From Lachnospiraceae bacterium (lineage in GTDB: Bacteria; Bacillota; Clostridia; Lachnospirales; Lachnospiraceae), in the NCBI GenBank assembly GCA_017520425.1, contig JAFXFO010000031.1:62001-126000 (forward strand): 64,000 nt of DNA, read 5' to 3'. Position 1 is the first letter of the stretch. Each line of letters opens with the position of its first letter. Both the position numbers and the translations under genes were made by a program. The notes beneath the pieces were generated by a model that was not told the origin of the DNA, made no database searches, and saw only the letters and a program-made list of their open reading frames with translations. This document shows, piece by piece, positions 1 through 64,000 of the stretch.

Positions 1-566
1 TTATAGGTATTTCTCAGTGTTTTGCTGTTATCTATCACAAAATCACAGGATGCACGAAATTCTTCTTCACTAAGCTGTGCGTCCATAATCTGCGTAATCT
101 TTTCATCTGAGTATCCGCGATTCTTTTTCAGTCGTTCCCGACGGACTTCTTCATCCGCATAGATATACCACATTTCATCCACAACTTCCTTATAACCGGC
201 TTCTATCAGAAGTGCTGCTTCTATAAACATCAGCTCCACATCCTTTTCTTCTCTGGCTTCCCGAATTCTATCTTCAAGATAAACCCGCACGCCCGGATGT
301 ACAATATTATTTACTTTTTCCAGCAAATCCTCGTCCTCAAAAATCATGTCAGCCATTTTCTTTTTATCAATCTGACCGGTTTTCGAATCCAGCACTTCCT
401 CCCCCAGCAATTCCACCAGTTTGAAATAACACCATTCTCCCTTTTTCTTAATTAAATGAGCCACTTCATCCGCTAAATAAATGCGGCATTTGTAATGCTT
501 TTGTATATAGGACAAAACCTGTGATTTTCCGGCTCCCACTCCGCCGGTAACACCGATGAGTCTCAT
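1..566 (-). CDS. coaE: Dephospho-CoA kinase, 3' end cut by the window edge
   Basis: Last step of coenzyme A synthesis: ATP-dependent phosphorylation of dephospho-CoA, cytoplasmic. The protein starts MRLIGVTGGVGAGKS, a P-loop typical of CoaE, and continues through a DEVAH segment, an HPGV segment and a lid region (about 188 residues visible; the family is about 200). The reading frame is still open at base 1, so only some 10 residues are missing. The ATG at 566-564 is preceded by a GGGAGGATATT ribosome binding site. It lies 17 bases after the polA stop and is probably co-transcribed with polA, as in many Firmicutes. Confidence 0.93.
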   Translation of the reverse strand, partial: MRLIGVTGGVGAGKSQVLSYIQKHYKCRIYLADEVAHLIKKKGEWCYFKLVELLGEEVLDSKTGQIDKKKMADMIFEDEDLLEKVNNIVHPGVRVYLEDRIREAREEKDVELMFIEAALLIEAGYKEVVDEMWYIYADEEVRRERLKKNRGYSDEKITQIMDAQLSEEEFRASCDFVIDNSKTLRNTY

Positions 567-583
567 TTGTAATATCCTCCCGC

Positions 584-3271
584 TTAATGCGCTTCATACC
601 AATTATTTCCTACATGCAACTCCACTTCCAGATTGACCTTTAAATCAGCTGCCTGCTTCATATTCTCTTCCAGAATATTTTTCACCTGCTCTACTTCTTC
701 TTCAAAGGTTTCAATCAGCAATTCATCGTGAACTTGCAATATCAGCTTGGACTTTAACCCCGCCTCTTTCAACGACTTCCAAACCTTTATCATGGCAATC
801 TTAATGATATCTGCCGCTGTTCCCTGTATGGGAGAATTCATGGCAACTCTCTCACCAAAGGACCGTTGCATGAAATTTGATGAAGAAAGCTCCGGAATGG
901 GACGTCTTCTGCCAAACATGGTAGTAATATATCCATTCTCCTTCGCATCACTTACCAGCTTGTCCAAGAATCCCTTCACCTTAGGATAGGTGGCAAAATA
1001 CTGTTCTATATATTCTGCCGCATCTTTTCTGCTGATACTTAAATCCTGACTTAGTCCAAAAGAACTGATTCCGTAAACAATACCGAAATTTACAGCTTTG
1101 GCATTTCTTCTCTGTAAATCCGTCACTTCCTCAAAAGGAGTATTAAATACCTTAGAAGCCGTGATTCTGTGTATATCCTGATTCATCTGATATGCCTGTA
1201 TCAACTCTTCATCACCCGACATATGTGCCAGAACTCTTAACTCAATCTGGGAATAATCCGCATCCATTAAAAGGCAACCTGTTTTAGGCACAAATACCTT
1301 TCGAATCTTTCGGCCCAGCTCCATACGCATAGGAATGTTCTGCAGGTTCGGTTCTGTGGAACTAATACGTCCCGTAGCCGTAATGGTCTGATTAAAGTTG
1401 GTATGAATACGGCCATCCTCCTGAATATAATTAGCCAATCCTTCTGCATAAGTGGATTTCAACTTGGTCAAACCTCTGTATTCCAGAATATCCTTCACAA
1501 CAGGGTAATCGCCGGCCAGTTTTTCCAGTACATCGGCAGCAGTGGAATATCCGGTCTTGGTCTTCTTTCCTCCGGGAATGTTCATATGCTCAAACAGTAC
1601 CTCTCCCAACTGCTTGGGCGAATTAATATTAAAGGTCTCTCCTGCCTGTTCATAAATCAATTGTTCCAGTTCTTCGATGCGACCTGTTAATGTCTCTCCG
1701 TAATCCTTTAACTCTTCTCGCTTTACGGAGATTCCTTCCTTCTCCATATCATACAAAACATAGGAAAGGGGCATCTCAATATCCTTCATTAAAGGCAACA
1801 TTCCTGCCTTTTCCAGCTTCTCTGTTAATATATCGCAGGCAACAAAAGCAGTATATGCCTGATACATATAGAACTCTGCTACAGCATTAGGATTTTCCTT
1901 ATACAACTCCCTAACTGTTCGTTTTCCGAACACTTCCTTAAAGCCGGGGATCTGTATCCCCATATGTTCTCCCGCCACTGCTTCTGCATCATAATCACTC
2001 TTCAAAGGATTCAACAAATAAGCGGCCAAAATAATATCAAAATAATTATCCGTACACTCTGTTTGTAAATATGGGTATTGCTTCTTGATATCTGATGTAG
2101 AAACTCTTATATTCCCGCTGAAATCAGCAATAAATCTCTCTACTTCATCATCTGCCTTTTCCTCAAAATTGTCAAATAGGGAAAGCTGCATATTTTCAGG
2201 CATTTTTTCACCATCCTGATAATAAAAATACACCTTATCCTTGTCTCCGCAGAAAGCTACGCCCAGAAACTGTTCCTGCTGTGACAGAATAACAAGTCCC
2301 ACCTGCTTCCCGGACAGTTCACTCAACTTTTTAAGGCAATCTTCTTTATCTGTTAATATCTGAAATCCCTTTTTGACATCTTCATTTTTAGAGCCGGTAT
2401 CCATTCCCTCGAAATATTTCAGCATATTCTTAAATTCCAACTCTTTAAACAGTTCATAGGCTTCCGGAGTAAAATACCCTTCCGCCAATGCATTTTCATA
2501 CGAAAACTCAATCTCACAGTCAGTTTTGATGGTTGCCAAAGTCTTACTCAAGTCTGCCAACCCACGGTTCTCTCTCAGACTTTCGCGAATGCTGTTTTTA
2601 CTGATCTCCTCTAAATGGGCATAAATATTATCAATAGAACCGTACTCTACCATAAGAGAGGTGGCAGTCTTCTCACCAATTTTGGGTACCCCCGGAATAT
2701 TGTCCGCCGTATCACCCATTAACGCCTTAAGCTCAATAAACTGAAGTGGTGTCACCTGATAGACCTGCTCCACATCAGATGCATAGTAATCCTCAATCTC
2801 CGTACGTCCCATTTTGGTCTTTGGAATACGGATTTTAATGCATTCGGTAGCAATCTGCAATAAATCCCTGTCACCGGACACCAGCGCAACGTCCATGCCT
2901 TCTTTTTCCGCTCTTTTCGCCATAGTACCCAAAATATCATCAGCTTCCAGACCGGGCTTTTCCATGATTACCACATTCATGGCACGAAGCACATCCTTCA
3001 TCACGGGTACCTGCTGACGTAGTTCCTCGGGCATGGGTTTTCTGGTACCTTTATACTCCGCATACATTTCATGGCGGAAGGTGGGGGCTTTCACATCAAA
3101 AGCCACAGCCAGATAATTTGGTTTTTCTTCCTCCAATATTTTAAACAAAATATTCAAAAAACCATAAATTGCATTGGTATGAAAGCCCTTTGCATTGGTT
3201 AAATCCGGTACTCCGTAAAAGGCTCTGTTCAGTATACTATGTCCATCTATCAATACAAGTTTTTTCTTCAT
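584..3271 (-). CDS. polA: DNA polymerase I
   Basis: Repair and Okazaki-fragment maturation polymerase. The N-terminal third (to about residue 290) is the 5' nuclease (LVLIDGHSILNRAF at the start; SGDRDLLQ; MGDTADNIPGVPKIG). The middle (about 305-480) has the 3'-5' exonuclease fold, but the usual acidic DxE at its first strand reads VGLVILSQQ, so proofreading is probably lost, as in Bacillus-type Pol I. The C-terminal polymerase domain has motif A (DADYSQIELRVLAH), motif B (RRNAKAVNFGIVYG) and motif C (QVHDELLIE). An in-frame ATG lies at 3280, but the AGAGG box touches it; the ATG at 3271 has proper spacing and gives 895 residues. Probable operon with the zinc-finger gene, polC and ispG upstream. 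Confidence 0.96.
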   Translation of the reverse strand: MKKKLVLIDGHSILNRAFYGVPDLTNAKGFHTNAIYGFLNILFKILEEEKPNYLAVAFDVKAPTFRHEMYAEYKGTRKPMPEELRQQVPVMKDVLRAMNVVIMEKPGLEADDILGTMAKRAEKEGMDVALVSGDRDLLQIATECIKIRIPKTKMGRTEIEDYYASDVEQVYQVTPLQFIELKALMGDTADNIPGVPKIGEKTATSLMVEYGSIDNIYAHLEEISKNSIRESLRENRGLADLSKTLATIKTDCEIEFSYENALAEGYFTPEAYELFKELEFKNMLKYFEGMDTGSKNEDVKKGFQILTDKEDCLKKLSELSGKQVGLVILSQQEQFLGVAFCGDKDKVYFYYQDGEKMPENMQLSLFDNFEEKADDEVERFIADFSGNIRVSTSDIKKQYPYLQTECTDNYFDIILAAYLLNPLKSDYDAEAVAGEHMGIQIPGFKEVFGKRTVRELYKENPNAVAEFYMYQAYTAFVACDILTEKLEKAGMLPLMKDIEMPLSYVLYDMEKEGISVKREELKDYGETLTGRIEELEQLIYEQAGETFNINSPKQLGEVLFEHMNIPGGKKTKTGYSTAADVLEKLAGDYPVVKDILEYRGLTKLKSTYAEGLANYIQEDGRIHTNFNQTITATGRISSTEPNLQNIPMRMELGRKIRKVFVPKTGCLLMDADYSQIELRVLAHMSGDEELIQAYQMNQDIHRITASKVFNTPFEEVTDLQRRNAKAVNFGIVYGISSFGLSQDLSISRKDAAEYIEQYFATYPKVKGFLDKLVSDAKENGYITTMFGRRRPIPELSSSNFMQRSFGERVAMNSPIQGTAADIIKIAMIKVWKSLKEAGLKSKLILQVHDELLIETFEEEVEQVKNILEENMKQAADLKVNLEVELHVGNNWYEAH

Positions 3272-3292
3272 GAAACCCATCCTCTGTTTCTT

Positions 3293-3616
3293 CTATCGTA
3301 TCAAAATCCAAGCCAACGCTAATATGGCTGTCAGCATCACAAACAATTCAATCCATCTTCCCTGACGTAAAAATCTCTCATGGGTACGGACCTTCTTTCG
3401 GGCATTGCCTACCATATCACGCATTTCTTTTTGCAAATCAAAGGCTTCACCTTCTTCCAGGCGTACCAAACCTTCATTTACCAGAAATTGTATATTCAAT
3501 TCCTCTTTGCATTGGGTACAGCTTTGCATGTGTTCTAAAAATAATTTCGTGGTTACAAAATCCAGTTTTTTCTCTATGAACTTAGGTATTAAATCATCAA
3601 ACTCTTTGCATTTCAT
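3293..3616 (-). CDS. Small zinc-finger, single-TM membrane protein (anti-sigma-factor-like)
   Basis: A 107-residue protein with HxxxCxxC near the N-terminus (His29, Cys33, Cys36), the signature of the zf-HC2/ZAS domain of anti-sigma factors, followed by a charged amphipathic stretch and one C-terminal transmembrane helix (about residues 88-106). The zinc-binding part would face the cytoplasm. No ECF sigma gene lies beside it; it sits between polC and polA, 12 bases from the putative polA start and 49 after polC. A GGAGTAGGTG box precedes the ATG. Function unknown; an orphan anti-sigma-like or redox-sensing membrane protein is an inference from the motif alone. Confidence 0.8.
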   Translation of the reverse strand: MKCKEFDDLIPKFIEKKLDFVTTKLFLEHMQSCTQCKEELNIQFLVNEGLVRLEEGEAFDLQKEMRDMVGNARKKVRTHERFLRQGRWIELFVMLTAILALAWILIR

Positions 3617-3665
3617 AAATACACCTACTCCTTCACAGAATTATACCACACCCGCACTCAAATGA

Positions 3666-6600
3666 CTAGTTTACAAAGTCAAAGAGACTGATTTGGTTTG
3701 ATTCCGGCAGATTGCCCAGTAGTCCCAATTGACTCATAAGCTCAATCACCGTTTTAGATACCTTTGTACGTTGTCTGAAATCATCCTTGGAAAGGAAGGG
3801 GCCATCCTTTGCCGCCTCCACTATGGCATCTGCCGCTTTTTCACCCAAACCGTCTATACTGCTTAAGGAAGGCATAATTTTGCCGTCCACAATCTGGAAC
3901 AGTCTGGATTGTGCTCTGAAGATATCGATAGGCTCAAATTCAAAGCCTCTAGCATACATTTCCTGCACAATTCTCATATCACTCAAAGCATCCTTTTCTT
4001 TGTTGGCCAAGGTATCGGAACGTTTCTTATAGTCCGTCATAATGTTTTCTAAATGACGCTGTCCCTGACACATAAGCTCGTAAGAAAAGGCTTTTGCACG
4101 AATACTGAAATAAGCTGCATAATAAGCCAAGGGATGATAAATCTTACAATAAGCGATTCTCCAAGCCATCATTACATAAGCCACCGCATGGGCCTTGGGG
4201 AACATATACTTAATCTTCTCACAGGACCATACATACCAATCCGGCACACCATGATTCAACATATCCTGCTTCCATTCCGGCCATTTGTCACTCTTTCCCT
4301 TTGCTACCACACCTTTACGTACGGCCTCCATTATTTTGAAAGAAGCATCCGCTTCCACACCCATACGGATTAGATAAGTCATAATATCATCTCGGGTACA
4401 AATGGCTGTTGCAATGGTAGCCTTTCCTTCCTGAATCAGGGTCTGGGCATTACCCAGCCATACATCCGTACCATGGGAAAGTCCTGCAATACGTACCAAA
4501 TCCGAGAATGTCTGGGGTTCTACATCAATAACCATCTGCATCGCAAAGTCTGTACCAAACTCAGGGATGCCCAATGCTCCCAGCTTGGTTCCGCCGATTT
4601 GTTCCGGCGTAATCCCTAATGCGGAAGTATTCTGAAACAGGGACATTACCTTCTTATCATCTAAAGGAATGGTAACCGGATCCACGCCGGTCAAATCCTG
4701 CAACATACGAATCATGGTAGGATCATCGTGTCCCAGTATATCCAGCTTCAGTAAGTTGTGGTCTATGGAATGATAATCAAAATGTGTGGTTATGGTCTCT
4801 GTCTCCATATCATTGGCGGGATGCTGTACCGGAGTAAAGGAGTTGATATCCTGCCCAATGGGCAATACAACAATACCACCGGGATGCTGACCGGTACTGC
4901 GTCGAACGCCGGTACAACCTAGAGTAATTCTGTTAATCTCTGCTGTTCTCTTAGTTTTTCCACGTTCTTCAAAATAATTCTTTACATAGCCAAAAGCAGT
5001 TTTATCCGCCAATGTACCGATGGTACCTGCACGGAAGGTCTGACCGGCACCAAAAATAACTTCCGTATATTTGTGTGCCTTGGACTGATATTCTCCGGAG
5101 AAGTTTAAGTCAATATCCGGCTCCTTATCTCCCTTAAAGCCCAGGAAAGTCTCAAATGGAATATCAAATCCATCCTTGCACAATAGCTTTCCGCACACCG
5201 GACAATTCATATCCGGCATATCGATTCCTGCCGAACCCATGTCCGCATATTTCTTTACATGTTCACTGTCGAAATCTACATAGTGACAATCCGTACAATA
5301 ATAGTGAGGGGCAAGAGGATTTACTTCTGTAATCCCTGACATAGTAGCCACAAAAGAACTTCCTACGGAACCTCGTGAGCCCACCAGATAGCCGTCTTCA
5401 ACGGATTTCCATACCAGCTTTTGGGCAATAATATACATTACCGCAAAACCGTTGCTGATAATGGAATTTAACTCTCTTTGCAGTCTGGCTTCCACGATTT
5501 CCGGCAAATTGGGACCATAAATTTCATGTGCTCTATTATAACAGATATCTGTCAGAGTCTTATCACTATCTTCGATTACGGGCGCACACTTATCAGGTCT
5601 GACAGGCGCAATGGTTTCACACATATCCGCAATCATATTGGTGTTAGTGATAACCACTTCTCTGGCCTTGTCCGAGCCCAAATAAGAAAACTCCTCCAAC
5701 ATTTCTTCTGTGGTATGTAAATATAACGGTGCCTGATCATCTGCATCCGCAAAACCCTTTCCTGCCATAATAATACGACGATATACCTCATCTTCCGGGT
5801 CTAGGAAATGCACATCACAAGTAGCTACCACAGGCTTTTCATACTGTTCGCCCAGTTTCACAATATATTTATTAATATTCTGAATATCCTCAATAGAGTT
5901 TACATTAGCCACCTTTTCCGATTCAATCATAAACTTATTGTTACCGGAAGGCTGTATTTCCAAATAGTCATAAAAATCTACGATACGGGCAATTTCCGCA
6001 TCACTCTTCTCGTCCAAGATAGCACGATATAGTTCTCCCGCCTCGCAGGCACTACCCAATATCAGACCTTCCCGATACTTCATAATCAGACTTTTTGGTA
6101 CTCTGGGGCGACCCTTAAAATATGTCAAATGCGACGCGGATACCAAGCGGTATAAATTAATACGTCCCAAATCATTTTTTGCTAAAATGATTGCATGATA
6201 AGTAGGAAGCTTCATTACCAATTCTGCACTGGAGGCTCCCATTTCATTTAACTGTGTGAGATTTTCAACATTCATCTCCCGTAACATGGGAAGCATTTTC
6301 ACAAATATCTTAGCCGTTGCTTCTGCATCATCTACTGCTCTGTGATGATTCTCCAATGACACGCCAAGTCCCTTTGCCACTGCATCCAAAGTATGCTTAG
6401 CCTGACCCGGAAGCAATATTCTGGCAATGGGAACCGTATCCACATAAGTATATTCCGTGCCATATCCCAGACGGGCAGCATTCTCTATGATAAAGCTCAT
6501 ATCGAAATTGGCATTATGTGCTACCAATACACATCCTGCACTAAACTCCAGAAACTGCGGCAAAACTGCATCAATCAGTTCGGCATTCATCACCATATTA

Positions 6601-8285
6601 TCGTTAATGCCTGTGAGCTTTTCGATTTCAAAAGGAATCGGTACCTGGGGATTTACAAAAGCCGAAAAACGGTCTGTTATTTCACCCTTTTCCACCTTAA
6701 CAGCACCAATCTCAATGATTCGGTTCTTAATTGGAGAAAATCCTGTTGTCTCAATATCAAACACCACAAAATCATCGTCAAAGCCCTGGCCCTTATTATT
6801 TGTAACAATCTGCTTTAAATCATCTACCAGATAGGCTTCCACGCCATAAATCACCTTGAAGAAATCCTGTTTATCCGGATTCTCATCACCGGCTTCTTTT
6901 CTTTTATTTTTCTCTTCTTTCCACAAATCATCCCAAACATGATTCGCATCCGTAAAGCCCTGTACTGCACCGTGATCGGTAATAGCAATCGCCTTATGTC
7001 CCCACTTATAGGCACGTTTTACGATATCCTTCGCTTCCGAAACACCATCCATATCGCTCATCTTGGTATGACAATGAAGCTCCACTCTTTTTCGTGCAGC
7101 TGTATCCATTCTGGATGAGGTAAAATCAGGAATCTTTTTAATGCCGGAGACGGACTGAATAGTCAGTTCATGGTCGAATTTATCTACTATGGTAATACCC
7201 TTAATCTTAACAAAAGCTCCCGGTTTTACGCCCTTTGTAATCTCGTCTACCTGATCATTGCGTGCAAACATCTTTACGGTAATAGTATCCGTAAAGTCCG
7301 TCACATTAAACATCAGGATACTCTTCTCGTTCTTAATCTCTTTTCTTTCAAAATCAAGAATCTTACCGCGAACAACTACCTCACCGATTTCTCCCACCAA
7401 TTCTTCTATCTTAGTGATTACTTCATCTTCAATATTGCGTCCGTACAATACATCAGGATCATCGGAACGGATGGCACTCTTACCAAAATCTCCGCCACGC
7501 TTGAACTCACCCTTCTTAAACTCGCCCTTCTTAAATTCACCGTTCTTGAACTCATATTTATTGCTCTTACCGGTATTCTGAACGGGTGCTTTGGGTGTTT
7601 CTTTCTTTTCAGTAACAGGGATATCCTTCTTTTCCGGGCTACTATTTTGTTCCTCAGTTGTGGCTTTTTCTGCCGGATTCTCACCATTTTCCTTTTCTTT
7701 GGAACGCATGGCTCTGTCATAAATTTGAGACACTTCCTGCTTCAGCTTCAATTGGTCCTCTTCTGCATATTTACCGGATTTACCCTCTCGATATTCTGTA
7801 TAAATCTCCAGATTAAAGCCGCATCGCTCCACCATAATCTTCTGCAGAATGTCCGTCAGTTCTTCTTCCTTGCTTCTGGCAATAACAGTATCTTCCAAGT
7901 TGACAACCATCTGATTGGTGGCAGGAAAGGAAAATACTGCACTCTTTAGCATATTGTAAAGGATATTTGAGTATTCCTGTATCTCATACAGCATACTTTC
8001 ATAGTAAAGTTCCAGTAAATTCTCCGGTGTATACTGGGAGGACAACTCAAAACGCTCATAAATTTTCACAATCAGTGCAGCACTCGGAAAAAGCTGATTT
8101 TTTATAGCATCCTCCACGCTATAAATATCCTCTTTTCCGATTAATCTGTTACTTTTTATATAAATTCTTAGATAATCCTTCTTCTTTGTGGAGGATACTT
8201 TTTCCACCTCTGTCTGAGCCATAATGTCACTTACATTTTTCTCCAGACTTAAAGACGGAAATACTTCTGAAAATGGCTTGCCCAT
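3666..8285 (-). CDS. polC: DNA polymerase III alpha subunit, PolC type
   Basis: Main replicative polymerase of low-GC Gram-positives, with built-in proofreading. 1539 residues, about 100 longer than B. subtilis PolC. Order: N-terminal domain (1-180); a charged low-complexity linker (about 185-265) that includes tandem FKKGE-like pentapeptides; OB domain (about 285-385); PHP domain split by the exonuclease (HCHTKMSDMDGV near 403); DEDDh 3'-5' exonuclease (FVVFDIETTGFS near 504, HNANFD, HRAVDDAEAT); then the C-family polymerase core (GSRGSVGSSFVATM, PDIDLNFSGEYQ) and helix-hairpin-helix. The ATG follows GAGGAATATAAA. The stop is 49 bases before the zinc-finger gene and the start 28 bases after ispG. 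Confidence 0.97.
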   Translation of the reverse strand: MGKPFSEVFPSLSLEKNVSDIMAQTEVEKVSSTKKKDYLRIYIKSNRLIGKEDIYSVEDAIKNQLFPSAALIVKIYERFELSSQYTPENLLELYYESMLYEIQEYSNILYNMLKSAVFSFPATNQMVVNLEDTVIARSKEEELTDILQKIMVERCGFNLEIYTEYREGKSGKYAEEDQLKLKQEVSQIYDRAMRSKEKENGENPAEKATTEEQNSSPEKKDIPVTEKKETPKAPVQNTGKSNKYEFKNGEFKKGEFKKGEFKRGGDFGKSAIRSDDPDVLYGRNIEDEVITKIEELVGEIGEVVVRGKILDFERKEIKNEKSILMFNVTDFTDTITVKMFARNDQVDEITKGVKPGAFVKIKGITIVDKFDHELTIQSVSGIKKIPDFTSSRMDTAARKRVELHCHTKMSDMDGVSEAKDIVKRAYKWGHKAIAITDHGAVQGFTDANHVWDDLWKEEKNKRKEAGDENPDKQDFFKVIYGVEAYLVDDLKQIVTNNKGQGFDDDFVVFDIETTGFSPIKNRIIEIGAVKVEKGEITDRFSAFVNPQVPIPFEIEKLTGINDNMVMNAELIDAVLPQFLEFSAGCVLVAHNANFDMSFIIENAARLGYGTEYTYVDTVPIARILLPGQAKHTLDAVAKGLGVSLENHHRAVDDAEATAKIFVKMLPMLREMNVENLTQLNEMGASSAELVMKLPTYHAIILAKNDLGRINLYRLVSASHLTYFKGRPRVPKSLIMKYREGLILGSACEAGELYRAILDEKSDAEIARIVDFYDYLEIQPSGNNKFMIESEKVANVNSIEDIQNINKYIVKLGEQYEKPVVATCDVHFLDPEDEVYRRIIMAGKGFADADDQAPLYLHTTEEMLEEFSYLGSDKAREVVITNTNMIADMCETIAPVRPDKCAPVIEDSDKTLTDICYNRAHEIYGPNLPEIVEARLQRELNSIISNGFAVMYIIAQKLVWKSVEDGYLVGSRGSVGSSFVATMSGITEVNPLAPHYYCTDCHYVDFDSEHVKKYADMGSAGIDMPDMNCPVCGKLLCKDGFDIPFETFLGFKGDKEPDIDLNFSGEYQSKAHKYTEVIFGAGQTFRAGTIGTLADKTAFGYVKNYFEERGKTKRTAEINRITLGCTGVRRSTGQHPGGIVVLPIGQDINSFTPVQHPANDMETETITTHFDYHSIDHNLLKLDILGHDDPTMIRMLQDLTGVDPVTIPLDDKKVMSLFQNTSALGITPEQIGGTKLGALGIPEFGTDFAMQMVIDVEPQTFSDLVRIAGLSHGTDVWLGNAQTLIQEGKATIATAICTRDDIMTYLIRMGVEADASFKIMEAVRKGVVAKGKSDKWPEWKQDMLNHGVPDWYVWSCEKIKYMFPKAHAVAYVMMAWRIAYCKIYHPLAYYAAYFSIRAKAFSYELMCQGQRHLENIMTDYKKRSDTLANKEKDALSDMRIVQEMYARGFEFEPIDIFRAQSRLFQIVDGKIMPSLSSIDGLGEKAADAIVEAAKDGPFLSKDDFRQRTKVSKTVIELMSQLGLLGNLPESNQISLFDFVN
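7499..7559 (-). repeat. Tandem 15-bp repeat inside polC (FKKGE-like pentapeptides)
   Basis: Four to five imperfect copies of a 15-base unit encode EFKNG-EFKKG-EFKKG-EFKRG in the linker between the PolC N-terminal and OB domains. The codons differ slightly between copies, so the unit is not a recent identical expansion. It is in frame and keeps the reading frame open. Confidence 0.85.
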
Positions 8286-8313
8286 TTTATATTCCTCATT
8301 TCCTAATCACTAG

Positions 8314-9366
8314 CTAATTCCAATGTTCCAATTCCTCTTTTAAGGTCTGTAACAGCTGTTCTTCCGGTACTTTTCGGATAATCTCGCCCTTTTTAATCAA
8401 AAGACCTTCTCCGATGCCTCCGGCTATTCCTAAATCTGCTTCTTTAGCTTCACCGGGACCATTTACTACACAGCCCATAACAGCCACCTTAATATCCAGC
8501 GGATAATCTTCCACCAGTTTCTCCACCTTCTGTGCCAGACCGATTAAGTCAATCTGGGTTCTGCCGCAGGTCGGACAGGAAACCACTTCAATACCGCCTT
8601 TACGCAAACCTAAGGTACGTAAAATCAGCTTAGCAGACTTAATCTCTTCAACCGGGTCTCCGGTCAAAGAAACACGAATCGTATCACCGATTCCCTGATT
8701 TAGTATCAGTCCTAACCCGATAGCCGACTTGATATTTCCGCTCTGAACCGTTCCGGACTCCGTAATACCCACATGCAAAGGATATGGTGTCTTATCAGCC
8801 AGAAGCTCATGGGCCTTTACACACATCATTACATCAGATGACTTAATGCTGACAACCAGATTGTCATATCCTAAATCTTCTATGATACCCACTTTATCCA
8901 AGGCACTTTCCACGATACCTTCCGCGGTCACACCTTTGTATTTTTCTACCAGATGCTTTTCTAAAGAACCGCTGTTCACGCCAATACGGATAGGAATATT
9001 ACGTTCCTTTGCCACATCCACCACTGCCTTAACACGGTCCACACCCCCTATATTTCCGGGATTGATACGAATCTTATCCGCACCGTATTCCATAGCCGCA
9101 ATGGCCATTTTATAGTCAAAATGGATATCAGCCACTAAAGGTATACTGATCTGTTTCTTTATCTCTCCGATTGCTTTACAAGCCTCCATTGTAGGTGCGG
9201 TACAACGGATAATCTCACAGCCTGCCGCCTCCAATCGCTTAATCTGTGCCACGGTAGCCGCCACATCCTCCGTCTTAGTATTGGTCATGGACTGGATTAA
9301 AATCGGGTTGCCACCGCCAATCTTTTTATCTCCTATATGAATTACTTTCGTATTATCTCTATACAT
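8314..9366 (-). CDS. ispG: 4-hydroxy-3-methylbut-2-enyl diphosphate synthase (flavodoxin/ferredoxin)
   Basis: Fe-S enzyme of the MEP isoprenoid pathway that turns MEcPP into HMBPP. 350 residues, the usual size for the short bacterial form. A TIM-barrel first part (SMTNTKTEDVAATV; DIHFDYKMA; RINPGNIG) is followed by the Fe-S domain with SCPTCGRTQ and MGCVVNGPGEA, supplying the three cluster cysteines, and the conserved glutamate. AGGAGGAATTTTTT precedes the ATG. Followed after 28 bases by polC, so probably the first gene of an ispG-polC-polA-coaE transcription unit. Confidence 0.97.
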   Translation of the reverse strand: MYRDNTKVIHIGDKKIGGGNPILIQSMTNTKTEDVAATVAQIKRLEAAGCEIIRCTAPTMEACKAIGEIKKQISIPLVADIHFDYKMAIAAMEYGADKIRINPGNIGGVDRVKAVVDVAKERNIPIRIGVNSGSLEKHLVEKYKGVTAEGIVESALDKVGIIEDLGYDNLVVSIKSSDVMMCVKAHELLADKTPYPLHVGITESGTVQSGNIKSAIGLGLILNQGIGDTIRVSLTGDPVEEIKSAKLILRTLGLRKGGIEVVSCPTCGRTQIDLIGLAQKVEKLVEDYPLDIKVAVMGCVVNGPGEAKEADLGIAGGIGEGLLIKKGEIIRKVPEEQLLQTLKEELEHWN

Positions 9367-9385
9367 AAAAAATTCCTCCTAAACA

Positions 9386-9403
9386 GGCAAATTTATATTT
9401 GCC
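9386..9403. promoter_or_regulatory. Inverted repeat in the ispG leader
   Basis: GGCAAAT and ATTTGCC form a perfect 7-bp inverted repeat with a 4-base loop, just upstream of the AGGAGG of ispG. A TATGATAAAAT -10-like segment lies about 25 bases further upstream on the minus strand. It is not followed by a T-run, so it is not a terminator; an operator or an RNA hairpin near the ribosome binding site is possible. Confidence 0.4.
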
Positions 9404-9452
9404 CATATAGAAAGAATTTTATCATATTTTTATGAATTTATCTATGATGATT

Positions 9453-9917
9453 TTAGATATTTTTTGCTTTCAACTGAATATCTTTTGCAAGCTCTTCATG
9501 TTGCTTGCAAAACAACTCCGGCAGGTCATCTAAACTAAAATATCTTAGTTCCAAGGTCTCCTCCCTGTCACAAAACAGCTCTCCGCCAGTCACCTTTAGT
9601 TCATACACTATACAGATACTATGTGCCTCGTCCCCACTGGCGTACTTCATATCCGTATCTGTATAAATACCAATCAACCTTCCCACTTCCACATCCAAGC
9701 CGGTTTCTTCTTTGGTCTCTCGAACAACCGCCATTTCCGGAGTCTCACCAAGCTCAATGGCGCCACCCGGGAAGCCCCATTTATTGGTATCTCCCCTTCT
9801 TTGCAACAATATTTCACCGTTATCATTAAAGATACAACCACCGGCAAATACTAATATGATTTTCTCATGTCCTACTTTACTGCGAATCCATTTTATGTAA
9901 TTTTGTTTGTTTTCCAT
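9453..9917 (-). CDS. Nudix hydrolase
   Basis: Hydrolyses a nucleoside-diphosphate-linked substrate, not identifiable from sequence. 154 residues with a full Nudix box at residues 51-74 (G-x5-E-x7-RE-x-x-EE-x-GL, reading GGAIELGETPEMAVV then RETKEETGL). The N-terminal strand (KIILVFAGGCIFND) and the QRRGDTNKWGFPGG run are typical. The ATG at 9917 overlaps an AGTGAAGG box. A 14-codon reading frame with a strong ribosome binding site ends three bases upstream in the same frame. It follows the MerR-methyltransferase gene with a 60-base gap and may share its transcript. Confidence 0.9.
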   Translation of the reverse strand: MENKQNYIKWIRSKVGHEKIILVFAGGCIFNDNGEILLQRRGDTNKWGFPGGAIELGETPEMAVVRETKEETGLDVEVGRLIGIYTDTDMKYASGDEAHSICIVYELKVTGGELFCDREETLELRYFSLDDLPELFCKQHEELAKDIQLKAKNI

Positions 9918-9920
9918 CCT

Positions 9921-9965
9921 TCACTTTCTCCCCATTTCCGTAAATGCTGTTTCACTGAAAGTCAT
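9921..9965 (-). CDS. Possible 14-codon leader reading frame before the Nudix gene
   Basis: ATG at 9965 is preceded by GGGGGGTAAACGT, a strong ribosome binding site at good spacing. The frame encodes MTFSETAFTEMGRK and ends at TGA (9923-9921), three bases before the Nudix ATG and in the same frame as it. It could couple translation of the Nudix gene, or be the remnant of a longer N-terminus interrupted by a stop. No family match is known to me. Confidence 0.35.
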   Translation of the reverse strand: MTFSETAFTEMGRK

Positions 9966-9977
9966 ACGTTTACCCCC

Positions 9978-11141
9978 CTATTTTGAACATATATACATAG
10001 GTGCTTTTATATCAATCTTTACATTCTTTTCTTTTAACAATCTGGCTTTCACATAAGCTAAAAATTCTGTTTTCTTTTTTTCCAGCATTTGTTTTAATCC
10101 CTTATCCGAATCACACAAATAGTCATATACAGCCTCTTCCTCATTTATTAGAAGGGGATTGGAAAACACTATATTTTTTACCTGTGTAAAGCATTCATTC
10201 ATTGAATCTTCCACTATTTTTTGGTGTTCTTCCTTTTGGGCATTTATCTCAGTATGGATTCTTTTATTAAAAAATTCCTCTACAATATCTTCTACATCAG
10301 CTTTATCAACGATAGAAGGTACTGTAGAAACCATGATACATCCGGGTTTTAAAGCCAACTGTAATCTCTTCATCAATCTGGTTTTATCATCTATATACCC
10401 CCAGAAATGATTTGTCAGTATTCTATCATACGTTTCCGCTTCATAATCAACTGCTTCTGCATCTGCATCCCAAAATGTAAAACGAACCCCTGGGGCCAAT
10501 CTATTACCATTTTCTTTTTCATAGTTTTTCAGATAATCACGCCCCTTGCTATCTTTATCAAGCATAACTATATTACATCCTGCAGGTATTTGTTCCCATG
10601 CGTGTAACCAAATGCTTCCATATCCCCCACCCACATCAAGAATCAGCATATTTTCACTCAAATTAAGATTATCAAATCTCCATTGATACCACTCTTCCTG
10701 CTTCGTACTATATCTTTCATAAAAACCATATCGTCGATGTGCAAAATCATTCTTGGTTATCAACTGCATAATTTGAGAAAACCGCTCTAAATCAAATGCC
10801 TTATCTGTACAGCTTTCTTTCGCTTGTTCCAATGCATAAATAATTCGCTCAATCCGTTCTTGCTCTCTTTGCATTAACTCTTTTTGTTTATCCAGCATTA
10901 ATCCCACATCAATAACTTCATCTTGACCGATTACTTTTGCTATCTCCTCAAGCGAAAATCCCACATATTTAAACATCAGAATCTGCTGTAATCTCAAAAT
11001 AGCTTCCTCATCATACAAACGATATGCTCCCTCGCTGTATCCGCAAGGAATTAATATACCCTTTTCATCATAAAATCGTATGGTTCTTGAAGATACGCCT
11101 GCGATTTTCGCCAGTTCACCTGCTGTATACAATTTTTTCAT
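9978..11141 (-). CDS. MerR-family regulator fused to a SAM-dependent methyltransferase domain
   Basis: 387 residues. Residues 1-70 are a MerR winged helix (YTAGELAKIAGVSSRTIRFYDEKGIL, then YRLYDEEAILRLQ), followed by the dimerisation helix (about 78-108, rich in Q, E, R). In place of a short effector pocket there is a class I methyltransferase fold: motif I LILDVGGGYGSIW at 166-178, an acidic residue after the second strand (VMLDKDSKG), and a later DRILTNHFWGY strand. This suggests a transcription factor whose effector domain binds SAM or methylates a substrate; that is inference. The promoter at 11178-11208 has MerR-type architecture, so self-regulation is likely. The Nudix gene follows. Confidence 0.85.
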   Translation of the reverse strand: MKKLYTAGELAKIAGVSSRTIRFYDEKGILIPCGYSEGAYRLYDEEAILRLQQILMFKYVGFSLEEIAKVIGQDEVIDVGLMLDKQKELMQREQERIERIIYALEQAKESCTDKAFDLERFSQIMQLITKNDFAHRRYGFYERYSTKQEEWYQWRFDNLNLSENMLILDVGGGYGSIWLHAWEQIPAGCNIVMLDKDSKGRDYLKNYEKENGNRLAPGVRFTFWDADAEAVDYEAETYDRILTNHFWGYIDDKTRLMKRLQLALKPGCIMVSTVPSIVDKADVEDIVEEFFNKRIHTEINAQKEEHQKIVEDSMNECFTQVKNIVFSNPLLINEEEAVYDYLCDSDKGLKQMLEKKKTEFLAYVKARLLKEKNVKIDIKAPMYICSK

Positions 11142-11177
11142 GATAATAGACCTAACCTTTATTAGTATTACAATCTC

Positions 11178-11208
11178 ATTATAAAGGTTTACGTTACGTA
11201 AATGTCAA
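11178..11208 (-). promoter_or_regulatory. MerR-type promoter with palindromic operator in a 19-bp spacer
   Basis: On the minus strand, -35 TTGACA (11208-11203) and -10 TATAAT (11183-11178) are both perfect consensus but are separated by 19 bases, the overlong spacer that MerR activators correct by twisting DNA. The spacer contains the palindrome TTTACGTTACGTAAA (11188-11202), seven-base arms around one central base. It drives the MerR-methyltransferase gene starting at 11141. The -35 box lies only 8 bases beyond the dprA stop. Confidence 0.88.
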
Positions 11209-11215
11209 TATTATT

Positions 11216-12424
11216 TCATATATTTGTGTCATAAAAGTAGTTACACTTACTTCTTTTGGAAAACCAGCTCGAACTATCCTGCTTTATCTTTCCCATGAGA
11301 CACAATCTCATAAGCAGTGCAGATATCTCTTCCTGCTTAACTTGTAATTTATATTTCTTAACTAATTTCTCAACAATCTCTTCGATGGACTGGGGATAAA
11401 AATCCAACACTTGATATATTCGTTCCGAAATGCTATCCTCTTCGCTACGATGTTCCGATATCGATAACATCATGTCCTCTTTCTCTGTAAGCTTCGTATC
11501 ATTTTTTTCCTCAATATTTAGCTGTTGCTTCCTTAAATTATCCATTTGAACCGGCAATAATGCACCTAAATCCATCATAAAATCTTCCGGAGACAAAAAA
11601 ACATGGGCCCCTTCCTTAATCATTTTATTGCAACCATCACTAAGACGATCCGTTATACGTCCCGGCACAGCATATATTTCTCTCCCCTGTTCGAGCGCCA
11701 TTTCCACAGTAATAGAAGTACCGCTACGCTGTCTGGCCTCTATAACCACTAATACATCTGCCAAACCACTTACAATCCGGTTTCTGGGTGGAAACAGCCT
11801 TGCATGCGGCGTGGTTCCCGGAGGATAAGTTGACAATATGCCCCCTTTCAACTGTAATTCCTCGTATAATAAACGATTACTTGCCGGATAACACACATCC
11901 ACCCCACATCCGAAAACGCCAAATGAAATACCACCGGCCTCTAAAGCGGCTGATTGACTGATTCCGTCAATCCCCTTCGCCATACCGCTTATGACCTGTA
12001 TGCCTTGCTGTCCCAGTGCCTTTCCAAGCTCAGATGCAATATACTCTCCGTAGGAAGAGCATTCCCTGGCTCCTATCACCGCTACCGCCGGCAATCTCTC
12101 CGCAGGAAGTTGACCTTTATAGTACAGTGCAAAAGGCGGATCCGGTATATGAATCAACTTCTTAGGATATTTCTCTTCATGAAAGCATATCATATGTATC
12201 TTCTTTGATTGTAACTCCTCAAATGCAGTATCTATTTCCACCTGCTCTTTAGCATCCATAAACAATTGCAGCTTTTTATCATTCAATATATATTTTAGAT
12301 GTCTTTCTGATGCCTGAAATATATTTTTAGCCTCCCCAAAAGCATCTATCAGATTCCGCTTTGCCACGGGTCCCAGTCCCTCCACCCGGTCCAACCAATA
12401 CAAATATTTATCCATTATTACCAT
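11216..12424 (-). CDS. dprA: DNA-processing protein DprA/Smf
   Basis: Protects incoming single-stranded DNA and loads RecA during transformation. 402 residues: N-terminal helix-hairpin-helix region (LDRVEGLGPVAKRNLIDAFG), then the DprA Rossmann fold with VIGARECSSYGE, SGMAKGIDGISQSAAL, GCGVDVCYPASNRLLYE, FPPRNRIVSGLADVLVVIEA and SGTSITVEMALEQGREIYAVPG, and a C-terminal winged helix (about 340-400). The start overlaps the comM-like gene by 17 bases; an ATG three codons later (12415) is also possible. Cotranscribed with the ComM-like gene. Confidence 0.95.
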   Translation of the reverse strand: MVIMDKYLYWLDRVEGLGPVAKRNLIDAFGEAKNIFQASERHLKYILNDKKLQLFMDAKEQVEIDTAFEELQSKKIHMICFHEEKYPKKLIHIPDPPFALYYKGQLPAERLPAVAVIGARECSSYGEYIASELGKALGQQGIQVISGMAKGIDGISQSAALEAGGISFGVFGCGVDVCYPASNRLLYEELQLKGGILSTYPPGTTPHARLFPPRNRIVSGLADVLVVIEARQRSGTSITVEMALEQGREIYAVPGRITDRLSDGCNKMIKEGAHVFLSPEDFMMDLGALLPVQMDNLRKQQLNIEEKNDTKLTEKEDMMLSISEHRSEEDSISERIYQVLDFYPQSIEEIVEKLVKKYKLQVKQEEISALLMRLCLMGKIKQDSSSWFSKRSKCNYFYDTNI

Positions 12425-13964
12425 GATTCCTTTCTGTCAAACGATACAATAACGCTTCACTGATATGTTTTTCATGAATCCGTTCACTGCCATCCAAATC
12501 CGCTATGGTTCTAGATACCTTTAATACTCTGTGATATGTTCTGGCACTCAGTTTCAAATTGGTATAAGCCAATTCCATTAGCTGCTTCTCTGCCTTGCCC
12601 AGATTACAAAACTCATCCATATCCGACGCTTTCATTTCAGAATTAAAGGTATAGTTCTTCTTACGAAATCTCTTTTCCTGAATACTTCTGGCCTGCTCCA
12701 CTCTTTTTCGGATGGTGGCTGTATTCTCTTCCTTTCCGTTTCCCTGAAGTTTCAAAAGATCTACTCTGGATGTTTCAACATACATATCAACACGGTCCAG
12801 TAAAGGTCCGGACAGACGGTTCCAGTATTGAATCATATCCTTTTCCGAACAAGTACAACGATTTTTATCCGGATAATATCCGCATTTACAGGGATTCATG
12901 GCACACACCAGCATAAAATTTGCGGGGTACTGAAAATTACCGTTTGCGCGTGCAATACTTACTTTATGATCTTCTAAAGGCTGCCTCAGGCACTCCAAAA
13001 TATGTCTGGGAAATTCTGTCAATTCATCTAAGAATAAGACTCCGCGATGTGATAAAGATATGGCTCCAGGGTGGATACGAACGCCACCGCCTACCAGAGC
13101 CGCATTTGATATGGTGTGATGTGGACTTTGAAAGGGTCTCTTTGTGATTAGCGGAACTTCTGCATCCAATAATCCCGCTACACTGTAAATAGATGATACT
13201 TCAAGGCATTCTCTGTCTGTCAGCTCCGGTAAAATTCCGGGAATCCTTTGGGCTATCATGCTTTTTCCGCCGCCGGGCGGGCCTGACATCAATAAATTAT
13301 GAAATCCGGCAGCAGCTATCTCTGCGGCACGCTTTGCCATTTCCTGTCCTCTTACTTCCGCAAAATCTGCATGTTCTGATTCACTCTGACTTCTACGAAT
13401 CTGATTCAATGTACATTGATAAGTCTCCAAAATACGTTCTTTTTCATCATCGCTTTCCTCCTGCAAAAACTGTACCAGCTGAACAATACTTTCCACGCCT
13501 TTTACCTTTATGCCTGGTATTACACTCCCTTCTATGGCATTCTCTTTAGGGACAATACAGCACTTAATCCCTTGCTCGGCAGCCACCCTTACAATAGGTA
13601 AAATACCATGTACCGGTTTAATCTCTCCATTTAATCCAAGCTCTCCCGTAAATAGGATACCATCCGTCGCTTTTTCGTCGAAATAGCCAAGACTTTGCAG
13701 CATCCCAACAGCAATTGGTACATCATATCCTGTACCATCCTTACGTATATGCGCCGGTGCCAGATTCACCGTAATCTTATTGGGAGGTAAATCAAAACCG
13801 GCATTTTTTAAGGCCACCTGTATCCTCTCTTTCGCCTCTCTCACTTCATTACTTAAGGAGCCAACCATACAAAAGCCCGGCAAACCATGGGATATATCCA
13901 CTTCTGCCCGTAACAAATAGGCCTCCATACCGTTGAGCCCTCCGGTCAATATCGAACTAAACAT
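12408..13964 (-). CDS. comM: YifB/ComM-family AAA+ ATPase (Mg-chelatase-like)
   Basis: Ring helicase-like AAA+ protein; ComM of Vibrio promotes branch migration of transforming DNA. 518 residues: N-terminal ChlI/Lon-protease-like fold (about 1-190), Walker A LMSGPPGGGKSM (near 220), Walker B GVLFLDELTEF, a zinc-binding CNPCKCGYYPDKNRCTC segment, sensor-1 and a C-terminal Mg-chelatase domain (ARTYHRVLKVSRTIADLDG). AAAGGAG precedes the ATG. Pairing with dprA supports a DNA-uptake or recombination role, though the pair is common in species not known to be competent. Confidence 0.93.
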   Translation of the reverse strand: MFSSILTGGLNGMEAYLLRAEVDISHGLPGFCMVGSLSNEVREAKERIQVALKNAGFDLPPNKITVNLAPAHIRKDGTGYDVPIAVGMLQSLGYFDEKATDGILFTGELGLNGEIKPVHGILPIVRVAAEQGIKCCIVPKENAIEGSVIPGIKVKGVESIVQLVQFLQEESDDEKERILETYQCTLNQIRRSQSESEHADFAEVRGQEMAKRAAEIAAAGFHNLLMSGPPGGGKSMIAQRIPGILPELTDRECLEVSSIYSVAGLLDAEVPLITKRPFQSPHHTISNAALVGGGVRIHPGAISLSHRGVLFLDELTEFPRHILECLRQPLEDHKVSIARANGNFQYPANFMLVCAMNPCKCGYYPDKNRCTCSEKDMIQYWNRLSGPLLDRVDMYVETSRVDLLKLQGNGKEENTATIRKRVEQARSIQEKRFRKKNYTFNSEMKASDMDEFCNLGKAEKQLMELAYTNLKLSARTYHRVLKVSRTIADLDGSERIHEKHISEALLYRLTERNHGNNG

Positions 13965-14058
13965 ACAAACTCCTTTCTTAAATTGAGTATTTTTGAATGG
14001 TAACAGAAACTGTCACTGAAAATCATGAAAATAGAATTACATGAACTTAGATATATTT

Positions 14059-14086
14059 ATGATAGCATATTAATACGAATTTGCAA
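14059..14086 (-). promoter_or_regulatory. Promoter for the comM-dprA pair
   Basis: Minus strand: -35 TTGCAA (14086-14081), 16-base spacer, extended -10 TGC-TATCAT (14064-14059). It reads toward the comM start at 13964, leaving a leader of about 85 bases that contains a small inverted repeat (GTAACAG / CTGTCAC, around 14000-14016 on the plus strand). Confidence 0.65.
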
Positions 14087-14096
14087 TAGCTATTTT

Positions 14097-14138
14097 GTTT
14101 TACACACAACAAAACGGTGCCCTTAAAGAGCACCGTTT
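14097..14138 (-). terminator. Rho-independent terminator after the lipoprotein gene
   Basis: AAACGGTGC (14112-14120) pairs with GCACCGTTT (14130-14138); a TTTTGTTGTGTG tract follows on the minus strand. It ends the transcript of the transporter cluster, eight bases after the stop codon at 14146. Confidence 0.85.
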
Positions 14139-14145
14139 CATTTCA

Positions 14146-16629
14146 TTATCTGTTTTCATCTACATAAATCTGTGCACGGCTTTGGATGATTTGCACCACA
14201 TCCTTCGCTGTTTTTTGTCCCTTAAAGAAGGCAGAAGCTTCTTCATTTACAATATTTGTGATATAAGGATTGTTATATACACCCTTTTCGATGGAATAGA
14301 TAAAATTGCAAATATCATCCACTTCCTTCTGTGTAAACGGATCTAATATAATCTCCTCTTCACTTCCCCAGTAGGAATATTCATATTCCTGCTTTTCACC
14401 GGTCACTTCATCGATCCAGTATGGTTTCTTAGTCGACAAATTGGCCTTCTCAATAAATGCTGATTTCAATACCGGCAAACCGTAATAATCATCATTTGTC
14501 TGATATTCCTCTGTCAGATACTGTCTTACAAACTGCCATGCGCCTTCCTGATTCTCTGATTTTGCAGAGATGGCAAATACGGATGAAACAGGCATAATCA
14601 CAGAACTATTACCACTTACTCCCGGGAATCCCACAAATACGGGGTCATCTCCAAGTCTTCCTTTAAACTGTGAAACTAAATCCTTAAAATCATAGATATT
14701 GCATGACATCATTACCGCTTTTTTGTTGCGGAACATGTTCTCTACTTCCACCCAGTCATAATTATTCCAGTATTCATCATCATAATTGATTTCTTCCGGC
14801 AAAGTTTTCACAAACTCTAATATCTCGATAAATTCAGGAGAATCAAAATTACACTTACCGGTATTCACATCCACGAAATCATCACCGCAGAACTGCATTA
14901 TGTAATACAGCATGATTTCTCGGGTATAATCTCCGTCATAAGCTTTCACATCGCTTGGTAATGTCTTTAAGAAGGCCTGCATCTCAGACATCGTCCATCC
15001 GCCGTTTCTGTCTCCCACCATATCCTTTCTCGCTACCATGGTACTAACAGCAAAAAAGGGAATTAAAGTATACTGTTTGTCATTAACATACATTGCCTTA
15101 AATACATTATCCAAATACTCCTGCTTAGATAATTCTTCATCCTTGGCAATTAATTCACCGATATCTGCCAATAATCCCTTATTTGCCCATGAACTGATAT
15201 CCATACTTGATGAGAATGCCATAATGTCCGGAATCTTACCACTGATAATATCATTATTCATCTTGGTATATCCGCCGGATACATCTTCTTCTTTGGTATA
15301 GTCATTATAAATACTGTAATCCATTATGGTAATACGGTACTGATTATTGGTTTTATTAAAGTTAATAACGTCTCTTTTGACTTCTGAATCCATATAATCA
15401 CAAGCCAATGAGATTGTGATTTTGTCCGGAATATCTTCCGGTGCAACATAAACAAATTTGGATAGACTCATCTTATAATCTGCCATATCATTGTATGTTG
15501 CAATAAATTCCTTATCATTAATAAAGGTCACATTATTCAAGGTATAAACCGCCAAATCCGAATTTACGAAATCCAGGAATTTCACCGGTTCCGCATCTCC
15601 AGGCTTATATTTGTACATACCGGTTTGATCACTTGCCAATATATATGAATCAGAAGCACCGCTTATATTATATTTCATAGGGTCAATAGGCAATTCCTGC
15701 TTTTCGCCGGATTCACCGGTTTGTAAATCAAGGGTTCTTATAAATGTTTTAGTATACTCATTGTTATACATAACCTGCTGGATTTTTCCTGCATTATCCA
15801 AGTAAACAAATGCAATATAACCCTCATCCGGATTACCCAACTCCATATCACTGATTTTCTTGCCGTTTTCATCCAGTTTAATAAGCTTGGTCTCTGTCAT
15901 AAGCAACACTTCGTTGTTGCTTAATATTGCATCACGAAGATAAAGGTATTCAAATTCTTCCGTTTCCAAAGGCATGGTCCACAGGAATTCACCGTTTGCA
16001 TCCCACTTCATCACATTATATGTGGTTTGCCCATCCATCATTTCCGGGTTCTCGGTTTCAACCTGATTCCACATTTCCTGCATGGCAATAACGGAACCAT
16101 CCTCAAGAATATTCCAACTGCTTATCCAGCCGTTTTCATTATATTCCGTCTTCAATTCTTTCAGCTGTACATTGGTACCATCCAGATTTGCGGTAATCAA
16201 CCCATAGGAAGGTCCGTAATATTCGTAATCCACCGGTTCCATGACACCATCTATTGCCATATCAGAGTCAATCGCAATATCCACGGTGGATACAGCTACT
16301 TTTGCAGAAGAGGTCTCCGGAAGAATTTCTACAGAACCATCTTCTGCGGGAGTTTGACCATCCTTATTAAATAAACTACCGTTCCAGTCCTCTACGATGA
16401 CGATAAGCTTATTATCAATCACTTTCATATCATAGAAGCCAATCGTATCCAGATTGATTCCCAAATCCAGCTTCTGTGAATGGAACACATTCTGTTTTGC
16501 CAGCGAAGGATCTGTTGATTTTAATTCCCCCTTAGTCTCTTCCGTGCCCTCCTTCTTTCCACAGGCACATAGTCCGCATAGCATGGTTAATACAACTATC
16601 AGACTTAATACTTTTTTCATTCTTTTCAT
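14146..16629 (-). CDS. Lipoprotein: apparent beta-propeller fused to an ABC solute-binding domain (copy 1)
   Basis: 827 residues, about twice the size of a normal family 1 solute-binding protein. A lipobox LCAC puts the lipid on Cys23. Residues about 45-395 show repeated strand-rich units with D-x-x-G turns (LDENGKKISDMELGNP, NLDGTNVQL, WDANGEFLW), read here as a beta-propeller. From about 400 the protein becomes a sugar-type solute-binding domain (KITISLACDYMDSEV; MSEMQAFLKTLP; ENQEGAWQFVRQYL). Its ending, FFKGQKTAKDVVQIIQSRAQIY, matches the partner lipoprotein at 21369-23693. Last gene of the cluster, before a terminator. The ligand is unknown. Confidence 0.82.
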   Translation of the reverse strand: MKRMKKVLSLIVVLTMLCGLCACGKKEGTEETKGELKSTDPSLAKQNVFHSQKLDLGINLDTIGFYDMKVIDNKLIVIVEDWNGSLFNKDGQTPAEDGSVEILPETSSAKVAVSTVDIAIDSDMAIDGVMEPVDYEYYGPSYGLITANLDGTNVQLKELKTEYNENGWISSWNILEDGSVIAMQEMWNQVETENPEMMDGQTTYNVMKWDANGEFLWTMPLETEEFEYLYLRDAILSNNEVLLMTETKLIKLDENGKKISDMELGNPDEGYIAFVYLDNAGKIQQVMYNNEYTKTFIRTLDLQTGESGEKQELPIDPMKYNISGASDSYILASDQTGMYKYKPGDAEPVKFLDFVNSDLAVYTLNNVTFINDKEFIATYNDMADYKMSLSKFVYVAPEDIPDKITISLACDYMDSEVKRDVINFNKTNNQYRITIMDYSIYNDYTKEEDVSGGYTKMNNDIISGKIPDIMAFSSSMDISSWANKGLLADIGELIAKDEELSKQEYLDNVFKAMYVNDKQYTLIPFFAVSTMVARKDMVGDRNGGWTMSEMQAFLKTLPSDVKAYDGDYTREIMLYYIMQFCGDDFVDVNTGKCNFDSPEFIEILEFVKTLPEEINYDDEYWNNYDWVEVENMFRNKKAVMMSCNIYDFKDLVSQFKGRLGDDPVFVGFPGVSGNSSVIMPVSSVFAISAKSENQEGAWQFVRQYLTEEYQTNDDYYGLPVLKSAFIEKANLSTKKPYWIDEVTGEKQEYEYSYWGSEEEIILDPFTQKEVDDICNFIYSIEKGVYNNPYITNIVNEEASAFFKGQKTAKDVVQIIQSRAQIYVDENR

Positions 16630-16657
16630 AATACTCCTCCCTCACAGTAATATATAC

Positions 16658-17749
16658 TTACTGCTTTTTTTGTTTCTCATATTTCTTTCTTTGACGTGCT
16701 TTGGACAGATGCATTGTAATGTCATCATATGCTTTTTTACACATGCCTTTCACGGTCCATTTCTTATGTTTCCAATACCGCAGCAATTCAACAAACACTA
16801 TCATAACAATAATTGCCACAAATAGCAAGCGTATCATCAGCATATACGCTAACTTGTCATCCATAGCCCGTGCCACATTCTCCCAGTACGGATAGATAAT
16901 GGCTTTGCCGTTCATTGACCTGGTGGATAATTTCCCGATATGCTTAAACTGGTTCAGAAAATCATATCTGGCACTGTTTTCCACTAACTCCATCTCTTCT
17001 GCCGATATGCCTATACTTTTCTCTACATAATCCTTTGCATATCCCTTTACCGGATTGGGCATCAAGATTTCAAAATGATTGATTCCGTTATTACTTCCAT
17101 ACTTTTTCAGTGTATCATAGGAGACATATATCATGGCACCATCCAAGCCTGCCGCCTTGTACCAGCCACTGTCTTCATGCTCCACCACACCTGTTACCAC
17201 ATGTGCCACATCCGCAATATACACAATCTGCCCGGCCACATCATTGGAACCAAAAAGCTTCCATGCCGCTTCCCTGTCCAATACACAATAATCCCGCATC
17301 ACATCATTGCCCGAAAAATAGGAACCGCTCAACAGGGGTAACGGGTGAAACAGGAAGAAATCTCCTCCGATTCCGATGCAGTCTGTTGAAATATTACTGA
17401 TATTACTCTTAACCGTAATTTTCCCTGAGGCACTATAGGCATCTGCCCATAGTCTTGCATCTTCATTTTCAGATTCCGATACAATGGATGCCTGCTCCAG
17501 TGCCGTGTCCAAATTATGTTCAAACTCCTCAATAGAGTCCGGCGTCACCTGCGTATTCACAGAAAAGAAGCAACTGATTTGTGCAATGGCACCGCCTTCC
17601 TTCCATCTGGAAGCTGCATGCTGCGGTATCAGTGTATCCTTATAGTGGTTGGCTGCAAGAGTCAATACCCAGACTATCAACAAGGCAATCAGGCATATTG
17701 GAAGAAGTATCCACATCCGAAAGGGGATCCTTTTCTTCAACTTACTCAT
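16658..17749 (-). CDS. MacB periplasmic-core-like membrane protein with reduced transmembrane part
   Basis: 363 residues: one N-terminal transmembrane helix (about 12-34), an extracytoplasmic domain (about 35-295) that resembles the MacB_PCD sensor domain between TM1 and TM2 of MacB/FtsX permeases (LLSGSYFSGNDVMRDYCVLDREAAWKLFG, then AGQIVYIADVAHVVTGVV), one C-terminal helix (about 308-328) and a basic tail. The usual remaining two helices of a type VII permease are missing, and there is no ATPase next to it. It starts 15 bases after the HlyD-like gene, a pairing like MacA-MacB. Family assignment comes from visible motif order only and is moderately sure. Confidence 0.6.
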   Translation of the reverse strand: MSKLKKRIPFRMWILLPICLIALLIVWVLTLAANHYKDTLIPQHAASRWKEGGAIAQISCFFSVNTQVTPDSIEEFEHNLDTALEQASIVSESENEDARLWADAYSASGKITVKSNISNISTDCIGIGGDFFLFHPLPLLSGSYFSGNDVMRDYCVLDREAAWKLFGSNDVAGQIVYIADVAHVVTGVVEHEDSGWYKAAGLDGAMIYVSYDTLKKYGSNNGINHFEILMPNPVKGYAKDYVEKSIGISAEEMELVENSARYDFLNQFKHIGKLSTRSMNGKAIIYPYWENVARAMDDKLAYMLMIRLLFVAIIVMIVFVELLRYWKHKKWTVKGMCKKAYDDITMHLSKARQRKKYEKQKKQ

Positions 17750-17764
17750 AGCTTCTCTCCTTGC

Positions 17765-19438
17765 TTATTCCGGTAATCTGACATATTGACCGGCCTCAAC
17801 AGGTTTAGTTGAGGTAGTAATCACAAACTCATATCCGGATACGGTTCCGGTTATGGCTGACTGGGTATCATCCGATGCTACCACATCCACATCCGCTCTC
17901 CTGGCTATATATCGTGTTCCAATCGGTGAACTCTTAGATTCCACTATCAAGATAAATTTACCATTATTATCTTCTCTAATGGCACTGTTAGGTACCACCA
18001 TCTCGTAGTAACCACCGGCACGCTGCGGTATAGCCACATTAACTGACTGATTGGGAACTACATTTTCGCCGCTTACGTTAAATACCAGGATTCTGTTCTG
18101 TCCCGGATTGGCAGTATCCGGTCTGATGCTGCTGAGTACAATCTTCATATCATCATATCTCCAGGAGTTCACCACCTCTGCCACATCACCTACATTTACC
18201 TTCTTCGCCTGCTCGGTGGTTACGGAAAAGCTTAAGGTATATCCGTCACCTTCCGGTTGCATGGTGAATACGATACCATCCTCAGGGGTATCCAGTCCGG
18301 ACTTCACATTTACGGAAGAAATGGTTCCGGAAATAGGTGCTATTACTTCACTGCCTTCAGTTAAGGCCTCTAATTCCTTTACCTTCTTCTTCGCTTTATT
18401 CACTTTATCATTTAAATTTCCTAAATTTATTTCATCAGAAATATTCTTTACCAATTCATCCAATTGTGCCTGCTTGGCAGTAAGCACCTCCGTCTTTTGG
18501 TCTAATACCTTCTGGGCATTGTTCTGCTCTACCTGAAGTAAAGCCAGCTGTCTTTCTAAATTCGCAATACTTGCATCCGTATTGCCGGTTGCCTTCTTAT
18601 CATCTAATACCTTCTGTGCCTTTTCACAATTTAATGAAGCGGTATCAAAAGCAGCTTGTGCATCAATTAACTGCTGATTGGCCTCCTGTTTCTGTTGCTC
18701 TAAGGCCTCCAACGCTACAGCATCTCCGCTGCTGACAGACATCTGCTGGCTAATCTGTGCTTCGATGGTCTGCAGCTTATTTTGTGCTTCCGTCAATGCA
18801 AATCTCGCATTTTCCATAGCTGTTTTAGCATTATTATAAGCCGTCTGTTCGTTGGTTGTATCCACGATTCCGGTATTGGTTAAGGTAATCTGTAGTGTGA
18901 TGGCATCTACCTTGTCCTTCCACTCCTTCACCTTTGCTTCTGCTGCATCCGATTCTGCTTCAGCTACGGTTATTTCATTCTTAACCGCAATAATTTTATT
19001 CTTATAATTTTGCATGGAATCGGTGCTTCCTGCACTGTTCATAATAGTACTGTCGACTGTTCCGGTCAAAAGAGCCATCTCAAACTCTGCCTCTGCCATA
19101 GCCAACTCATCCTTTGCAGCTTCCAGTTCCTCACTGTCTTCTCCGGAGAACACACACAGCACCTGTCCCTTTTCTACCGTGTCGCCTTGGCGCACTTCCA
19201 CAGACTCCACCTTGCGGACTCCTTCAATTTTCACACTGTAAGGGTCACCGCTTTCAATGGTACCATACCCTCTGATTTTAGCCGTAATATTCCCCGGCTG
19301 TATGTACTGGGCTGCCACCTCCGGCAGTGAATAATTCATTATGGTATTAGAAAAGAATGTCAATACCAGTAATATCACCAAAAAGATGATTGCCAGTGTT
19401 TTAATCCATTCCCTTCTCTTGTTTGCTTTTTCGTTCAT
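17765..19438 (-). CDS. HlyD/RND-type membrane-fusion adaptor with long coiled-coil hairpin
   Basis: 557 residues: N-terminal membrane anchor (about 12-34), first half of a lipoyl-like hairpin (GTIESGDPYSVKIEG... VRQGDTVEKGQVL), then about 250 residues of alternating heptads (about 100-355; e.g. LERQLALLQVEQNNAQKVLDQK) forming an antiparallel coil, the returning lipoyl half (SEVIAPISGTISSVNVKSG) and beta-barrel domains. This is the MacA/HlyD adaptor layout, which in Gram-positives links a membrane transporter to the cell wall space. It precedes the MacB-core-like gene and follows the sugar-type permease. Confidence 0.88.
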   Translation of the reverse strand: MNEKANKRREWIKTLAIIFLVILLVLTFFSNTIMNYSLPEVAAQYIQPGNITAKIRGYGTIESGDPYSVKIEGVRKVESVEVRQGDTVEKGQVLCVFSGEDSEELEAAKDELAMAEAEFEMALLTGTVDSTIMNSAGSTDSMQNYKNKIIAVKNEITVAEAESDAAEAKVKEWKDKVDAITLQITLTNTGIVDTTNEQTAYNNAKTAMENARFALTEAQNKLQTIEAQISQQMSVSSGDAVALEALEQQKQEANQQLIDAQAAFDTASLNCEKAQKVLDDKKATGNTDASIANLERQLALLQVEQNNAQKVLDQKTEVLTAKQAQLDELVKNISDEINLGNLNDKVNKAKKKVKELEALTEGSEVIAPISGTISSVNVKSGLDTPEDGIVFTMQPEGDGYTLSFSVTTEQAKKVNVGDVAEVVNSWRYDDMKIVLSSIRPDTANPGQNRILVFNVSGENVVPNQSVNVAIPQRAGGYYEMVVPNSAIREDNNGKFILIVESKSSPIGTRYIARRADVDVVASDDTQSAITGTVSGYEFVITTSTKPVEAGQYVRLPE

Positions 19439-19497
19439 GTTTTTTCTCCTACATCTCTACTATTCTTATGGTAAACTGATTCCGGTTATTCCTAAAG

Positions 19498-20445
19498 CTA
19501 TCCTTTGATACCGCCCTGATAGGTGATACCGTCCACCAGATACTCCTCGCCGTACAAAAATACCAGTAGGCTGGGCACCATATAAATGGTTGCCACTGCA
19601 AACGCCAGTCCCACTTCCCCGCTGTTTATCTTACTTAAGAATACAGACAACGGATGGGTTTCCGGGTCTGACAATAAAATCAAGGGCTGTTCCACCATAT
19701 TCCAATAATCAATAAATACCAATATGGCCGCTGAAGCGATTGCTCCCTTACACAAAGGAAGACATACCAGTCTGAATATCCCCCATTCTCCGGCACCATC
19801 AATCTGTGCCGCTTCTATCACTGATGTGGGGATACGTTTCATAAACTTGGTCAACAAATATACGGCAAAGGGGGAAAAGATACCCGGCAGCCAGATGGCC
19901 CATTTGGTATCCAGTATTTTCAACCAGTCCGATACCAGATAGTTTGGTACCAAGGTAACCTGATAAGGCATCAGCATCAATATAATATACAGGAAGAACA
20001 CGATTTGTCGTAATTTTCCTTCGTATCTGGCGAATCCATAAGATGCCAGTGCTGCTACTACAAGCTGAAATACCACTATAGGTCCCACCAATATTACGGA
20101 GTTCCAAAACTTCAACAAATAATCCGGACTCTTAAACAACACTGTTGTATACTGGCTAAAGGAAACCATATCCGGTATAAACTTCAGATTCACCTTCTCT
20201 GCGATAAAAACCTTGCCGCCGGTCTCTGAGGTGGCAAATACAGAACCATAGTTTGCGGATATTTCCGTGGCTGACATAAAGGAATTGCTGATAGTCAGTA
20301 TAATGGGTGCCAAAAACAGAAAGGCAAAAAAGGCTGCAATCAGTGTTCCTATGCAAATACGTATCTTCTGTCGGATATTTCTGCGTACTGCTTTGCGATG
20401 GGCTTTTTTTTCGAATTGGACATTGGTCTGAATCTTCTTTTTCAT
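19498..20445 (-). CDS. ABC transporter permease, MalG type
   Basis: Inner-membrane half of a carbohydrate-type ABC importer. 315 residues with six predicted helices and a canonical EAA loop (IEAAQIDGAGEWGIFRLVCLPL), which docks on the ATPase. The start overlaps the stop of the preceding permease by four bases (ATGA). An insert of about 60 residues lies between TM1 and TM2 (FMSATEISANYGSVFAT...). No ATPase gene is present here; Firmicutes often use a shared MsmX-type ATPase for such permeases. Confidence 0.92.
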   Translation of the reverse strand: MKKKIQTNVQFEKKAHRKAVRRNIRQKIRICIGTLIAAFFAFLFLAPIILTISNSFMSATEISANYGSVFATSETGGKVFIAEKVNLKFIPDMVSFSQYTTVLFKSPDYLLKFWNSVILVGPIVVFQLVVAALASYGFARYEGKLRQIVFFLYIILMLMPYQVTLVPNYLVSDWLKILDTKWAIWLPGIFSPFAVYLLTKFMKRIPTSVIEAAQIDGAGEWGIFRLVCLPLCKGAIASAAILVFIDYWNMVEQPLILLSDPETHPLSVFLSKINSGEVGLAFAVATIYMVPSLLVFLYGEEYLVDGITYQGGIKG

Positions 20446-21353
20446 CCTTCCACATCCTTTCCGAAATACTTCTCCGTCAGGAAAAGGACTCCTATAATTA
20501 CTACCATCACCGCTGACATGAGTACCGCCGCAGAAGAAAGCTTCTGATAATCCAGCTTCTTAAACATATTGTTCATAAAATGCTGCAGCATATATATGGT
20601 ATCATAGGGATAGTCTGTGGTCAGCATATACACCTCTCTGAACACCTTAAAGGAGTTGATTAGGGACATAATCGTTACAAACAAAAAGGTGGAGGACAGG
20701 TATCTGACCTTTATGTAAAAGAAGGTTTGTAAGGCATTGGCACTTTCCAGCCTCGCCACCTCCAAAATATCCTTTGGAATACTGGCCAGTGCGGCCATAA
20801 ATAAAATCATATTGTAGCCCAGGTTCTTCCATAGGAACAATATTACGATTACCACATGGGAATACTGGGATTTTAACCAGTCGATTTTATCCACACCAAA
20901 ATGCGCCAGCAGGTCATTTACCGCACCATTATAGCTGAACAGTACCTGCCATATCAGTACCACCGATGCCACCGGCACCATCATAGGACTTAGGAAAAAG
21001 GTTCGGAACTGGCTGCGAAAAGGCAGCTTTGCTTCCAGCATGATGGCAAGCAGCAGAGATAATAAAACTGCCAAGGGTACTGCCACTATGGAAAATCGAA
21101 AAGTATTGGTAACCGCCCTCTTAAATGCATTATTAGCTAATACCACTTTGTAATTTTCTATTCCCACAAAGTTTTTGGCGATGGGATTGTCTACCATGGA
21201 GTAAAAAATCACCACCAGAAAGGGAATCACAAAAAATACCAGAACGCCAAGAAAACTTGGGGCTATAAATAACCCCGAGCTTCTCTTGACCTTCCTTATT
21301 CTTTTATTTTTCTTATGGAGTTTTTTCTTCTGAATGCCCTTTTGTTCTTCCAA
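20442..21353 (-). CDS. ABC transporter permease, MalF type, with a weak EAA loop
   Basis: 303 residues, six predicted helices, partner of the MalG-type permease. The EAA loop reads LEVARLESANALQTFFYIKVRYL: the conserved D, G and LP of the family are replaced, so ATPase coupling may be altered. The reading frame starts with TTG at 21353 behind AAGGAGGAAGGAAGG; no ATG lies near. A strongly basic N-terminal tail (KKKLHKKNKRIRKVKR) precedes TM1. It is 15 bases after the lipoprotein gene upstream. Confidence 0.9.
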   Translation of the reverse strand: MEEQKGIQKKKLHKKNKRIRKVKRSSGLFIAPSFLGVLVFFVIPFLVVIFYSMVDNPIAKNFVGIENYKVVLANNAFKRAVTNTFRFSIVAVPLAVLLSLLLAIMLEAKLPFRSQFRTFFLSPMMVPVASVVLIWQVLFSYNGAVNDLLAHFGVDKIDWLKSQYSHVVIVILFLWKNLGYNMILFMAALASIPKDILEVARLESANALQTFFYIKVRYLSSTFLFVTIMSLINSFKVFREVYMLTTDYPYDTIYMLQHFMNNMFKKLDYQKLSSAAVLMSAVMVVIIGVLFLTEKYFGKDVEG

Positions 21354-21368
21354 GGCCTTCCTTCCTCC

Positions 21369-23693
21369 TTAACTGTTTTCACTTAAAAATATAGATACAC
21401 GGCTTTGAATGATATCCGCAACCTCCTTGGCCGACTTCTGCCCGTTAAAGTAAGCTGCTGTCTCCTCTTGGATGATTCCATAAATCTCTTCATCGTTCTC
21501 AAAGACCGGCTTTGCTGCGGCAATCAATGCTTTTACTGCATCAATTTCCTCTTGGGTAGCTGCATAAATCGTTGCCTCCCAGTTATTACCATAGCCCCAG
21601 GTAGTTTTCGGGTACTCTATGAGATTACCTTCTGCATCCTTCTTATACTCGCCGTTTGCATCCTTCTCATATGTTGGCGTCATATCCTCTTTAAAGCGTT
21701 CCTCCAGCTCATCCAGACGGGTGGATAAACCACCATAATTCATCCTTTGCTTCCCGTCATACTCCAGAAAGGATTCCATAAATTTCCATGCCGCATCTTT
21801 ATGGGTGCTTTTGGTTGTTATACCATACATACCGTTACCATTAAAGTATACGCCAAGACTGCCATCCACGGTAGGATAACCGATGCAGGTAGCCTCTTCT
21901 TCCATCATCAAATGATACATCTGATAGCTTTGTACATCCATGAGACCTAAGTCCAGTAGGAGTATCTCATTCTCCTGTATCAGCTCCGGTAAATCCTTGG
22001 TATAATCTGCATCCAAATCATAGGTATTGGCATACTCCAAAAGCTTAATAAACTCAGGGCTGTTAAAGCTACAGGTCCCCGCCTCTATGTCAATAAACGC
22101 ATCCCTGTTAAAACGTAAAAACTGTGCTAATACCGATTCCTTCGTGGAATAAGCCATCAAATCCGAATCCGGATACTTAAGCGACAGCTGCATTAAATCC
22201 TCTATTGTACAGCCTTCCTTCTCGCCTACCATGGATTTTTTACCCAATAAGGTGTAGACATTCATGCTACGTGGAATAGTCACCAATGTACCATCAAAAG
22301 TATAACCGTTTAACGCACTTGGTACAAAATCCTCCCGCTTTATGACCGTACTCTTCTCTAAATAAGGATTTAAGTCCTCAAATACTCCCTTAGCTGCCAG
22401 ATTCGGCACATTCACATTCATCAAATCAATAATATCCGGAGGATTGTCACTGATTATATCCATACTCATGGCCGTAACAGCATTGTTATATGTATCCTCC
22501 GTCCACTGTACTGTATCATCAACGTAGGATTTATATATCATCTTGTAGGAAGGATTTGATTTGTTAAATTCCAAAATCGCTCTCTGTATCATCTGGTCGC
22601 CATCATACATGGTAGCAAATACAATGGTTTCCTTCTCCGGAATCTCAGAAGCTTTGGTCTTCGTCAGTTTCACCAGTTCTTTGGTGCCATTGCTCCAGTC
22701 CTCATAATAAAGCAGGAAATCCCCATTGGGTAATGCCAGATAATCACTCACAAAATCCGCAGTTACATAACTGTCCAACCAATCCAGAATGGGCGTAGCC
22801 ACACCGGTGGTTAAATCATATTCATAGAGGTACTTATCGCCGGGCATGTATAACTTACCCTCCGGTCCTGCCACCACATTTCCGTTCATATTGGGAAGAT
22901 CCTTTAAAGCGGCACCCAGAGTATACTTTTCGGTATCCACCTCAACCATTTCCATACCGGGAGCCATATTACTGTACTTGGTGAAGAATACCCTGCCGTC
23001 CGCTGTGGAAAATATCCTGTTTATATAATCCGCATTGGTGGGAATACTATTCTCCGGAGTGCCATCCGCACCAATCACATAAATCACATCATTGGAATTT
23101 GCAATCAGCTTTCCGTCCTTACCTGCTACTATGTAGGAAAGATAGGAATTATTTTCATCCACATACATATCCTTTAAGTCAGACTGATAGACCAAATTCA
23201 TATCCTTATCATACTTAATCAGAATATCCTTGCAATCATCAGGACCGATTTCCTTACCCTCTTCATAGGGTGGCGTCAGAAAATACACCAGATAAAGATT
23301 GCCCTCTTCATCCATCTCCATGGCTGAAAGATATTTCACATACCCTTCTTCTTCAAATACCGGAAGTTCCACCTGTTCCGCCTTAGAAACATCGTTAATA
23401 TCCATTACCATTAATTGGGTTTCGGTAATCTCTTTCTCCGGAATATACTTATTCAATGTATAATACAATTTATCCCCGTGAAATACTGTATTTCCCACAT
23501 AAGCATTTTCATCCGTATTCTTTAAAGAATAGAATGTGGGCACATACACATATTCTCCACTAAGTGTCGGGGTGGTACTATCCACACTTACTTTAGACTC
23601 CCCGGTTTCTGTTTTTTTGTCTCCGCAGGCTGTTACTCCCAACAGTAATAAAGCAGATAAACAAATTGATAATAATCTTTTTTTCTTACTCAT
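21369..23693 (-). CDS. Lipoprotein: apparent beta-propeller fused to an ABC solute-binding domain (copy 2)
   Basis: 774 residues, first gene of the cluster. Lipobox VTAC with Cys23. Residues about 50-345 hold repeated propeller-like blades (MDEEGNLYLVYF, TADGRVFFTKY, GPEGKLYMPGDKYLYEYDL, LPNGDFLLYYED). The solute-binding domain starts near 355 (ETIVFATMYDGDQMIQRAILEFNK) and includes DIIDLMNVN and DAAWKFMESFL. The end (EETAAYFNGQKSAKEVADIIQSRVSIF) is clearly related to the protein at 14146-16629, so the two are paralogues within one operon. Promoter region with repeated TTAAGA sites upstream. Ligand unknown. Confidence 0.83.
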   Translation of the reverse strand: MSKKKRLLSICLSALLLLGVTACGDKKTETGESKVSVDSTTPTLSGEYVYVPTFYSLKNTDENAYVGNTVFHGDKLYYTLNKYIPEKEITETQLMVMDINDVSKAEQVELPVFEEEGYVKYLSAMEMDEEGNLYLVYFLTPPYEEGKEIGPDDCKDILIKYDKDMNLVYQSDLKDMYVDENNSYLSYIVAGKDGKLIANSNDVIYVIGADGTPENSIPTNADYINRIFSTADGRVFFTKYSNMAPGMEMVEVDTEKYTLGAALKDLPNMNGNVVAGPEGKLYMPGDKYLYEYDLTTGVATPILDWLDSYVTADFVSDYLALPNGDFLLYYEDWSNGTKELVKLTKTKASEIPEKETIVFATMYDGDQMIQRAILEFNKSNPSYKMIYKSYVDDTVQWTEDTYNNAVTAMSMDIISDNPPDIIDLMNVNVPNLAAKGVFEDLNPYLEKSTVIKREDFVPSALNGYTFDGTLVTIPRSMNVYTLLGKKSMVGEKEGCTIEDLMQLSLKYPDSDLMAYSTKESVLAQFLRFNRDAFIDIEAGTCSFNSPEFIKLLEYANTYDLDADYTKDLPELIQENEILLLDLGLMDVQSYQMYHLMMEEEATCIGYPTVDGSLGVYFNGNGMYGITTKSTHKDAAWKFMESFLEYDGKQRMNYGGLSTRLDELEERFKEDMTPTYEKDANGEYKKDAEGNLIEYPKTTWGYGNNWEATIYAATQEEIDAVKALIAAAKPVFENDEEIYGIIQEETAAYFNGQKSAKEVADIIQSRVSIFLSENS

Positions 23694-23718
23694 CTTCTAA
23701 ATCTCCCTCATGCTATAT

Positions 23719-23845
23719 AGTATACTACAAACCATTGAAATAATCATCTTAAGAATTTCTTAAGAGATTACTCCTAATGACTTGCATTCATTATACTATA
23801 GTTTTCTCCCTAAGAGTTTTAAGAAGCCTTTAAGATTCTTTAAGA
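23719..23845 (-). promoter_or_regulatory. Two promoters under an array of TCTTAA half-sites
   Basis: Minus strand: -10 TATAAT at 23795-23790 and -10 TATACT at 23724-23719, neither with a recognisable -35. Upstream of the first lie four half-sites (plus strand TTAAGA at 23840, 23830 and 23819; CTAAGA at 23810), spaced 10, 11 and 9 bases. Upstream of the second lie two (23760 and 23749), spaced 11. Direct repeats with one-turn spacing and missing -35 boxes are typical of OmpR/PhoB-class response-regulator activation. No two-component genes are in the window. Confidence 0.65.
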
Positions 23846-23862
23846 TTTTATTATGATTGCAC

Positions 23863-24540
23863 TTATTCCTTTCCTATTTTTTCGCTATTTAACACACAAA
23901 GCATCATCCCCAACACCACAACGCATAAGGACAAACCTGCTCCTACTGCAAATGCTGCATTACTATCCGGCATGGATGCTGCCACAGACTGCCACACAAA
24001 GGTGGAAAGGAAATTATGAAGCATATGCGCCAGAATAGGTGCAAAAATACTTTCATATTGAAACATCAGGTAACCCAGAACCAAGCCCACTACAAAAGCA
24101 TATCCGCCCTGTATGAAATTCACATGGTAAACTCCGAAAAAAACAGCTTGTATCAGATTGGCAATCCAGAATGTTTTTCGTTTACCAAATCGCCCCTCAA
24201 ATATTTTCTGTAAATAGTAAAACATAATCCCGCGAAACATTAATTCTTCGGCAATGGGGGCAAATAATAAACTAAATAAGGTTGGAATCAGCTCAACACC
24301 ATATCCGGCGTTGTCCATCATGATTTCAAATTCTGCCACAATACTATCCGGCAACACAGTGGTCACAATAGGCAATTGGAAGTTCACAAAAAAACACATG
24401 CCTGTGGCAATCATACCAATCGCCAGTACATTCACCGGTTGCAATACTTCTCTTACCCGTTTTTTTCTATCGCCGCCCTTTATACAGGCATAATCATACC
24501 ATACCGCAAAAAGTAACACTTCCAATACAAATAAAATCAT
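23863..24540 (-). CDS. CPBP-family intramembrane protease
   Basis: About 225 residues, multi-spanning. Carries the CPBP/Abi motifs: EELMFRG (motif 1), FGVYHVNF (motif 2) and HMLHNFLSTF (motif 3), which form the glutamate/histidine active site. In Gram-positives these proteins act as CAAX-type proteases, bacteriocin self-immunity or regulators. A GTG at 24552 opens the frame, but GAGGAAG lies correctly before the ATG at 24540. The gene follows the FtsX-type permease almost directly, so it is probably part of the same operon. Confidence 0.9.
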   Translation of the reverse strand: MILFVLEVLLFAVWYDYACIKGGDRKKRVREVLQPVNVLAIGMIATGMCFFVNFQLPIVTTVLPDSIVAEFEIMMDNAGYGVELIPTLFSLLFAPIAEELMFRGIMFYYLQKIFEGRFGKRKTFWIANLIQAVFFGVYHVNFIQGGYAFVVGLVLGYLMFQYESIFAPILAHMLHNFLSTFVWQSVAASMPDSNAAFAVGAGLSLCVVVLGMMLCVLNSEKIGKE

Positions 24541-24555
24541 AATCTTCCTCACAAA

Positions 24556-27500
24556 TTAATCCACTGACTTTAAGGATTCTGTCATACTTATTTTTTCCAG
24601 CTTTCCTTCCATCAGTTTATTTACACATAAAGCAAAGAATAATGTCAACAGCACACTATACAAATAGCTTAAACCATTGATTCGGATATCAAAGCACACC
24701 ATATCTATCTGGATGCATTCCATAATAAAGGTATGCAATATTTTGCCCAGTCCCAAACCAACCAAGGCACCTACGAATGCCAACATTATATTCTCTCGAA
24801 ATACATAGGTTGCCGTTTCTTTCTTATAAAAGCCCAGTACCTTGATGGTGGCAATCTCACGGATACGCTCGGTAATATTAATATTGGTCAGATTATATAT
24901 AACGATAAATGCCAATGCGGCAGCGCATACCAGAACCAATATTACAATATAATCCAGAGTAGACATCATCACCTCGAAACGCTGGCGCTCCACCTCGTTA
25001 ATCGTAACCGATGTGACAGTATCCAACTTCATCAAATCCGCTGACAGTTGGTGCATATCAGTACCTTCCTTTACATTCAGATAAAGGTTTTTGTATTCCG
25101 GCTTTTCACCTAGCTGTGCATCATAGGTCTGCGGATTCACATAAAGATAATTTCCTACAAAGTTTTGCATAATACCGCTTACAGTAACCTTAAACTCACG
25201 GTAGTCTTCATCTCTAAGGGTTATCTCATCCCCAATCTCTATCTCAAACCGGTCAGCCATCTTATAGGTGATAACAGCCTCTCCCAAGGCCGGCATGGAA
25301 ATAGTTTCACCACCCATGGTATGCATATCGATAAAGTGTTCAAATCCATCCTGCTTTTCAAATACAATCAGAGAAATATCCTTCGTCATATCTTCTGCTA
25401 CCAATTCCATGGAACTTTCCTGAATGAATCCGTATTCAGAAACAGCATCTCCCAAACAGATCTCCATCTCTTTCAGTTGTTCTTCTTCCATGGCATCCTT
25501 AGTCATGACGCTCATATCAAAGACCTGTATTTCTTCATATTGCATCTTCATCACATCAGCAATGGAATCCTTGATACCAAAAGCAGCCAGCACCAGTGCT
25601 GCACAGCCGCTGATTCCAAGCACCATCATAAAGAAACGCTTTTTATAACGGAACACATTTCTTATGGATACCTTTTGCAGAAATTTTAAACGGTTCCAGA
25701 TTAAAGGAATCCGTTCCAGCAAAATACGCTTTCCTGCCTGAGGTGTCTTGGGGCGCATTAACTGTGCCGCCATTTCGTTTAATTCGCGACGGCAGGAATA
25801 CCATGTGGTTCCAACGGAACACAACAGGGATACAGCCAGTGAAATACACGCCAGCTTCCACTCAAACACAATGGAAAGTCCTCCCAGGTCATACATCATG
25901 CCGTAGCATTCCCAAATCACAAAGGGAAATAATATAATACCTATCAAATATCCGCCGACACAGCCGATTACAGCCGCACTTCCGCTGTAAAACATATATT
26001 TGCCCATAATTGAACCATAACCGTATCCAAGGGCCTTTAAGGTACCAATCTGGGTTCTCTGCTCTTCAATCATACGGCTCATGGTAGTCATACATACCAA
26101 AGCTGCTACCAGGAAGAAAAATACAGGAAATACCGTTGATACATTTTCTACAATATCACTGTCGCTTTGAAAGAGAACATATCCCATATTAGTGTCTCTG
26201 CCCAACAAGTACTGCTGAGGCATCTCGATTTCTTCCAGTTCTTCTTCCCCTTCCTTTATCTTCCGTCGGGCATCCGCAATCTCTTCTTCAAAGGTAATCA
26301 ATCCGTCCTCATATTCCTTTAGGCCGTCCTGATATTCCTTCTCTCCATCCAGAAGCTCCTGCTCCTTTTCTTCCAGCTCCTCTTCACCCTTTGCCAGCTC
26401 CTCCTTGGCTTCTACCAGTTTACGTTTGCCGTCCTCTACTTCCTGTCTCGCAACCAAAATTTCCTTTCGCCCTTCGCTGATTTGCTTTCTTCCATTCTTA
26501 ATTTCTGCCCATGCAGTTTCCAAATCCTTATCACCGGCATCCAACTTCAACTTGCCGTCATTCATTTGTTTCTTGGCATCTTCCAACTGCTTACGACCAT
26601 TCTTTAACTGCTCTTTGGCAGCCTCCACTTGACGTCTGCCTTCCACCAGTTGTTCCCGATTGGCATCCAGCTCCAGCTTACTATCCAGTAAAGTCTGCTT
26701 GGTACGATTCAAAAGCTCTCTTTCTCCATCAATTTGCTCCCGAATATATTCCGGCACAAATCCCATGGTATCCATCCATTCCTGCTCTCGGGCTGTCAGT
26801 GCTGCTTCCTCTTGTTCCACTGCCTCCAAGCCTTCATTTACAAGTGTTTCCATAGTGGCAAATTGTTCTTCTCCGGCGATAAGCTCTGCTTCCTTTTCTG
26901 CCAGTTGCTGTTCTCCTGACACCAGTTGACTTTCCTGGTCAGCAATGGTTGCATTTCCTTCTTCCCATTGTTTTAAGGATTCTGCTAATTCATTGTTGCC
27001 GGCTTCCCACTGTTTGATACCATCCTCCAGTTCTGCTTCTTTCTCCAACAAAAGCTTTTCATTTTTTGCAATGGTTTTTACAGCATCATTTAGTTTCTTT
27101 TCTTCTTTTTCAAGCTTCTCCTTGCCATCCAAAATTTCAGCTTTTGCTTCCTCAATCTGAGTACGTCCGTCTTCTATCTCAATCCGTGCTTCTTCCAGCT
27201 TTAATGCAGCATCTTCCAACTCCTGACGCCCTTTTTCCTCCTCTTTTGCCAGTTCTTGTTTGGCATCCTCCAGCTTTTCTGCACTATCTGCCAGCAGATT
27301 TTCATAGCGGGAGGTACCCAATTCGTCCAGATAAGATTCCCACTCTTGCTTCTTCTCTTCCATATATTCATCATACTCATCTGCATATAAGTGAAAATCC
27401 TGATTCAGCTTTACATACACTTCCGTATACGCATCACTTTGAAACCCTTCCGGCCGCAGATAGACAAATCCACTCACCTTGCCATTGCCTAAAGCAGAGC

Positions 27501-28056
27501 TTCCGCGCTCAAACTGAACATACAAAGGCGACTCAACTACGCCCACGATTTTATATTCCTTGTATGTAAAATGCTCTAAATCTTCCTCTTTGTTGGTATC
27601 GGACAGTTTTATCTTCTTACCCACATACTTATGTGAATACATGGAGGAATCCACCACACATTCATTATCCGAAACAGGAAGTCTTCCATACAGTATTTTC
27701 AGTTCATTCACACCATCTGTGATACTATGCGCCTTTATCACATTCACATTACCGTCTCCGGCACTCTGACACAAAATATCAAAGGAATATGCGCCCTGCA
27801 CACTTTTTACATCATTACGTCCCCTTATATTTTCCAGATTCTTGTCATCAAAGCCCAAGGTAGATATTAAGTGAAAATCGTAAAGATAGGTATCTGAAAA
27901 ATACGCATCCGCAGTCTTAATCATGGCAGGCTTTGTCACCTTAATTCCCGCAAAAAAGCCCACACCAAGTGCTACAATACCAAGTATCGCCAGATAGCGT
28001 CCCAGACTTTGCTTGATTTCACGTAATGTGCTGGTCCACATCATTGATTTCTTCAT
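24556..28056 (-). CDS. FtsX/MacB-type ABC permease with a giant coiled-coil domain
   Basis: 1166 residues. TM1 near 20-40, an extracytoplasmic domain with a MacB-core-like first part (DNECVVDSSMYSHKYVGKKIKLSD), then about 380 residues (about 255-640) of E/K/L/Q heptads (LEDAKKQMNDGKLKL and kin), then FtsX helices (TMSRMIEEQRTQIGTLKALGYG), a second extracytoplasmic part and a second FtsX block (TERIREIATIKVLGFY) ending with four C-terminal helices. This duplicated FtsX layout is typical of peptide/lipid-handling ABC exporters of the BceB/YxdM/LolE superfamily; the long coil is the notable extra. Partner ATPase is upstream at 28077-28778. Confidence 0.88.
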   Translation of the reverse strand: MKKSMMWTSTLREIKQSLGRYLAILGIVALGVGFFAGIKVTKPAMIKTADAYFSDTYLYDFHLISTLGFDDKNLENIRGRNDVKSVQGAYSFDILCQSAGDGNVNVIKAHSITDGVNELKILYGRLPVSDNECVVDSSMYSHKYVGKKIKLSDTNKEEDLEHFTYKEYKIVGVVESPLYVQFERGSSALGNGKVSGFVYLRPEGFQSDAYTEVYVKLNQDFHLYADEYDEYMEEKKQEWESYLDELGTSRYENLLADSAEKLEDAKQELAKEEEKGRQELEDAALKLEEARIEIEDGRTQIEEAKAEILDGKEKLEKEEKKLNDAVKTIAKNEKLLLEKEAELEDGIKQWEAGNNELAESLKQWEEGNATIADQESQLVSGEQQLAEKEAELIAGEEQFATMETLVNEGLEAVEQEEAALTAREQEWMDTMGFVPEYIREQIDGERELLNRTKQTLLDSKLELDANREQLVEGRRQVEAAKEQLKNGRKQLEDAKKQMNDGKLKLDAGDKDLETAWAEIKNGRKQISEGRKEILVARQEVEDGKRKLVEAKEELAKGEEELEEKEQELLDGEKEYQDGLKEYEDGLITFEEEIADARRKIKEGEEELEEIEMPQQYLLGRDTNMGYVLFQSDSDIVENVSTVFPVFFFLVAALVCMTTMSRMIEEQRTQIGTLKALGYGYGSIMGKYMFYSGSAAVIGCVGGYLIGIILFPFVIWECYGMMYDLGGLSIVFEWKLACISLAVSLLCSVGTTWYSCRRELNEMAAQLMRPKTPQAGKRILLERIPLIWNRLKFLQKVSIRNVFRYKKRFFMMVLGISGCAALVLAAFGIKDSIADVMKMQYEEIQVFDMSVMTKDAMEEEQLKEMEICLGDAVSEYGFIQESSMELVAEDMTKDISLIVFEKQDGFEHFIDMHTMGGETISMPALGEAVITYKMADRFEIEIGDEITLRDEDYREFKVTVSGIMQNFVGNYLYVNPQTYDAQLGEKPEYKNLYLNVKEGTDMHQLSADLMKLDTVTSVTINEVERQRFEVMMSTLDYIVILVLVCAAALAFIVIYNLTNINITERIREIATIKVLGFYKKETATYVFRENIMLAFVGALVGLGLGKILHTFIMECIQIDMVCFDIRINGLSYLYSVLLTLFFALCVNKLMEGKLEKISMTESLKSVD

Positions 28057-28076
28057 ATCATCAAACTCCTAAGTAA

Positions 28077-28778
28077 TTACCATTCAATCTCATCAATATC
28101 AACGATATCCTTGTTTTGATATATACTTTGAATGGTACCGTTTTTCACCGTTATTACCCTGTCAGCCATTGCAGTTAACGCCTGATTATGGGTGATCACG
28201 ATAACCGTCTTACCTTTCTTACGACAGGTATCCTGTAAAAGCTTAAGTACCGCCTTGCCGGTATTGTAGTCCAAGGCTCCGGTGGGTTCATCACACAAAA
28301 GCAGCTTTGGATTCTTGGCCAGCGCTCTGGCAATAGCCACTCTTTGCTGTTCTCCGCCGGAAAGCTGCGCCGGGAAATTATACAATCTTTCTCCCAGCCC
28401 TACCTCTATCAGTACTTCCTTGGCATCCAAAGGCTCTTTACAAATCTGTGCCGCCAGCTCCACATTCTCCAGTGCTGTCAAATTCTGCACCAGATTGTAA
28501 AACTGAAATACGAATCCCACATCATGTCTGCGATAAGTTGTTAGAGCTCTCTCACTATAACCGGATACTTGCCTGTCATCCAAAAATACCTTTCCGTCGG
28601 TCAAGGTATCCATACCGCCCAATATATTCAAAATCGTCGTTTTTCCCGCTCCGGATGCTCCAACGATTACGCAGAATTCTCCCTCTTCGACTGTAAAATT
28701 CACATCATGCAGTGCAGGTATCTCCAATTCACCGGAACGATATATTTTACTTACATTTTCAAAGGTAACAAAACTCAC
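28077..28778 (-). CDS. ABC transporter ATPase, LolD/MacB/BceA type
   Basis: 233 residues. Walker [12 protein letters not shown]-loop [12 protein letters not shown], signature [19 protein letters not shown], Walker [13 protein letters not shown] and H-loop [10 protein letters not shown]. The short length and PTGALD ending are typical of ATPases serving FtsX-type permeases. The start codon is GTG at 28778, seven bases after AGGAGG. It powers the permease whose gene begins 20 bases downstream; whether it also serves the MacB-core-like protein at 16658 is open. Confidence 0.94.
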
Positions 28779-28789
28779 CTTACATCCTC

Positions 28790-30046
28790 CTACAGTTTAT
28801 CCTTGTCCTTTTTCATAGCCAGCTTATGTATTTCTTCTGTGGCAAAAGATAGCTTCGTAATCGCATCTCTCTTGCTCAAATAGCACCAAAAGCTTTCATC
28901 CGGTATGGAAATATCCACACAATCCCCACGCTTATGGTAATCATACTCTATATGCATGCTTTCCAGACTTTTGGCACTTCGAACCATCTCATATGGTTCC
29001 CCAAAATAATTACATTCCAAACGTGTCTCATGAATCGTCTGAATCAGCTTGCCTTCTCCCTGCTTATAAAATCTGGTCGAACCGGGAAGGGTCTCCACCT
29101 GTACCGTATCCTCAAAATAATAGGTACCGTCTTCTATTTCTTTTCGCACACATTCCCTTTCCCAATTACTCCAGTCCGGAATATGTACAAACTCAGTATC
29201 GCCTTCCTTTGCCTTCAGACGTCCGTATTCATCCATCTCCCAGCGTTTTCCGCAGGCCTCACACCAAAGTTCTGTACCTTCCGAATGCATCTTACCTTCT
29301 TCCTGACAGGACGCACATTTATACAAAAGGCAATGCAAACCGTTAGCTCTTAAGGGATGGTCTATCTTAATCTGATTATCATATTGCCATTTAAAATCGT
29401 CATATACGAAATTTTCCCGAATAATATCATTGATATCATGATACTTATACTCTTTTACCTGTGAAGCAGTCAGAATACACTTCAGTTCTGCCTCTACGTA
29501 GGTCTTTTTATTGATTTTATTCCACTGGGGACAGGTTACAAAGTTTCCGTGAATCTTAAGTAATGCCACCGGTACATTTAATATCTTCACCATCTTCCCC
29601 AAAGAATCCGGTAAGTATGAGGTACATCCATCCAAGGAATAACGTGCCTCCGGAAACAAAGCAAATACGGTACCAAGCTCCTCGACACAATATTTCATAT
29701 TCTTTATCAAATGAATATCCTGTACAAATTTTCTGGTACCCAATACCCCTAAATGGCGCATTAAAGGTTCGGTATAATCCTTAAAGCCCTCCAAGGTCAT
29801 AACATTGTTTACCTGATTGGGCTCTGAAGCTATCAACATTATATTAAAGTCCACCATAGAAGAATGTGTCACTAATAACAGATATGGCCCCTGTATCAAA
29901 TTCATATCTGTCTTTTTCAGCTGAAATCCTCTTTTCTTCAAATCCGGTCTGCTGATAATGGTCTTCGCAACCTCCATCAAAAAGCCCGGTCTCTTCGGCT
30001 TCTTTGCAAAATTAAACCTTTTTACATTCTCTTTTGTAACCGCCAT
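28790..30046 (-). CDS. PlsC-like acyltransferase with a C-terminal zinc ribbon
   Basis: 418 residues. The acyltransferase block has HSSMVD (HX4D; His61, Asp66), LGTRKF and FPEARYS (131-137), as in 1-acylglycerol-3-phosphate acyltransferases, where His/Asp carry out catalysis and EG(A)R binds the phosphate. Beyond it, a zinc ribbon with CxxC-x14-CxxC spacing (Cys244, 247, 262, 265) and a C-terminal beta-rich region of about 130 residues are unlike ordinary PlsC. No signal peptide. AAAAGGAGC precedes the ATG. First gene of a set with the ABC ATPase and FtsX permease; membrane-lipid acylation is an inference. Confidence 0.78.
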   Translation of the reverse strand: MAVTKENVKRFNFAKKPKRPGFLMEVAKTIISRPDLKKRGFQLKKTDMNLIQGPYLLLVTHSSMVDFNIMLIASEPNQVNNVMTLEGFKDYTEPLMRHLGVLGTRKFVQDIHLIKNMKYCVEELGTVFALFPEARYSLDGCTSYLPDSLGKMVKILNVPVALLKIHGNFVTCPQWNKINKKTYVEAELKCILTASQVKEYKYHDINDIIRENFVYDDFKWQYDNQIKIDHPLRANGLHCLLYKCASCQEEGKMHSEGTELWCEACGKRWEMDEYGRLKAKEGDTEFVHIPDWSNWERECVRKEIEDGTYYFEDTVQVETLPGSTRFYKQGEGKLIQTIHETRLECNYFGEPYEMVRSAKSLESMHIEYDYHKRGDCVDISIPDESFWCYLSKRDAITKLSFATEEIHKLAMKKDKDKL

Positions 30047-30104
30047 ATTATTGCTCCTTTTTATATTTCGACAATAAATTTCAATATGCCCCCATTTTGT
30101 CTAA

Positions 30105-30134
30105 AGTATATCATATTTCAAGGTGGTTTGTATA
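30105..30134 (-). promoter_or_regulatory. Putative promoter for the acyltransferase-ABC operon
   Basis: Minus strand: -35-like TATACA (30134-30129), 18-base spacer, -10 TATACT (30110-30105). The -35 is a poor match, so confidence is modest. It stands back to back with the plus-strand promoter at 30146-30174. Confidence 0.4.
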
Positions 30135-30145
30135 GGAAAAGATAC

Positions 30146-30174
30146 TTGCGCAGGTTTGTAATTTCCTGTAAACT
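30146..30174 (+). promoter_or_regulatory. Putative promoter for the plus-strand methyltransferase
   Basis: -35 TTGCGC (30146-30151), 17-base spacer, -10 TAAACT (30169-30174), about 35 bases before the ATG at 30210. Confidence 0.5.
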
Positions 30175-30209
30175 GATAAGGAACAAATGCATGACATAGG
30201 AGAAGCAAT

Positions 30210-30992
30210 ATGACCGAATTGGAAGAATACTATAATAAATTTAATGAAGAAAAAAGGCTGAATTCCCGACATGGTCAGGTAGAATTCATTACTTCCATGA
30301 AATATATCCACAAACATATCTCTTCTGATATCCCACCACAGGATTTTAAGATTCTGGATATCGGTGCCGGTACCGGACGCTATAGTGTAGCTTTGGCTGA
30401 CGAAGGTTATGATGTAACCGCAGTGGAATTGGTGAAGTACAACTTAGGTATCCTCAAGAAAAAAAACAGCTCCGTTAAAGCCATGCAGGGCAACGCCCTA
30501 AACCTTAAGAAGCTGTCTGATGACACCTTTGACCTCACTCTCCTGTTTGGTCCCATGTATCACTTATTTGGTTTTGAAGATAAACTAAAAGCACTGTATG
30601 AAGCCAAGCGCGTCACCAAACCCGGAGGCATCATATTGGTAGCCTATTGTATGAATGAATATAGCGTCCTCACCTATGCATTTAAAGAAAAACACATTCT
30701 GGAATGTATAGAGGAAAACCGCTTTACAGAAGACTTTCACACTCTTTCCGTAAAGGAAAATCTGTATGACTATGTCCGCTTGGAAGATATCAATGCCTTA
30801 AACGAAGCAAGCAAGCTGAAGCGCCTGCAAATCATCTCTCCCGACGGTCCTGCCAATTATATACGCCCCTTCCTAAATCAGTTATCACAGGAAGAATTCG
30901 AATGGTTCTTAAAATACCACCTTGCCACCTGTGAACGTCAGGATTTAATTGGTGCAGGGGCACATACATTGGATATTTTGCAAAAACAATAG
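30210..30992 (+). CDS. Class I SAM-dependent methyltransferase
   Basis: 260 residues; the only clear plus-strand gene. Motif I ILDIGAGTGRYSVAL (about 46-60) is followed by an acidic second-strand end (TAVELV), GNALNLKKLSDDTFDLTLLFGPMY and the late strand KPGGIILVAYC, the usual Methyltransf_11/25 order. AGGAGAAGC precedes the ATG. Substrate unknown; the fold is shared by small-molecule, quinone and rRNA methylases. It converges with the cardiolipin synthase gene, whose stop is three bases away. Confidence 0.9.
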   Translation: MTELEEYYNKFNEEKRLNSRHGQVEFITSMKYIHKHISSDIPPQDFKILDIGAGTGRYSVALADEGYDVTAVELVKYNLGILKKKNSSVKAMQGNALNLKKLSDDTFDLTLLFGPMYHLFGFEDKLKALYEAKRVTKPGGIILVAYCMNEYSVLTYAFKEKHILECIEENRFTEDFHTLSVKENLYDYVRLEDINALNEASKLKRLQIISPDGPANYIRPFLNQLSQEEFEWFLKYHLATCERQDLIGAGAHTLDILQKQ

Positions 30993-30995
30993 CTA

Positions 30996-32570
30996 TTACA
31001 TAAGGGGCGCTACTACCTTCATTAGCGCTCCTAATATTTTGTAATATGCTTTCTCTTTTTTAATATCATCCTTAGTAATCCGTCTGCATTTCTCCAAAGT
31101 TTCCCGAAAATCTGCCTCAATCTCATTAATGCATGGTACATCATATAATAGTGCCGCACACTCAAAATGATGATACAGACTCCGGTAATCCAAATTGATG
31201 GTTCCTACTACTGCTTTATTATTATCAGCCACAAAAACCTTGGCGTGTACAAAGCCGGGCACAAATTCGTATATCTTCACACCTGCATCCAACAAGGCTT
31301 TATAATGGGACTTCGCCAATGCATAAGGTGTTTTCTTATCCGGAATACCCGGCAAAATAATTTTCACATCAATGCCTCTTTTTGCAGCATATTTCAGCGT
31401 ATATTCCATCTCGCTGTCCAATATCAGATAAGGAGACATGATATGTACGTATTGCTTTGCATGATTCAGAAGGTCCGTATAAACACATTCGCCCACCTTA
31501 TCATCATCTAAAGGCCAGTCACCATAAGGTAATACATATCCTTTTGGTTTATCCGGCATTTTGTCTGTCTCATTTAAGTAAGGCTTATATATCATATCCT
31601 TTTCATCCACATTCCACATCTGCAGGAAAAGAAGTGTAAAACTATTTACCGCCTCACCCTCCAGTTTAATCGCAGTATCCTTCCAATATCCATGTTTTTC
31701 TACTCGATTTATATACTCATCGGCCATATTGATACCGCCGGTATAAGCTACTTTTCCATCCACAACTAATATTTTTCTGTGGTCACGATAATTGTAATGG
31801 GTGGATACAAACGGTGATACGGGAGCAAATGCTTTACACTTGATTCCCAACTTCTGTAATCGTTTCGGATAGTCATGAGGCAATAAGGCAAATTCACATG
31901 TACCATCATACATCACTCTTACTTCTACGCCTTCCATAGCTTTTTGCGTTAGAATCTCCAGTACCTTTCCCCACATATAGCCTTCATCAATGATAAAATA
32001 TTCCAGGAAAATATATTCTCTGGCTCTTTGCAACTGTTCTATCAGTTCCTCAAACAACTCCTCACCGCATTTGTAGTACTTCACATCCGTATTGTCATAA
32101 ATTGGGAAACAACCGGAGCGGTTCAGATAATAATGCAGAGACGAAAGCGACGGATTATTATCCTTTACAGCCCTTAAAACTTCTTCTTTTTGAGGAATTA
32201 TTGTTTGCGTTTCACTTATGATTTGTGAATACCGCTTTTTTAATAGCTTGTGTCCCATTTCATTCCGTGTAAACAGAAATAACAGGGCACCTACAATGGG
32301 CGCCAACATACAAATAACCAACCAAGTAAGCTTTGCTGTTGGATTGATCTCACTGTTAATCAAATACAGCATCAGAATGATTGATAATACCGCATTCAAC
32401 CAGGAATATTGTGGCAAGAACTCCTGAAATCGAAAAAACATCATAAATATCACACTGAATTGTATCAGCAAAAGTATCAGCAGAATCCCAAATCTACTAA
32501 ATATAGCATGAAACAATCCTTTCTGTCCTTTTTTCAACAAACGCATTCCAAGTCCTGTATCCTGTTCCAT
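30996..32570 (-). CDS. cls: Cardiolipin synthase (phospholipase D family)
   Basis: Joins two phosphatidylglycerol molecules into cardiolipin at the membrane. About 524 residues: two N-terminal transmembrane helices, then two PLD half-domains with HYNYRDHRKILVVDG and HAKVFVADNNKAVVGTINLD, the paired HxKx4D motifs. The frame opens at a GTG (32579), but the GAGG box sets the ATG at 32570 as start. The -10-like TATAAT at 32601-32596 may mark its promoter. Confidence 0.94.
   Translation of the reverse strand: MEQDTGLGMRLLKKGQKGLFHAIFSRFGILLILLLIQFSVIFMMFFRFQEFLPQYSWLNAVLSIILMLYLINSEINPTAKLTWLVICMLAPIVGALLFLFTRNEMGHKLLKKRYSQIISETQTIIPQKEEVLRAVKDNNPSLSSLHYYLNRSGCFPIYDNTDVKYYKCGEELFEELIEQLQRAREYIFLEYFIIDEGYMWGKVLEILTQKAMEGVEVRVMYDGTCEFALLPHDYPKRLQKLGIKCKAFAPVSPFVSTHYNYRDHRKILVVDGKVAYTGGINMADEYINRVEKHGYWKDTAIKLEGEAVNSFTLLFLQMWNVDEKDMIYKPYLNETDKMPDKPKGYVLPYGDWPLDDDKVGECVYTDLLNHAKQYVHIMSPYLILDSEMEYTLKYAAKRGIDVKIILPGIPDKKTPYALAKSHYKALLDAGVKIYEFVPGFVHAKVFVADNNKAVVGTINLDYRSLYHHFECAALLYDVPCINEIEADFRETLEKCRRITKDDIKKEKAYYKILGALMKVVAPLM
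31004..31031 (+). terminator. Possible terminator between the convergent genes
   Basis: GGGGCGCTA (31004-31012) pairs with TAGCGCTCC (31023-31031), nine pairs including one G-T wobble, followed by a weak TAATATTTTG tract. It lies inside the 3' end of the cardiolipin synthase gene, so it can serve only the plus-strand transcript. Confidence 0.35.
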
Positions 32571-32654
32571 TATAAGCACCTCATCTCTTATGATAATTAT
32601 ATACCTTAATCATTAAAATCCTGTTACTTTCTTATTAAAGTTTTCTTAAAAATA

Positions 32655-32689
32655 TAAAAAAACTACCAATCTCATACAAGATTGGTAGT
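32655..32689 (-). terminator. Rho-independent terminator after the Na/phosphate cotransporter gene
   Basis: On the minus strand ACTACCAATCT and AGATTGGTAGT form a perfect 11-bp stem (arms 32679-32689 and 32662-32672) with a six-base loop and are followed by seven T residues. It lies seven bases after the stop codon. Confidence 0.93.
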
Positions 32690-32695
32690 CAATCA

Positions 32696-34495
32696 CTAAT
32701 TCATTATTCTTTCCAGCTGTCCTAAGTATTGTTTCTTACGATTCTCCTGTTCAGCAAGATAATCCTGATTACCGGATGCATGAAGCTCCTGCAAATACAA
32801 ATGCTGACTCTTCATAATCTCTTCATTGTTTTTGCCAAGTAATAGCAATGCAATATTAGAACACTGATCTGCAGTACGTTCAAAGTAAGTAAGCATATCC
32901 ATAAAGATTAAACCGGCATTGATAGAGCATACCCCCTGACACAAACGTGTGGTATGACGGTTCTTTAACAACAATACCATATCGTCGATTACTTCCTCTA
33001 ACGGTTCAATACGACGAATGACATAATCATTATCGCCTTCCAGTGCTTCCAAAGTCAATCGTAAAATCTCCTGAATAGCATCATTCATAATCTCAATTTC
33101 TTCATATGCTTTTTCGGAGAAATTCAGCTCAGACTCATTCATCTTCACTGCCATTTCATCAAAATTAGTAGCATAATCACCGATACGTTCCACGTCACGC
33201 AAGCACTGCATTAACATATTCAGTAATCGATTATCACTTTCGGTTTCAATATTACCGGATAATTCAATAAGATAGTTGTCTGCACGATCTGTAAAGGTGT
33301 CCAATCGTTCTTCATTCTTTGCAATCAGGGCACCACGCTCCGCATCATACTTCTTAATCTGCTCATAGCTAAGCTGCAGATTTTCTTTTGCAATATTTGC
33401 CATGGAAACCACCAATTTATTAACCTCTGTCAAAGCAAGCTTAGGTGCAATCATCAGTTTGCTATCCAAACCTGCAAGTTCGGGATAAATCTCTTCCTTT
33501 ACTTCATCGTCCTTAACAATAAAACATGCAATCTTTACCAGAATGCCTGTAAACGGCAATAAAACGATTGCAGTAATCAAATTGAATAACGTCTGGAAAT
33601 TCGCAATTGCACCACTATCCACAATGCTACTCCATAAATCCGCAAAACCGCCGGCCTTCTGAATGATGGTCATAACTATCATAAATAATATGGTACCGAT
33701 AGTATTAAATACAATATGAACCACACCGGTTCTCTTAGCATTCTTAGAGGAACCGATAGAACATACCAAAGCTGTTGTTACACAAGTACCAAGGTTAATA
33801 CCCATAATAATAGGATATACGATATTAAAGGTCATAACACCGGTAACAGACAATGCCTGTAAAATACCAACCATCGCTGATGAACTCTGAATAATAACGG
33901 TCAACACTAAACCGGTGAAGATACCAAGCAACGGCATATCGCTAAAGTAAGCCAGAATATTTACAAACGCATCTGACTCAGCCAAAGGCTCTACCGCATC
34001 TGTCATACTGATTAAACCAATAAACAGGATACCGAAACCCATGGCAATGGTGCCAACATTCTTACTTGCTTCGTTCTTAACAAACATTACCAGAATAATA
34101 CCGATAATCAAAGCAATGGGCGCCAATGTATCAGGCTTAAAGAATGTCAATATAGAACTGCCTGATGAATCAATATCCATCAATCGAATAATCTGAGCCG
34201 TAACCGTGGTACCGATATTAGCACCAAGAACAATACTTACTGCCTGCTTCAGATTTAATATACCTGCTCCGATAAGGCCTACTGTAAGCACAATGGTTGC
34301 AGTAGAACTTTGAATTACTGCCGTTACCAATGCACCTGTCAAAACCCCTAAAAATGTGTTCTGTGTCAACTTACCTAACACATTTTTTAGCACGGTACCT
34401 GATCCCTGCTTCAAGCCATCACCCATGATCTCCATTCCGTAAAGGAACATTGCAAGACCACCTAACAATTTAATTGCCATCAATATAGCATCCAT
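32696..34495 (-). CDS. Na/phosphate cotransporter family protein with PhoU-like tail
   Basis: 599 residues. Two inverted repeats each with a QSS signature (TAVIQSSTATIVLTVG and VIIQSSSAMVGIL) are typical of NptA/SLC34-type transporters; about eight to nine helices up to residue 330. The last 230 residues are two PhoU-like helical bundles (RLLNMLMQCLRDVERIGDYATNFDEM; FMDMLTYFERTADQCSNIA), a common fusion thought to sense phosphate state. GAGGAGAAAAAAT precedes the ATG. Monocistronic: own promoter and terminator. Confidence 0.93.
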   Translation of the reverse strand: MDAILMAIKLLGGLAMFLYGMEIMGDGLKQGSGTVLKNVLGKLTQNTFLGVLTGALVTAVIQSSTATIVLTVGLIGAGILNLKQAVSIVLGANIGTTVTAQIIRLMDIDSSGSSILTFFKPDTLAPIALIIGIILVMFVKNEASKNVGTIAMGFGILFIGLISMTDAVEPLAESDAFVNILAYFSDMPLLGIFTGLVLTVIIQSSSAMVGILQALSVTGVMTFNIVYPIIMGINLGTCVTTALVCSIGSSKNAKRTGVVHIVFNTIGTILFMIVMTIIQKAGGFADLWSSIVDSGAIANFQTLFNLITAIVLLPFTGILVKIACFIVKDDEVKEEIYPELAGLDSKLMIAPKLALTEVNKLVVSMANIAKENLQLSYEQIKKYDAERGALIAKNEERLDTFTDRADNYLIELSGNIETESDNRLLNMLMQCLRDVERIGDYATNFDEMAVKMNESELNFSEKAYEEIEIMNDAIQEILRLTLEALEGDNDYVIRRIEPLEEVIDDMVLLLKNRHTTRLCQGVCSINAGLIFMDMLTYFERTADQCSNIALLLLGKNNEEIMKSQHLYLQELHASGNQDYLAEQENRKKQYLGQLERIMN

Positions 34496-34591
34496 ATTTT
34501 TTCTCCTCGTAAAATGATATCATAAATATATATTTCCTCAGGAATCAAAATCTTTACCATTCCTTTACTTCCCGAAGCATCATACCCTTAT

Positions 34592-34620
34592 ATCATATAA
34601 TAAATCTGATATATATTCAA
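34592..34620 (-). promoter_or_regulatory. Promoter for the Na/phosphate cotransporter gene
   Basis: Minus strand: -35 TTGAAT (34620-34615), 17-base spacer, -10 TATGAT (34597-34592), with an A/T-rich leader of about 90 bases to the ATG at 34495. Confidence 0.6.
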
Positions 34621-34652
34621 GAAAACTTTTTCTCATATACCAATATAAACAT

Positions 34653-35177
34653 TTATTTAATATCAAATACTGCAATATCCAGATGAGGATTGGTTTTGGA
34701 CACGGCAATTCTGCAGGCAGTCCCTTTAATAACGCCAAATTGATTATGAAGCAGCTTAAATGCTGTAAGCATTTCATCTTCATTCAGCATTTTTGCTAAG
34801 GTAGTATGAGGCATCCACTGAAATGGCTTATAGCAGTTTCTTATGGATACATCTCCAAGCTCCATCAATGCACTGTATACTTCTGTTGCTGCACTATACA
34901 ACTCAATATTCAAAACCGGAGCAACATATATTACATAAGGCATAAATGCTCCTACGGATACCCATTGCAATGGAAATTTATTCCAATTCTTGGTCATATT
35001 ATCTACCAGTTCTATCACTTCCGACTCTTTCTTCGTATCGAAAGCAGATAAAGTAATATGCGGGGGCACCTGTTCATCAACCATATAAGTATTGCCTGTT
35101 AGTTTGGCAATCTGATTGATGTATTGTTGTATGTTTTTATTGCTTTTTTCATCAAAATAAATCGATATCGTATACAT
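34653..35177 (-). CDS. 2H-phosphoesterase-like protein (LigT/2'-5' RNA ligase superfamily)
   Basis: 174 residues with two H-x-T motifs (PPHITLSAF near 43 and MPHTTLAKM near 125) that form the paired active site of the 2H superfamily, which opens or makes 2',5' or cyclic phosphodiester bonds. The open frame extends to 35246, but GGAAGGAGGATTTGGGT points to the ATG at 35177 (MYTISIYFDEK). Its role is not known; YjcG-type proteins in Firmicutes look similar. Monocistronic with its own promoter. Confidence 0.85.
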   Translation of the reverse strand: MYTISIYFDEKSNKNIQQYINQIAKLTGNTYMVDEQVPPHITLSAFDTKKESEVIELVDNMTKNWNKFPLQWVSVGAFMPYVIYVAPVLNIELYSAATEVYSALMELGDVSIRNCYKPFQWMPHTTLAKMLNEDEMLTAFKLLHNQFGVIKGTACRIAVSKTNPHLDIAVFDIK

Positions 35178-35202
35178 ACCCAAATCCTCCTTCCTACATA
35201 TA

Positions 35203-35231
35203 ATGATAGTATAAATTCTACGCTCCCGCAA
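35203..35231 (-). promoter_or_regulatory. Promoter for the 2H-phosphoesterase-like gene
   Basis: Minus strand: -35 TTGCGG (35231-35226), 17-base spacer, -10 TATCAT (35208-35203). The predicted start of transcription is some 20 bases before the ATG at 35177. Confidence 0.6.
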
Positions 35232-35309
35232 GATGATATCATGCATTTTTTATGTATCTTTTTTCCTATTTTACTTACAATATTGTATTCGCGCAATTAC
35301 CCATAATAC

Positions 35310-35341
35310 AAAAAAAGACCGAAGGAATAAACCTTCGGTCT
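35310..35341 (-). terminator. Rho-independent terminator after tsf
   Basis: AGACCGAAGG and CCTTCGGTCT (arms 35332-35341 and 35316-35325) form a perfect 10-bp stem, followed on the minus strand by seven T residues. It lies 16 bases past the tsf stop and closes the rpsB-tsf transcript. Confidence 0.95.
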
Positions 35342-35357
35342 TACATAACAAACTGTA

Positions 35358-36440
35358 TTAGTTTCCACCCATCTGAGCTGCTACTTCTGCTGCGAAGTCT
35401 TCGTTCTTCTTTTCCATACCTTCGCCTACTTCAAAGCGAACAACCTTCTTGATAACGATTGCGCTGTTTACAGACTTCAAATATGCTGCAACAGTCTGCT
35501 TTCCGTCTTCAGCCTTTACATAGGTCTGGTCTAACAAGCAGATTTCCTTTAACTGCTTAGATACACGTCCTTCTACTGCACCGCCAAACATCTTTTCAGC
35601 AACGATGTTAGCCTTATCAGCCATAGCCAAACCTGCAAGAGCAGTCTTAGCTTCGTTAGAAAGGAAGTTGAATAAGAAGTTCATATTGCTCTTCTTTTCT
35701 TCATAGATAGCGATATCTGCGTCGCTCCATACCTTCTCGTTACAAGCCTTGCTGATTAATGCATTTAAGATAGGCTTAGGAAGAGATGCGGGATCGTTCA
35801 AAGAAGCATCTACAATAATGTCTCTCATCTTATCGATTTCTTCAGAAGAGATATCCTCTCTGCTGATGTACTGAGGATTCATAGCTGCAATCTGCATAGC
35901 AACATTGGTAAGTGCTTCCTTAACATCTGCAGCACCGTCAGCTGCAACGATAACACCGATTTTTCCGCCGGCATGAAGATAGCTTGCTACACATTCACCT
36001 TCAACCTTCTCAAATCTACGTACGGATAATTTCTCACCGATAGTAGCGGTCTTCTCAATTAATACATCCTTAAGACCGTTCATTTCAAGAAGTGCTTCAA
36101 TATCTTCGCCGTTCTTACCGCCGTTTAAGCCGGAAGCAAGTGCGTTATCAGCTACTAACTGTACGAACTCCTGGAAGGTTTCGTTCTTAGCAACGAAGTC
36201 TGTCTCAGAGTTAACTTCTGCAACAACTGCAATATTACCGTTTACTGCTACACGAGCAATACCTTCTGCTGCAATTCTGGAAGCCTTCTTTTCCATCTTA
36301 GCTGCACCGCTCTTCTTCAAGAAGTCAACAGCTGCATCCATATTACCATCACACTCATTAAGTGCCTTCTTACAATCCATCATACCTGCGCCGGTCATTT
36401 CACGCAATTCCTTAACCATAGCTGCTGTAATTGCTGCCAT
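35358..36440 (-). CDS. tsf: Translation elongation factor Ts
   Basis: GDP/GTP exchange factor for EF-Tu. 360 residues against about 283-310 usually. N-terminal UBA-like domain with KELREMTGAGMMDCKKAL, then NSETDFVAKNE, then core subdomains, and the C-terminal RFEVGEGMEKKNEDFAAEVA. The extra length is an insert at about residues 212-280 (NDPASLPKPILNALIS... SNEAKTALAGLAMADKAN) between the core and the KQLKEICLLDQ segment. In-frame ATGs at 36455 and 36446 overlap the GGAGG box; the ATG at 36440 is spaced properly. Paired with rpsB as in nearly all bacteria. Confidence 0.97.
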   Translation of the reverse strand: MAAITAAMVKELREMTGAGMMDCKKALNECDGNMDAAVDFLKKSGAAKMEKKASRIAAEGIARVAVNGNIAVVAEVNSETDFVAKNETFQEFVQLVADNALASGLNGGKNGEDIEALLEMNGLKDVLIEKTATIGEKLSVRRFEKVEGECVASYLHAGGKIGVIVAADGAADVKEALTNVAMQIAAMNPQYISREDISSEEIDKMRDIIVDASLNDPASLPKPILNALISKACNEKVWSDADIAIYEEKKSNMNFLFNFLSNEAKTALAGLAMADKANIVAEKMFGGAVEGRVSKQLKEICLLDQTYVKAEDGKQTVAAYLKSVNSAIVIKKVVRFEVGEGMEKKNEDFAAEVAAQMGGN

Positions 36441-36530
36441 TTTCATATCCTCCATATTCTAATCATGAATCTATACTTTTAGTTACAGAGAGAAACATCC
36501 GTCAAACGAATGTTTCTCTTATTGTCATAA

Positions 36531-37286
36531 TTATTCCTGTTCTTCTGCTACTTCTTCAATATCAGTTGCTTCTACAGCTACATCTTCTGCAGTGTAAACA
36601 GCTTCACCCTGATTTGCTTCAATAACAGCATCTGCCATCTTAGCAACGATTAACTTAACCGCTCTGATAGCATCATCATTACCGGGAATGATGTAATCTA
36701 ACTCTTCAGGATCACAGTTGGTATCACCAATACCGATTAAGGTAATTCCTAAAGAATGAGCTTCCTGTACACAAATCTTTTCCTTCTTAGGATCTACTAC
36801 AAAGATAGCATCGGGAATTCTGGTCATTTCCTTGATACCGCCAAGGTTCTTCTCCAGCTTATCCCATTCCTTCTTAAGTTCGATAACTTCCTTCTTAGGA
36901 AGAACATCGAAAGTACCATCCTGAGACATGGTCTCAATAGCACGGAGTCTCTGGATACGAGACTGGATGGTCTTGAAGTTGGTAAGCATACCACCCAACC
37001 ATCTTTCGTTTACGTAGTACATACCGCATCTCTCAGCTTCTGTCTTAACAGCGTCCTGAGCCTGCTTCTTGGTACCTACGAAAAGAATGGTGCCGCCCTG
37101 TGATGCAATTTCAGAAATTGCATTGTAAGCTTCATCAACCTTGCCTACAGACTTCTGTAAGTCGATGATGTGGATACCGTTTCTCTCGGTGAAGATGTAA
37201 GGAGCCATCTTAGGGTTCCATCTTCTGGTCTGATGTCCGAAATGAACACCTGCTTCTAATAACTGCTTCATTGAAATAACGCTCAT
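36531..37286 (-). CDS. rpsB: 30S ribosomal protein S2
   Basis: 251 residues starting [27 protein letters not shown], the family signature, with [22 protein letters not shown] and GIGDTNCDP. An acidic C-terminal tail. GGAGGTAAAAAC precedes the ATG. First gene of rpsB-tsf; in B. subtilis this pair also follows sigD-swrB at the end of the fla/che operon. Confidence 0.98.
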
Positions 37287-37446
37287 GTTTTTACCTCCAT
37301 TTGGTTAATCGGTCCCGTATACCGGATACCGTCGTCCGCATTCCTTTTCTGCCGAAACTGCGTCAAAGTAACGGTTAGCTCCGATGCTCATTTTCCGTCA
37401 GAAAAACACCCACATCGAATCAGAATACGTGTTTTATAGTCACAAC
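37287..37446 (-). promoter_or_regulatory. rpsB 5' leader with predicted hairpins
   Basis: A leader of about 160 bases before rpsB. One stem pairs CGATG with CATCG (37413-37417 and 37382-37386) and encloses TTTTC/GAAAA arms. A second GGTATCC-rich region lies near 37310-37335. A leader this long before a ribosomal protein gene often carries autoregulation, but I do not recognise a described S2 leader motif. Confidence 0.35.
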
Positions 37447-37452
37447 GTTGTG

Positions 37453-37481
37453 ATTTTACCATATTTGAGTCAAACTTGCAA
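37453..37481 (-). promoter_or_regulatory. Promoter of rpsB-tsf, with a palindrome at the start site
   Basis: Minus strand: -35 TTGCAA (37481-37476), 17-base spacer, -10 TAAAAT (37458-37453). The 14-base perfect palindrome TCACAACGTTGTGA (37440-37453) touches the -10 and covers the expected start of transcription. Confidence 0.7.
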
Positions 37482-37524
37482 TATCTATTTCATAATTTTC
37501 TCAGATTTGTAAGATTTTTGTTGT

Positions 37525-38097
37525 TTATCTGGTACGTGTAATGATTTTTGCTATTTCTTCTTCTCCCGTACCTTGCTTAATTTTATAGGTGCCTATATTT
37601 AGGCGTCTGTCATATCCGTTATCACATAAATATCTGTTATAACTTTTGGCATCGGCTATGAGTCCCAACTGTTCCAGTCTCTTACTTACGGAATTCGAAC
37701 TGTCTCCCTTAACAATTTCTACTTCAAATATAGTTTCTTGTTCAGGTGTATCTGTAGTCATCGGAGGTGAAGTCTCAGCAGGTACCTCTGTCACTTGCGG
37801 TTCTTTCGTTTGCTGAGGCGAGGAAGTCTCTTCGGGTATTGCAGATGTTTGAGGGTCTTTTGTTACCGAAGGCTCAGGTGTTGATATTTCCTGTTCCTCC
37901 TTTTCGTTTTGAATGATGACGCTCTCATCTTCTCTCGCATCTGACAAGGTTTTCTTCTCTACCATTCCCAGCTCTGTTGCACGGGCTTTCACTTCTTCAT
38001 CCGTCATGGTTTGTACATCACCTTTTGCTAAACCCATTATCAAAGCAGTAAGGAAAATACCGATTCCCAAGCCTCTCAAATAATATCTTTTTTTCAT
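37525..38097 (-). CDS. Membrane-anchored MltG/YceG-like protein lacking the catalytic domain
   Basis: 190 residues: one N-terminal transmembrane helix, a linker rich in P, T, E and S (about 65-125), and a C-terminal segment (EVEIVKGDSSNSVSKRLEQLGLIADAKSYNRYLCDNGYDRRLNIGTYKI) that looks like the LysM-like N-terminal part of endolytic transglycosylase MltG. The large catalytic domain is absent. Possibly a wall-binding accessory protein. Two bases separate it from the DUF6115/SwrB-like gene, so they are co-translated. It is the last gene before rpsB. Confidence 0.7.
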   Translation of the reverse strand: MKKRYYLRGLGIGIFLTALIMGLAKGDVQTMTDEEVKARATELGMVEKKTLSDAREDESVIIQNEKEEQEISTPEPSVTKDPQTSAIPEETSSPQQTKEPQVTEVPAETSPPMTTDTPEQETIFEVEIVKGDSSNSVSKRLEQLGLIADAKSYNRYLCDNGYDRRLNIGTYKIKQGTGEEEIAKIITRTR

Positions 38098-38099
38098 AT

Positions 38100-38759
38100 T
38101 TATCTTTCCTTAAACAGTCCTATTACCAACTCTACCTCTCCGACTCCCATACTTAATTCTCTGGCAATCTGCACCTTATCCATTCCCTGCTTATACAGTT
38201 CCAAAATAGCCTGATTACTGTTATTGGGTGTTTTCTCTGCTATCTTCTTGCTTTTTGAGGTGGTTGTTTTGGATTTAACATCATTGGTTTTTTTTGTTTT
38301 TTCTTCAACAGACTTAGGGGCAGTCGGTGTCAATGTTTCAACAGCACCCTTCACCATGGCTTCGGCCTCTTTTGCCTTCTTCTCCACCACTGTCACTGTT
38401 TGTTTCAGATTACTGTGTTTATCATTCAACATATCATACAAAAACATTACTTCCTGATGATTCTTATGGATCTCTGCCAAAACTGTATCCGAATATTCAC
38501 TTACTGCCATGATTTTTTCATTGGAAATCCGTTCTAAGGAACGCTCCGTTTTTTCCATAGCATAGGCTACCGCTTCTTCTACCGTATCATCCACCTGCTG
38601 TCTGATTTCCTGCATCTGCCCTGCCACCAGTTCTTTTACTTCTTCCTTGGCCAGTTCCTTTGTCTGCTTCATATCGGCATTCTCTTTGACCGGAACAAAA
38701 AAACTGAATAAAAAGATACATATACCAATTATCAACAGCAAAATCTCAATTACTTCCAT
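38100..38759 (-). CDS. DUF6115/SwrB-like single-pass coiled-coil protein
   Basis: 219 residues: one N-terminal transmembrane helix (about 4-22), a cytoplasmic coiled coil (about 30-145), a T/K/S-rich linker and a C-terminal helix-turn-helix-like tail (LELYKQGMDKVQIARELSMGVGEVELVIGLFK). B. subtilis swrB, which stimulates the flagellar export gate and hence SigD activity, has this layout and the same place between sigD and rpsB. Orthology is inferred from order and layout, not from alignment. Confidence 0.7.
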   Translation of the reverse strand: MEVIEILLLIIGICIFLFSFFVPVKENADMKQTKELAKEEVKELVAGQMQEIRQQVDDTVEEAVAYAMEKTERSLERISNEKIMAVSEYSDTVLAEIHKNHQEVMFLYDMLNDKHSNLKQTVTVVEKKAKEAEAMVKGAVETLTPTAPKSVEEKTKKTNDVKSKTTTSKSKKIAEKTPNNSNQAILELYKQGMDKVQIARELSMGVGEVELVIGLFKER

Positions 38760-38770
38760 TACAAAATCCT

Positions 38771-39076
38771 CTATATCTTTACATCAAATCCTTCACTCTT
38801 TTTGGGGACAACCTGAGATATCTGCTTAGCCTGACGATTCTTTCCGCCGTCACCGGAATACTCGTTGTCTCCTTTTTCCCTTGCATCAAATTTCTTCTGA
38901 TGCCAACCCGTTTCTTCCTTTTTTACTACCTGGCCGGAACGAATCTTGGCATTCTTATCCTCTTGCATACTCATAGTCATCTGAGTCATGGTTGCACGAT
39001 TATCTTCATTCTGTTTAATGGTCGAAAAATCCTGTGTTCTTGCCATCGTAGCAATGTTAATCGGATTAATTGCCAT
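38771..39076 (-). CDS. Small hydrophilic protein of unknown function in the fla/che operon
   Basis: 101 residues, no transmembrane helix or cysteine, rich in Q, K, D and N. Starts MAINPINIATMARTQDFSTIK, a pattern of small operon-specific proteins in Lachnospiraceae, and ends with a positively charged tail. It sits between fapA and the SwrB-like gene. I recognise no family; a role in flagellation is only suggested by position. Confidence 0.6.
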   Translation of the reverse strand: MAINPINIATMARTQDFSTIKQNEDNRATMTQMTMSMQEDKNAKIRSGQVVKKEETGWHQKKFDAREKGDNEYSGDGGKNRQAKQISQVVPKKSEGFDVKI

Positions 39077-39095
39077 GAATCACACCGTCCTTCCT

Positions 39096-40682
39096 TTAAT
39101 AAGAACTGATACATTTAACGTTTCCTCGTATTTTTTCAAAACGACAGGCTCTGTTAGCACTCTGTACTACCATGGACAAATCGCCGATGATAATTTTGGC
39201 ACCCGGAAATACCTGCCCTCTGACTTCAACATAAGCATTGTTCTGAATATTGAGTTTTTCCTGTAGCTCTTCAATTCTTTTTGTAGCAGACTCCAATTCC
39301 TTTTTCTTGGAATTATCCAAAAGGATTACGGATTTTAAGTATTCAATCTGTTCTGCTGTTAATGCAACACCTTTTGCTTTCTTTTCCGCATAGGTAGACA
39401 TAATGGTTCTGGTACTTAACAATACCTTTTGTGCTTCTGCAGATGCTTTTTGAAGATTTTGGTATTCCTCTTTTAGTTTCGGATTGGCACCAACCTCTAT
39501 TACGGTTGACGCACCCATTTCAGATCCTAAGGTTTTTACTGCCAGTCTCTCTGCCGCTATAACATGTCCGCCTGTAATAAAACCGTGTTTTCCGTCTACC
39601 TCGATATATTTTCCCGAATTGACATTGCTGTGTAATATGGACTCGGTTTGAATATATCCTTCCGCATGAGCCTCTGCATTTTCCAGAAACTTGGCAATAA
39701 TATTACCGCCTGCTTCCAATATTCCTTTTCCCATACCATTCATGCCTCTGGCTATAATAATATCTCCGCCGGCTTTAATTATTGAACCCTCTACCACACC
39801 ATTTACTATTACATTGCCCTTTGCATGCACTTCAAAGTTGGATATTACATTACCGTTAATCTGAACACTACCTTCATATTCAATATTTCCGGTACTGTTA
39901 TCTACATTTTCAACTTCTAAAACATCTGATACAAAAACCTTATCATCCACCAATGTAACGTGACCGTCGACCATAGATATTAATTGAAGATTGTCTTCAG
40001 ATACACCGATATTCCTTCCGAAATGAAAAACGGTAGGCTTTACGGCACGGGCCTCAATTTCAGCACCAAAAATATTTCGTCCGTTTTGTCCGGGCACTTC
40101 GGGTATTATGGTAGCCAATACCTGTCCGTTTTTGCAGTGATTTATGGTATTTAAATTAAAGAAGTCGACACTACCGTCTTCCCGCACAGTGGGACGAATA
40201 TGTGTATCCGTATTAAAAGCATATTCAATATAGGCATCCTGCCCCTGTACCGCATCCTTGCCCTTAGCTACTAAAATATCTTTACAATATTCTCTTTCAC
40301 TAATAAATTCCTGGAGATTCTGAATCTGAATTCCAAACATTATTTTTCGGATTCTCAAATCCTTTAGCAGACCCTCCAGGGTCAGCAATCTTCCCCCTTC
40401 GGAAGGTGCGATAAAACGAATGGTAGCACTCATATTGTCTTCTGCTATGGTCAACTTATAATCCTCAGACAAAGAAGGACAGTTTCCTCCTGCCAACCAT
40501 ATTTCCGTATTCACATGAGAATCTATCTTTTCTCTTAACACAGAAAGGTCACAGACCAAATTGTTACTTCCCAAATAATCCATGACCTCTAAAATATTGA
40601 TTTCTTCTCCGCCTTCTGTTGGCGGAATCAACTCCACGCCAAAACCGTCCTGCATATTTTTTAACCGAAAATATCCGTTCAT
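39096..40682 (-). CDS. fapA: FapA-type flagellar assembly protein A (DUF342)
   Basis: 528 residues. N-terminal domain, then a right-handed beta-helix-like region with regular G-x-I/V turns (EGSVQINGNVISNFEVHAKGNVIVNGVVEGSIIKAGGDIIIARGMNG), then a coiled coil (about 420-480) and a short C-terminal domain. DUF342 proteins follow sigD in many Clostridia and Vibrio FapA affects polar flagellar placement. The frame opens at 40712 but GGGGAGAG places the start at ATG 40682. Confidence 0.85.
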   Translation of the reverse strand: MNGYFRLKNMQDGFGVELIPPTEGGEEINILEVMDYLGSNNLVCDLSVLREKIDSHVNTEIWLAGGNCPSLSEDYKLTIAEDNMSATIRFIAPSEGGRLLTLEGLLKDLRIRKIMFGIQIQNLQEFISEREYCKDILVAKGKDAVQGQDAYIEYAFNTDTHIRPTVREDGSVDFFNLNTINHCKNGQVLATIIPEVPGQNGRNIFGAEIEARAVKPTVFHFGRNIGVSEDNLQLISMVDGHVTLVDDKVFVSDVLEVENVDNSTGNIEYEGSVQINGNVISNFEVHAKGNVIVNGVVEGSIIKAGGDIIIARGMNGMGKGILEAGGNIIAKFLENAEAHAEGYIQTESILHSNVNSGKYIEVDGKHGFITGGHVIAAERLAVKTLGSEMGASTVIEVGANPKLKEEYQNLQKASAEAQKVLLSTRTIMSTYAEKKAKGVALTAEQIEYLKSVILLDNSKKKELESATKRIEELQEKLNIQNNAYVEVRGQVFPGAKIIIGDLSMVVQSANRACRFEKIRGNVKCISSY

Positions 40683-40732
40683 CACAACTCTCCCCAAAGT
40701 TTTTAACATCATATGATATAGGTGTTCTATCC

Positions 40733-41506
40733 TTATCTATCAGACAAAACACCCATATAATTCCCCATTTTACTTTTCATTTTTTGTAATGCTTTCGTAT
40801 GCAACTGTGAAATTCTGGATTCAGAAACCTCCAAAATATTGCTGATTTCTTTTAAGGTAAGTTCCTCGTAATAATACAGGGTAATCACCTTGTTTTCCTT
40901 CTCCGTCAACAATTCCATTGCTTCCTGTAACACAGAGGTTAATTCCTGCTTTTCGATATTTTCTTCCGGACCTTCAAATCGCGATGTGGTTCTTTGGTTA
41001 TAATCTTGTGCCACATCACTGCCCTGCTCCACATATTCATTCAGGGACACGAGACCGGTAATCTTCATCTGTGATTGCCACTCCTCGTATTCCTGGGAGC
41101 TGATCCCCAGTCTTTCTGCAATCTCTTCATCCGTAGCATTTTTGCCACTATCCATCTCTATTTCTTTGATGATGGACTCTATCTTCTTCTGCTTTTGTCT
41201 TATGGTTCGGGGAATCCAATCCATCTTTCGAATCTGGTCCAAAATAGACCCACGAATTCGTAAACTTGCATAAGTTTCAAATTTAACTTCCTTCATGGTA
41301 TCAAATTTATCAATGGCATCAATCAAACCAAATATACCATAACTAACCAAATCTTCGTATTCCACATTGTATCCCAGATACATGCTCAAACGTCCGGCTA
41401 CGGTCTTTACTAAAGGAGCATATTCTAAAATAATCTTCTCCCTTAATTCCGGCTCTTTATTCTTCATGTACTCATCCCACAGTTTTTTTCTTCCTGCTTC
41501 GTCCAT
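40733..41506 (-). CDS. fliA: RNA polymerase sigma factor for flagellar late genes (sigma-28/SigD)
   Basis: 257 residues. Region 2 (NVEYEDLVSYGIFGLIDAIDKFD... FETYASLRIRGSILDQIRKMDWIPR) is the FliA/WhiG signature, followed by region 3 and a region 4 helix-turn-helix (LTLKEISNILEVSESRISQLHTKAL). GGGGGTGATTCTAT precedes the ATG. Directs flagellin, chemoreceptor and motor-associated genes; activity in relatives is blocked by FlgM until the hook is complete. FlgM is not in the window. Confidence 0.96.
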   Translation of the reverse strand: MDEAGRKKLWDEYMKNKEPELREKIILEYAPLVKTVAGRLSMYLGYNVEYEDLVSYGIFGLIDAIDKFDTMKEVKFETYASLRIRGSILDQIRKMDWIPRTIRQKQKKIESIIKEIEMDSGKNATDEEIAERLGISSQEYEEWQSQMKITGLVSLNEYVEQGSDVAQDYNQRTTSRFEGPEENIEKQELTSVLQEAMELLTEKENKVITLYYYEELTLKEISNILEVSESRISQLHTKALQKMKSKMGNYMGVLSDR

Positions 41507-41535
41507 ATAGAATCACCCCCGCCAAACTATTGGCA

Positions 41536-41796
41536 TTATTTCTGTTTCTCTTTTTCTTCCGACTCCTGCTCACGTAGCTTTTCTGCTTTTTCTTCTTCCT
41601 GCATTCTCTCCTGATTCACCTTATCAAAGTGATTCAAGGTTCCTGCCAAAAGACATCCAAGACCATAGAAAACAATTAACGTAATCAATAACATCAGAAG
41701 CTTATCCTGTAACTCATACCCTTTTCGAAAGGTCAAGATACTTGTCAGTGCACCTGCAACCAACATTATAATAAGCGGTAAATTCTTGCGTTTCAT
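41536..41796 (-). CDS. Small membrane protein between cheD and sigD
   Basis: 86 residues: two transmembrane helices (about 6-24 and 30-52) followed by a highly charged E/K-rich cytoplasmic tail (about 60-86) that may form a coil. AAAGGAAGTCTG precedes the ATG. B. subtilis has no gene at this place. Function unknown. Confidence 0.65.
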   Translation of the reverse strand: MKRKNLPLIIMLVAGALTSILTFRKGYELQDKLLMLLITLIVFYGLGCLLAGTLNHFDKVNQERMQEEEKAEKLREQESEEKEKQK

Positions 41797-41810
41797 ATTT
41801 CAGACTTCCT

Positions 41811-42299
41811 TTAAATAATCTTATTATCATGCCCTATGGCACGAATGTGAAACTCTCCCGTTTCCGGAAAAAAGGTAACCGTTCTACCATAGTTTTCGCC
41901 TGTATCCTGTGCTAACAGGCGAATATTCAGCTGATTTAATTTCTCTATTGTTGCCTGAACGTTTCTTTCGCCAATCTTCATTATATCATTACGGCTTTGG
42001 ATTTGAAACATTGTTGCGCCGCCTGCAATCTTAGCTACCAGTCTGCTGCGATTTGCTCCCAACACAATCAATTGCTTTACCATTTCATCGATTCCGGTAT
42101 CCGCAAATTTTTCTATCTTTGTGGTTGGAGAATTAATCGCTTTACTGTCCGGCAGCATCAAATGTAACAATCCGCCTATCCTAGACAACGGATCCCACAT
42201 TGCCACCCCTACACAGGAGCCAAGTCCTAATGTAATCAACCCGTCCGGCGCCTTACATGTTTTCAAATCGGCCATTCCTACTTTAATAATCTCACCCAT
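41811..42299 (-). CDS. cheD: Chemoreceptor glutamine deamidase CheD
   Basis: 162 residues. The GLGSCVGVAMWD segment holds the catalytic cysteine (Cys29), and GGLLHLMLPDS the histidine (His46). CheD deamidates receptor glutamines and binds CheC; its gene follows cheC. Confidence 0.95.
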   Translation of the reverse strand: MGEIIKVGMADLKTCKAPDGLITLGLGSCVGVAMWDPLSRIGGLLHLMLPDSKAINSPTTKIEKFADTGIDEMVKQLIVLGANRSRLVAKIAGGATMFQIQSRNDIMKIGERNVQATIEKLNQLNIRLLAQDTGENYGRTVTFFPETGEFHIRAIGHDNKII

Positions 42300-42321
42300 G
42301 TTTTTACCCTTCTTAAGTAAA

Positions 42322-42939
42322 CTACATCATACCCAGCGACGATAATATCTTTTTATAGGAATCCACATCCGGAATCAATACAAAGTACCCATCAATCTCC
42401 ACTTCATCGTAAAATTGAGACTGTATCATCAGAATCTTATCTCCCAGTACACCAAATTCTATGGCAGGTACACTTAAAATAGCTGCCGCCATATCAATGG
42501 ACAAGCTGGGCGGTGTCGGATAAATCACCAAATTGGTCAGAGACGACAAGGAATTCAAATATGCACCGGTGATAATGTTACTTACCTCCTGCATAGCCGA
42601 TGCCTCCATCTCATCCAACATAGGTAAACCCGACTCATATCCCATCATAATTTTTTTCAACAGAACCTTTGCTGACTTTAATTCTATGAGAAACATAATA
42701 CTTCCCGAGATATCTCCTTCTACACCAAGGAAAACACCCACCATAAGTTGCTCCTCACTTCCCACTATGGTAGCTACATTGGACAAATCCAGAAGCTTCA
42801 CCTGTGGAACCTGCATGTCAATCTTGCAGTTCAGCATCTGCGATAATGCAGTCATGGCATTACCGGCACCTATATTACCAATTTCTTTTAAAACATCTGC
42901 ATATGTATCTGTCATCTGTTCTAAACTTATTTCAGCCAT
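42322..42939 (-). CDS. cheC: CheY-P phosphatase CheC
   Basis: 205 residues with the two E-x-x-N phosphatase sites (KEIGNIGAGNAMTALSQML with Glu19/Asn22, and QEVSNIITGAYLN with Glu118/Asn121). Removes phosphate from CheY-P and regulates CheD. Follows cheW after 18 bases. Confidence 0.95.
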   Translation of the reverse strand: MAEISLEQMTDTYADVLKEIGNIGAGNAMTALSQMLNCKIDMQVPQVKLLDLSNVATIVGSEEQLMVGVFLGVEGDISGSIMFLIELKSAKVLLKKIMMGYESGLPMLDEMEASAMQEVSNIITGAYLNSLSSLTNLVIYPTPPSLSIDMAAAILSVPAIEFGVLGDKILMIQSQFYDEVEIDGYFVLIPDVDSYKKILSSLGMM

Positions 42940-42957
42940 GACACATCTCCTTACAAA

Positions 42958-43422
42958 CTAAACAGTCTCTTTTTCCTGCATAACCAAATTGAAGTCTAAT
43001 AAAGAAATCAATTCGTCATTATACTTACCCACACCATTAATATAATGTGCGGAATCATCCTTCGGGTCATAGGACACCTTTTCAATCATATCCTGGGAAA
43101 GGGTTACAACCTCCTGTACCTCATCCACTATAATACCGATGGTTCCGTACTGCTCCAGCTTCAGAATAATGATTCTGGTTGCTCTGGTCTCCACATCCTC
43201 AGGTAAGTTCATTTTTAACCGGATGCTCATAACCGGTATCACCTCACCTCTCAGGTTAATAACGCCCTTCAAATGAGGCGCAACCTTAGGAACTCGGGTG
43301 ATTCGCTGCATTCTCAAAATACTGTCAATATACTTAATATCCACTCCATACTGTTCATCGCCCAAACGAATCACAATATATTGTGTAGTATCCAGTTCAT
43401 TCAAAACCTTTAATTCATCCAT
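42958..43422 (-). CDS. cheW: Chemotaxis coupling protein CheW
   Basis: 154 residues, SH3-like fold: IRLGDEQYGVDIKYIDSILRM, VINLRGEVIPVMSIRLKMN, GIIVDEVQEVV. Couples receptors to CheA. The frame opens with TTG at 43428, but GGAGA and spacing support the ATG at 43422. Confidence 0.95.
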   Translation of the reverse strand: MDELKVLNELDTTQYIVIRLGDEQYGVDIKYIDSILRMQRITRVPKVAPHLKGVINLRGEVIPVMSIRLKMNLPEDVETRATRIIILKLEQYGTIGIIVDEVQEVVTLSQDMIEKVSYDPKDDSAHYINGVGKYNDELISLLDFNLVMQEKETV

Positions 43423-43438
43423 GTCCAAATCTCCTTTC

Positions 43439-45523
43439 TTACATCAAAGCATTGGTATCAAGAATCAATGCTACTTCTCCGTCACCGAGAATGGTTGCAC
43501 CACTGATAATCTTACTCTGCTTCATGTATTTACCTAAAGACTTGATAACAATTTCCTGCTGACCCAGTAATTCGTCGATTACCAAACCGGCCTGCTTGTC
43601 TCCCTTCTTGACGATTACCACTACCATACTTTCTTCATTCGCTTTAGTACTTTCCACGTCAAGCACGTTTGAAAGACGAACCAGAGGAATTACATTGCCT
43701 CTCAAATGAATGACTTCTTTGTTCTGAACCAGCTTAATATCCTCTACCATAATATCCTCAATGGTCTGAATAGAACCTAAGGAAATCGCATATTTTTCAT
43801 GGCCCACTTCAATCATAAGAGCTTGAATAATTGCCAAAGTAAGTGGCAGACGAATGGTCCAGGTACTTCCCTCACCAAGCTTGCTTCTTACTTCAACTTC
43901 ACCGCTTAATGACTCAATCTTGGATCTTACCACATCAAGACCAACACCTCTTCCGGATACATCCGTAACTGCCTTTGCAGTAGAGAAGCTGGGCAGGAAC
44001 AATAAATCAATAATCTCCTTGTCGGTCATATTAGCAGCCTGCTCCTGAGTAATGGTACCTCTCTCGATGGCTTTATTACGCACCTTATCCACATCAATAC
44101 CATTACCGTCATCACGCACTTCAATGACTACATTGTTACCGTCCTGATAAGCATCCAGGAAAATGGAACCGATTTCCGGCTTACCTCTTTCCGCTCTGAG
44201 TTCTGCACTTTCCAAACCATGGTCAGCGGAATTACGAAGCAAATGCATCAACGGGTCACCGATTTCATCCACAACGGTACGGTCTAACTCCGTATCTTCA
44301 CCGGTCATATACAATTCCATCTTCTTGTCAAGTTTCTTGGACAAATCACGAATCATACGTGGGAATTTACTTACAACACTTTCAATAGGAACCATTCGCA
44401 CCTTCATAACCGATTCATGAAGATTGGTTGTTACACTTTCCAGATATTCTATCTGTTCATTAAATGCATCATCCTGGCTCTGTTCCTGACTTGTAGTGGA
44501 TACCAATGAGTTCTTTGCAATAATTAACTCACTCACCAAATTCATCAACACATCCAGCTTTTCAATATCTACTCGGACGGTTCTGTTTACAACAGGCTTG
44601 CTTCCGCTATTGGATGATTTTTTATCTGCCGGCTTTGCAGAAGCCTTTGGTTCCACATTAACTGCTTTGTCTGCAGCCGCAGGTTTTGTTTCCTCTTTCT
44701 TTGTATTGGTGCTTTGAGGCTTCTTCATCTTACTTAAGTCAATGACATCACCGGTTACACTAGCAATTTCAGATACATAAGCTGCTGCTTTGATTACTTC
44801 ATCAAGACTCTTGTCTGAAATAACAATCAGACTAAAGTCCTTATCAAACTTCTCATCTTCAATATCCTTTGCGGGAGGATTGGATACAACCACTTCGCCC
44901 TTTTCCTCCACAGCCTTAAATACCAGGAATGCTCTTGCTGCCTTCAATATACAGGTGTCCTGTACTACTACCGTAATACCGTATACATTCTTCTTCATAT
45001 CAAAAGCCGCCTGAATTACATTCACCTGAGAGCTGTCTAATACAATATTCAACCACTTCTTATCGCCATTCTCATCATTGGCGGGAGCGGTCTTTGCACT
45101 ACTCTTAGGTTCTTCGGATGTTTGCTCTGGTATCTCACCCTTATTCTCCAAAATAGCATTCAACTGCTTAATTAAGCTTTCGTTATCGTTTGTCCCCTCA
45201 TCTGCCGAATCCTTAATATTCGTCACATACTCATCCAAAGCATCCAGACACTGAAACAATATATCAATCATACCGGGAGCCACTTTAATATGACCGTTAC
45301 GAACTTCCGAAAAAACATTCTCCATATCATGGGTCAGATTCTGCATTCTCTTATAACCCATAGTACCAGCCATACCCTTTAAGGAATGTGCCGCACGGAA
45401 AATCTCGTTGATGGTATCCATATTCTCCGGCTCTGTCTCCAAATTAAGGATTTGTGTGTTTAAGTTCTGTAAATGCTCATTTGATTCATCAATAAAGATT
45501 TCTAAATACTGGCTGACATCCAT
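43439..45523 (-). CDS. cheA: Chemotaxis histidine kinase CheA
   Basis: 694 residues: HPt/P1 domain with AAHSLKGMAGTMGY (phospho-acceptor His46), P2 CheY-docking domain (about 155-265), linker, dimerisation P3 (about 310-375), HATPase with the N box (HLLRNSADHGLE), G1 (VRDDGNGID) and GRGVGLDVV, and a C-terminal CheW-like P5 domain. GGGGGTAAAGTGAT precedes the ATG. The stop of cheB overlaps closely (one base apart). Confidence 0.97.
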   Translation of the reverse strand: MDVSQYLEIFIDESNEHLQNLNTQILNLETEPENMDTINEIFRAAHSLKGMAGTMGYKRMQNLTHDMENVFSEVRNGHIKVAPGMIDILFQCLDALDEYVTNIKDSADEGTNDNESLIKQLNAILENKGEIPEQTSEEPKSSAKTAPANDENGDKKWLNIVLDSSQVNVIQAAFDMKKNVYGITVVVQDTCILKAARAFLVFKAVEEKGEVVVSNPPAKDIEDEKFDKDFSLIVISDKSLDEVIKAAAYVSEIASVTGDVIDLSKMKKPQSTNTKKEETKPAAADKAVNVEPKASAKPADKKSSNSGSKPVVNRTVRVDIEKLDVLMNLVSELIIAKNSLVSTTSQEQSQDDAFNEQIEYLESVTTNLHESVMKVRMVPIESVVSKFPRMIRDLSKKLDKKMELYMTGEDTELDRTVVDEIGDPLMHLLRNSADHGLESAELRAERGKPEIGSIFLDAYQDGNNVVIEVRDDGNGIDVDKVRNKAIERGTITQEQAANMTDKEIIDLLFLPSFSTAKAVTDVSGRGVGLDVVRSKIESLSGEVEVRSKLGEGSTWTIRLPLTLAIIQALMIEVGHEKYAISLGSIQTIEDIMVEDIKLVQNKEVIHLRGNVIPLVRLSNVLDVESTKANEESMVVVIVKKGDKQAGLVIDELLGQQEIVIKSLGKYMKQSKIISGATILGDGEVALILDTNALM

Positions 45524-45524
45524 A

Positions 45525-46604
45525 TCACTTTACCCCCACGTTTAATATTATTTCCTGTGCGATTTCATCTAAAGGCACTACAGTATCGGTAAGTCCCGCA
45601 TTCACTACACTTTTTGGCATACCATACACAACGCAACTTTCCTGATTCTGTGCAATTACATGTACCTTCTTATTCTCTTCGAGGTTTCTGATACCAACAG
45701 TTCCGTCTGCCCCCATACCGGTCATAACTACACATACAATTTCATCATAGTGACTGTCACTTAATGATTCATACATGTAATTTGCACAAGGCTTTACTCC
45801 TTCTCTGGATGGTTCATCCGTATAGTGGATGGAGTAAGTTCCCGCAACATTCCTTTGTACATTCATATGTAAGCCGCCCATCGCCAGATACACATTTCCG
45901 GGCAATAAAACATCCCCTTCCGCAGCTTCCTTTACGGGAATACTGCTCATGGCATTCAGTCTGTCTGCCAGTGTTGCCGTAAATCCTTTGGGCATATGCT
46001 GTACAATCAATACGGGTGCATTCAGGTTTTTGGGAAGTTTAGGAATCACAGACTGTAATGCTTTGGGGCCTCCGGTGGAACTGGCAATGGCTACCAATTT
46101 GTTTCCGGTTCTTTTTATGGGCTGTTTCTGTACTATCTCCACAACTCTTTGCTCTTTTACTTTAATTGCCTCTTGTTGTAGACGATTATCTATAACCGGC
46201 ATATTGCTGTTGGCTATAGCATCCAAGATGCGAAGCATCTCTTCCTTAAAAACATCCCCTCGGCAGTCAAATGCATTTTCCGGCTTATGTACAAAATCCA
46301 TTGCCCCTAATTCTAATGCATCCAAGGTGGTCTGTGCGCCTTCTTTTGTATCCGTACTGGCCATCATAATCTTTGCGGATATTTTGTATTTGCGTAATTC
46401 CTGCAAAAGCTGTAATCCGTTCATCTTCGGCATGTTTACGTCTAATACCACCGCATCATATGATTTGCGACTTAACAAATCCAAGGCTTCCAATCCGTTT
46501 GTGGCTCTATCTGCAACCTCAAATCTATTATCATTATTTATTATATCACAAATAACCCTTCTCATGAGTGCAGAGTCATCAACTACTAGTATTTTTTTCT
46601 TCAT
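45525..46604 (-). CDS. cheB: Protein-glutamate methylesterase/glutaminase CheB
   Basis: 359 residues. Receiver domain with Asp9/Asp10 and phospho-acceptor Asp55 (AVVLDVNMPKMNG), then the methylesterase with VAIASSTGGPKAL (catalytic Ser), VQHMPKGFT (His) and TGMGADGTVGI (Asp). Removes receptor methyl groups. The ribosome binding site (GGTATAAAGA) is weak compared with its neighbours. The matching methyltransferase cheR is not in the window. Confidence 0.96.
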   Translation of the reverse strand: MKKKILVVDDSALMRRVICDIINNDNRFEVADRATNGLEALDLLSRKSYDAVVLDVNMPKMNGLQLLQELRKYKISAKIMMASTDTKEGAQTTLDALELGAMDFVHKPENAFDCRGDVFKEEMLRILDAIANSNMPVIDNRLQQEAIKVKEQRVVEIVQKQPIKRTGNKLVAIASSTGGPKALQSVIPKLPKNLNAPVLIVQHMPKGFTATLADRLNAMSSIPVKEAAEGDVLLPGNVYLAMGGLHMNVQRNVAGTYSIHYTDEPSREGVKPCANYMYESLSDSHYDEIVCVVMTGMGADGTVGIRNLEENKKVHVIAQNQESCVVYGMPKSVVNAGLTDTVVPLDEIAQEIILNVGVK

Positions 46605-46650
46605 TCTTTATACCAATCATATTGTTTTCTATTGAAACAACATGAATCCT

Positions 46651-47376
46651 TTAATATCTATCCTTTTTCATATTTTTCCGTTCTTCCTGGAAAATATATC
46701 TGATAATCTGTTCTCTGATCCCTTCAGAAATATTGATATACTGAACACGATGCTCAAATACTCCTTTACGGTTCTCAACAGGCTTCACTTCCAATACTTT
46801 ACTTACCAGCTCATAAAGCTTTCTTGTCCCATTCACCAAGAGATGATAGCTGCAATAAATCAAGCTTCCCTCTTCATACTTTTGTTCCGAAATAAAACGT
46901 AATCCGCCTCCGCTGATATCCACAATTACACTTCTCTTTAAGGGAAGCCCCGGTACAAGATTGAACATTTCATCATGTTCAATTGCTTCAACCTCTTCCG
47001 ACTCAAGGCTTCTGGAGCACATTTCAAGTGCACAGCTGAAACGATAGTATTCTCTTCTTTGATTTCTTCTCAAATTACTTGTCAGTTCCACTACCAACAA
47101 ATACATATTATCACTCTTGTATCGGTCCACTACCCTGACAAAGCACTGATACAGACCGTTTTTGGAATAAATCGCCATGTCATACTCTGCATCCACCGGT
47201 AAAAGCACAAGCTTCGTTTTCTCCATGGGCATCAGAATTTCTAACCTGTCTTCCGAAATAATATCATTTATTTTTGAAGAATATACTCTCCTGGCCGTTT
47301 CGTTATTTTTGCCGGAAATACCTTCTACTAATATCAGTTCCAGTTTGTCACCCAACTCTACATATTTTGAAATCAT
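46651..47376 (-). CDS. PilZ-domain c-di-GMP-binding flagellar brake protein (YcgR/YpfA-like)
   Basis: 241 residues: N-terminal YcgR-N-like domain (about 1-95) and C-terminal PilZ domain with QRREYYRFSC (RxxxR) and DISGGGLRF ([D/N]xSxxG), the two c-di-GMP contacts. In relatives such proteins slow the motor when c-di-GMP rises. It lies between flhG and cheB, a place with no such gene in the B. subtilis operon. Confidence 0.88.
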   Translation of the reverse strand: MISKYVELGDKLELILVEGISGKNNETARRVYSSKINDIISEDRLEILMPMEKTKLVLLPVDAEYDMAIYSKNGLYQCFVRVVDRYKSDNMYLLVVELTSNLRRNQRREYYRFSCALEMCSRSLESEEVEAIEHDEMFNLVPGLPLKRSVIVDISGGGLRFISEQKYEEGSLIYCSYHLLVNGTRKLYELVSKVLEVKPVENRKGVFEHRVQYINISEGIREQIIRYIFQEERKNMKKDRY

Positions 47377-47399
47377 TATAATTCCTCCCTAATTATCGG

Positions 47400-48278
47400 T
47401 TACATTGACTTTCTTGCTGCCACAATGTGTGAAAAGAAGGCTGCCATTCCCCTCTTTGGTCGCTTAGCCGCATCTTCTTTATTCATCAGCTTACATGCCA
47501 TTTCTACATATGCCAAACTGGATTTAGCATCCGGATACTGCAAGGAAACCGGTGTTTGTTGCATAACTGATTTCATTAATTTATCATCCTGTGGCACACT
47601 GCCCAGATAGGAAATCGGCATTTTCAAGTAACGTTCCACTACTGCATTCAATTTATTAAATAGCACCACTCCGTCTTCCGGTTTTGCGACACGGTTAGCT
47701 ATCATTTTGATTTCCACATTGTTTTTGTGGTATCTGGGATGTCTGCTTAAAGCCTTTAATAAGGAATAGGAATCTGTGATGGAGGTAGGTTCCGGTGTTG
47801 TAACCAACAGCACCTCTCCGCCTGCCACTAAAAATTCCAATACGGAATCCGAAATACCTGCTCCTGTATCCACTATAATCACATCCGCCAGGGTATCCAG
47901 TTCTACCAGATTCTGGATGATATAATTCAGATAATCCCTATTTAAGTTTGACATTCCCGCAATACCGGAACCTCCGGATATAAATCCCACATCCATGGGG
48001 CCCCAAGTAATAATATCTTTTATATTCTTCCCCTGATATATCAAATCACACAGATTATGCTTCGGAATGGCACCAAACATAATCTCAATATTAGCCAATC
48101 CAAAATCCGCATCCAGAATAATCACTCTCTGTCCCATTTTTTTTAACTGTATGGCCAGATTTATGGATGTATTCGATTTTCCGACTCCACCCTTTCCACT
48201 GGTCACAGTTATGATTCGTGCCAAAGGTCTGGATACTTGGTTCGACTTTAGTATTCTCAACTGTTCCGCCTGATCCAT
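47400..48278 (-). CDS. flhG: MinD-like ATPase FlhG (YlxH)
   Basis: 292 residues. Deviant Walker A (TSGKGGVGKSNTSINLA), ILDADFGLANIEIMFG, and DVIIVDTGAGISDSVLEF; no MinD-type membrane helix is evident at the C-terminus. Controls flagellar number with FlhF. The open frame starts at a GTG (48305), but AAGGAGGGGAAT sets the ATG at 48278. Confidence 0.94.
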   Translation of the reverse strand: MDQAEQLRILKSNQVSRPLARIITVTSGKGGVGKSNTSINLAIQLKKMGQRVIILDADFGLANIEIMFGAIPKHNLCDLIYQGKNIKDIITWGPMDVGFISGGSGIAGMSNLNRDYLNYIIQNLVELDTLADVIIVDTGAGISDSVLEFLVAGGEVLLVTTPEPTSITDSYSLLKALSRHPRYHKNNVEIKMIANRVAKPEDGVVLFNKLNAVVERYLKMPISYLGSVPQDDKLMKSVMQQTPVSLQYPDAKSSLAYVEMACKLMNKEDAAKRPKRGMAAFFSHIVAARKSM

Positions 48279-48294
48279 ATTCCCCTCCTTGCTG

Positions 48295-49518
48295 TTATTT
48301 ACCACCCAGCAATCGTTTTACTGTAGTTTGCGGATTAAACTGTTCAATATCCTCCGGAACATTCTGTCCGCAAGTCACATAAGCAATGGGCTTATCTGTA
48401 TAAAGCTTCAAATTCAAAACATTTCCCAAGGTATATGTTTCATCTAACTTGGTGAATATCAATTCATAGTCCGAAATTACGGAATAAGAATCCGTAATTC
48501 TAAGCAAATCCCTGTACTTTGTAGTAACACTCAATACCAGATAATTCTGTACTTCTGCCAATCCCTTCACGGTATCTGCCAATTTACAGATATTTCTGTT
48601 TTGTTCTTCATTCTGGTGAGAGTGGCCTGTAGTATCTACAAAAATATAATCGTAATCATAAAAATCCTTTATTCCGGCCACCAACTCATCCTCCGTATAA
48701 ATCACACGGAAAGGCACCTGTAAAATGTTGGCATAGGTGCGTAGCTGTTCTGCCGCCGCAATACGATATGTATCCGTAGTTAAAAGTGCAACCTTCTTTT
48801 TCATATCTATGGAAAACCGACTGGCCAGTTTCGCAATGGTTGTGGTTTTTCCCACGCCGGTGGGGCCGAAAAACAGTACCACTCGGGGACCTTGTTTAGC
48901 CGGCTGGATTCCGTTGGACTTGCCGAATTTTAATACCAGTCTTTGATATACATTTGCCAACAACTGATCGTAGGACTGTCCCTGTTTATAGGTCTTATCC
49001 AATCCTTCAATCATCTGATTTGCATATCTTTCATCCACTTCATTATCCACCATAACATTATAAAGAAGCTTTAAAAACCGCAAGTATTCATCTTCTTTTT
49101 CATCTATGGTCTCAGGTTCATCCGTTACAACTACATGCTCCTGGTGATTTTCACGTGTCTGTAGCTTTATACCTACCACATCATCCTTTTCTTCGTTCTG
49201 TAATCTGCTTACCAACAGGTTTTGAAGATTTTCCAATTTTTCTTCGATGCTCTTTGTATCTTCGGACTCTTTTTTTGCTGTACTTATTTTGTCAGCTCCC
49301 TGATTTAACATGACGGTTTCCTTGCGGGCAGTAACCGGTCTTTCATTCTCCTCTTCTAATGCCACTGTTATCTCGGTGAATTTTGATTTAAAAAGTGAAA
49401 ACAACCCCTTAGGTTTCACTTCCTTCACATTCATGATAACAATACCGTTACCCAATTCCTTTTTAGCAACTTCCGTTGCTTCAGCTTCGGTTTTTCCTGT
49501 GTATTTCTTAATTATCAT
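48295..49518 (-). CDS. flhF: SRP-type GTPase FlhF
   Basis: 407 residues: basic N-terminal region, then an NG domain with FFGPTGVGKTTTIAKLA (G1), TTDTYRIAAAEQLRTYA, DTTGHSHQNEEQN (G3) and FTKLDET (G4). Sets flagellar placement with FlhG. Its ATG overlaps the flhA stop by one base. Confidence 0.96.
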   Translation of the reverse strand: MIIKKYTGKTEAEATEVAKKELGNGIVIMNVKEVKPKGLFSLFKSKFTEITVALEEENERPVTARKETVMLNQGADKISTAKKESEDTKSIEEKLENLQNLLVSRLQNEEKDDVVGIKLQTRENHQEHVVVTDEPETIDEKEDEYLRFLKLLYNVMVDNEVDERYANQMIEGLDKTYKQGQSYDQLLANVYQRLVLKFGKSNGIQPAKQGPRVVLFFGPTGVGKTTTIAKLASRFSIDMKKKVALLTTDTYRIAAAEQLRTYANILQVPFRVIYTEDELVAGIKDFYDYDYIFVDTTGHSHQNEEQNRNICKLADTVKGLAEVQNYLVLSVTTKYRDLLRITDSYSVISDYELIFTKLDETYTLGNVLNLKLYTDKPIAYVTCGQNVPEDIEQFNPQTTVKRLLGGK

Positions 49519-51560
49519 TACGCTGTCACCATCCCTACTGACTGTAATTCTACATTGGTTTCAATCTCGTTATAAGACACCACAATCAAATCCCGATAAT
49601 AATCCTCTGTCAAACGCTTGAAATACATTCTGACAATGGGGGAAGTGATAATAATGGGATTCTTACCCAAATTCTCCAGCTTCTGCACTTCTTTTCCCAC
49701 AGATGTCATAATGGCCTTAGAACGGTTGGGGTCCAAATTTAAATAAGCACCGGTCTCCGTCTGCTTTACGCAACCCATTATTTCCTGTTCAATCTTCGGG
49801 TCTAAAGTAACTACGCTGGTAGTTTCACCGGCAGGAAAATATTTGCTGGAAATAGCTCGTTTTAAGCTTTGACGCACATATTCCGTCAATATATCCGTAT
49901 CTCTTGTGGTTACTGCATAATCTGCCAATGTCTCTAATATGGACAGCAGATCCCGGATAGAGATTCCTTCTCTTAATAAATTCTGTAGAACCTTCTGAAC
50001 CTCTCCGATACCCAATAGCTTCGGTATTAATTCCTCTATCAAAGAAGGATTGGTTTCCTTCAGGTTGTTTACCAGACTTTGTACATCCTGACGTGTTAAT
50101 AGCTCTGCAATATGCTGACGGATAATCTCTGTCAAATGTGTTGCTATAATGGATGGAGGATCTACCACCGTATAGCCCATACTTTCTGCTCTTTCTCTCT
50201 GACCTTCCGTAATCCAGATGGCCGGTAAATGGAAGGAGGGTTCAAACGTAGGAATGCCTGTTATTTCCTCTTCCACATAGCCAGGATTCATAGCCATATA
50301 GTGATCAAACAGAATCTCGCCTTCGCTTACCTGTATGCCCTTCACCTTAATAATGTACTGGTTGGGATTCAGCTGAATATTGTCTCGCAAACGGATAATC
50401 GGCACCACCGTACCAAGCTCCAATGCCATCTGACGACGTATCATAACCACACGGTCTAATAAATCACCGCCCTGACTGACATCTGCCAGAGGGATGATAC
50501 CATAACCGAATTCCAGTTCAATTGGGTCTACCTGCAACAAACTGTTTACATTTTCAGGCTGGCGAATCTCCTCTGCCGCCATCTCGGCCATATCCACTTC
50601 ACTCTCAATGCCTGCGGTTTCAATAGATGCCTGAATATTTCTTCCGATGATAACAAACACTACACCAAGCCCAACAAAAAGAATGGTATTCAAGGGAGTA
50701 GTAAATCCCAGAAAAATCATGGTGGCACCTACAATATACATAACTTTCGGAATACCAAAAAGCTGATTTACCAATGAGGTACCAAAATCTCCTTCCTTGC
50801 TTCCCTTAGTAACCAAAATACCGGTTGATAAGGAAATCAAAAGAGACGGAATCTGGCTCACCAAACCGTCACCAATGGTTAAAATCACGTATTTATCCAG
50901 CGCAGCATTTAGGTCCATACCCTGTCTGGTCATACCCATTACCATACCACCGATAATATTGATGGCAGTAATAATCAGACCGGCAACAGCATCTCCCTTT
51001 ACGTACTTCACCGCACCATCCATGGAACCGAAGAAATTAGATTCTTCCTGAATCTTCTCTCTTCTTCTTTTCGCTTCTTCATCTGTAATAGCACCGGTAT
51101 TAAGGTCAGCATCAATCGCCATCTGCTTACCGGGCATAGCATCCAAGGTAAAACGTGCTGTTACTTCAGCCACACGTTCGGAACCTTTGTTGATTACCAG
51201 GAACTGAATCAGAATGAGAATGATAAAAATGATGATACCGATTACCAAATCACCGCCGCCAACAAACTCACCAAAGGTGGTTACTACATTACCGGGGTCA
51301 CCGGTACCTAAAATCAATTTGGTGGAAGAAACATTAAGTGCAATACGGAACAATGTAGTAAAAAGCAAAATCGTGGGGAAGAATGAAAAATCCAACACTT
51401 CCTTTACAAACATGGTTCCAAACATAATAGCAAAAGCAATTCCGATATTAATTGCAAGAAAAACATCCAATAACCAGTTGGGAAGGGTTACAATGAACAT
51501 GATAAAAGCCGTCAACACATAGATTGCCACAAACAAATCCGCTTTCTTCATCTTCATCAT
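49518..51560 (-). CDS. flhA: Flagellar export gate protein FlhA
   Basis: 680 residues: eight N-terminal helices (to about 300) with the FHIPEP-type signature region (TRFTLDAMPGKQMAIDADLNTGAI, EEAKRRREKIQEESNFFGSMDGA) and a large cytoplasmic export-platform domain. AAGGAGGTGAT precedes two ATGs (51560 and 51557); either could start. Confidence 0.97.
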   Translation of the reverse strand: MMKMKKADLFVAIYVLTAFIMFIVTLPNWLLDVFLAINIGIAFAIMFGTMFVKEVLDFSFFPTILLFTTLFRIALNVSSTKLILGTGDPGNVVTTFGEFVGGGDLVIGIIIFIILILIQFLVINKGSERVAEVTARFTLDAMPGKQMAIDADLNTGAITDEEAKRRREKIQEESNFFGSMDGAVKYVKGDAVAGLIITAINIIGGMVMGMTRQGMDLNAALDKYVILTIGDGLVSQIPSLLISLSTGILVTKGSKEGDFGTSLVNQLFGIPKVMYIVGATMIFLGFTTPLNTILFVGLGVVFVIIGRNIQASIETAGIESEVDMAEMAAEEIRQPENVNSLLQVDPIELEFGYGIIPLADVSQGGDLLDRVVMIRRQMALELGTVVPIIRLRDNIQLNPNQYIIKVKGIQVSEGEILFDHYMAMNPGYVEEEITGIPTFEPSFHLPAIWITEGQRERAESMGYTVVDPPSIIATHLTEIIRQHIAELLTRQDVQSLVNNLKETNPSLIEELIPKLLGIGEVQKVLQNLLREGISIRDLLSILETLADYAVTTRDTDILTEYVRQSLKRAISSKYFPAGETTSVVTLDPKIEQEIMGCVKQTETGAYLNLDPNRSKAIMTSVGKEVQKLENLGKNPIIITSPIVRMYFKRLTEDYYRDLIVVSYNEIETNVELQSVGMVTA

Positions 51561-51572
51561 ATCACCTCCTTA

Positions 51573-52682
51573 CTAAATCTTTCCTTTTATCTTATATACA
51601 AATGCCAGAACCTCTGCTACTGCCTGATACAGTTCGGGCGGAACCATCTGTCCTATATCCACATTGGCATACAGCATTCGTGCCAAGGGCTTATTTTCTA
51701 CAATTTCAATTTCATGTTCCTTAGCCACTACTTTAATCTTTGCAGCCAGGTAGTCACTACCCTTTGCCAATACAATGGGGGCATCTGCCACATCAGGGTC
51801 ATATTTAATCGCTACCGCATAATGAGTCGGGTTGGTGATTACTACATCAGCAGTGGGCAAATCCTGCATCATTCTCCTTCTGGATGCTTCTTGCATCTTC
51901 TGTCGGATCTTACCCTTAACCTTAGGATCACCTTCCTGTTGCTTGTACTCATCCTTAACTTCCTGCTTAGTCATTCGCATATCCTTAGCAAATTTGACCT
52001 TCTGATAAGCAAAATCTGCAAATGCCAATATCAGATATACCACCGAAATACGTATGCCCAAATCCGTAACAATCCGGCAGAGTAATTGAAGCGCTTGCAT
52101 TAGCGGCAAGTCATATAAAGTAAACAACAATTGCCATTTATCCTTCACATAACCGTATACCACAAAGCCTATCAATAACAGCTTGGCTATGGATTTAATT
52201 AGCTCTGCCACTGCATTGGCAGAAAAAATTTTCTTAAATCCGGATATAGGATTTAATTTACTCAACTTAGGTTCCATGGCCTTTTTTGCTATTTTCCACT
52301 TCACCTGAGATACTTCACACAAAAAGGTTACGATAACTGCCACGATAAATACAGGTGCCAATATCACAATCAACTTAATGATACCGTTTTGAAATAATAA
52401 CTGCATATCATTTTGGGGTAGGTTCCCGCCTCGAAAGGTAACGATATCCGGTATCTTATTATAGGTTTCCGAAAAAAGTTCTAAAAACTGTGTGCCAAGA
52501 TTACCAATCCAGAATTTAATCAGCAAAAACAAGGCAAGCAATCCAAAACCATTGGCGATTTCCCGGCTCTTTGCTACCTGCCCTTTGTCTCTGGCATCAT
52601 CCAATTTTTTCTGAGTGGCCGGCTCGGTTTTTTCGCCACCGGGACCATCTGCAAAAAACTGTAGATTATATCTTAAACTCAC
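51573..52682 (-). CDS. flhB: Flagellar export switch protein FlhB
   Basis: 369 residues: starts with SLRYNLQFFADGPGGEKTEPATQKKLDDARDKGQVAKS, four transmembrane helices, then the cytoplasmic domain with the self-cleaving NPTH site (VVITNPTHYAVAIKYD). GTG start at 52682, overlapping the fliR stop by four bases (GTGA). Confidence 0.97.
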   Translation of the reverse strand: MSLRYNLQFFADGPGGEKTEPATQKKLDDARDKGQVAKSREIANGFGLLALFLLIKFWIGNLGTQFLELFSETYNKIPDIVTFRGGNLPQNDMQLLFQNGIIKLIVILAPVFIVAVIVTFLCEVSQVKWKIAKKAMEPKLSKLNPISGFKKIFSANAVAELIKSIAKLLLIGFVVYGYVKDKWQLLFTLYDLPLMQALQLLCRIVTDLGIRISVVYLILAFADFAYQKVKFAKDMRMTKQEVKDEYKQQEGDPKVKGKIRQKMQEASRRRMMQDLPTADVVITNPTHYAVAIKYDPDVADAPIVLAKGSDYLAAKIKVVAKEHEIEIVENKPLARMLYANVDIGQMVPPELYQAVAEVLAFVYKIKGKI

Positions 52683-53464
52683 ATCATGCCTCCCACAAAA
52701 GAAGTCATTAAGGATTTCATTCTGTCAAAAATAAAATTTGCTGCATCCGGCAACATGGATGCACTAAAGAAAATAACGCACAATCCAACAAGTACCTTGA
52801 ACTGAATTCCTACCGCAAACATATTCAGCTGCGGTGATACTTTTGCCATAATACCCAATATCGAATTCAATATCAGCATCACACAGAATACCGGCAAGGC
52901 GATTCGAAAGGCAATTACCACGTATTCTCCGAGAAAGGTAATCATAGACTGTAATAACGACTCGCTGTTCAATACTGCTGCATTCACCGGTATCAACACA
53001 AAGGTATCTGCCAATGCACCCAAAAGAAACCGATACATTCCTGTTACAATCATCAGTAACAGCAAAAGATATTGATACAAACCACCCGAAATACTGGTCT
53101 GTTGATTGGTGGTGGGGTCCATCAGCGTTGCCATGGACAAGCCCGTTTCCATATCGATAATAGAACCGGTCAGGCTCACAATCGCCATGCACATTGTCGG
53201 TGCCAATCCAATAATCAATCCGGTAATCGCTTCCTTAACCACAATAACTGCATAGCCTGCGGTACTGTTATAGGTAACCGCCACTTCCGTGGGTGTTACT
53301 ATCCCATACAAAAGCAATGCTGTGAAAAAGCTCAGTCCGATTCGCACATGTGCCGGTGTATTTTTCATACTAAAAAAAGGCGCAACAAAGATAAAGCAGG
53401 ATACTCTGGTTAGTATCAACAGAAAATATTCCAAATCCACCAGCGAAAAGCTTAACCTAATCAT
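52679..53464 (-). CDS. fliR: Flagellar export gate protein FliR
   Basis: 261 residues, about six hydrophobic segments, FliR signature region (FVAPFFSMKNTPAHVRIGLSFFTALLL; MDPTTNQQTSI). AGAGGTGGGAT precedes the ATG. Part of the FliPQR core complex. Confidence 0.95.
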   Translation of the reverse strand: MIRLSFSLVDLEYFLLILTRVSCFIFVAPFFSMKNTPAHVRIGLSFFTALLLYGIVTPTEVAVTYNSTAGYAVIVVKEAITGLIIGLAPTMCMAIVSLTGSIIDMETGLSMATLMDPTTNQQTSISGGLYQYLLLLLMIVTGMYRFLLGALADTFVLIPVNAAVLNSESLLQSMITFLGEYVVIAFRIALPVFCVMLILNSILGIMAKVSPQLNMFAVGIQFKVLVGLCVIFFSASMLPDAANFIFDRMKSLMTSFVGGMM

Positions 53465-53476
53465 ATCCCACCTCTG

Positions 53477-53749
53477 TTAACCATTCAGATAAAGGCTGAA
53501 ATTAGACCATAGCTTTACCATAAACTCAACGATACAATTAACCATCCAGTTGCCTAACACAATCAAGGAAAGAAAGACTGCAACAATCTTAGGCACAAAG
53601 GTAAGGGTCTGCTCCTGTATGGAGGTGACTGTTTGAAAAATACTGATAATCAGACCTACACAAAGAGAAACCAACAAAACCGGCAATGATACCTTGATTA
53701 CCAGAAATAATGCTTCACTGGCTATATCAATGACTGTTTCTACTGACAT
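53477..53749 (-). CDS. fliQ: Flagellar export gate protein FliQ
   Basis: 90 residues, two transmembrane helices, VETVIDIASEALFLVIKVSLPVL and SIFQTVTSIQEQTLTFVPKI match FliQ. The frame extends to 53776, but AAAGGA and the family length support ATG 53749. Confidence 0.95.
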   Translation of the reverse strand: MSVETVIDIASEALFLVIKVSLPVLLVSLCVGLIISIFQTVTSIQEQTLTFVPKIVAVFLSLIVLGNWMVNCIVEFMVKLWSNFSLYLNG

Positions 53750-53790
53750 ATCTTCCATCCTTTCCGCATGCATCATGCATCTTTCTTACG

Positions 53791-54654
53791 CTAATAAAAC
53801 GTTCGTACCAAATTGCCTATCACCAAGCTCCATCCGTCTGCTAATACAAACAGCAATATCTTAAACGGCATGGAAATGGTAGTTGGTGGTAGCATCATCA
53901 TACCCATACTCATAAGTACCGAAGCTACAACCATATCGATTACAATAAACGGTACGTAAATGATAAATCCCATAAAGAACGCTTGTCGAAGCTCCCCGAT
54001 AATAAAGCTGGGGATTAAAATAGATGTGGGAATTTGCTCCAAATCCACACCATCCCACTCCTTACCTGCGATATCCATAAAGAGGTTTACATCCTTAATC
54101 AAGGTCTCCTTATACATGAATTCACGGATGGGAACTACAGCGGCCTGAACTGCTTCCAGCTGTGTAATCTGCTTTTCCTCAAACGGAACAATGGCTTCCG
54201 TCTGTATCCGCTCTATGGTAGGAGTCATGATAAAGAAGGTAAGAAACAGTGCCAAGCCGATTAACACCTGATTCGGCGGTGCTGTTTGCGTATTCAAGGC
54301 AGCTCTGGTAAAGTGCAATACGATAATCACTCTGGTATAACAGGTCAGAAGAATCAATAAAGTCGGTGCAATCGCGATTAAGGTCAATGTAATCAATATC
54401 CTCAAGGACCCATTAATCTCGCCATTTCCTTCATTCAATGTTATCGTAAGCGAGCTGTTCATAACCGGTTCCATCAATTCATCTGAATCCGAGGGCATTC
54501 CCTGTTGGTTAATCACAGTGGAAATGTCCGTCACGTCCGTCTGGGCCGCCTGTACCTTGATGGGATTATGAATACACAATATGCCTACCGATAACAGCAG
54601 GCATATTATTCTCAATATTTGTTTTTTATTTATTCCATTCACTAAGGTTTTCAC
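53791..54654 (-). CDS. fliP: Flagellar export gate protein FliP
   Basis: 287 residues with a signal-type N-terminus, four helices and the FliP signatures (TLIAIAPTLLILLTCYTRVIIVLHFTRAAL; PNQVLIGLALFLTFFIMTP; MGMMMLPPTTISMPFKILLFVLADGW). GTG start at 54654 adjoining the fliO stop, with AAGGA four bases before. Confidence 0.96.
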   Translation of the reverse strand: MKTLVNGINKKQILRIICLLLSVGILCIHNPIKVQAAQTDVTDISTVINQQGMPSDSDELMEPVMNSSLTITLNEGNGEINGSLRILITLTLIAIAPTLLILLTCYTRVIIVLHFTRAALNTQTAPPNQVLIGLALFLTFFIMTPTIERIQTEAIVPFEEKQITQLEAVQAAVVPIREFMYKETLIKDVNLFMDIAGKEWDGVDLEQIPTSILIPSFIIGELRQAFFMGFIIYVPFIVIDMVVASVLMSMGMMMLPPTTISMPFKILLFVLADGWSLVIGNLVRTFY

Positions 54655-55014
54655 TTATTCCTTGGTCTCCTTGTGCATCACCGATTCCAATAATTCCTTA
54701 AAAGAAAATCCGTTATTTTCCATCGGTGTTCTCTCTTTCAGCTGCTCCTTCGGTATCTCACATAACTTCGTTACAGTATCCTTACAAACAGCCATAGCCA
54801 CATAGGTTTCTCCAATTCTGACAAGTTGTATGTACTTTGTATTGGAAATACGGATAGTTTCTAAAATCTCTAAATTGCCGTTTACCGCATTCTGTTTCTG
54901 TAAATTAGCTATGTACTTCGTAACAAACGCTGTCAAAGCCAAAACAGCTACAAAAATCAGCAACACAGTAATCAATTGAGCCCATCCGTCTGTTTTACTG
55001 CTTGTGAGTATCAT
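54655..55014 (-). CDS. fliO: Flagellar biosynthesis protein FliO (FliZ)
   Basis: 119 residues: one N-terminal transmembrane helix (about 14-35) and a FliO cytoplasmic domain (NLEILETIRISNTKYIQLVRIGETYVAMAVC). Supports FliP assembly. Its ATG overlaps the cheY stop by one base (TAATG). Confidence 0.88.
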   Translation of the reverse strand: MILTSSKTDGWAQLITVLLIFVAVLALTAFVTKYIANLQKQNAVNGNLEILETIRISNTKYIQLVRIGETYVAMAVCKDTVTKLCEIPKEQLKERTPMENNGFSFKELLESVMHKETKE

Positions 55015-55376
55015 TAGCCGATAACCTTTTTCACAGCTTCAATGACACGTTCAGCCTGGAACGGCTTAACGATAAAGTCTCTTGCACCCGCCTGGATTGA
55101 CTCAATAACCATCGCCTGCTGTCCCATTGCAGAACACATAATAACTACCGCACCGGGATCCATTGCCTTGATTTTCTTCAATGCTGCAATACCATCCATT
55201 TCAGGCATGGTAATATCCATAAGAACTAAATCAGGATGTAATTCATTGTACTTTTCTACTGCCTTAATACCATTCTCTGCTTCACCGGCAACAGTATATC
55301 CATTCTTGGAAAGAACATCCTTAATCATCATTCTCATAAACGCTGCATCATCACAAATCAAAATATTTTTTGCCAT
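55014..55376 (-). CDS. cheY: Chemotaxis response regulator CheY
   Basis: 120-residue single receiver domain: CDDAAFMRMMI (Asp9/10), LVLMDITMPEMDG (Asp53), MCSAMGQ and FIVKPF (Lys). CheA-P hands phosphate to it and it binds FliM/FliY. GGAGGATATATGTT precedes the ATG. Confidence 0.96.
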   Translation of the reverse strand: MAKNILICDDAAFMRMMIKDVLSKNGYTVAGEAENGIKAVEKYNELHPDLVLMDITMPEMDGIAALKKIKAMDPGAVVIMCSAMGQQAMVIESIQAGARDFIVKPFQAERVIEAVKKVIG

Positions 55377-55408
55377 AACATATATCCTCCATCTGACACA
55401 ATTTCAAT

Positions 55409-56818
55409 TTATTTAATAATTTCTGTTACTCTGATACCAAAGCTTTCTTCAATTACCACAACTTCACCCTTTGCTACAAATTTGCCGTTTACCAATACAT
55501 CGATAGGTTCTCCGGCAATTCGGTCAAGTTCAATAATTGTGCCCGGTGCAAAATCCAAAATATCTGCTATTGACTTCGTGGTGCGTCCCAGCTCTACCGT
55601 TACTTCCAACGGTACATCCATAATCAGTCCGATATTCTCCTGACTAACCATGGCACTAATGTCATTTGAAAAATTCTGGAATTGAGCAGGTTGAACATTA
55701 ATATTTGTCTGTGGCATTCCCATGGGATAACCATATGCATTCATACCCATCATCTGAGGATTCATGCCCATCTGGGGATTCATACCCATCTGAGGATTCA
55801 TGCCCATCTGGGGATTCATACCCATCATCTGAGAGTTCATGCCCATCATCTGAGAGTTCATACCCATCATCTGAGGGTTCATACCCATCATCTGAGGATT
55901 CATACCCATCTGTGCATTCATATCCATCTGGGGATTCATACCGTTTGACTGCATATTGCGCATTTGTTCATCCACATTCTGCTGAATAGATTCCGGCATG
56001 CTGATATCCGCATCAGGCAGAATATTGTCAATCTCCTCTTTCGCAGCTGCAGTACTTTCTTCAGTAGGTTGTCCTGCACTTTCGCCGAACTGTACTCCAA
56101 TGAAGGTATCCACAATTTTCTTTGCAAATTCAATGGGATACAGCTGCATGATAGTACTGTCTACCAATTCGCCAATCTGCATGGAGAATGCAATCTTTAC
56201 AAATGTTCCGCCTAAAAAAGGTGCCACGCCGGTTCCGTCCGTATGCTCAATCAGATTCAACAATTCAGCATTCGGCGGACTGATATCAATCACAGTTCCC
56301 AACATGGTGGAAAGAGAAGTTGCGGCAGAACCCATCATCTGATTCATGGCTTCTGAAATAGCACTTAAATGCATCTCACCCAATTCACCATCCGTATTGG
56401 TTCCGTCACCACCCATCATCAAATCGGTGATAATCTTTACATCATTCTCTCTCAGTACCAAAATATTGGTACCATCCAAGCCCTGGGTATACTTTATCTG
56501 AATGAATACGCAAGGTTTTTCATATTCATCCAACAAATTCTTCCATTTTGACATCGACACTACCGGAGTAGTAATATTCACCTTTCTGTTTACCAGTGAA
56601 TATAAAGTTGTAGCAGATGACCCCATACTGATATTGGCAACCTCGCCAATCGCATCCCGCTCCATATCATTCAATTCTTCATCACCTTCAGAAGGCTCTG
56701 ATACGGCTGCAGAATATGCACTGCTAAAGGATGTCTCATCTGCGCTATCCATATTACCGGACAAATCCATACCATTTAACAAGGCATTTATTTCGTCCTG
56801 GGATAACATTCCATCCAT
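55409..56818 (-). CDS. fliY: Flagellar switch protein FliY (CheC-like phosphatase plus FliN domain) with Met-rich repeats
   Basis: 469 residues. N-terminal CheY-P-binding peptide (LSQDEINALL), CheC-type phosphatase domain with two E-x-x-N sites (Glu59/Asn62 and Glu156/Asn159), then a low-complexity linker (about 290-370) of tandem MGMNPQM-like units, and a C-terminal SpoA/FliN domain (PLEVTVELGRTTKSIADILDFAPG... LVNGKFVAKGEVVVIEESFGIRV). B. subtilis FliY is 378 residues; the extra length is the repeat linker. C-ring component that also dephosphorylates CheY-P. Follows fliM. Confidence 0.95.
   Translation of the reverse strand: MDGMLSQDEINALLNGMDLSGNMDSADETSFSSAYSAAVSEPSEGDEELNDMERDAIGEVANISMGSSATTLYSLVNRKVNITTPVVSMSKWKNLLDEYEKPCVFIQIKYTQGLDGTNILVLRENDVKIITDLMMGGDGTNTDGELGEMHLSAISEAMNQMMGSAATSLSTMLGTVIDISPPNAELLNLIEHTDGTGVAPFLGGTFVKIAFSMQIGELVDSTIMQLYPIEFAKKIVDTFIGVQFGESAGQPTEESTAAAKEEIDNILPDADISMPESIQQNVDEQMRNMQSNGMNPQMDMNAQMGMNPQMMGMNPQMMGMNSQMMGMNSQMMGMNPQMGMNPQMGMNPQMGMNPQMMGMNAYGYPMGMPQTNINVQPAQFQNFSNDISAMVSQENIGLIMDVPLEVTVELGRTTKSIADILDFAPGTIIELDRIAGEPIDVLVNGKFVAKGEVVVIEESFGIRVTEIIK
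55715..55942 (-). repeat. Met-rich tandem repeat inside fliY
   Basis: About nine in-frame copies of a 21- or 24-base unit encode MGMNPQM or MMGMNPQ/MMGMNSQ; 28 of 75 residues (294-368) are methionine. Several units are identical at the DNA level, so copy number is likely to vary between strains. Confidence 0.9.
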
Positions 56819-56853
56819 TTCCTCCTCCTATCTGCCGTTTCGGTAACAGCGCT

Positions 56854-57834
56854 TTATTCTTCCTCATGGATAACTGATGTTACCCTTACTGCATAAGCCT
56901 CATCGCTGGCTCCCGGAAGTGCAGTAAACTTTCTGATATTACCTACATATATTTCCATATCACTATCTACTTTTGTATTCAGTCGGATACAATCACCGAC
57001 CTGCAATCCCATAAAATCCGACACGGAAATAACGCATTTTCCTAAAACTGCCTTTACCGGCATTTCCACTCTTCGGAGCATGGATTCAATATATTCCTCA
57101 TAATGCTCATCATGATTTTCCTGCATGGTGGAATACCAGTATTTAGTATTCAACTTGTCCATCACCGTTTCCAGTGTGGCGAACGGCAGACAAACATTTA
57201 TATATCCCTCCACAGCACCCATCTTAATGTTCAGGGTTACTATGGCAACCATATCCGTAGGCGGAACCACCTGTGTAAACTGCACATTCGTTTCAACCCG
57301 GTTTAGTAAAGGTGATATTTCAATTACATTCTTCCAAGGATCTCTCATCAGCTGCGTAAACAAGGTCATCACCTTTTCCAAAATTGTCAGCTCGATTTGC
57401 GAAAACTCTCTGCTCTTTTCCAAGGGGACACCATTTCCACCCAGCATTCTGTCAATCATGGCATAACCAAGATTCGTTGATAATTCTATCAACACATTAC
57501 CGTTTTGCGGTGCAAAATTCACCACACCCAGTATTACGGGATTTGATAATGCATTGCTGAATTCCGAAAAGGCAACCGTTTCCGAACTGGATACGGATAC
57601 TTGTATATTCTTACGTAAATAGACCGGTAGGTTTGTGGAAACCAGTCTTCCGTAATGTTCAAAAATAATTTCCAGAGTACGCAGGTGCTCTTTAGAGAAC
57701 TTGGCCGGTCGGTTAAAGTCATAATTTTTGACCTGCTTCTCCCCGTTTTCCTGCATATCTTCTGCATCCAGCTCACCGGAAGACAAGGCCGCCAGCAAAC
57801 TGTCTATTTCACTTTGGGATAATACGTCACCCAC
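56854..57834 (-). CDS. fliM: Flagellar motor switch protein FliM
   Basis: 326 residues: LSQSEIDSLLAAL at the N-terminus binds CheY-P, a CheC-like middle domain without the catalytic pair, and a C-terminal FliN-like domain. GTG start at 57834 behind AAAGGAGGTGAGAAC. Confidence 0.96.
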   Translation of the reverse strand: MGDVLSQSEIDSLLAALSSGELDAEDMQENGEKQVKNYDFNRPAKFSKEHLRTLEIIFEHYGRLVSTNLPVYLRKNIQVSVSSSETVAFSEFSNALSNPVILGVVNFAPQNGNVLIELSTNLGYAMIDRMLGGNGVPLEKSREFSQIELTILEKVMTLFTQLMRDPWKNVIEISPLLNRVETNVQFTQVVPPTDMVAIVTLNIKMGAVEGYINVCLPFATLETVMDKLNTKYWYSTMQENHDEHYEEYIESMLRRVEMPVKAVLGKCVISVSDFMGLQVGDCIRLNTKVDSDMEIYVGNIRKFTALPGASDEAYAVRVTSVIHEEE

Positions 57835-57872
57835 GTTCTCACCTCCTTTTATACATCACAACCTATCGGAGG

Positions 57873-58415
57873 TTATTGATACTTAATACCGCTGATTGCT
57901 ACATTGTATACAAACTCTTTGTCAAACAATGCTCTTACCGCCTCCAGCACTTCCTTTCTGATGGTATCAAAATCATTACGACAATCATCAATGGTATGTT
58001 TCGATACGGTACTGGTAACTGCATCTCTTACCATACTTTCATAATCTGCTATGTTAGCACCGTATTCCTTATATCCTTTTGACTTGGTATCAAGCGAAAA
58101 AGCAATGGATTCCAATACGATATAATGGTCCTTTTTGCCTGTGATATTGCCGTTTACATCCACAATATCCTCACTCTGTAAAGGAATCTCCAGTTTTGAG
58201 GACAAATTCCATATGAACTGCTGTGACATGGGGATTTCTACTACTTCCTCTTCTTCCGGATTGCCCAGCTCCAAATTTAGTACCGCAGCAATATCACTTA
58301 CCAAATCTGCAGTCTTCTTATTGGTTCCCATCATACTGACCATCATAATACCGGTCATTACGATATTCACAATAAGCAACGCTATAACAATAATTGTTAA
58401 TAAATTCTTCTTCAT
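57873..58415 (-). CDS. fliL: Flagellar basal body protein FliL
   Basis: 180 residues: one N-terminal transmembrane helix (about 5-28) and an extracytoplasmic FliL domain. Supports stator function. Lies between motB and fliM, with 14 bases from motB. Confidence 0.85.
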   Translation of the reverse strand: MKKNLLTIIVIALLIVNIVMTGIMMVSMMGTNKKTADLVSDIAAVLNLELGNPEEEEVVEIPMSQQFIWNLSSKLEIPLQSEDIVDVNGNITGKKDHYIVLESIAFSLDTKSKGYKEYGANIADYESMVRDAVTSTVSKHTIDDCRNDFDTIRKEVLEAVRALFDKEFVYNVAISGIKYQ

Positions 58416-58429
58416 AAATCCTTCTCCTT

Positions 58430-59278
58430 TTACTGAATGATAGGATTATATATTCTGATCTCCACACGACGATTCTTGGCTCTGCCCTCTTCCGTGGTAT
58501 TATCTGCTATAGGAACATACTCACCTCTGCCGGAATGCTTAATATCCGCCGGATCCAGTCTGGTATTCTCAACCAGATAATCAAACACATGCAATGCTCT
58601 GGCACTACTGAGTTCGTTATTGTTTTCGAACTGGTCATTATGAATGGGAACAATATCCGTATGTCCTTCTATCTCAATGGTACTTCCGGCATATCTTTCC
58701 AAGATTACTCCCACACGCTCCATTACAGGAAGGGAAGACTCTTTTAATTCTGCTTTTCCCACATCAAAAAGCAAGGCTCCTTTTAAGGAAAGCTCCACAT
58801 ATTGTGAGGTGAAACTGACATCAATCTTGTTAGCCATACCACTCTCGTTCACTGCTTCTTCAATGATTTCTGCAAGCTGTTCATTCACTGACAGATTATG
58901 CTCTTCTATTTCTTCCAGCATCTGTTCGAACTTTTCTTCATCCGTCATCTCATCGCCATGCTCGTAATCATTAAACTGATCCGAATCCACAGTATTATCA
59001 GCGGTATTTCCCGTACTGTTTATGTATTGGTCCAATTCATTCAGCTGACTCACACCGCTACTGATAAGAATACCGTCGCCGATAGCGGTCGCACCGCCAT
59101 CCAAAATACTGAATGCGGAAGTAATGGATGCCACAAGCTGATTGTACTTTTCCTCATCTACCGTAGACATTGAGAATAGCAATACAAAGAAACAAAGCAA
59201 TAAATTCATCAAATCGCTGAAGGTTGCCATCCAGGCCGGAGAACCGGCAGGCGGATCTTCCTGTCTGCGTCTTGCCAT
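58430..59278 (-). CDS. motB: Flagellar motor stator protein MotB
   Basis: 282 residues: a single transmembrane helix with the ion-binding aspartate (Asp22 in WMATFSDLMNLLLCFFVLLFS) and an OmpA-like peptidoglycan-binding domain (IEIEGHTDIVPI... ELSSARALHVFDYLV... SGRGEYVPI). Starts within the motA stop (TAATG). Confidence 0.95.
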   Translation of the reverse strand: MARRRQEDPPAGSPAWMATFSDLMNLLLCFFVLLFSMSTVDEEKYNQLVASITSAFSILDGGATAIGDGILISSGVSQLNELDQYINSTGNTADNTVDSDQFNDYEHGDEMTDEEKFEQMLEEIEEHNLSVNEQLAEIIEEAVNESGMANKIDVSFTSQYVELSLKGALLFDVGKAELKESSLPVMERVGVILERYAGSTIEIEGHTDIVPIHNDQFENNNELSSARALHVFDYLVENTRLDPADIKHSGRGEYVPIADNTTEEGRAKNRRVEIRIYNPIIQ

Positions 59279-60069
59279 TATTCTTCTCCTCCGAAATCTC
59301 CTTCATCCTGAGGTACTTCTCTATCCTTAGGTGCAAGGAATGACTTTAACTTCTCTTCAATAACACGGGGATTTTCACCTGCCTGAATGGATAAAAGTCC
59401 CTCTATCATAACCTCTTTCATCTGCATCTCAAAGGCGTTGATAACACGCAATTTATTAGCAATGGGTGTTGCAATCCAGTTTGCCAGCAATGAACCATAT
59501 AATGTGGTGGTTAACGCAACTGCCATTGCCGGTCCGATTTTGGACGGGTCATTTAAATCATTTAACATAGCAATTAATCCGATTAACGTACCAATCATAC
59601 CCCAAGCAGGACCCATGGCAGCCACCATGTCCCAAAAACCAATAACCTTTTTATGTCTGCCTTCAATACTGATAAGCTCTGTTTCTAAAATACCGCGAAC
59701 CAAATCAGGGTCTGTACCGTCAACAACCAGCAAAATACCTTTCTTTAAAAAAGGCTCCTCCAACTCCGTAGTCGCTTCTTCCAAAGAAAGCAGACCTTCC
59801 TTTCTTGCCACATTTGAAAGTTCAATAATACTTTTTATCATTTCAGAAACATTTATAACCGGTACTTTAAATGCTAATGCTGCACCCTTCAGACCATTGA
59901 TAAAATCCTGCAATGTATGACTGACAAGCACGCAGGAAAAGGAACCACCAAACGTAATCAACGCAGACGGCAGGTCCCAATAATCCAAAACAGATGAACC
60001 ACTACTCACTATACCGAATACGGTTAAAGCCGCACATAAAATCAATCCAATAATTGTTGCTATATCCAC
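59278..60069 (-). CDS. motA: Flagellar motor stator protein MotA
   Basis: 263 residues, four helices, with GLIAMLNDLNDPSKIGPAMAVALTTTLYGSLLAN, the conserved MotA ion-channel stretch. A GTG at 60078 opens the frame, but AGG spacing and the family start (MDIATIIGL) support GTG 60069. motAB lie within the fla/che operon, unlike in B. subtilis. Confidence 0.94.
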   Translation of the reverse strand: MDIATIIGLILCAALTVFGIVSSGSSVLDYWDLPSALITFGGSFSCVLVSHTLQDFINGLKGAALAFKVPVINVSEMIKSIIELSNVARKEGLLSLEEATTELEEPFLKKGILLVVDGTDPDLVRGILETELISIEGRHKKVIGFWDMVAAMGPAWGMIGTLIGLIAMLNDLNDPSKIGPAMAVALTTTLYGSLLANWIATPIANKLRVINAFEMQMKEVMIEGLLSIQAGENPRVIEEKLKSFLAPKDREVPQDEGDFGGEE

Positions 60070-60100
60070 AAAAATCACCTATCAATCCATAAAATTTTGA

Positions 60101-60286
60101 CTATTCGACAAAAACATCTTTTCTATACAATTTTACAAGATTTTTTATCTCTTGTCTACTTTCTTTTACAATTATTTTTCTCCCCGTAGTCAAGGTTAAC
60201 ACCGTATCAGGGGTTTCCTCTACAATTTCCAACAAATGTGGGTTTACCAAAATTTTAATGCCATTAATTTTTGTTACTTCTATCAT
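60101..60286 (-). CDS. flbD: Flagellar FlbD-family protein
   Basis: 61 residues: IEVTKINGIKILVNPHLLEIVEETPDTVLTLTTGRKIIVKES, the short FlbD/SwrD family. SwrD in B. subtilis raises swarming motor torque. AAAGGAG precedes the ATG. Confidence 0.93.
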   Translation of the reverse strand: MIEVTKINGIKILVNPHLLEIVEETPDTVLTLTTGRKIIVKESRQEIKNLVKLYRKDVFVE

Positions 60287-60353
60287 ACTTTTTCTCCTTT
60301 AACAGTACACTTTCCTAGTCCTAAAGTACCATCCCGGATTCAAAACGCAAAGC

Positions 60354-60379
60354 CCTAAGCTGCTATTAAGCAGCTTAGG
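60354..60379 (-). terminator. Strong hairpin between flgE and flbD (possible partial terminator)
   Basis: CCTAAGCTGCT (60354-60364) and AGCAGCTTAGG (60369-60379) form a perfect 11-bp stem with a four-base loop. On the minus strand it is followed by GGGCTTTGCGTTTTG, a weak U-tract. It could attenuate transcription or protect an mRNA end between hook and motor genes. Confidence 0.55.
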
Positions 60380-60395
60380 ACCATGTTACACTATT

Positions 60396-62108
60396 TTATC
60401 TCTTCAGATTTGTCAATTCTTCCAGAAGCGTATCAGAAACAGTGATGATACGGCTATTCGCCTGGAAACCTCTTTGTGTGGTAATCATTTCAGTAAATTC
60501 TGCGGAAAGGTCAACGTTACTCATTTCCAACTGTCCGGTTGACATATAACCGCCGTTCGCAGTTACATCAACGCCGATACCATCAAATTCACCTGAGTTT
60601 AAGGTTTCGGCATATAAATTATCACCCTTCTTCTCCAGACCGGATGCATTGGCAAATTCTGCCGTCGCAATCTGACCCACCAGCTTGGTCATACCGTTAT
60701 CATATGTAGCATAAATCATACCGTTGTTCTGGATGCTGACACCAATCATATCGCCCAGTCTTCTGCCGCTGCCAAGACCGTCAAAATCGCCCCTGGTGCC
60801 TGCAATAGTTGAAGTACCCTTGTTATCAAACATGGAACTTTCACTGAAATCCATGGTGATATCGCTGAAATTACCGCCTAATGATGAAAATGCCAAATTG
60901 ATGGTGGTAGTTCTCGGGTTACCGTTAATACCGTCAAACTTACCGGAATTGGTATTATAATTAACTGTTGCACCATCATATACTCTGCCGGTAAACTCAA
61001 TCTTTTCATCACTGATAGGGAACTGCACTCCCGCAGTACCATTTGCCAGGTTGAAAAGCATATTCTGCAATGTCACTCTTACCTCTTCACCGGTGGTTGC
61101 ATCAACACCCGAATTACAAAGTGCCAGAAATTCATCAACAGATCCTTCATAACCGTATGCTTTTGCAATTTCTTCGAGACCTGCGGTTGCTTCGGGCGTA
61201 TCTAAAACATCGCCGCTTGCGTCAAATATCTTAGTCAAATCTGCCAATACAGTATTATCTTCTTCTGCGCCGGCTTGCGTAGCATATTTCAACTGCATAC
61301 CATCCCAACGATAAGCAAGACTGTCAAAACTGATAGTAGTAGCTTTAGCCTGATAACGCAAGCCCTCTCCCATCTTTACTTCAGAAATATCCAGTTCTTT
61401 TCCGGTAGAATCCAACAATGCAGCCAACTCAATACTGTATTCATTTGTAATATCAGACTGCTTCATACTGATTCTTGCAGTATAGCTGTAACCAAGATTA
61501 TCGTAAAAATTCAGATTAATAATTTTGCCGCCCGCACTGGTTACATCCGGATCATTTTTGTCAAGAATACCTGACATATAGGCTTGTGAAGTGGCTTCCG
61601 GCGGATACGTCATATTCGCAGCATTCATAATACGAAGTGCCTGTACGGTATCCTGACGGATTTCCTGTGTGGCTTCGTCAGGAAGCCATCCCATTACATT
61701 GTAACCGGTACTGGTCATGGCCAGATTACCCGCTTCATCCACATAAAAGGAACCATCACGTGTAAAAAGATTTTCCGTTCCGTTATTTACAACAAACAAC
61801 GCATCACCGGTAATCATTACGTCAAAAGGATTGCCTGTTGACTGGCTTGCTCCCTGGGTAGAAATATTGGTGTTGATTGCACCGCTTCTTACACCAAGAC
61901 CAATCTGTCTGGCATTGGTACCGCCGGTACCGGTAGCTGCATTGGCACCACTTGCCTTTTGGGTAGTCTGACTCATCATTTCACTAAATACAATGGAACT
62001 GGACTTATATGCGGTAGTATTTACGTTTGCAATATTATTACCAATAACATCCATCTTGATCTGGTGGGTCTTCAAACCGGATACACCAGAGTATAATGCT
62101 CTCATCAT
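60396..62108 (-). CDS. flgE: Flagellar hook protein FlgE
   Basis: 570 residues. N-terminal rod signature MRALYSGVSGLKTHQIKMDVIGNNIANVNTTAYK and C-terminal MTTQRGFQANSRIITVSDTLLEELTNLKR frame large D1/D2 domains; the middle is expanded as in other Firmicute FlgE. GGAGGACAAAAGTT precedes the ATG. Confidence 0.96.
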   Translation of the reverse strand: MMRALYSGVSGLKTHQIKMDVIGNNIANVNTTAYKSSSIVFSEMMSQTTQKASGANAATGTGGTNARQIGLGVRSGAINTNISTQGASQSTGNPFDVMITGDALFVVNNGTENLFTRDGSFYVDEAGNLAMTSTGYNVMGWLPDEATQEIRQDTVQALRIMNAANMTYPPEATSQAYMSGILDKNDPDVTSAGGKIINLNFYDNLGYSYTARISMKQSDITNEYSIELAALLDSTGKELDISEVKMGEGLRYQAKATTISFDSLAYRWDGMQLKYATQAGAEEDNTVLADLTKIFDASGDVLDTPEATAGLEEIAKAYGYEGSVDEFLALCNSGVDATTGEEVRVTLQNMLFNLANGTAGVQFPISDEKIEFTGRVYDGATVNYNTNSGKFDGINGNPRTTTINLAFSSLGGNFSDITMDFSESSMFDNKGTSTIAGTRGDFDGLGSGRRLGDMIGVSIQNNGMIYATYDNGMTKLVGQIATAEFANASGLEKKGDNLYAETLNSGEFDGIGVDVTANGGYMSTGQLEMSNVDLSAEFTEMITTQRGFQANSRIITVSDTLLEELTNLKR

Positions 62109-62139
62109 AACTTTTGTCCTCCTTACTTTTTAGCAGTAT

Positions 62140-62165
62140 TGAACCCTTCCGTCATTCGGGGTTCA
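62140..62165 (-). other. Inverted repeat downstream of the TIGR02530-type gene, before flgE
   Basis: TGAACCC and GGGTTCA form a 7-bp inverted repeat with an inner CCG/CGG pair in the loop, between the TIGR02530-type gene and flgE. No clear U-tract follows. RNA hairpin affecting stability is possible. Confidence 0.4.
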
Positions 62166-62186
62166 GAAGCCTCCATAAGGTCCGGC

Positions 62187-62585
62187 TTACATTATCACTG
62201 CTCCGTCAATATTTGTAAAAACATTAGAATTTGTTTCCGTGCTGTCCATCGCGGTAATCACCGTATTCTTCGGAACATTCACGATAAATGCCAGCTCATC
62301 CACAATTACAAGGGAATCGCGAATTCCTTTCTGCTCCGCCTGTTTGGTACCATTGCTGAGTCTTTCCATCTGCCTGTCCGACAGCCGGATTCCTCGTTGT
62401 TCCAAACGCAGACTTGCATGCTTGGAAAACTTTAAACTTTCCGCCCGTTCCTTCTTGGTGTTCAGAATATCCTGAAAAGAAAGACCGTTTTCTGTCACAT
62501 TCTCCTGTCCGTTTATCTGTTTACGGCTGTTTTGATATTGTTCCTGTAACTGTAGGGCTGTCAGAAAATTAGAATTCTGTATCAT
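62187..62585 (-). CDS. TIGR02530-type flagellar operon protein
   Basis: 132 residues with SKHASLRLEQRGIRLSDRQMERL and SLVIVDELAFIVNVPKNTVITAMD, the family signature. Located between flgD and flgE, as in other Firmicutes. Role unknown. Confidence 0.85.
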   Translation of the reverse strand: MIQNSNFLTALQLQEQYQNSRKQINGQENVTENGLSFQDILNTKKERAESLKFSKHASLRLEQRGIRLSDRQMERLSNGTKQAEQKGIRDSLVIVDELAFIVNVPKNTVITAMDSTETNSNVFTNIDGAVIM

Positions 62586-62611
62586 AATCTTCTCCTTTTC
62601 AAGCCATCCCC

Positions 62612-63259
62612 TTAGGACTCACTTTCCTCTTCCTTTCGCAAAGACACCATCTTATCGGTGTAAGATTTCAATACATCCACCTTTTCCTTTGCCACAAAGG
62701 TCTTTTCATAATCACTCATCTCATTGTATATCCGATTTAGTTCATCCACTTCTTGTCCGTCGCTTACATGAAGTACGTTAATACCGGGAAGCCGATTGAT
62801 TCTTTCCACTAAATCCGTTGCCTTCTCATATGCTGCAAGATAAGCCGGATCGTGTACGGTATCCAAATCGTCAATGGAATATAAGGATTCGTTAATGGAT
62901 AAATATGCTTTATTGTTTTCATAAACCACATAATCCACTCTGCCCTGTACATACTTGGTTTCTCCGCTGCTTGTAGTGGTCTTCACATAAACATCCTTGC
63001 CCACCAGCTGGCTCGCTCTCTGCAAATCCATACTGGCTGCCATGTTGTTCATCTGTTCTACCTGAGAGAACTGTGCGTACTGGGATATGTACTCCGTGTT
63101 GGAAGTGGGCTGTAACGGATCCTGATACTTCATCTGCGCCACCAAAAGCTGCAAAAATGCATCTTTATCCATATCACTACCGGCTTCCTTCGTCTTTAAC
63201 GAACTCTGGGATGCTGATTCTACGAATTTGCCATCCTCAACAGGTGCTAATAGACTCAT
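62612..63259 (-). CDS. flgD: Hook-capping protein FlgD with an appended helical module
   Basis: 215 residues. The N-terminal FlgD segment (DKDAFLQLLVAQMKYQDPLQPTSNTEYISQYAQFSQVEQMN, then ASQLVGKDVYV) is typical. Instead of the usual C-terminal Ig/Tudor domains there is a short beta region and then a three-helix module (about 142-207: LVERINRLP..., YNEMSDYEKTFV, VDVLKSYTDKM) that resembles the small helical repeats of Gram-positive surface proteins. Guides hook polymerisation. Confidence 0.9.
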   Translation of the reverse strand: MSLLAPVEDGKFVESASQSSLKTKEAGSDMDKDAFLQLLVAQMKYQDPLQPTSNTEYISQYAQFSQVEQMNNMAASMDLQRASQLVGKDVYVKTTTSSGETKYVQGRVDYVVYENNKAYLSINESLYSIDDLDTVHDPAYLAAYEKATDLVERINRLPGINVLHVSDGQEVDELNRIYNEMSDYEKTFVAKEKVDVLKSYTDKMVSLRKEEESES

Positions 63260-63277
63260 TCTCTCTCACTCCTTTCA

Positions 63278-64000
63278 TTATGCCAGATAATCTACGGTAT
63301 TGCCGTTTGCTTCCATCATTTCTGCCACTAATTGTTCTTCTTCCGAAAGTTCATCTGCTTCATTAAGACTGTTCAGATCAATTGCTCTTGTCCGGTTTTT
63401 CTTTTCTTCCGGCTGCTGATTACTCTGCTCACCTTGTTGCAATGCACTTTCAAAAGCATTCGTCTGAACGGTTACTTCAATGGCATCCACCTTGATGTTC
63501 TGGTTCTCAAGTTGCTGCTGAAGCTGTACCATCTGACTTTCCAATGCTGCTCTCACGCTTTCCGATGCAGTAGTAAACTGTGCTGTCATAATTCCTTCTT
63601 TGGCTGTGATTCGAATCTGTAATGTACCCAGGCTTTCCGGCTGTAACTGCATTTCCAGATAATCTGCATCTGCATTCAGCTGAATCTTCATGTAATCCAA
63701 TATCTGATTCATGATTTCCTGTGTGTTTTCACTAACAAATCCGCTGCCTTGTGTAGAAAAAGTACTTGATTCTTCTACTGTCGCTTCCGCCACATAAGGA
63801 TTCTGACCATTCATACCGAATGCTCCGTTATTGCTTCCTTCTTCCTGTCCGGAAGGTGCTTCCTGCTTTTGGTCGTTCGCTTTGATTTCCGGTGTACTTT
63901 CTACCGTAATCAAAGGTGTTTCTTCCGTATTCATTCGAGTCAGCTGTTCCTTCAAAGCATTCATTTCATCATCCGAAAGATTCAGTGTATCCTGTACATT
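63278..64000 (-). CDS. fliK: Flagellar hook-length control protein FliK, 5' end cut by the window
   Basis: The reading frame is open through 64000, so the N-terminus lies outside; the ATG at 63964 is internal. About 240 residues are visible. The Flg_hook core is recognisable (DADYLEMQLQPESLGTLQIRITAKEGIMTAQFTTASESVRAALESQMVQLQQQL), followed by a Q/E-rich tail. Followed by flgD. Confidence 0.9.
   Translation of the reverse strand, partial: NVQDTLNLSDDEMNALKEQLTRMNTEETPLITVESTPEIKANDQKQEAPSGQEEGSNNGAFGMNGQNPYVAEATVEESSTFSTQGSGFVSENTQEIMNQILDYMKIQLNADADYLEMQLQPESLGTLQIRITAKEGIMTAQFTTASESVRAALESQMVQLQQQLENQNIKVDAIEVTVQTNAFESALQQGEQSNQQPEEKKNRTRAIDLNSLNEADELSEEEQLVAEMMEANGNTVDYLA

Follow-up and report, generated by a model that had tools for sequence, protein, structure and literature searches.

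A conserved gene cluster of Lachnospiraceae joins MalFG-type importer permeases to a MacA-like adaptor and a MacB-core protein

Introduction

In Bacillus, one MsmX-type ATPase serves several importers. In the MCE/Mla lipid importers, an importer-type ABC core lies under a ring or tube protein, and in BceAB-type transporters, the activity of the transporter is read by its kinase. Adaptors of the HlyD/MacA type are known as exporter parts. In MacAB-TolC, the membrane-proximal domains of the adaptor touch two subdomains, Sabre and Porter (PMC5985334). The modelled Spr0693 assembly reaches ~154 Å above the membrane at its apex (PMC5768738).

Here we describe a six-gene cluster on the minus strand (14146..23693) of the window, a stretch of 64,000 nucleotides from a Lachnospiraceae bacterium. 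Its genes were confirmed as real and as a conserved system. The first-pass annotation knew of no named system with this composition, and our search agrees: the open-licence literature searched gave no description of an importer combined with HlyD and MacB-core. All parts belong to known families; their combination as a conserved machine was not found in that literature. We read the cluster as one envelope machine, a MalFGK-type importer with a MacA-like adaptor on a MacB-derived platform, and give this reading a probability of about 0.5.

Results

The first-pass annotation had also held that six minus-strand genes ending in a terminator mix importer and exporter families. Pfam matches and a hairpin 3′ of the last gene (14106..14139, minus strand) bear this out. 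The two lipoprotein genes form the ends of the cluster. SBP_A (21369..23693, minus strand) has a beta-propeller in its N half and a family-1 solute-binding domain in its C half, and SBP_B (14146..16629, minus strand) is a second propeller and solute-binding lipoprotein. Cys23 is invariant in both, among 52 aligned sequences of SBP_A and 35 of SBP_B. In structure comparison, the nearest folds to SBP_A are oligosaccharide binders; solute-binding chains ranked first, with a propeller match at rank 49. A solute-binding protein, as expected of type I ABC importers, is thus present.

Directly upstream of the operon, the window (23863-28778, minus strand) holds genes for an Rce1-like CAAX protease, an FtsX/MacB-type permease of 1166 aa with a long coiled coil, and an ABC ATPase. 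This ATPase (28077-28778) was assigned by its position to the separate FtsX transporter and not to the cluster. An FtsX homologue above 100 bits was present in the fetched stretch of 22 of the 80 named loci (the best 80 of at least 450).

The MalF-type permease (20442..21353, minus strand) and the MalG-type permease (19498..20445, minus strand) follow SBP_A, and the matches of the two to BPD_transp_1 score 46.2 and 55.0 bits (cut-off 26.4). MalG is the most conserved protein of the cluster, and its EAA loop is regular in every group listed. The MalF loop is degenerate in group 1 and near-regular in groups 2 and 3. Median identity is ~81 and 76 percent for the permeases and falls to ~40 percent for the receptors. 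Permeases that stay constant while the receptors drift would fit a single class of substrates, met through variable outer surfaces.

None of the six genes encodes an ATPase, as the first reading of the sequence had stated. In six distant loci, a MalK-type ATPase gene comes after MacB-core; two of these (L179, L180) come from family f34 of another class, and four (L181, L182, L198, L199) make up group 3, from families f14 and f82. All four of the six genes that were scanned carry ABC_tran, OB_MalK and TOBE_2. The missing ATPase of the cluster is thus probably of the MalK type. The genome of the window, which is 90.4 percent complete, has a single OB_MalK match; a PucR-type regulator lies beside it, and the neighbours listed for it include no permease. 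The same genome has MalG-type matches in 11 places, the cluster's own included.

The HlyD/MacA-like adaptor (17765..19438, minus strand) has an N-terminal membrane helix, a long variable middle predicted to be a hairpin, and a conserved C-terminal segment. It matches MacA (5nik_D) with E 2.8e-5, reaches the cut-off of HlyD_3 in Pfam and stays below that of RND_mfp. Over 41 of the 55 complete loci, median identity is 72.0 percent in the N-terminal segment, 75.7 percent in the C-terminal segment and 27.9 percent in the middle, whose length ranges from 193 to 386 residues. If the middle forms one hairpin, its ~125 residues per arm would make a helix of ~19 nm by our own estimate.

The MacB-core protein (16658..17749, minus strand) consists of a membrane helix, a MacB-type periplasmic core, a second membrane helix and a cytoplasmic tail. 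A profile search found the periplasmic domains of MacB (E 2.7e-11, residues 107-215), and the Pfam scan of the protein gave no match to PF02687, the FtsX half. The predicted model (pLDDT 92.1, pTM 0.84) matches the folds of MacB, YknZ and LolC/E and places one long helix on each side of the core, that is, two outside it. By hydropathy, 86 of 103 MacB-core proteins from group 1 and f34 have two segments, with three in 16 proteins and one in the remaining protein. For the protein of the window, three are predicted, of which the middle one is marginal (1.62, threshold 1.6) and inside the core. Eleven weak matches classed as ordinary have four (nine proteins), five (one) or six (one) segments, and the group-2 and group-3 MacB-core proteins range from one to six. 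Since the protein keeps the adaptor-docking fold of MacB but has two helices and lacks the FtsX half, it is not a MacB pump. The identity of the cluster as a MacAB pump was likewise ruled out, as the six genes encode neither an FtsX half nor a MacB-type ATPase. The interpretation in the first-pass annotation is thus supported in part: a machine that is half exporter is not supported in view of these features of MacB-core, and the MalK-type genes of the distant copies fit an importer with borrowed adaptor parts. Because the adaptor of MacAB-TolC contacts Sabre and Porter (PMC5985334), the part retained in MacB-core would be the docking part. The membrane-near parts of HlyD and MacB-core are conserved, which points to docking on the permease.

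The linkage of these genes was followed in two sets of loci. In 200 genomes of the family, including that of the window, MacB-core found matches with E ≤1e-3 in 44 genomes and with E ≤5.2e-36 in 21 (its own and 20 others). We read the stretches around the 20 strong matches and around the matches in nine of the 23 weaker genomes, calling genes with profiles made from those of the cluster. The named collection has at least 450 stretches that encode relatives; the best 80 were kept. MalF, MalG, HlyD and MacB-core are consecutive in 19 of the 21 family loci (the window and the 20 strong matches) and in 71 of the 80 named loci (best 80 of at least 450). Both family exceptions (L032, L037) are stretches that start inside the cluster at contig ends. 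Seven named exceptions also lie at contig ends (<3 kb upstream), while L070, from the cultured carrier Acetatifactor muris, has HlyD in two pieces and L129 has no detected MalF. Contig ends account in this way for nine of the 11 exceptions in the two sets, which share one locus (L031 is L108). A solute-binding protein gene lies directly after MacB-core in 65 of 66 evaluable named loci (best 80 of at least 450) and in only 12 of 21 family loci; one lies directly before MalF in 50 of 57 named loci (from the same best 80) and in 13 of 18 family loci. The four-gene core is constant and the solute-binding proteins are variable. Two MAGs titled Muribaculum (L074) and Candidatus Gastranaerophilales (L116) contain Lachnospiraceae-like copies of the cluster, and these bins are probably mislabelled or contaminated.

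The first-pass annotation would have taken the HlyD/MacB-core pair for a chance neighbour if it occurred alone elsewhere and beside the permeases only in this genome. Instead, 18 of the 20 strong family matches have the full block, and the other two are cut by contig ends. Among the nine weak matches, five (L054-L058, group 2) keep the same four-gene core. Three others (L051, L052, L059) are ordinary MacAB loci, in which HlyD accompanies a permease and an ATPase of the MacB type and MalFG is absent; L053, on a short contig, has HlyD and MacB-type genes without MalFG. Against the group-1 HlyD profile, the adaptors score 149 to 160 bits in group 3 and L211, 107 to 143 in group 2 and 37 to 63 in L051, L052 and L059. 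MacB-core of groups 2 and 3 scores 27 to 44 bits against the group-1 profile and ordinary MacB 39 to 48, so the group-2 and group-3 proteins were counted in because of their neighbour genes and not by score.

MalG gives the same picture from the permease side. At E ≤1e-70, it matches in 21 of the same 200 genomes, namely its own, 19 of the 20 strong carriers and G147, where MalG stops 255 bases short of the contig end. In the remaining carrier, G100, MalG is missing since the contig starts within the cluster. A tree of 42 MalG proteins, rooted at the midpoint and with several long control branches, groups the 31 linked proteins in a single clade (100/99), separate from the 11 others, eight of which are from the window's own genome. 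In 398 genomes of the phylum, with up to six candidates scored in each, the MalG profile found nine places at or above 393.6 bits, the next one scoring 223.7. All nine adjoin HlyD and MacB-core, and eight are known carriers. The ninth (L211 in genome G576), from a different family of the class, reads SBP-SBP-HlyD-MacB-core-MalF-MalG, reordered but linked; the MacB-core protein there matches weakly (20.5 bits against a Pfam cut-off of 27). Seven lower-scoring places were read, one of which (L212) ends ~1.5 kb after MalG, and at none of the seven did an ORF of at least 60 aa match HlyD or MacB-core at E 1e-2. A search of plasmids for MalG gave one match, at 37 percent. The conserved linkage, the separate MalG clade and the absence of the pair at the seven lower-scoring MalG places read rule out a chance neighbourhood. 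The genes may still be an ordinary sugar importer and an unrelated adaptor pair that are held together by synteny, with products that do not interact. Every part does come from a common family, and conserved gene order alone is no proof of contact. However, the linkage holds across classes and after the reordering in L211, and the linked MalG proteins stand apart from the next-best scorers, which lack the pair. We consider non-interacting products improbable and prefer a single envelope machine.

The putative operon promoter region (23720..23860, minus strand) contains CTTAAA repeats and CTTAAG-N5-CTTAAG. These are partly common to the nearest relative, L069, and unlike the element of the other relatives, a 21-base sequence, TTCATAAAATCTTAAGGTGCA, upstream of the operon -10. 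Of 77 upstream regions, 42 contain this element with five mismatches or fewer, including 14 with an exact copy, a count that is not blind since the element was picked after viewing these sequences; the genome scan and the wcaJ test came later. Among 1540 shuffled regions, two reach five mismatches and none has fewer. The window promoter has six mismatches at best, and both the window and L069 fall outside the 42 regions. A CTTAA pair with a period of 10-12 bases was rejected as a general operator, as 3 of the 50 upstream regions contain it, against a mean of 0.1 for shuffled regions.

Whole-genome scans for the element in 18 genomes chosen as carriers (≤3 mismatches) found 22 places, the cluster once per genome and four more, and a backward-read control found 0. 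Two of the four extra places, in two genomes, precede wcaJ, the gene for undecaprenyl-phosphate glucose phosphotransferase (TIGR03023, 511.6 and 499.7 bits, cut-off 410.75); the other two have no clear gene downstream. WcaJ is the first sugar transferase of a surface polymer, and LytR-CpsA-Psr (LCP) proteins are wall-attachment enzymes. A wcaJ relative of at least 59 percent identity is present in 28 of 28 genomes tried. Of 27 usable loci, 18 have the 16-base core of the element upstream of wcaJ with no more than two mismatches, versus 0 of 1350 shuffles. When up to two mismatches are allowed, the 2.43 Mb of fetched stretches contain 67 core sites and the reversed control 3. The cluster accounts for 48 of the 67 and wcaJ for 14; five lie elsewhere, two of which (L090, L098) precede cluster genes by eye. 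As the stretches were fetched for cluster and wcaJ genes, the count is not a genome-wide rate. The gene after wcaJ belongs to the LCP family in the window's genome, and an LCP homologue follows wcaJ in 18 of 19 loci. In the wcaJ loci (L241-L268 and L271-L290, with L264 and L271 from the window's genome), wcaJ and the LCP gene stand together in a polysaccharide locus. Two features of the window and its genome count against our main reading: the 21-base element is missing from the window, and the wcaJ of its genome differs from the 16-base core at four positions.

The element common to the cluster and wcaJ-LCP in relatives, together with the efflux-type adaptor, would also suit a surface-polysaccharide exporter or assembly factor. 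MalFG would then work outward or only power extracytoplasmic work, with HlyD and MacB-core passing a polymer or its precursors out. We find this very unlikely, since the solute-binding proteins adjoin the core in most loci, the ATPases are MalK-type and not export-type, and the EAA loop of MalG is regular. In addition, we know of no precedent for MalFG as an exporter. The MalK-type genes of distant clusters, the solute-binding proteins and the MalG loop instead argue for uptake, as expected for a MalFGK-type importer.

The distant copies have regulatory neighbours. In group 2, an OmpR-type regulator and a kinase are next door in five of five loci. In group 3, L182 has VanR (426.7 bits, cut-off 350), VanS (409.5, cut-off 400) and a VanY-like carboxypeptidase in the 5.3 kb upstream of MalF, other ORFs lying between. 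L199 has a kinase 82 percent identical to the VanS of L182, VanR (422.0) and VanI (749.2, cut-off 700), consecutive and next to MalF. A VanY-like gene adjoins MalF in L198, and L181 has a divergent regulator-kinase pair; all VanY-like or carboxypeptidase-like neighbours are HMM matches below the cut-offs. A site one mismatch from the 16-base core lies upstream of VanR in L182 and L199. The available part of the vanI paper makes no mention of a transporter or permease (PMC4229326). LpxC was found in one of 11 genomes tried (G350, which holds L198) and not in G402 of the same genus (L182). Given the LpxC of G350, one lineage that carries the system may have an outer membrane.

With such neighbours, the cluster might be an envelope-stress sensor-transporter. 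It would bind an envelope-active compound or damage product, a two-component system would read its activity, and transport would be secondary. The regulator and kinase in every group-2 locus speak for it, as do the VanR/VanS-type genes in two of four group-3 loci, the VanY-like genes in two of four and the regulator-kinase pair in the fourth. In group 1, however, the fetched stretches contain a response regulator in only four of 101 loci, on which a private two-component system was rejected there, and the solute-binding proteins are closest in fold to oligosaccharide binders. We regard a sensor as unlikely. A VanR/OmpR-type regulator may act on group 1 too.

Discussion

From gene content, order and predicted folds, we infer how the envelope machine is assembled, in which direction it works, what its adaptor does, what it carries and which ATPase serves the window copy. 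MalF and MalG would form a type I ABC importer core, powered by a MalK/MsmX-type ATPase encoded elsewhere in the same genome. The MacB-derived platform would have kept the adaptor-docking fold and lost the pump, and would dock the MacA-like HlyD onto the importer. The two propeller lipoproteins may catch an oligosaccharide-like ligand, which the adaptor and platform would hold or channel to MalFG for import. Since the element is shared with wcaJ and the binding fold is that of oligosaccharide binders, our guess for the substrate is a glycan from the cell's own surface polymer or wall. The degenerate MalF loop of group 1, the absence of solute-binding proteins beside the core in part of the family set, the promoter of the window copy, and the scores of the group-2 and group-3 MacB-core proteins, no better than those of ordinary MacB, count against the importer machine.

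More tentatively, the cluster may be a widespread trans-wall ABC importer, in which an adaptor tube, seated on its platform, would supply MalFGK with glycans from the surface polymer of the same cell and which would be controlled together with WcaJ and LCP by a VanR/OmpR-type regulator. This is possible but doubtful. The cluster keeps HlyD/MacA-type adaptors beside an importer across classes of Bacillota. This suggests that such adaptors can work in uptake, or that a wall-spanning machine can incorporate an importer, and it provides a test case for why Gram-positive bacteria have these adaptors. It also ties a transporter to the initiation and wall attachment of surface polysaccharide in gut Lachnospiraceae.

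Several described systems share part of this design. MCE/Mla importers resemble it in concept only: their adaptors and permeases come from other families, and the Pfam matches of the six cluster proteins include no MCE or MlaE. Like BceAB with its two-component system, the transporter of group 2 and of some group-3 loci has an OmpR-family regulator and a kinase as neighbours, a likeness of gene neighbourhood only. Unlike BceAB, it has importer permeases, solute-binding proteins and an adaptor but no BceB permease, and most group-1 stretches have no regulator-kinase pair. As in MacAB-TolC, YknWXYZ and Spr0693-0695 (Type VII ABC), a MacA-like adaptor adjoins a protein with the MacB periplasmic fold. 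In contrast to these, the cluster has two helices instead of four, neither an FtsX half nor a MacB ATPase, and importer permeases with solute-binding proteins. With the type I carbohydrate importers (MalFGK2, and MsmEFG/YesOPQ-type with shared MsmX), it shares two BPD_transp_1 permeases, a family-1 solute-binding lipoprotein and, probably, the type of ATPase, which would be supplied in trans in the window copy and is encoded as a MalK-type gene in distant copies. It differs from them in the permanent link to HlyD and MacB-core, the two propeller-bearing solute-binding proteins and the degenerate MalF loop of group 1. In general, the cluster would work like a MalFGK importer with an added adaptor and is not a member of the MacAB family.
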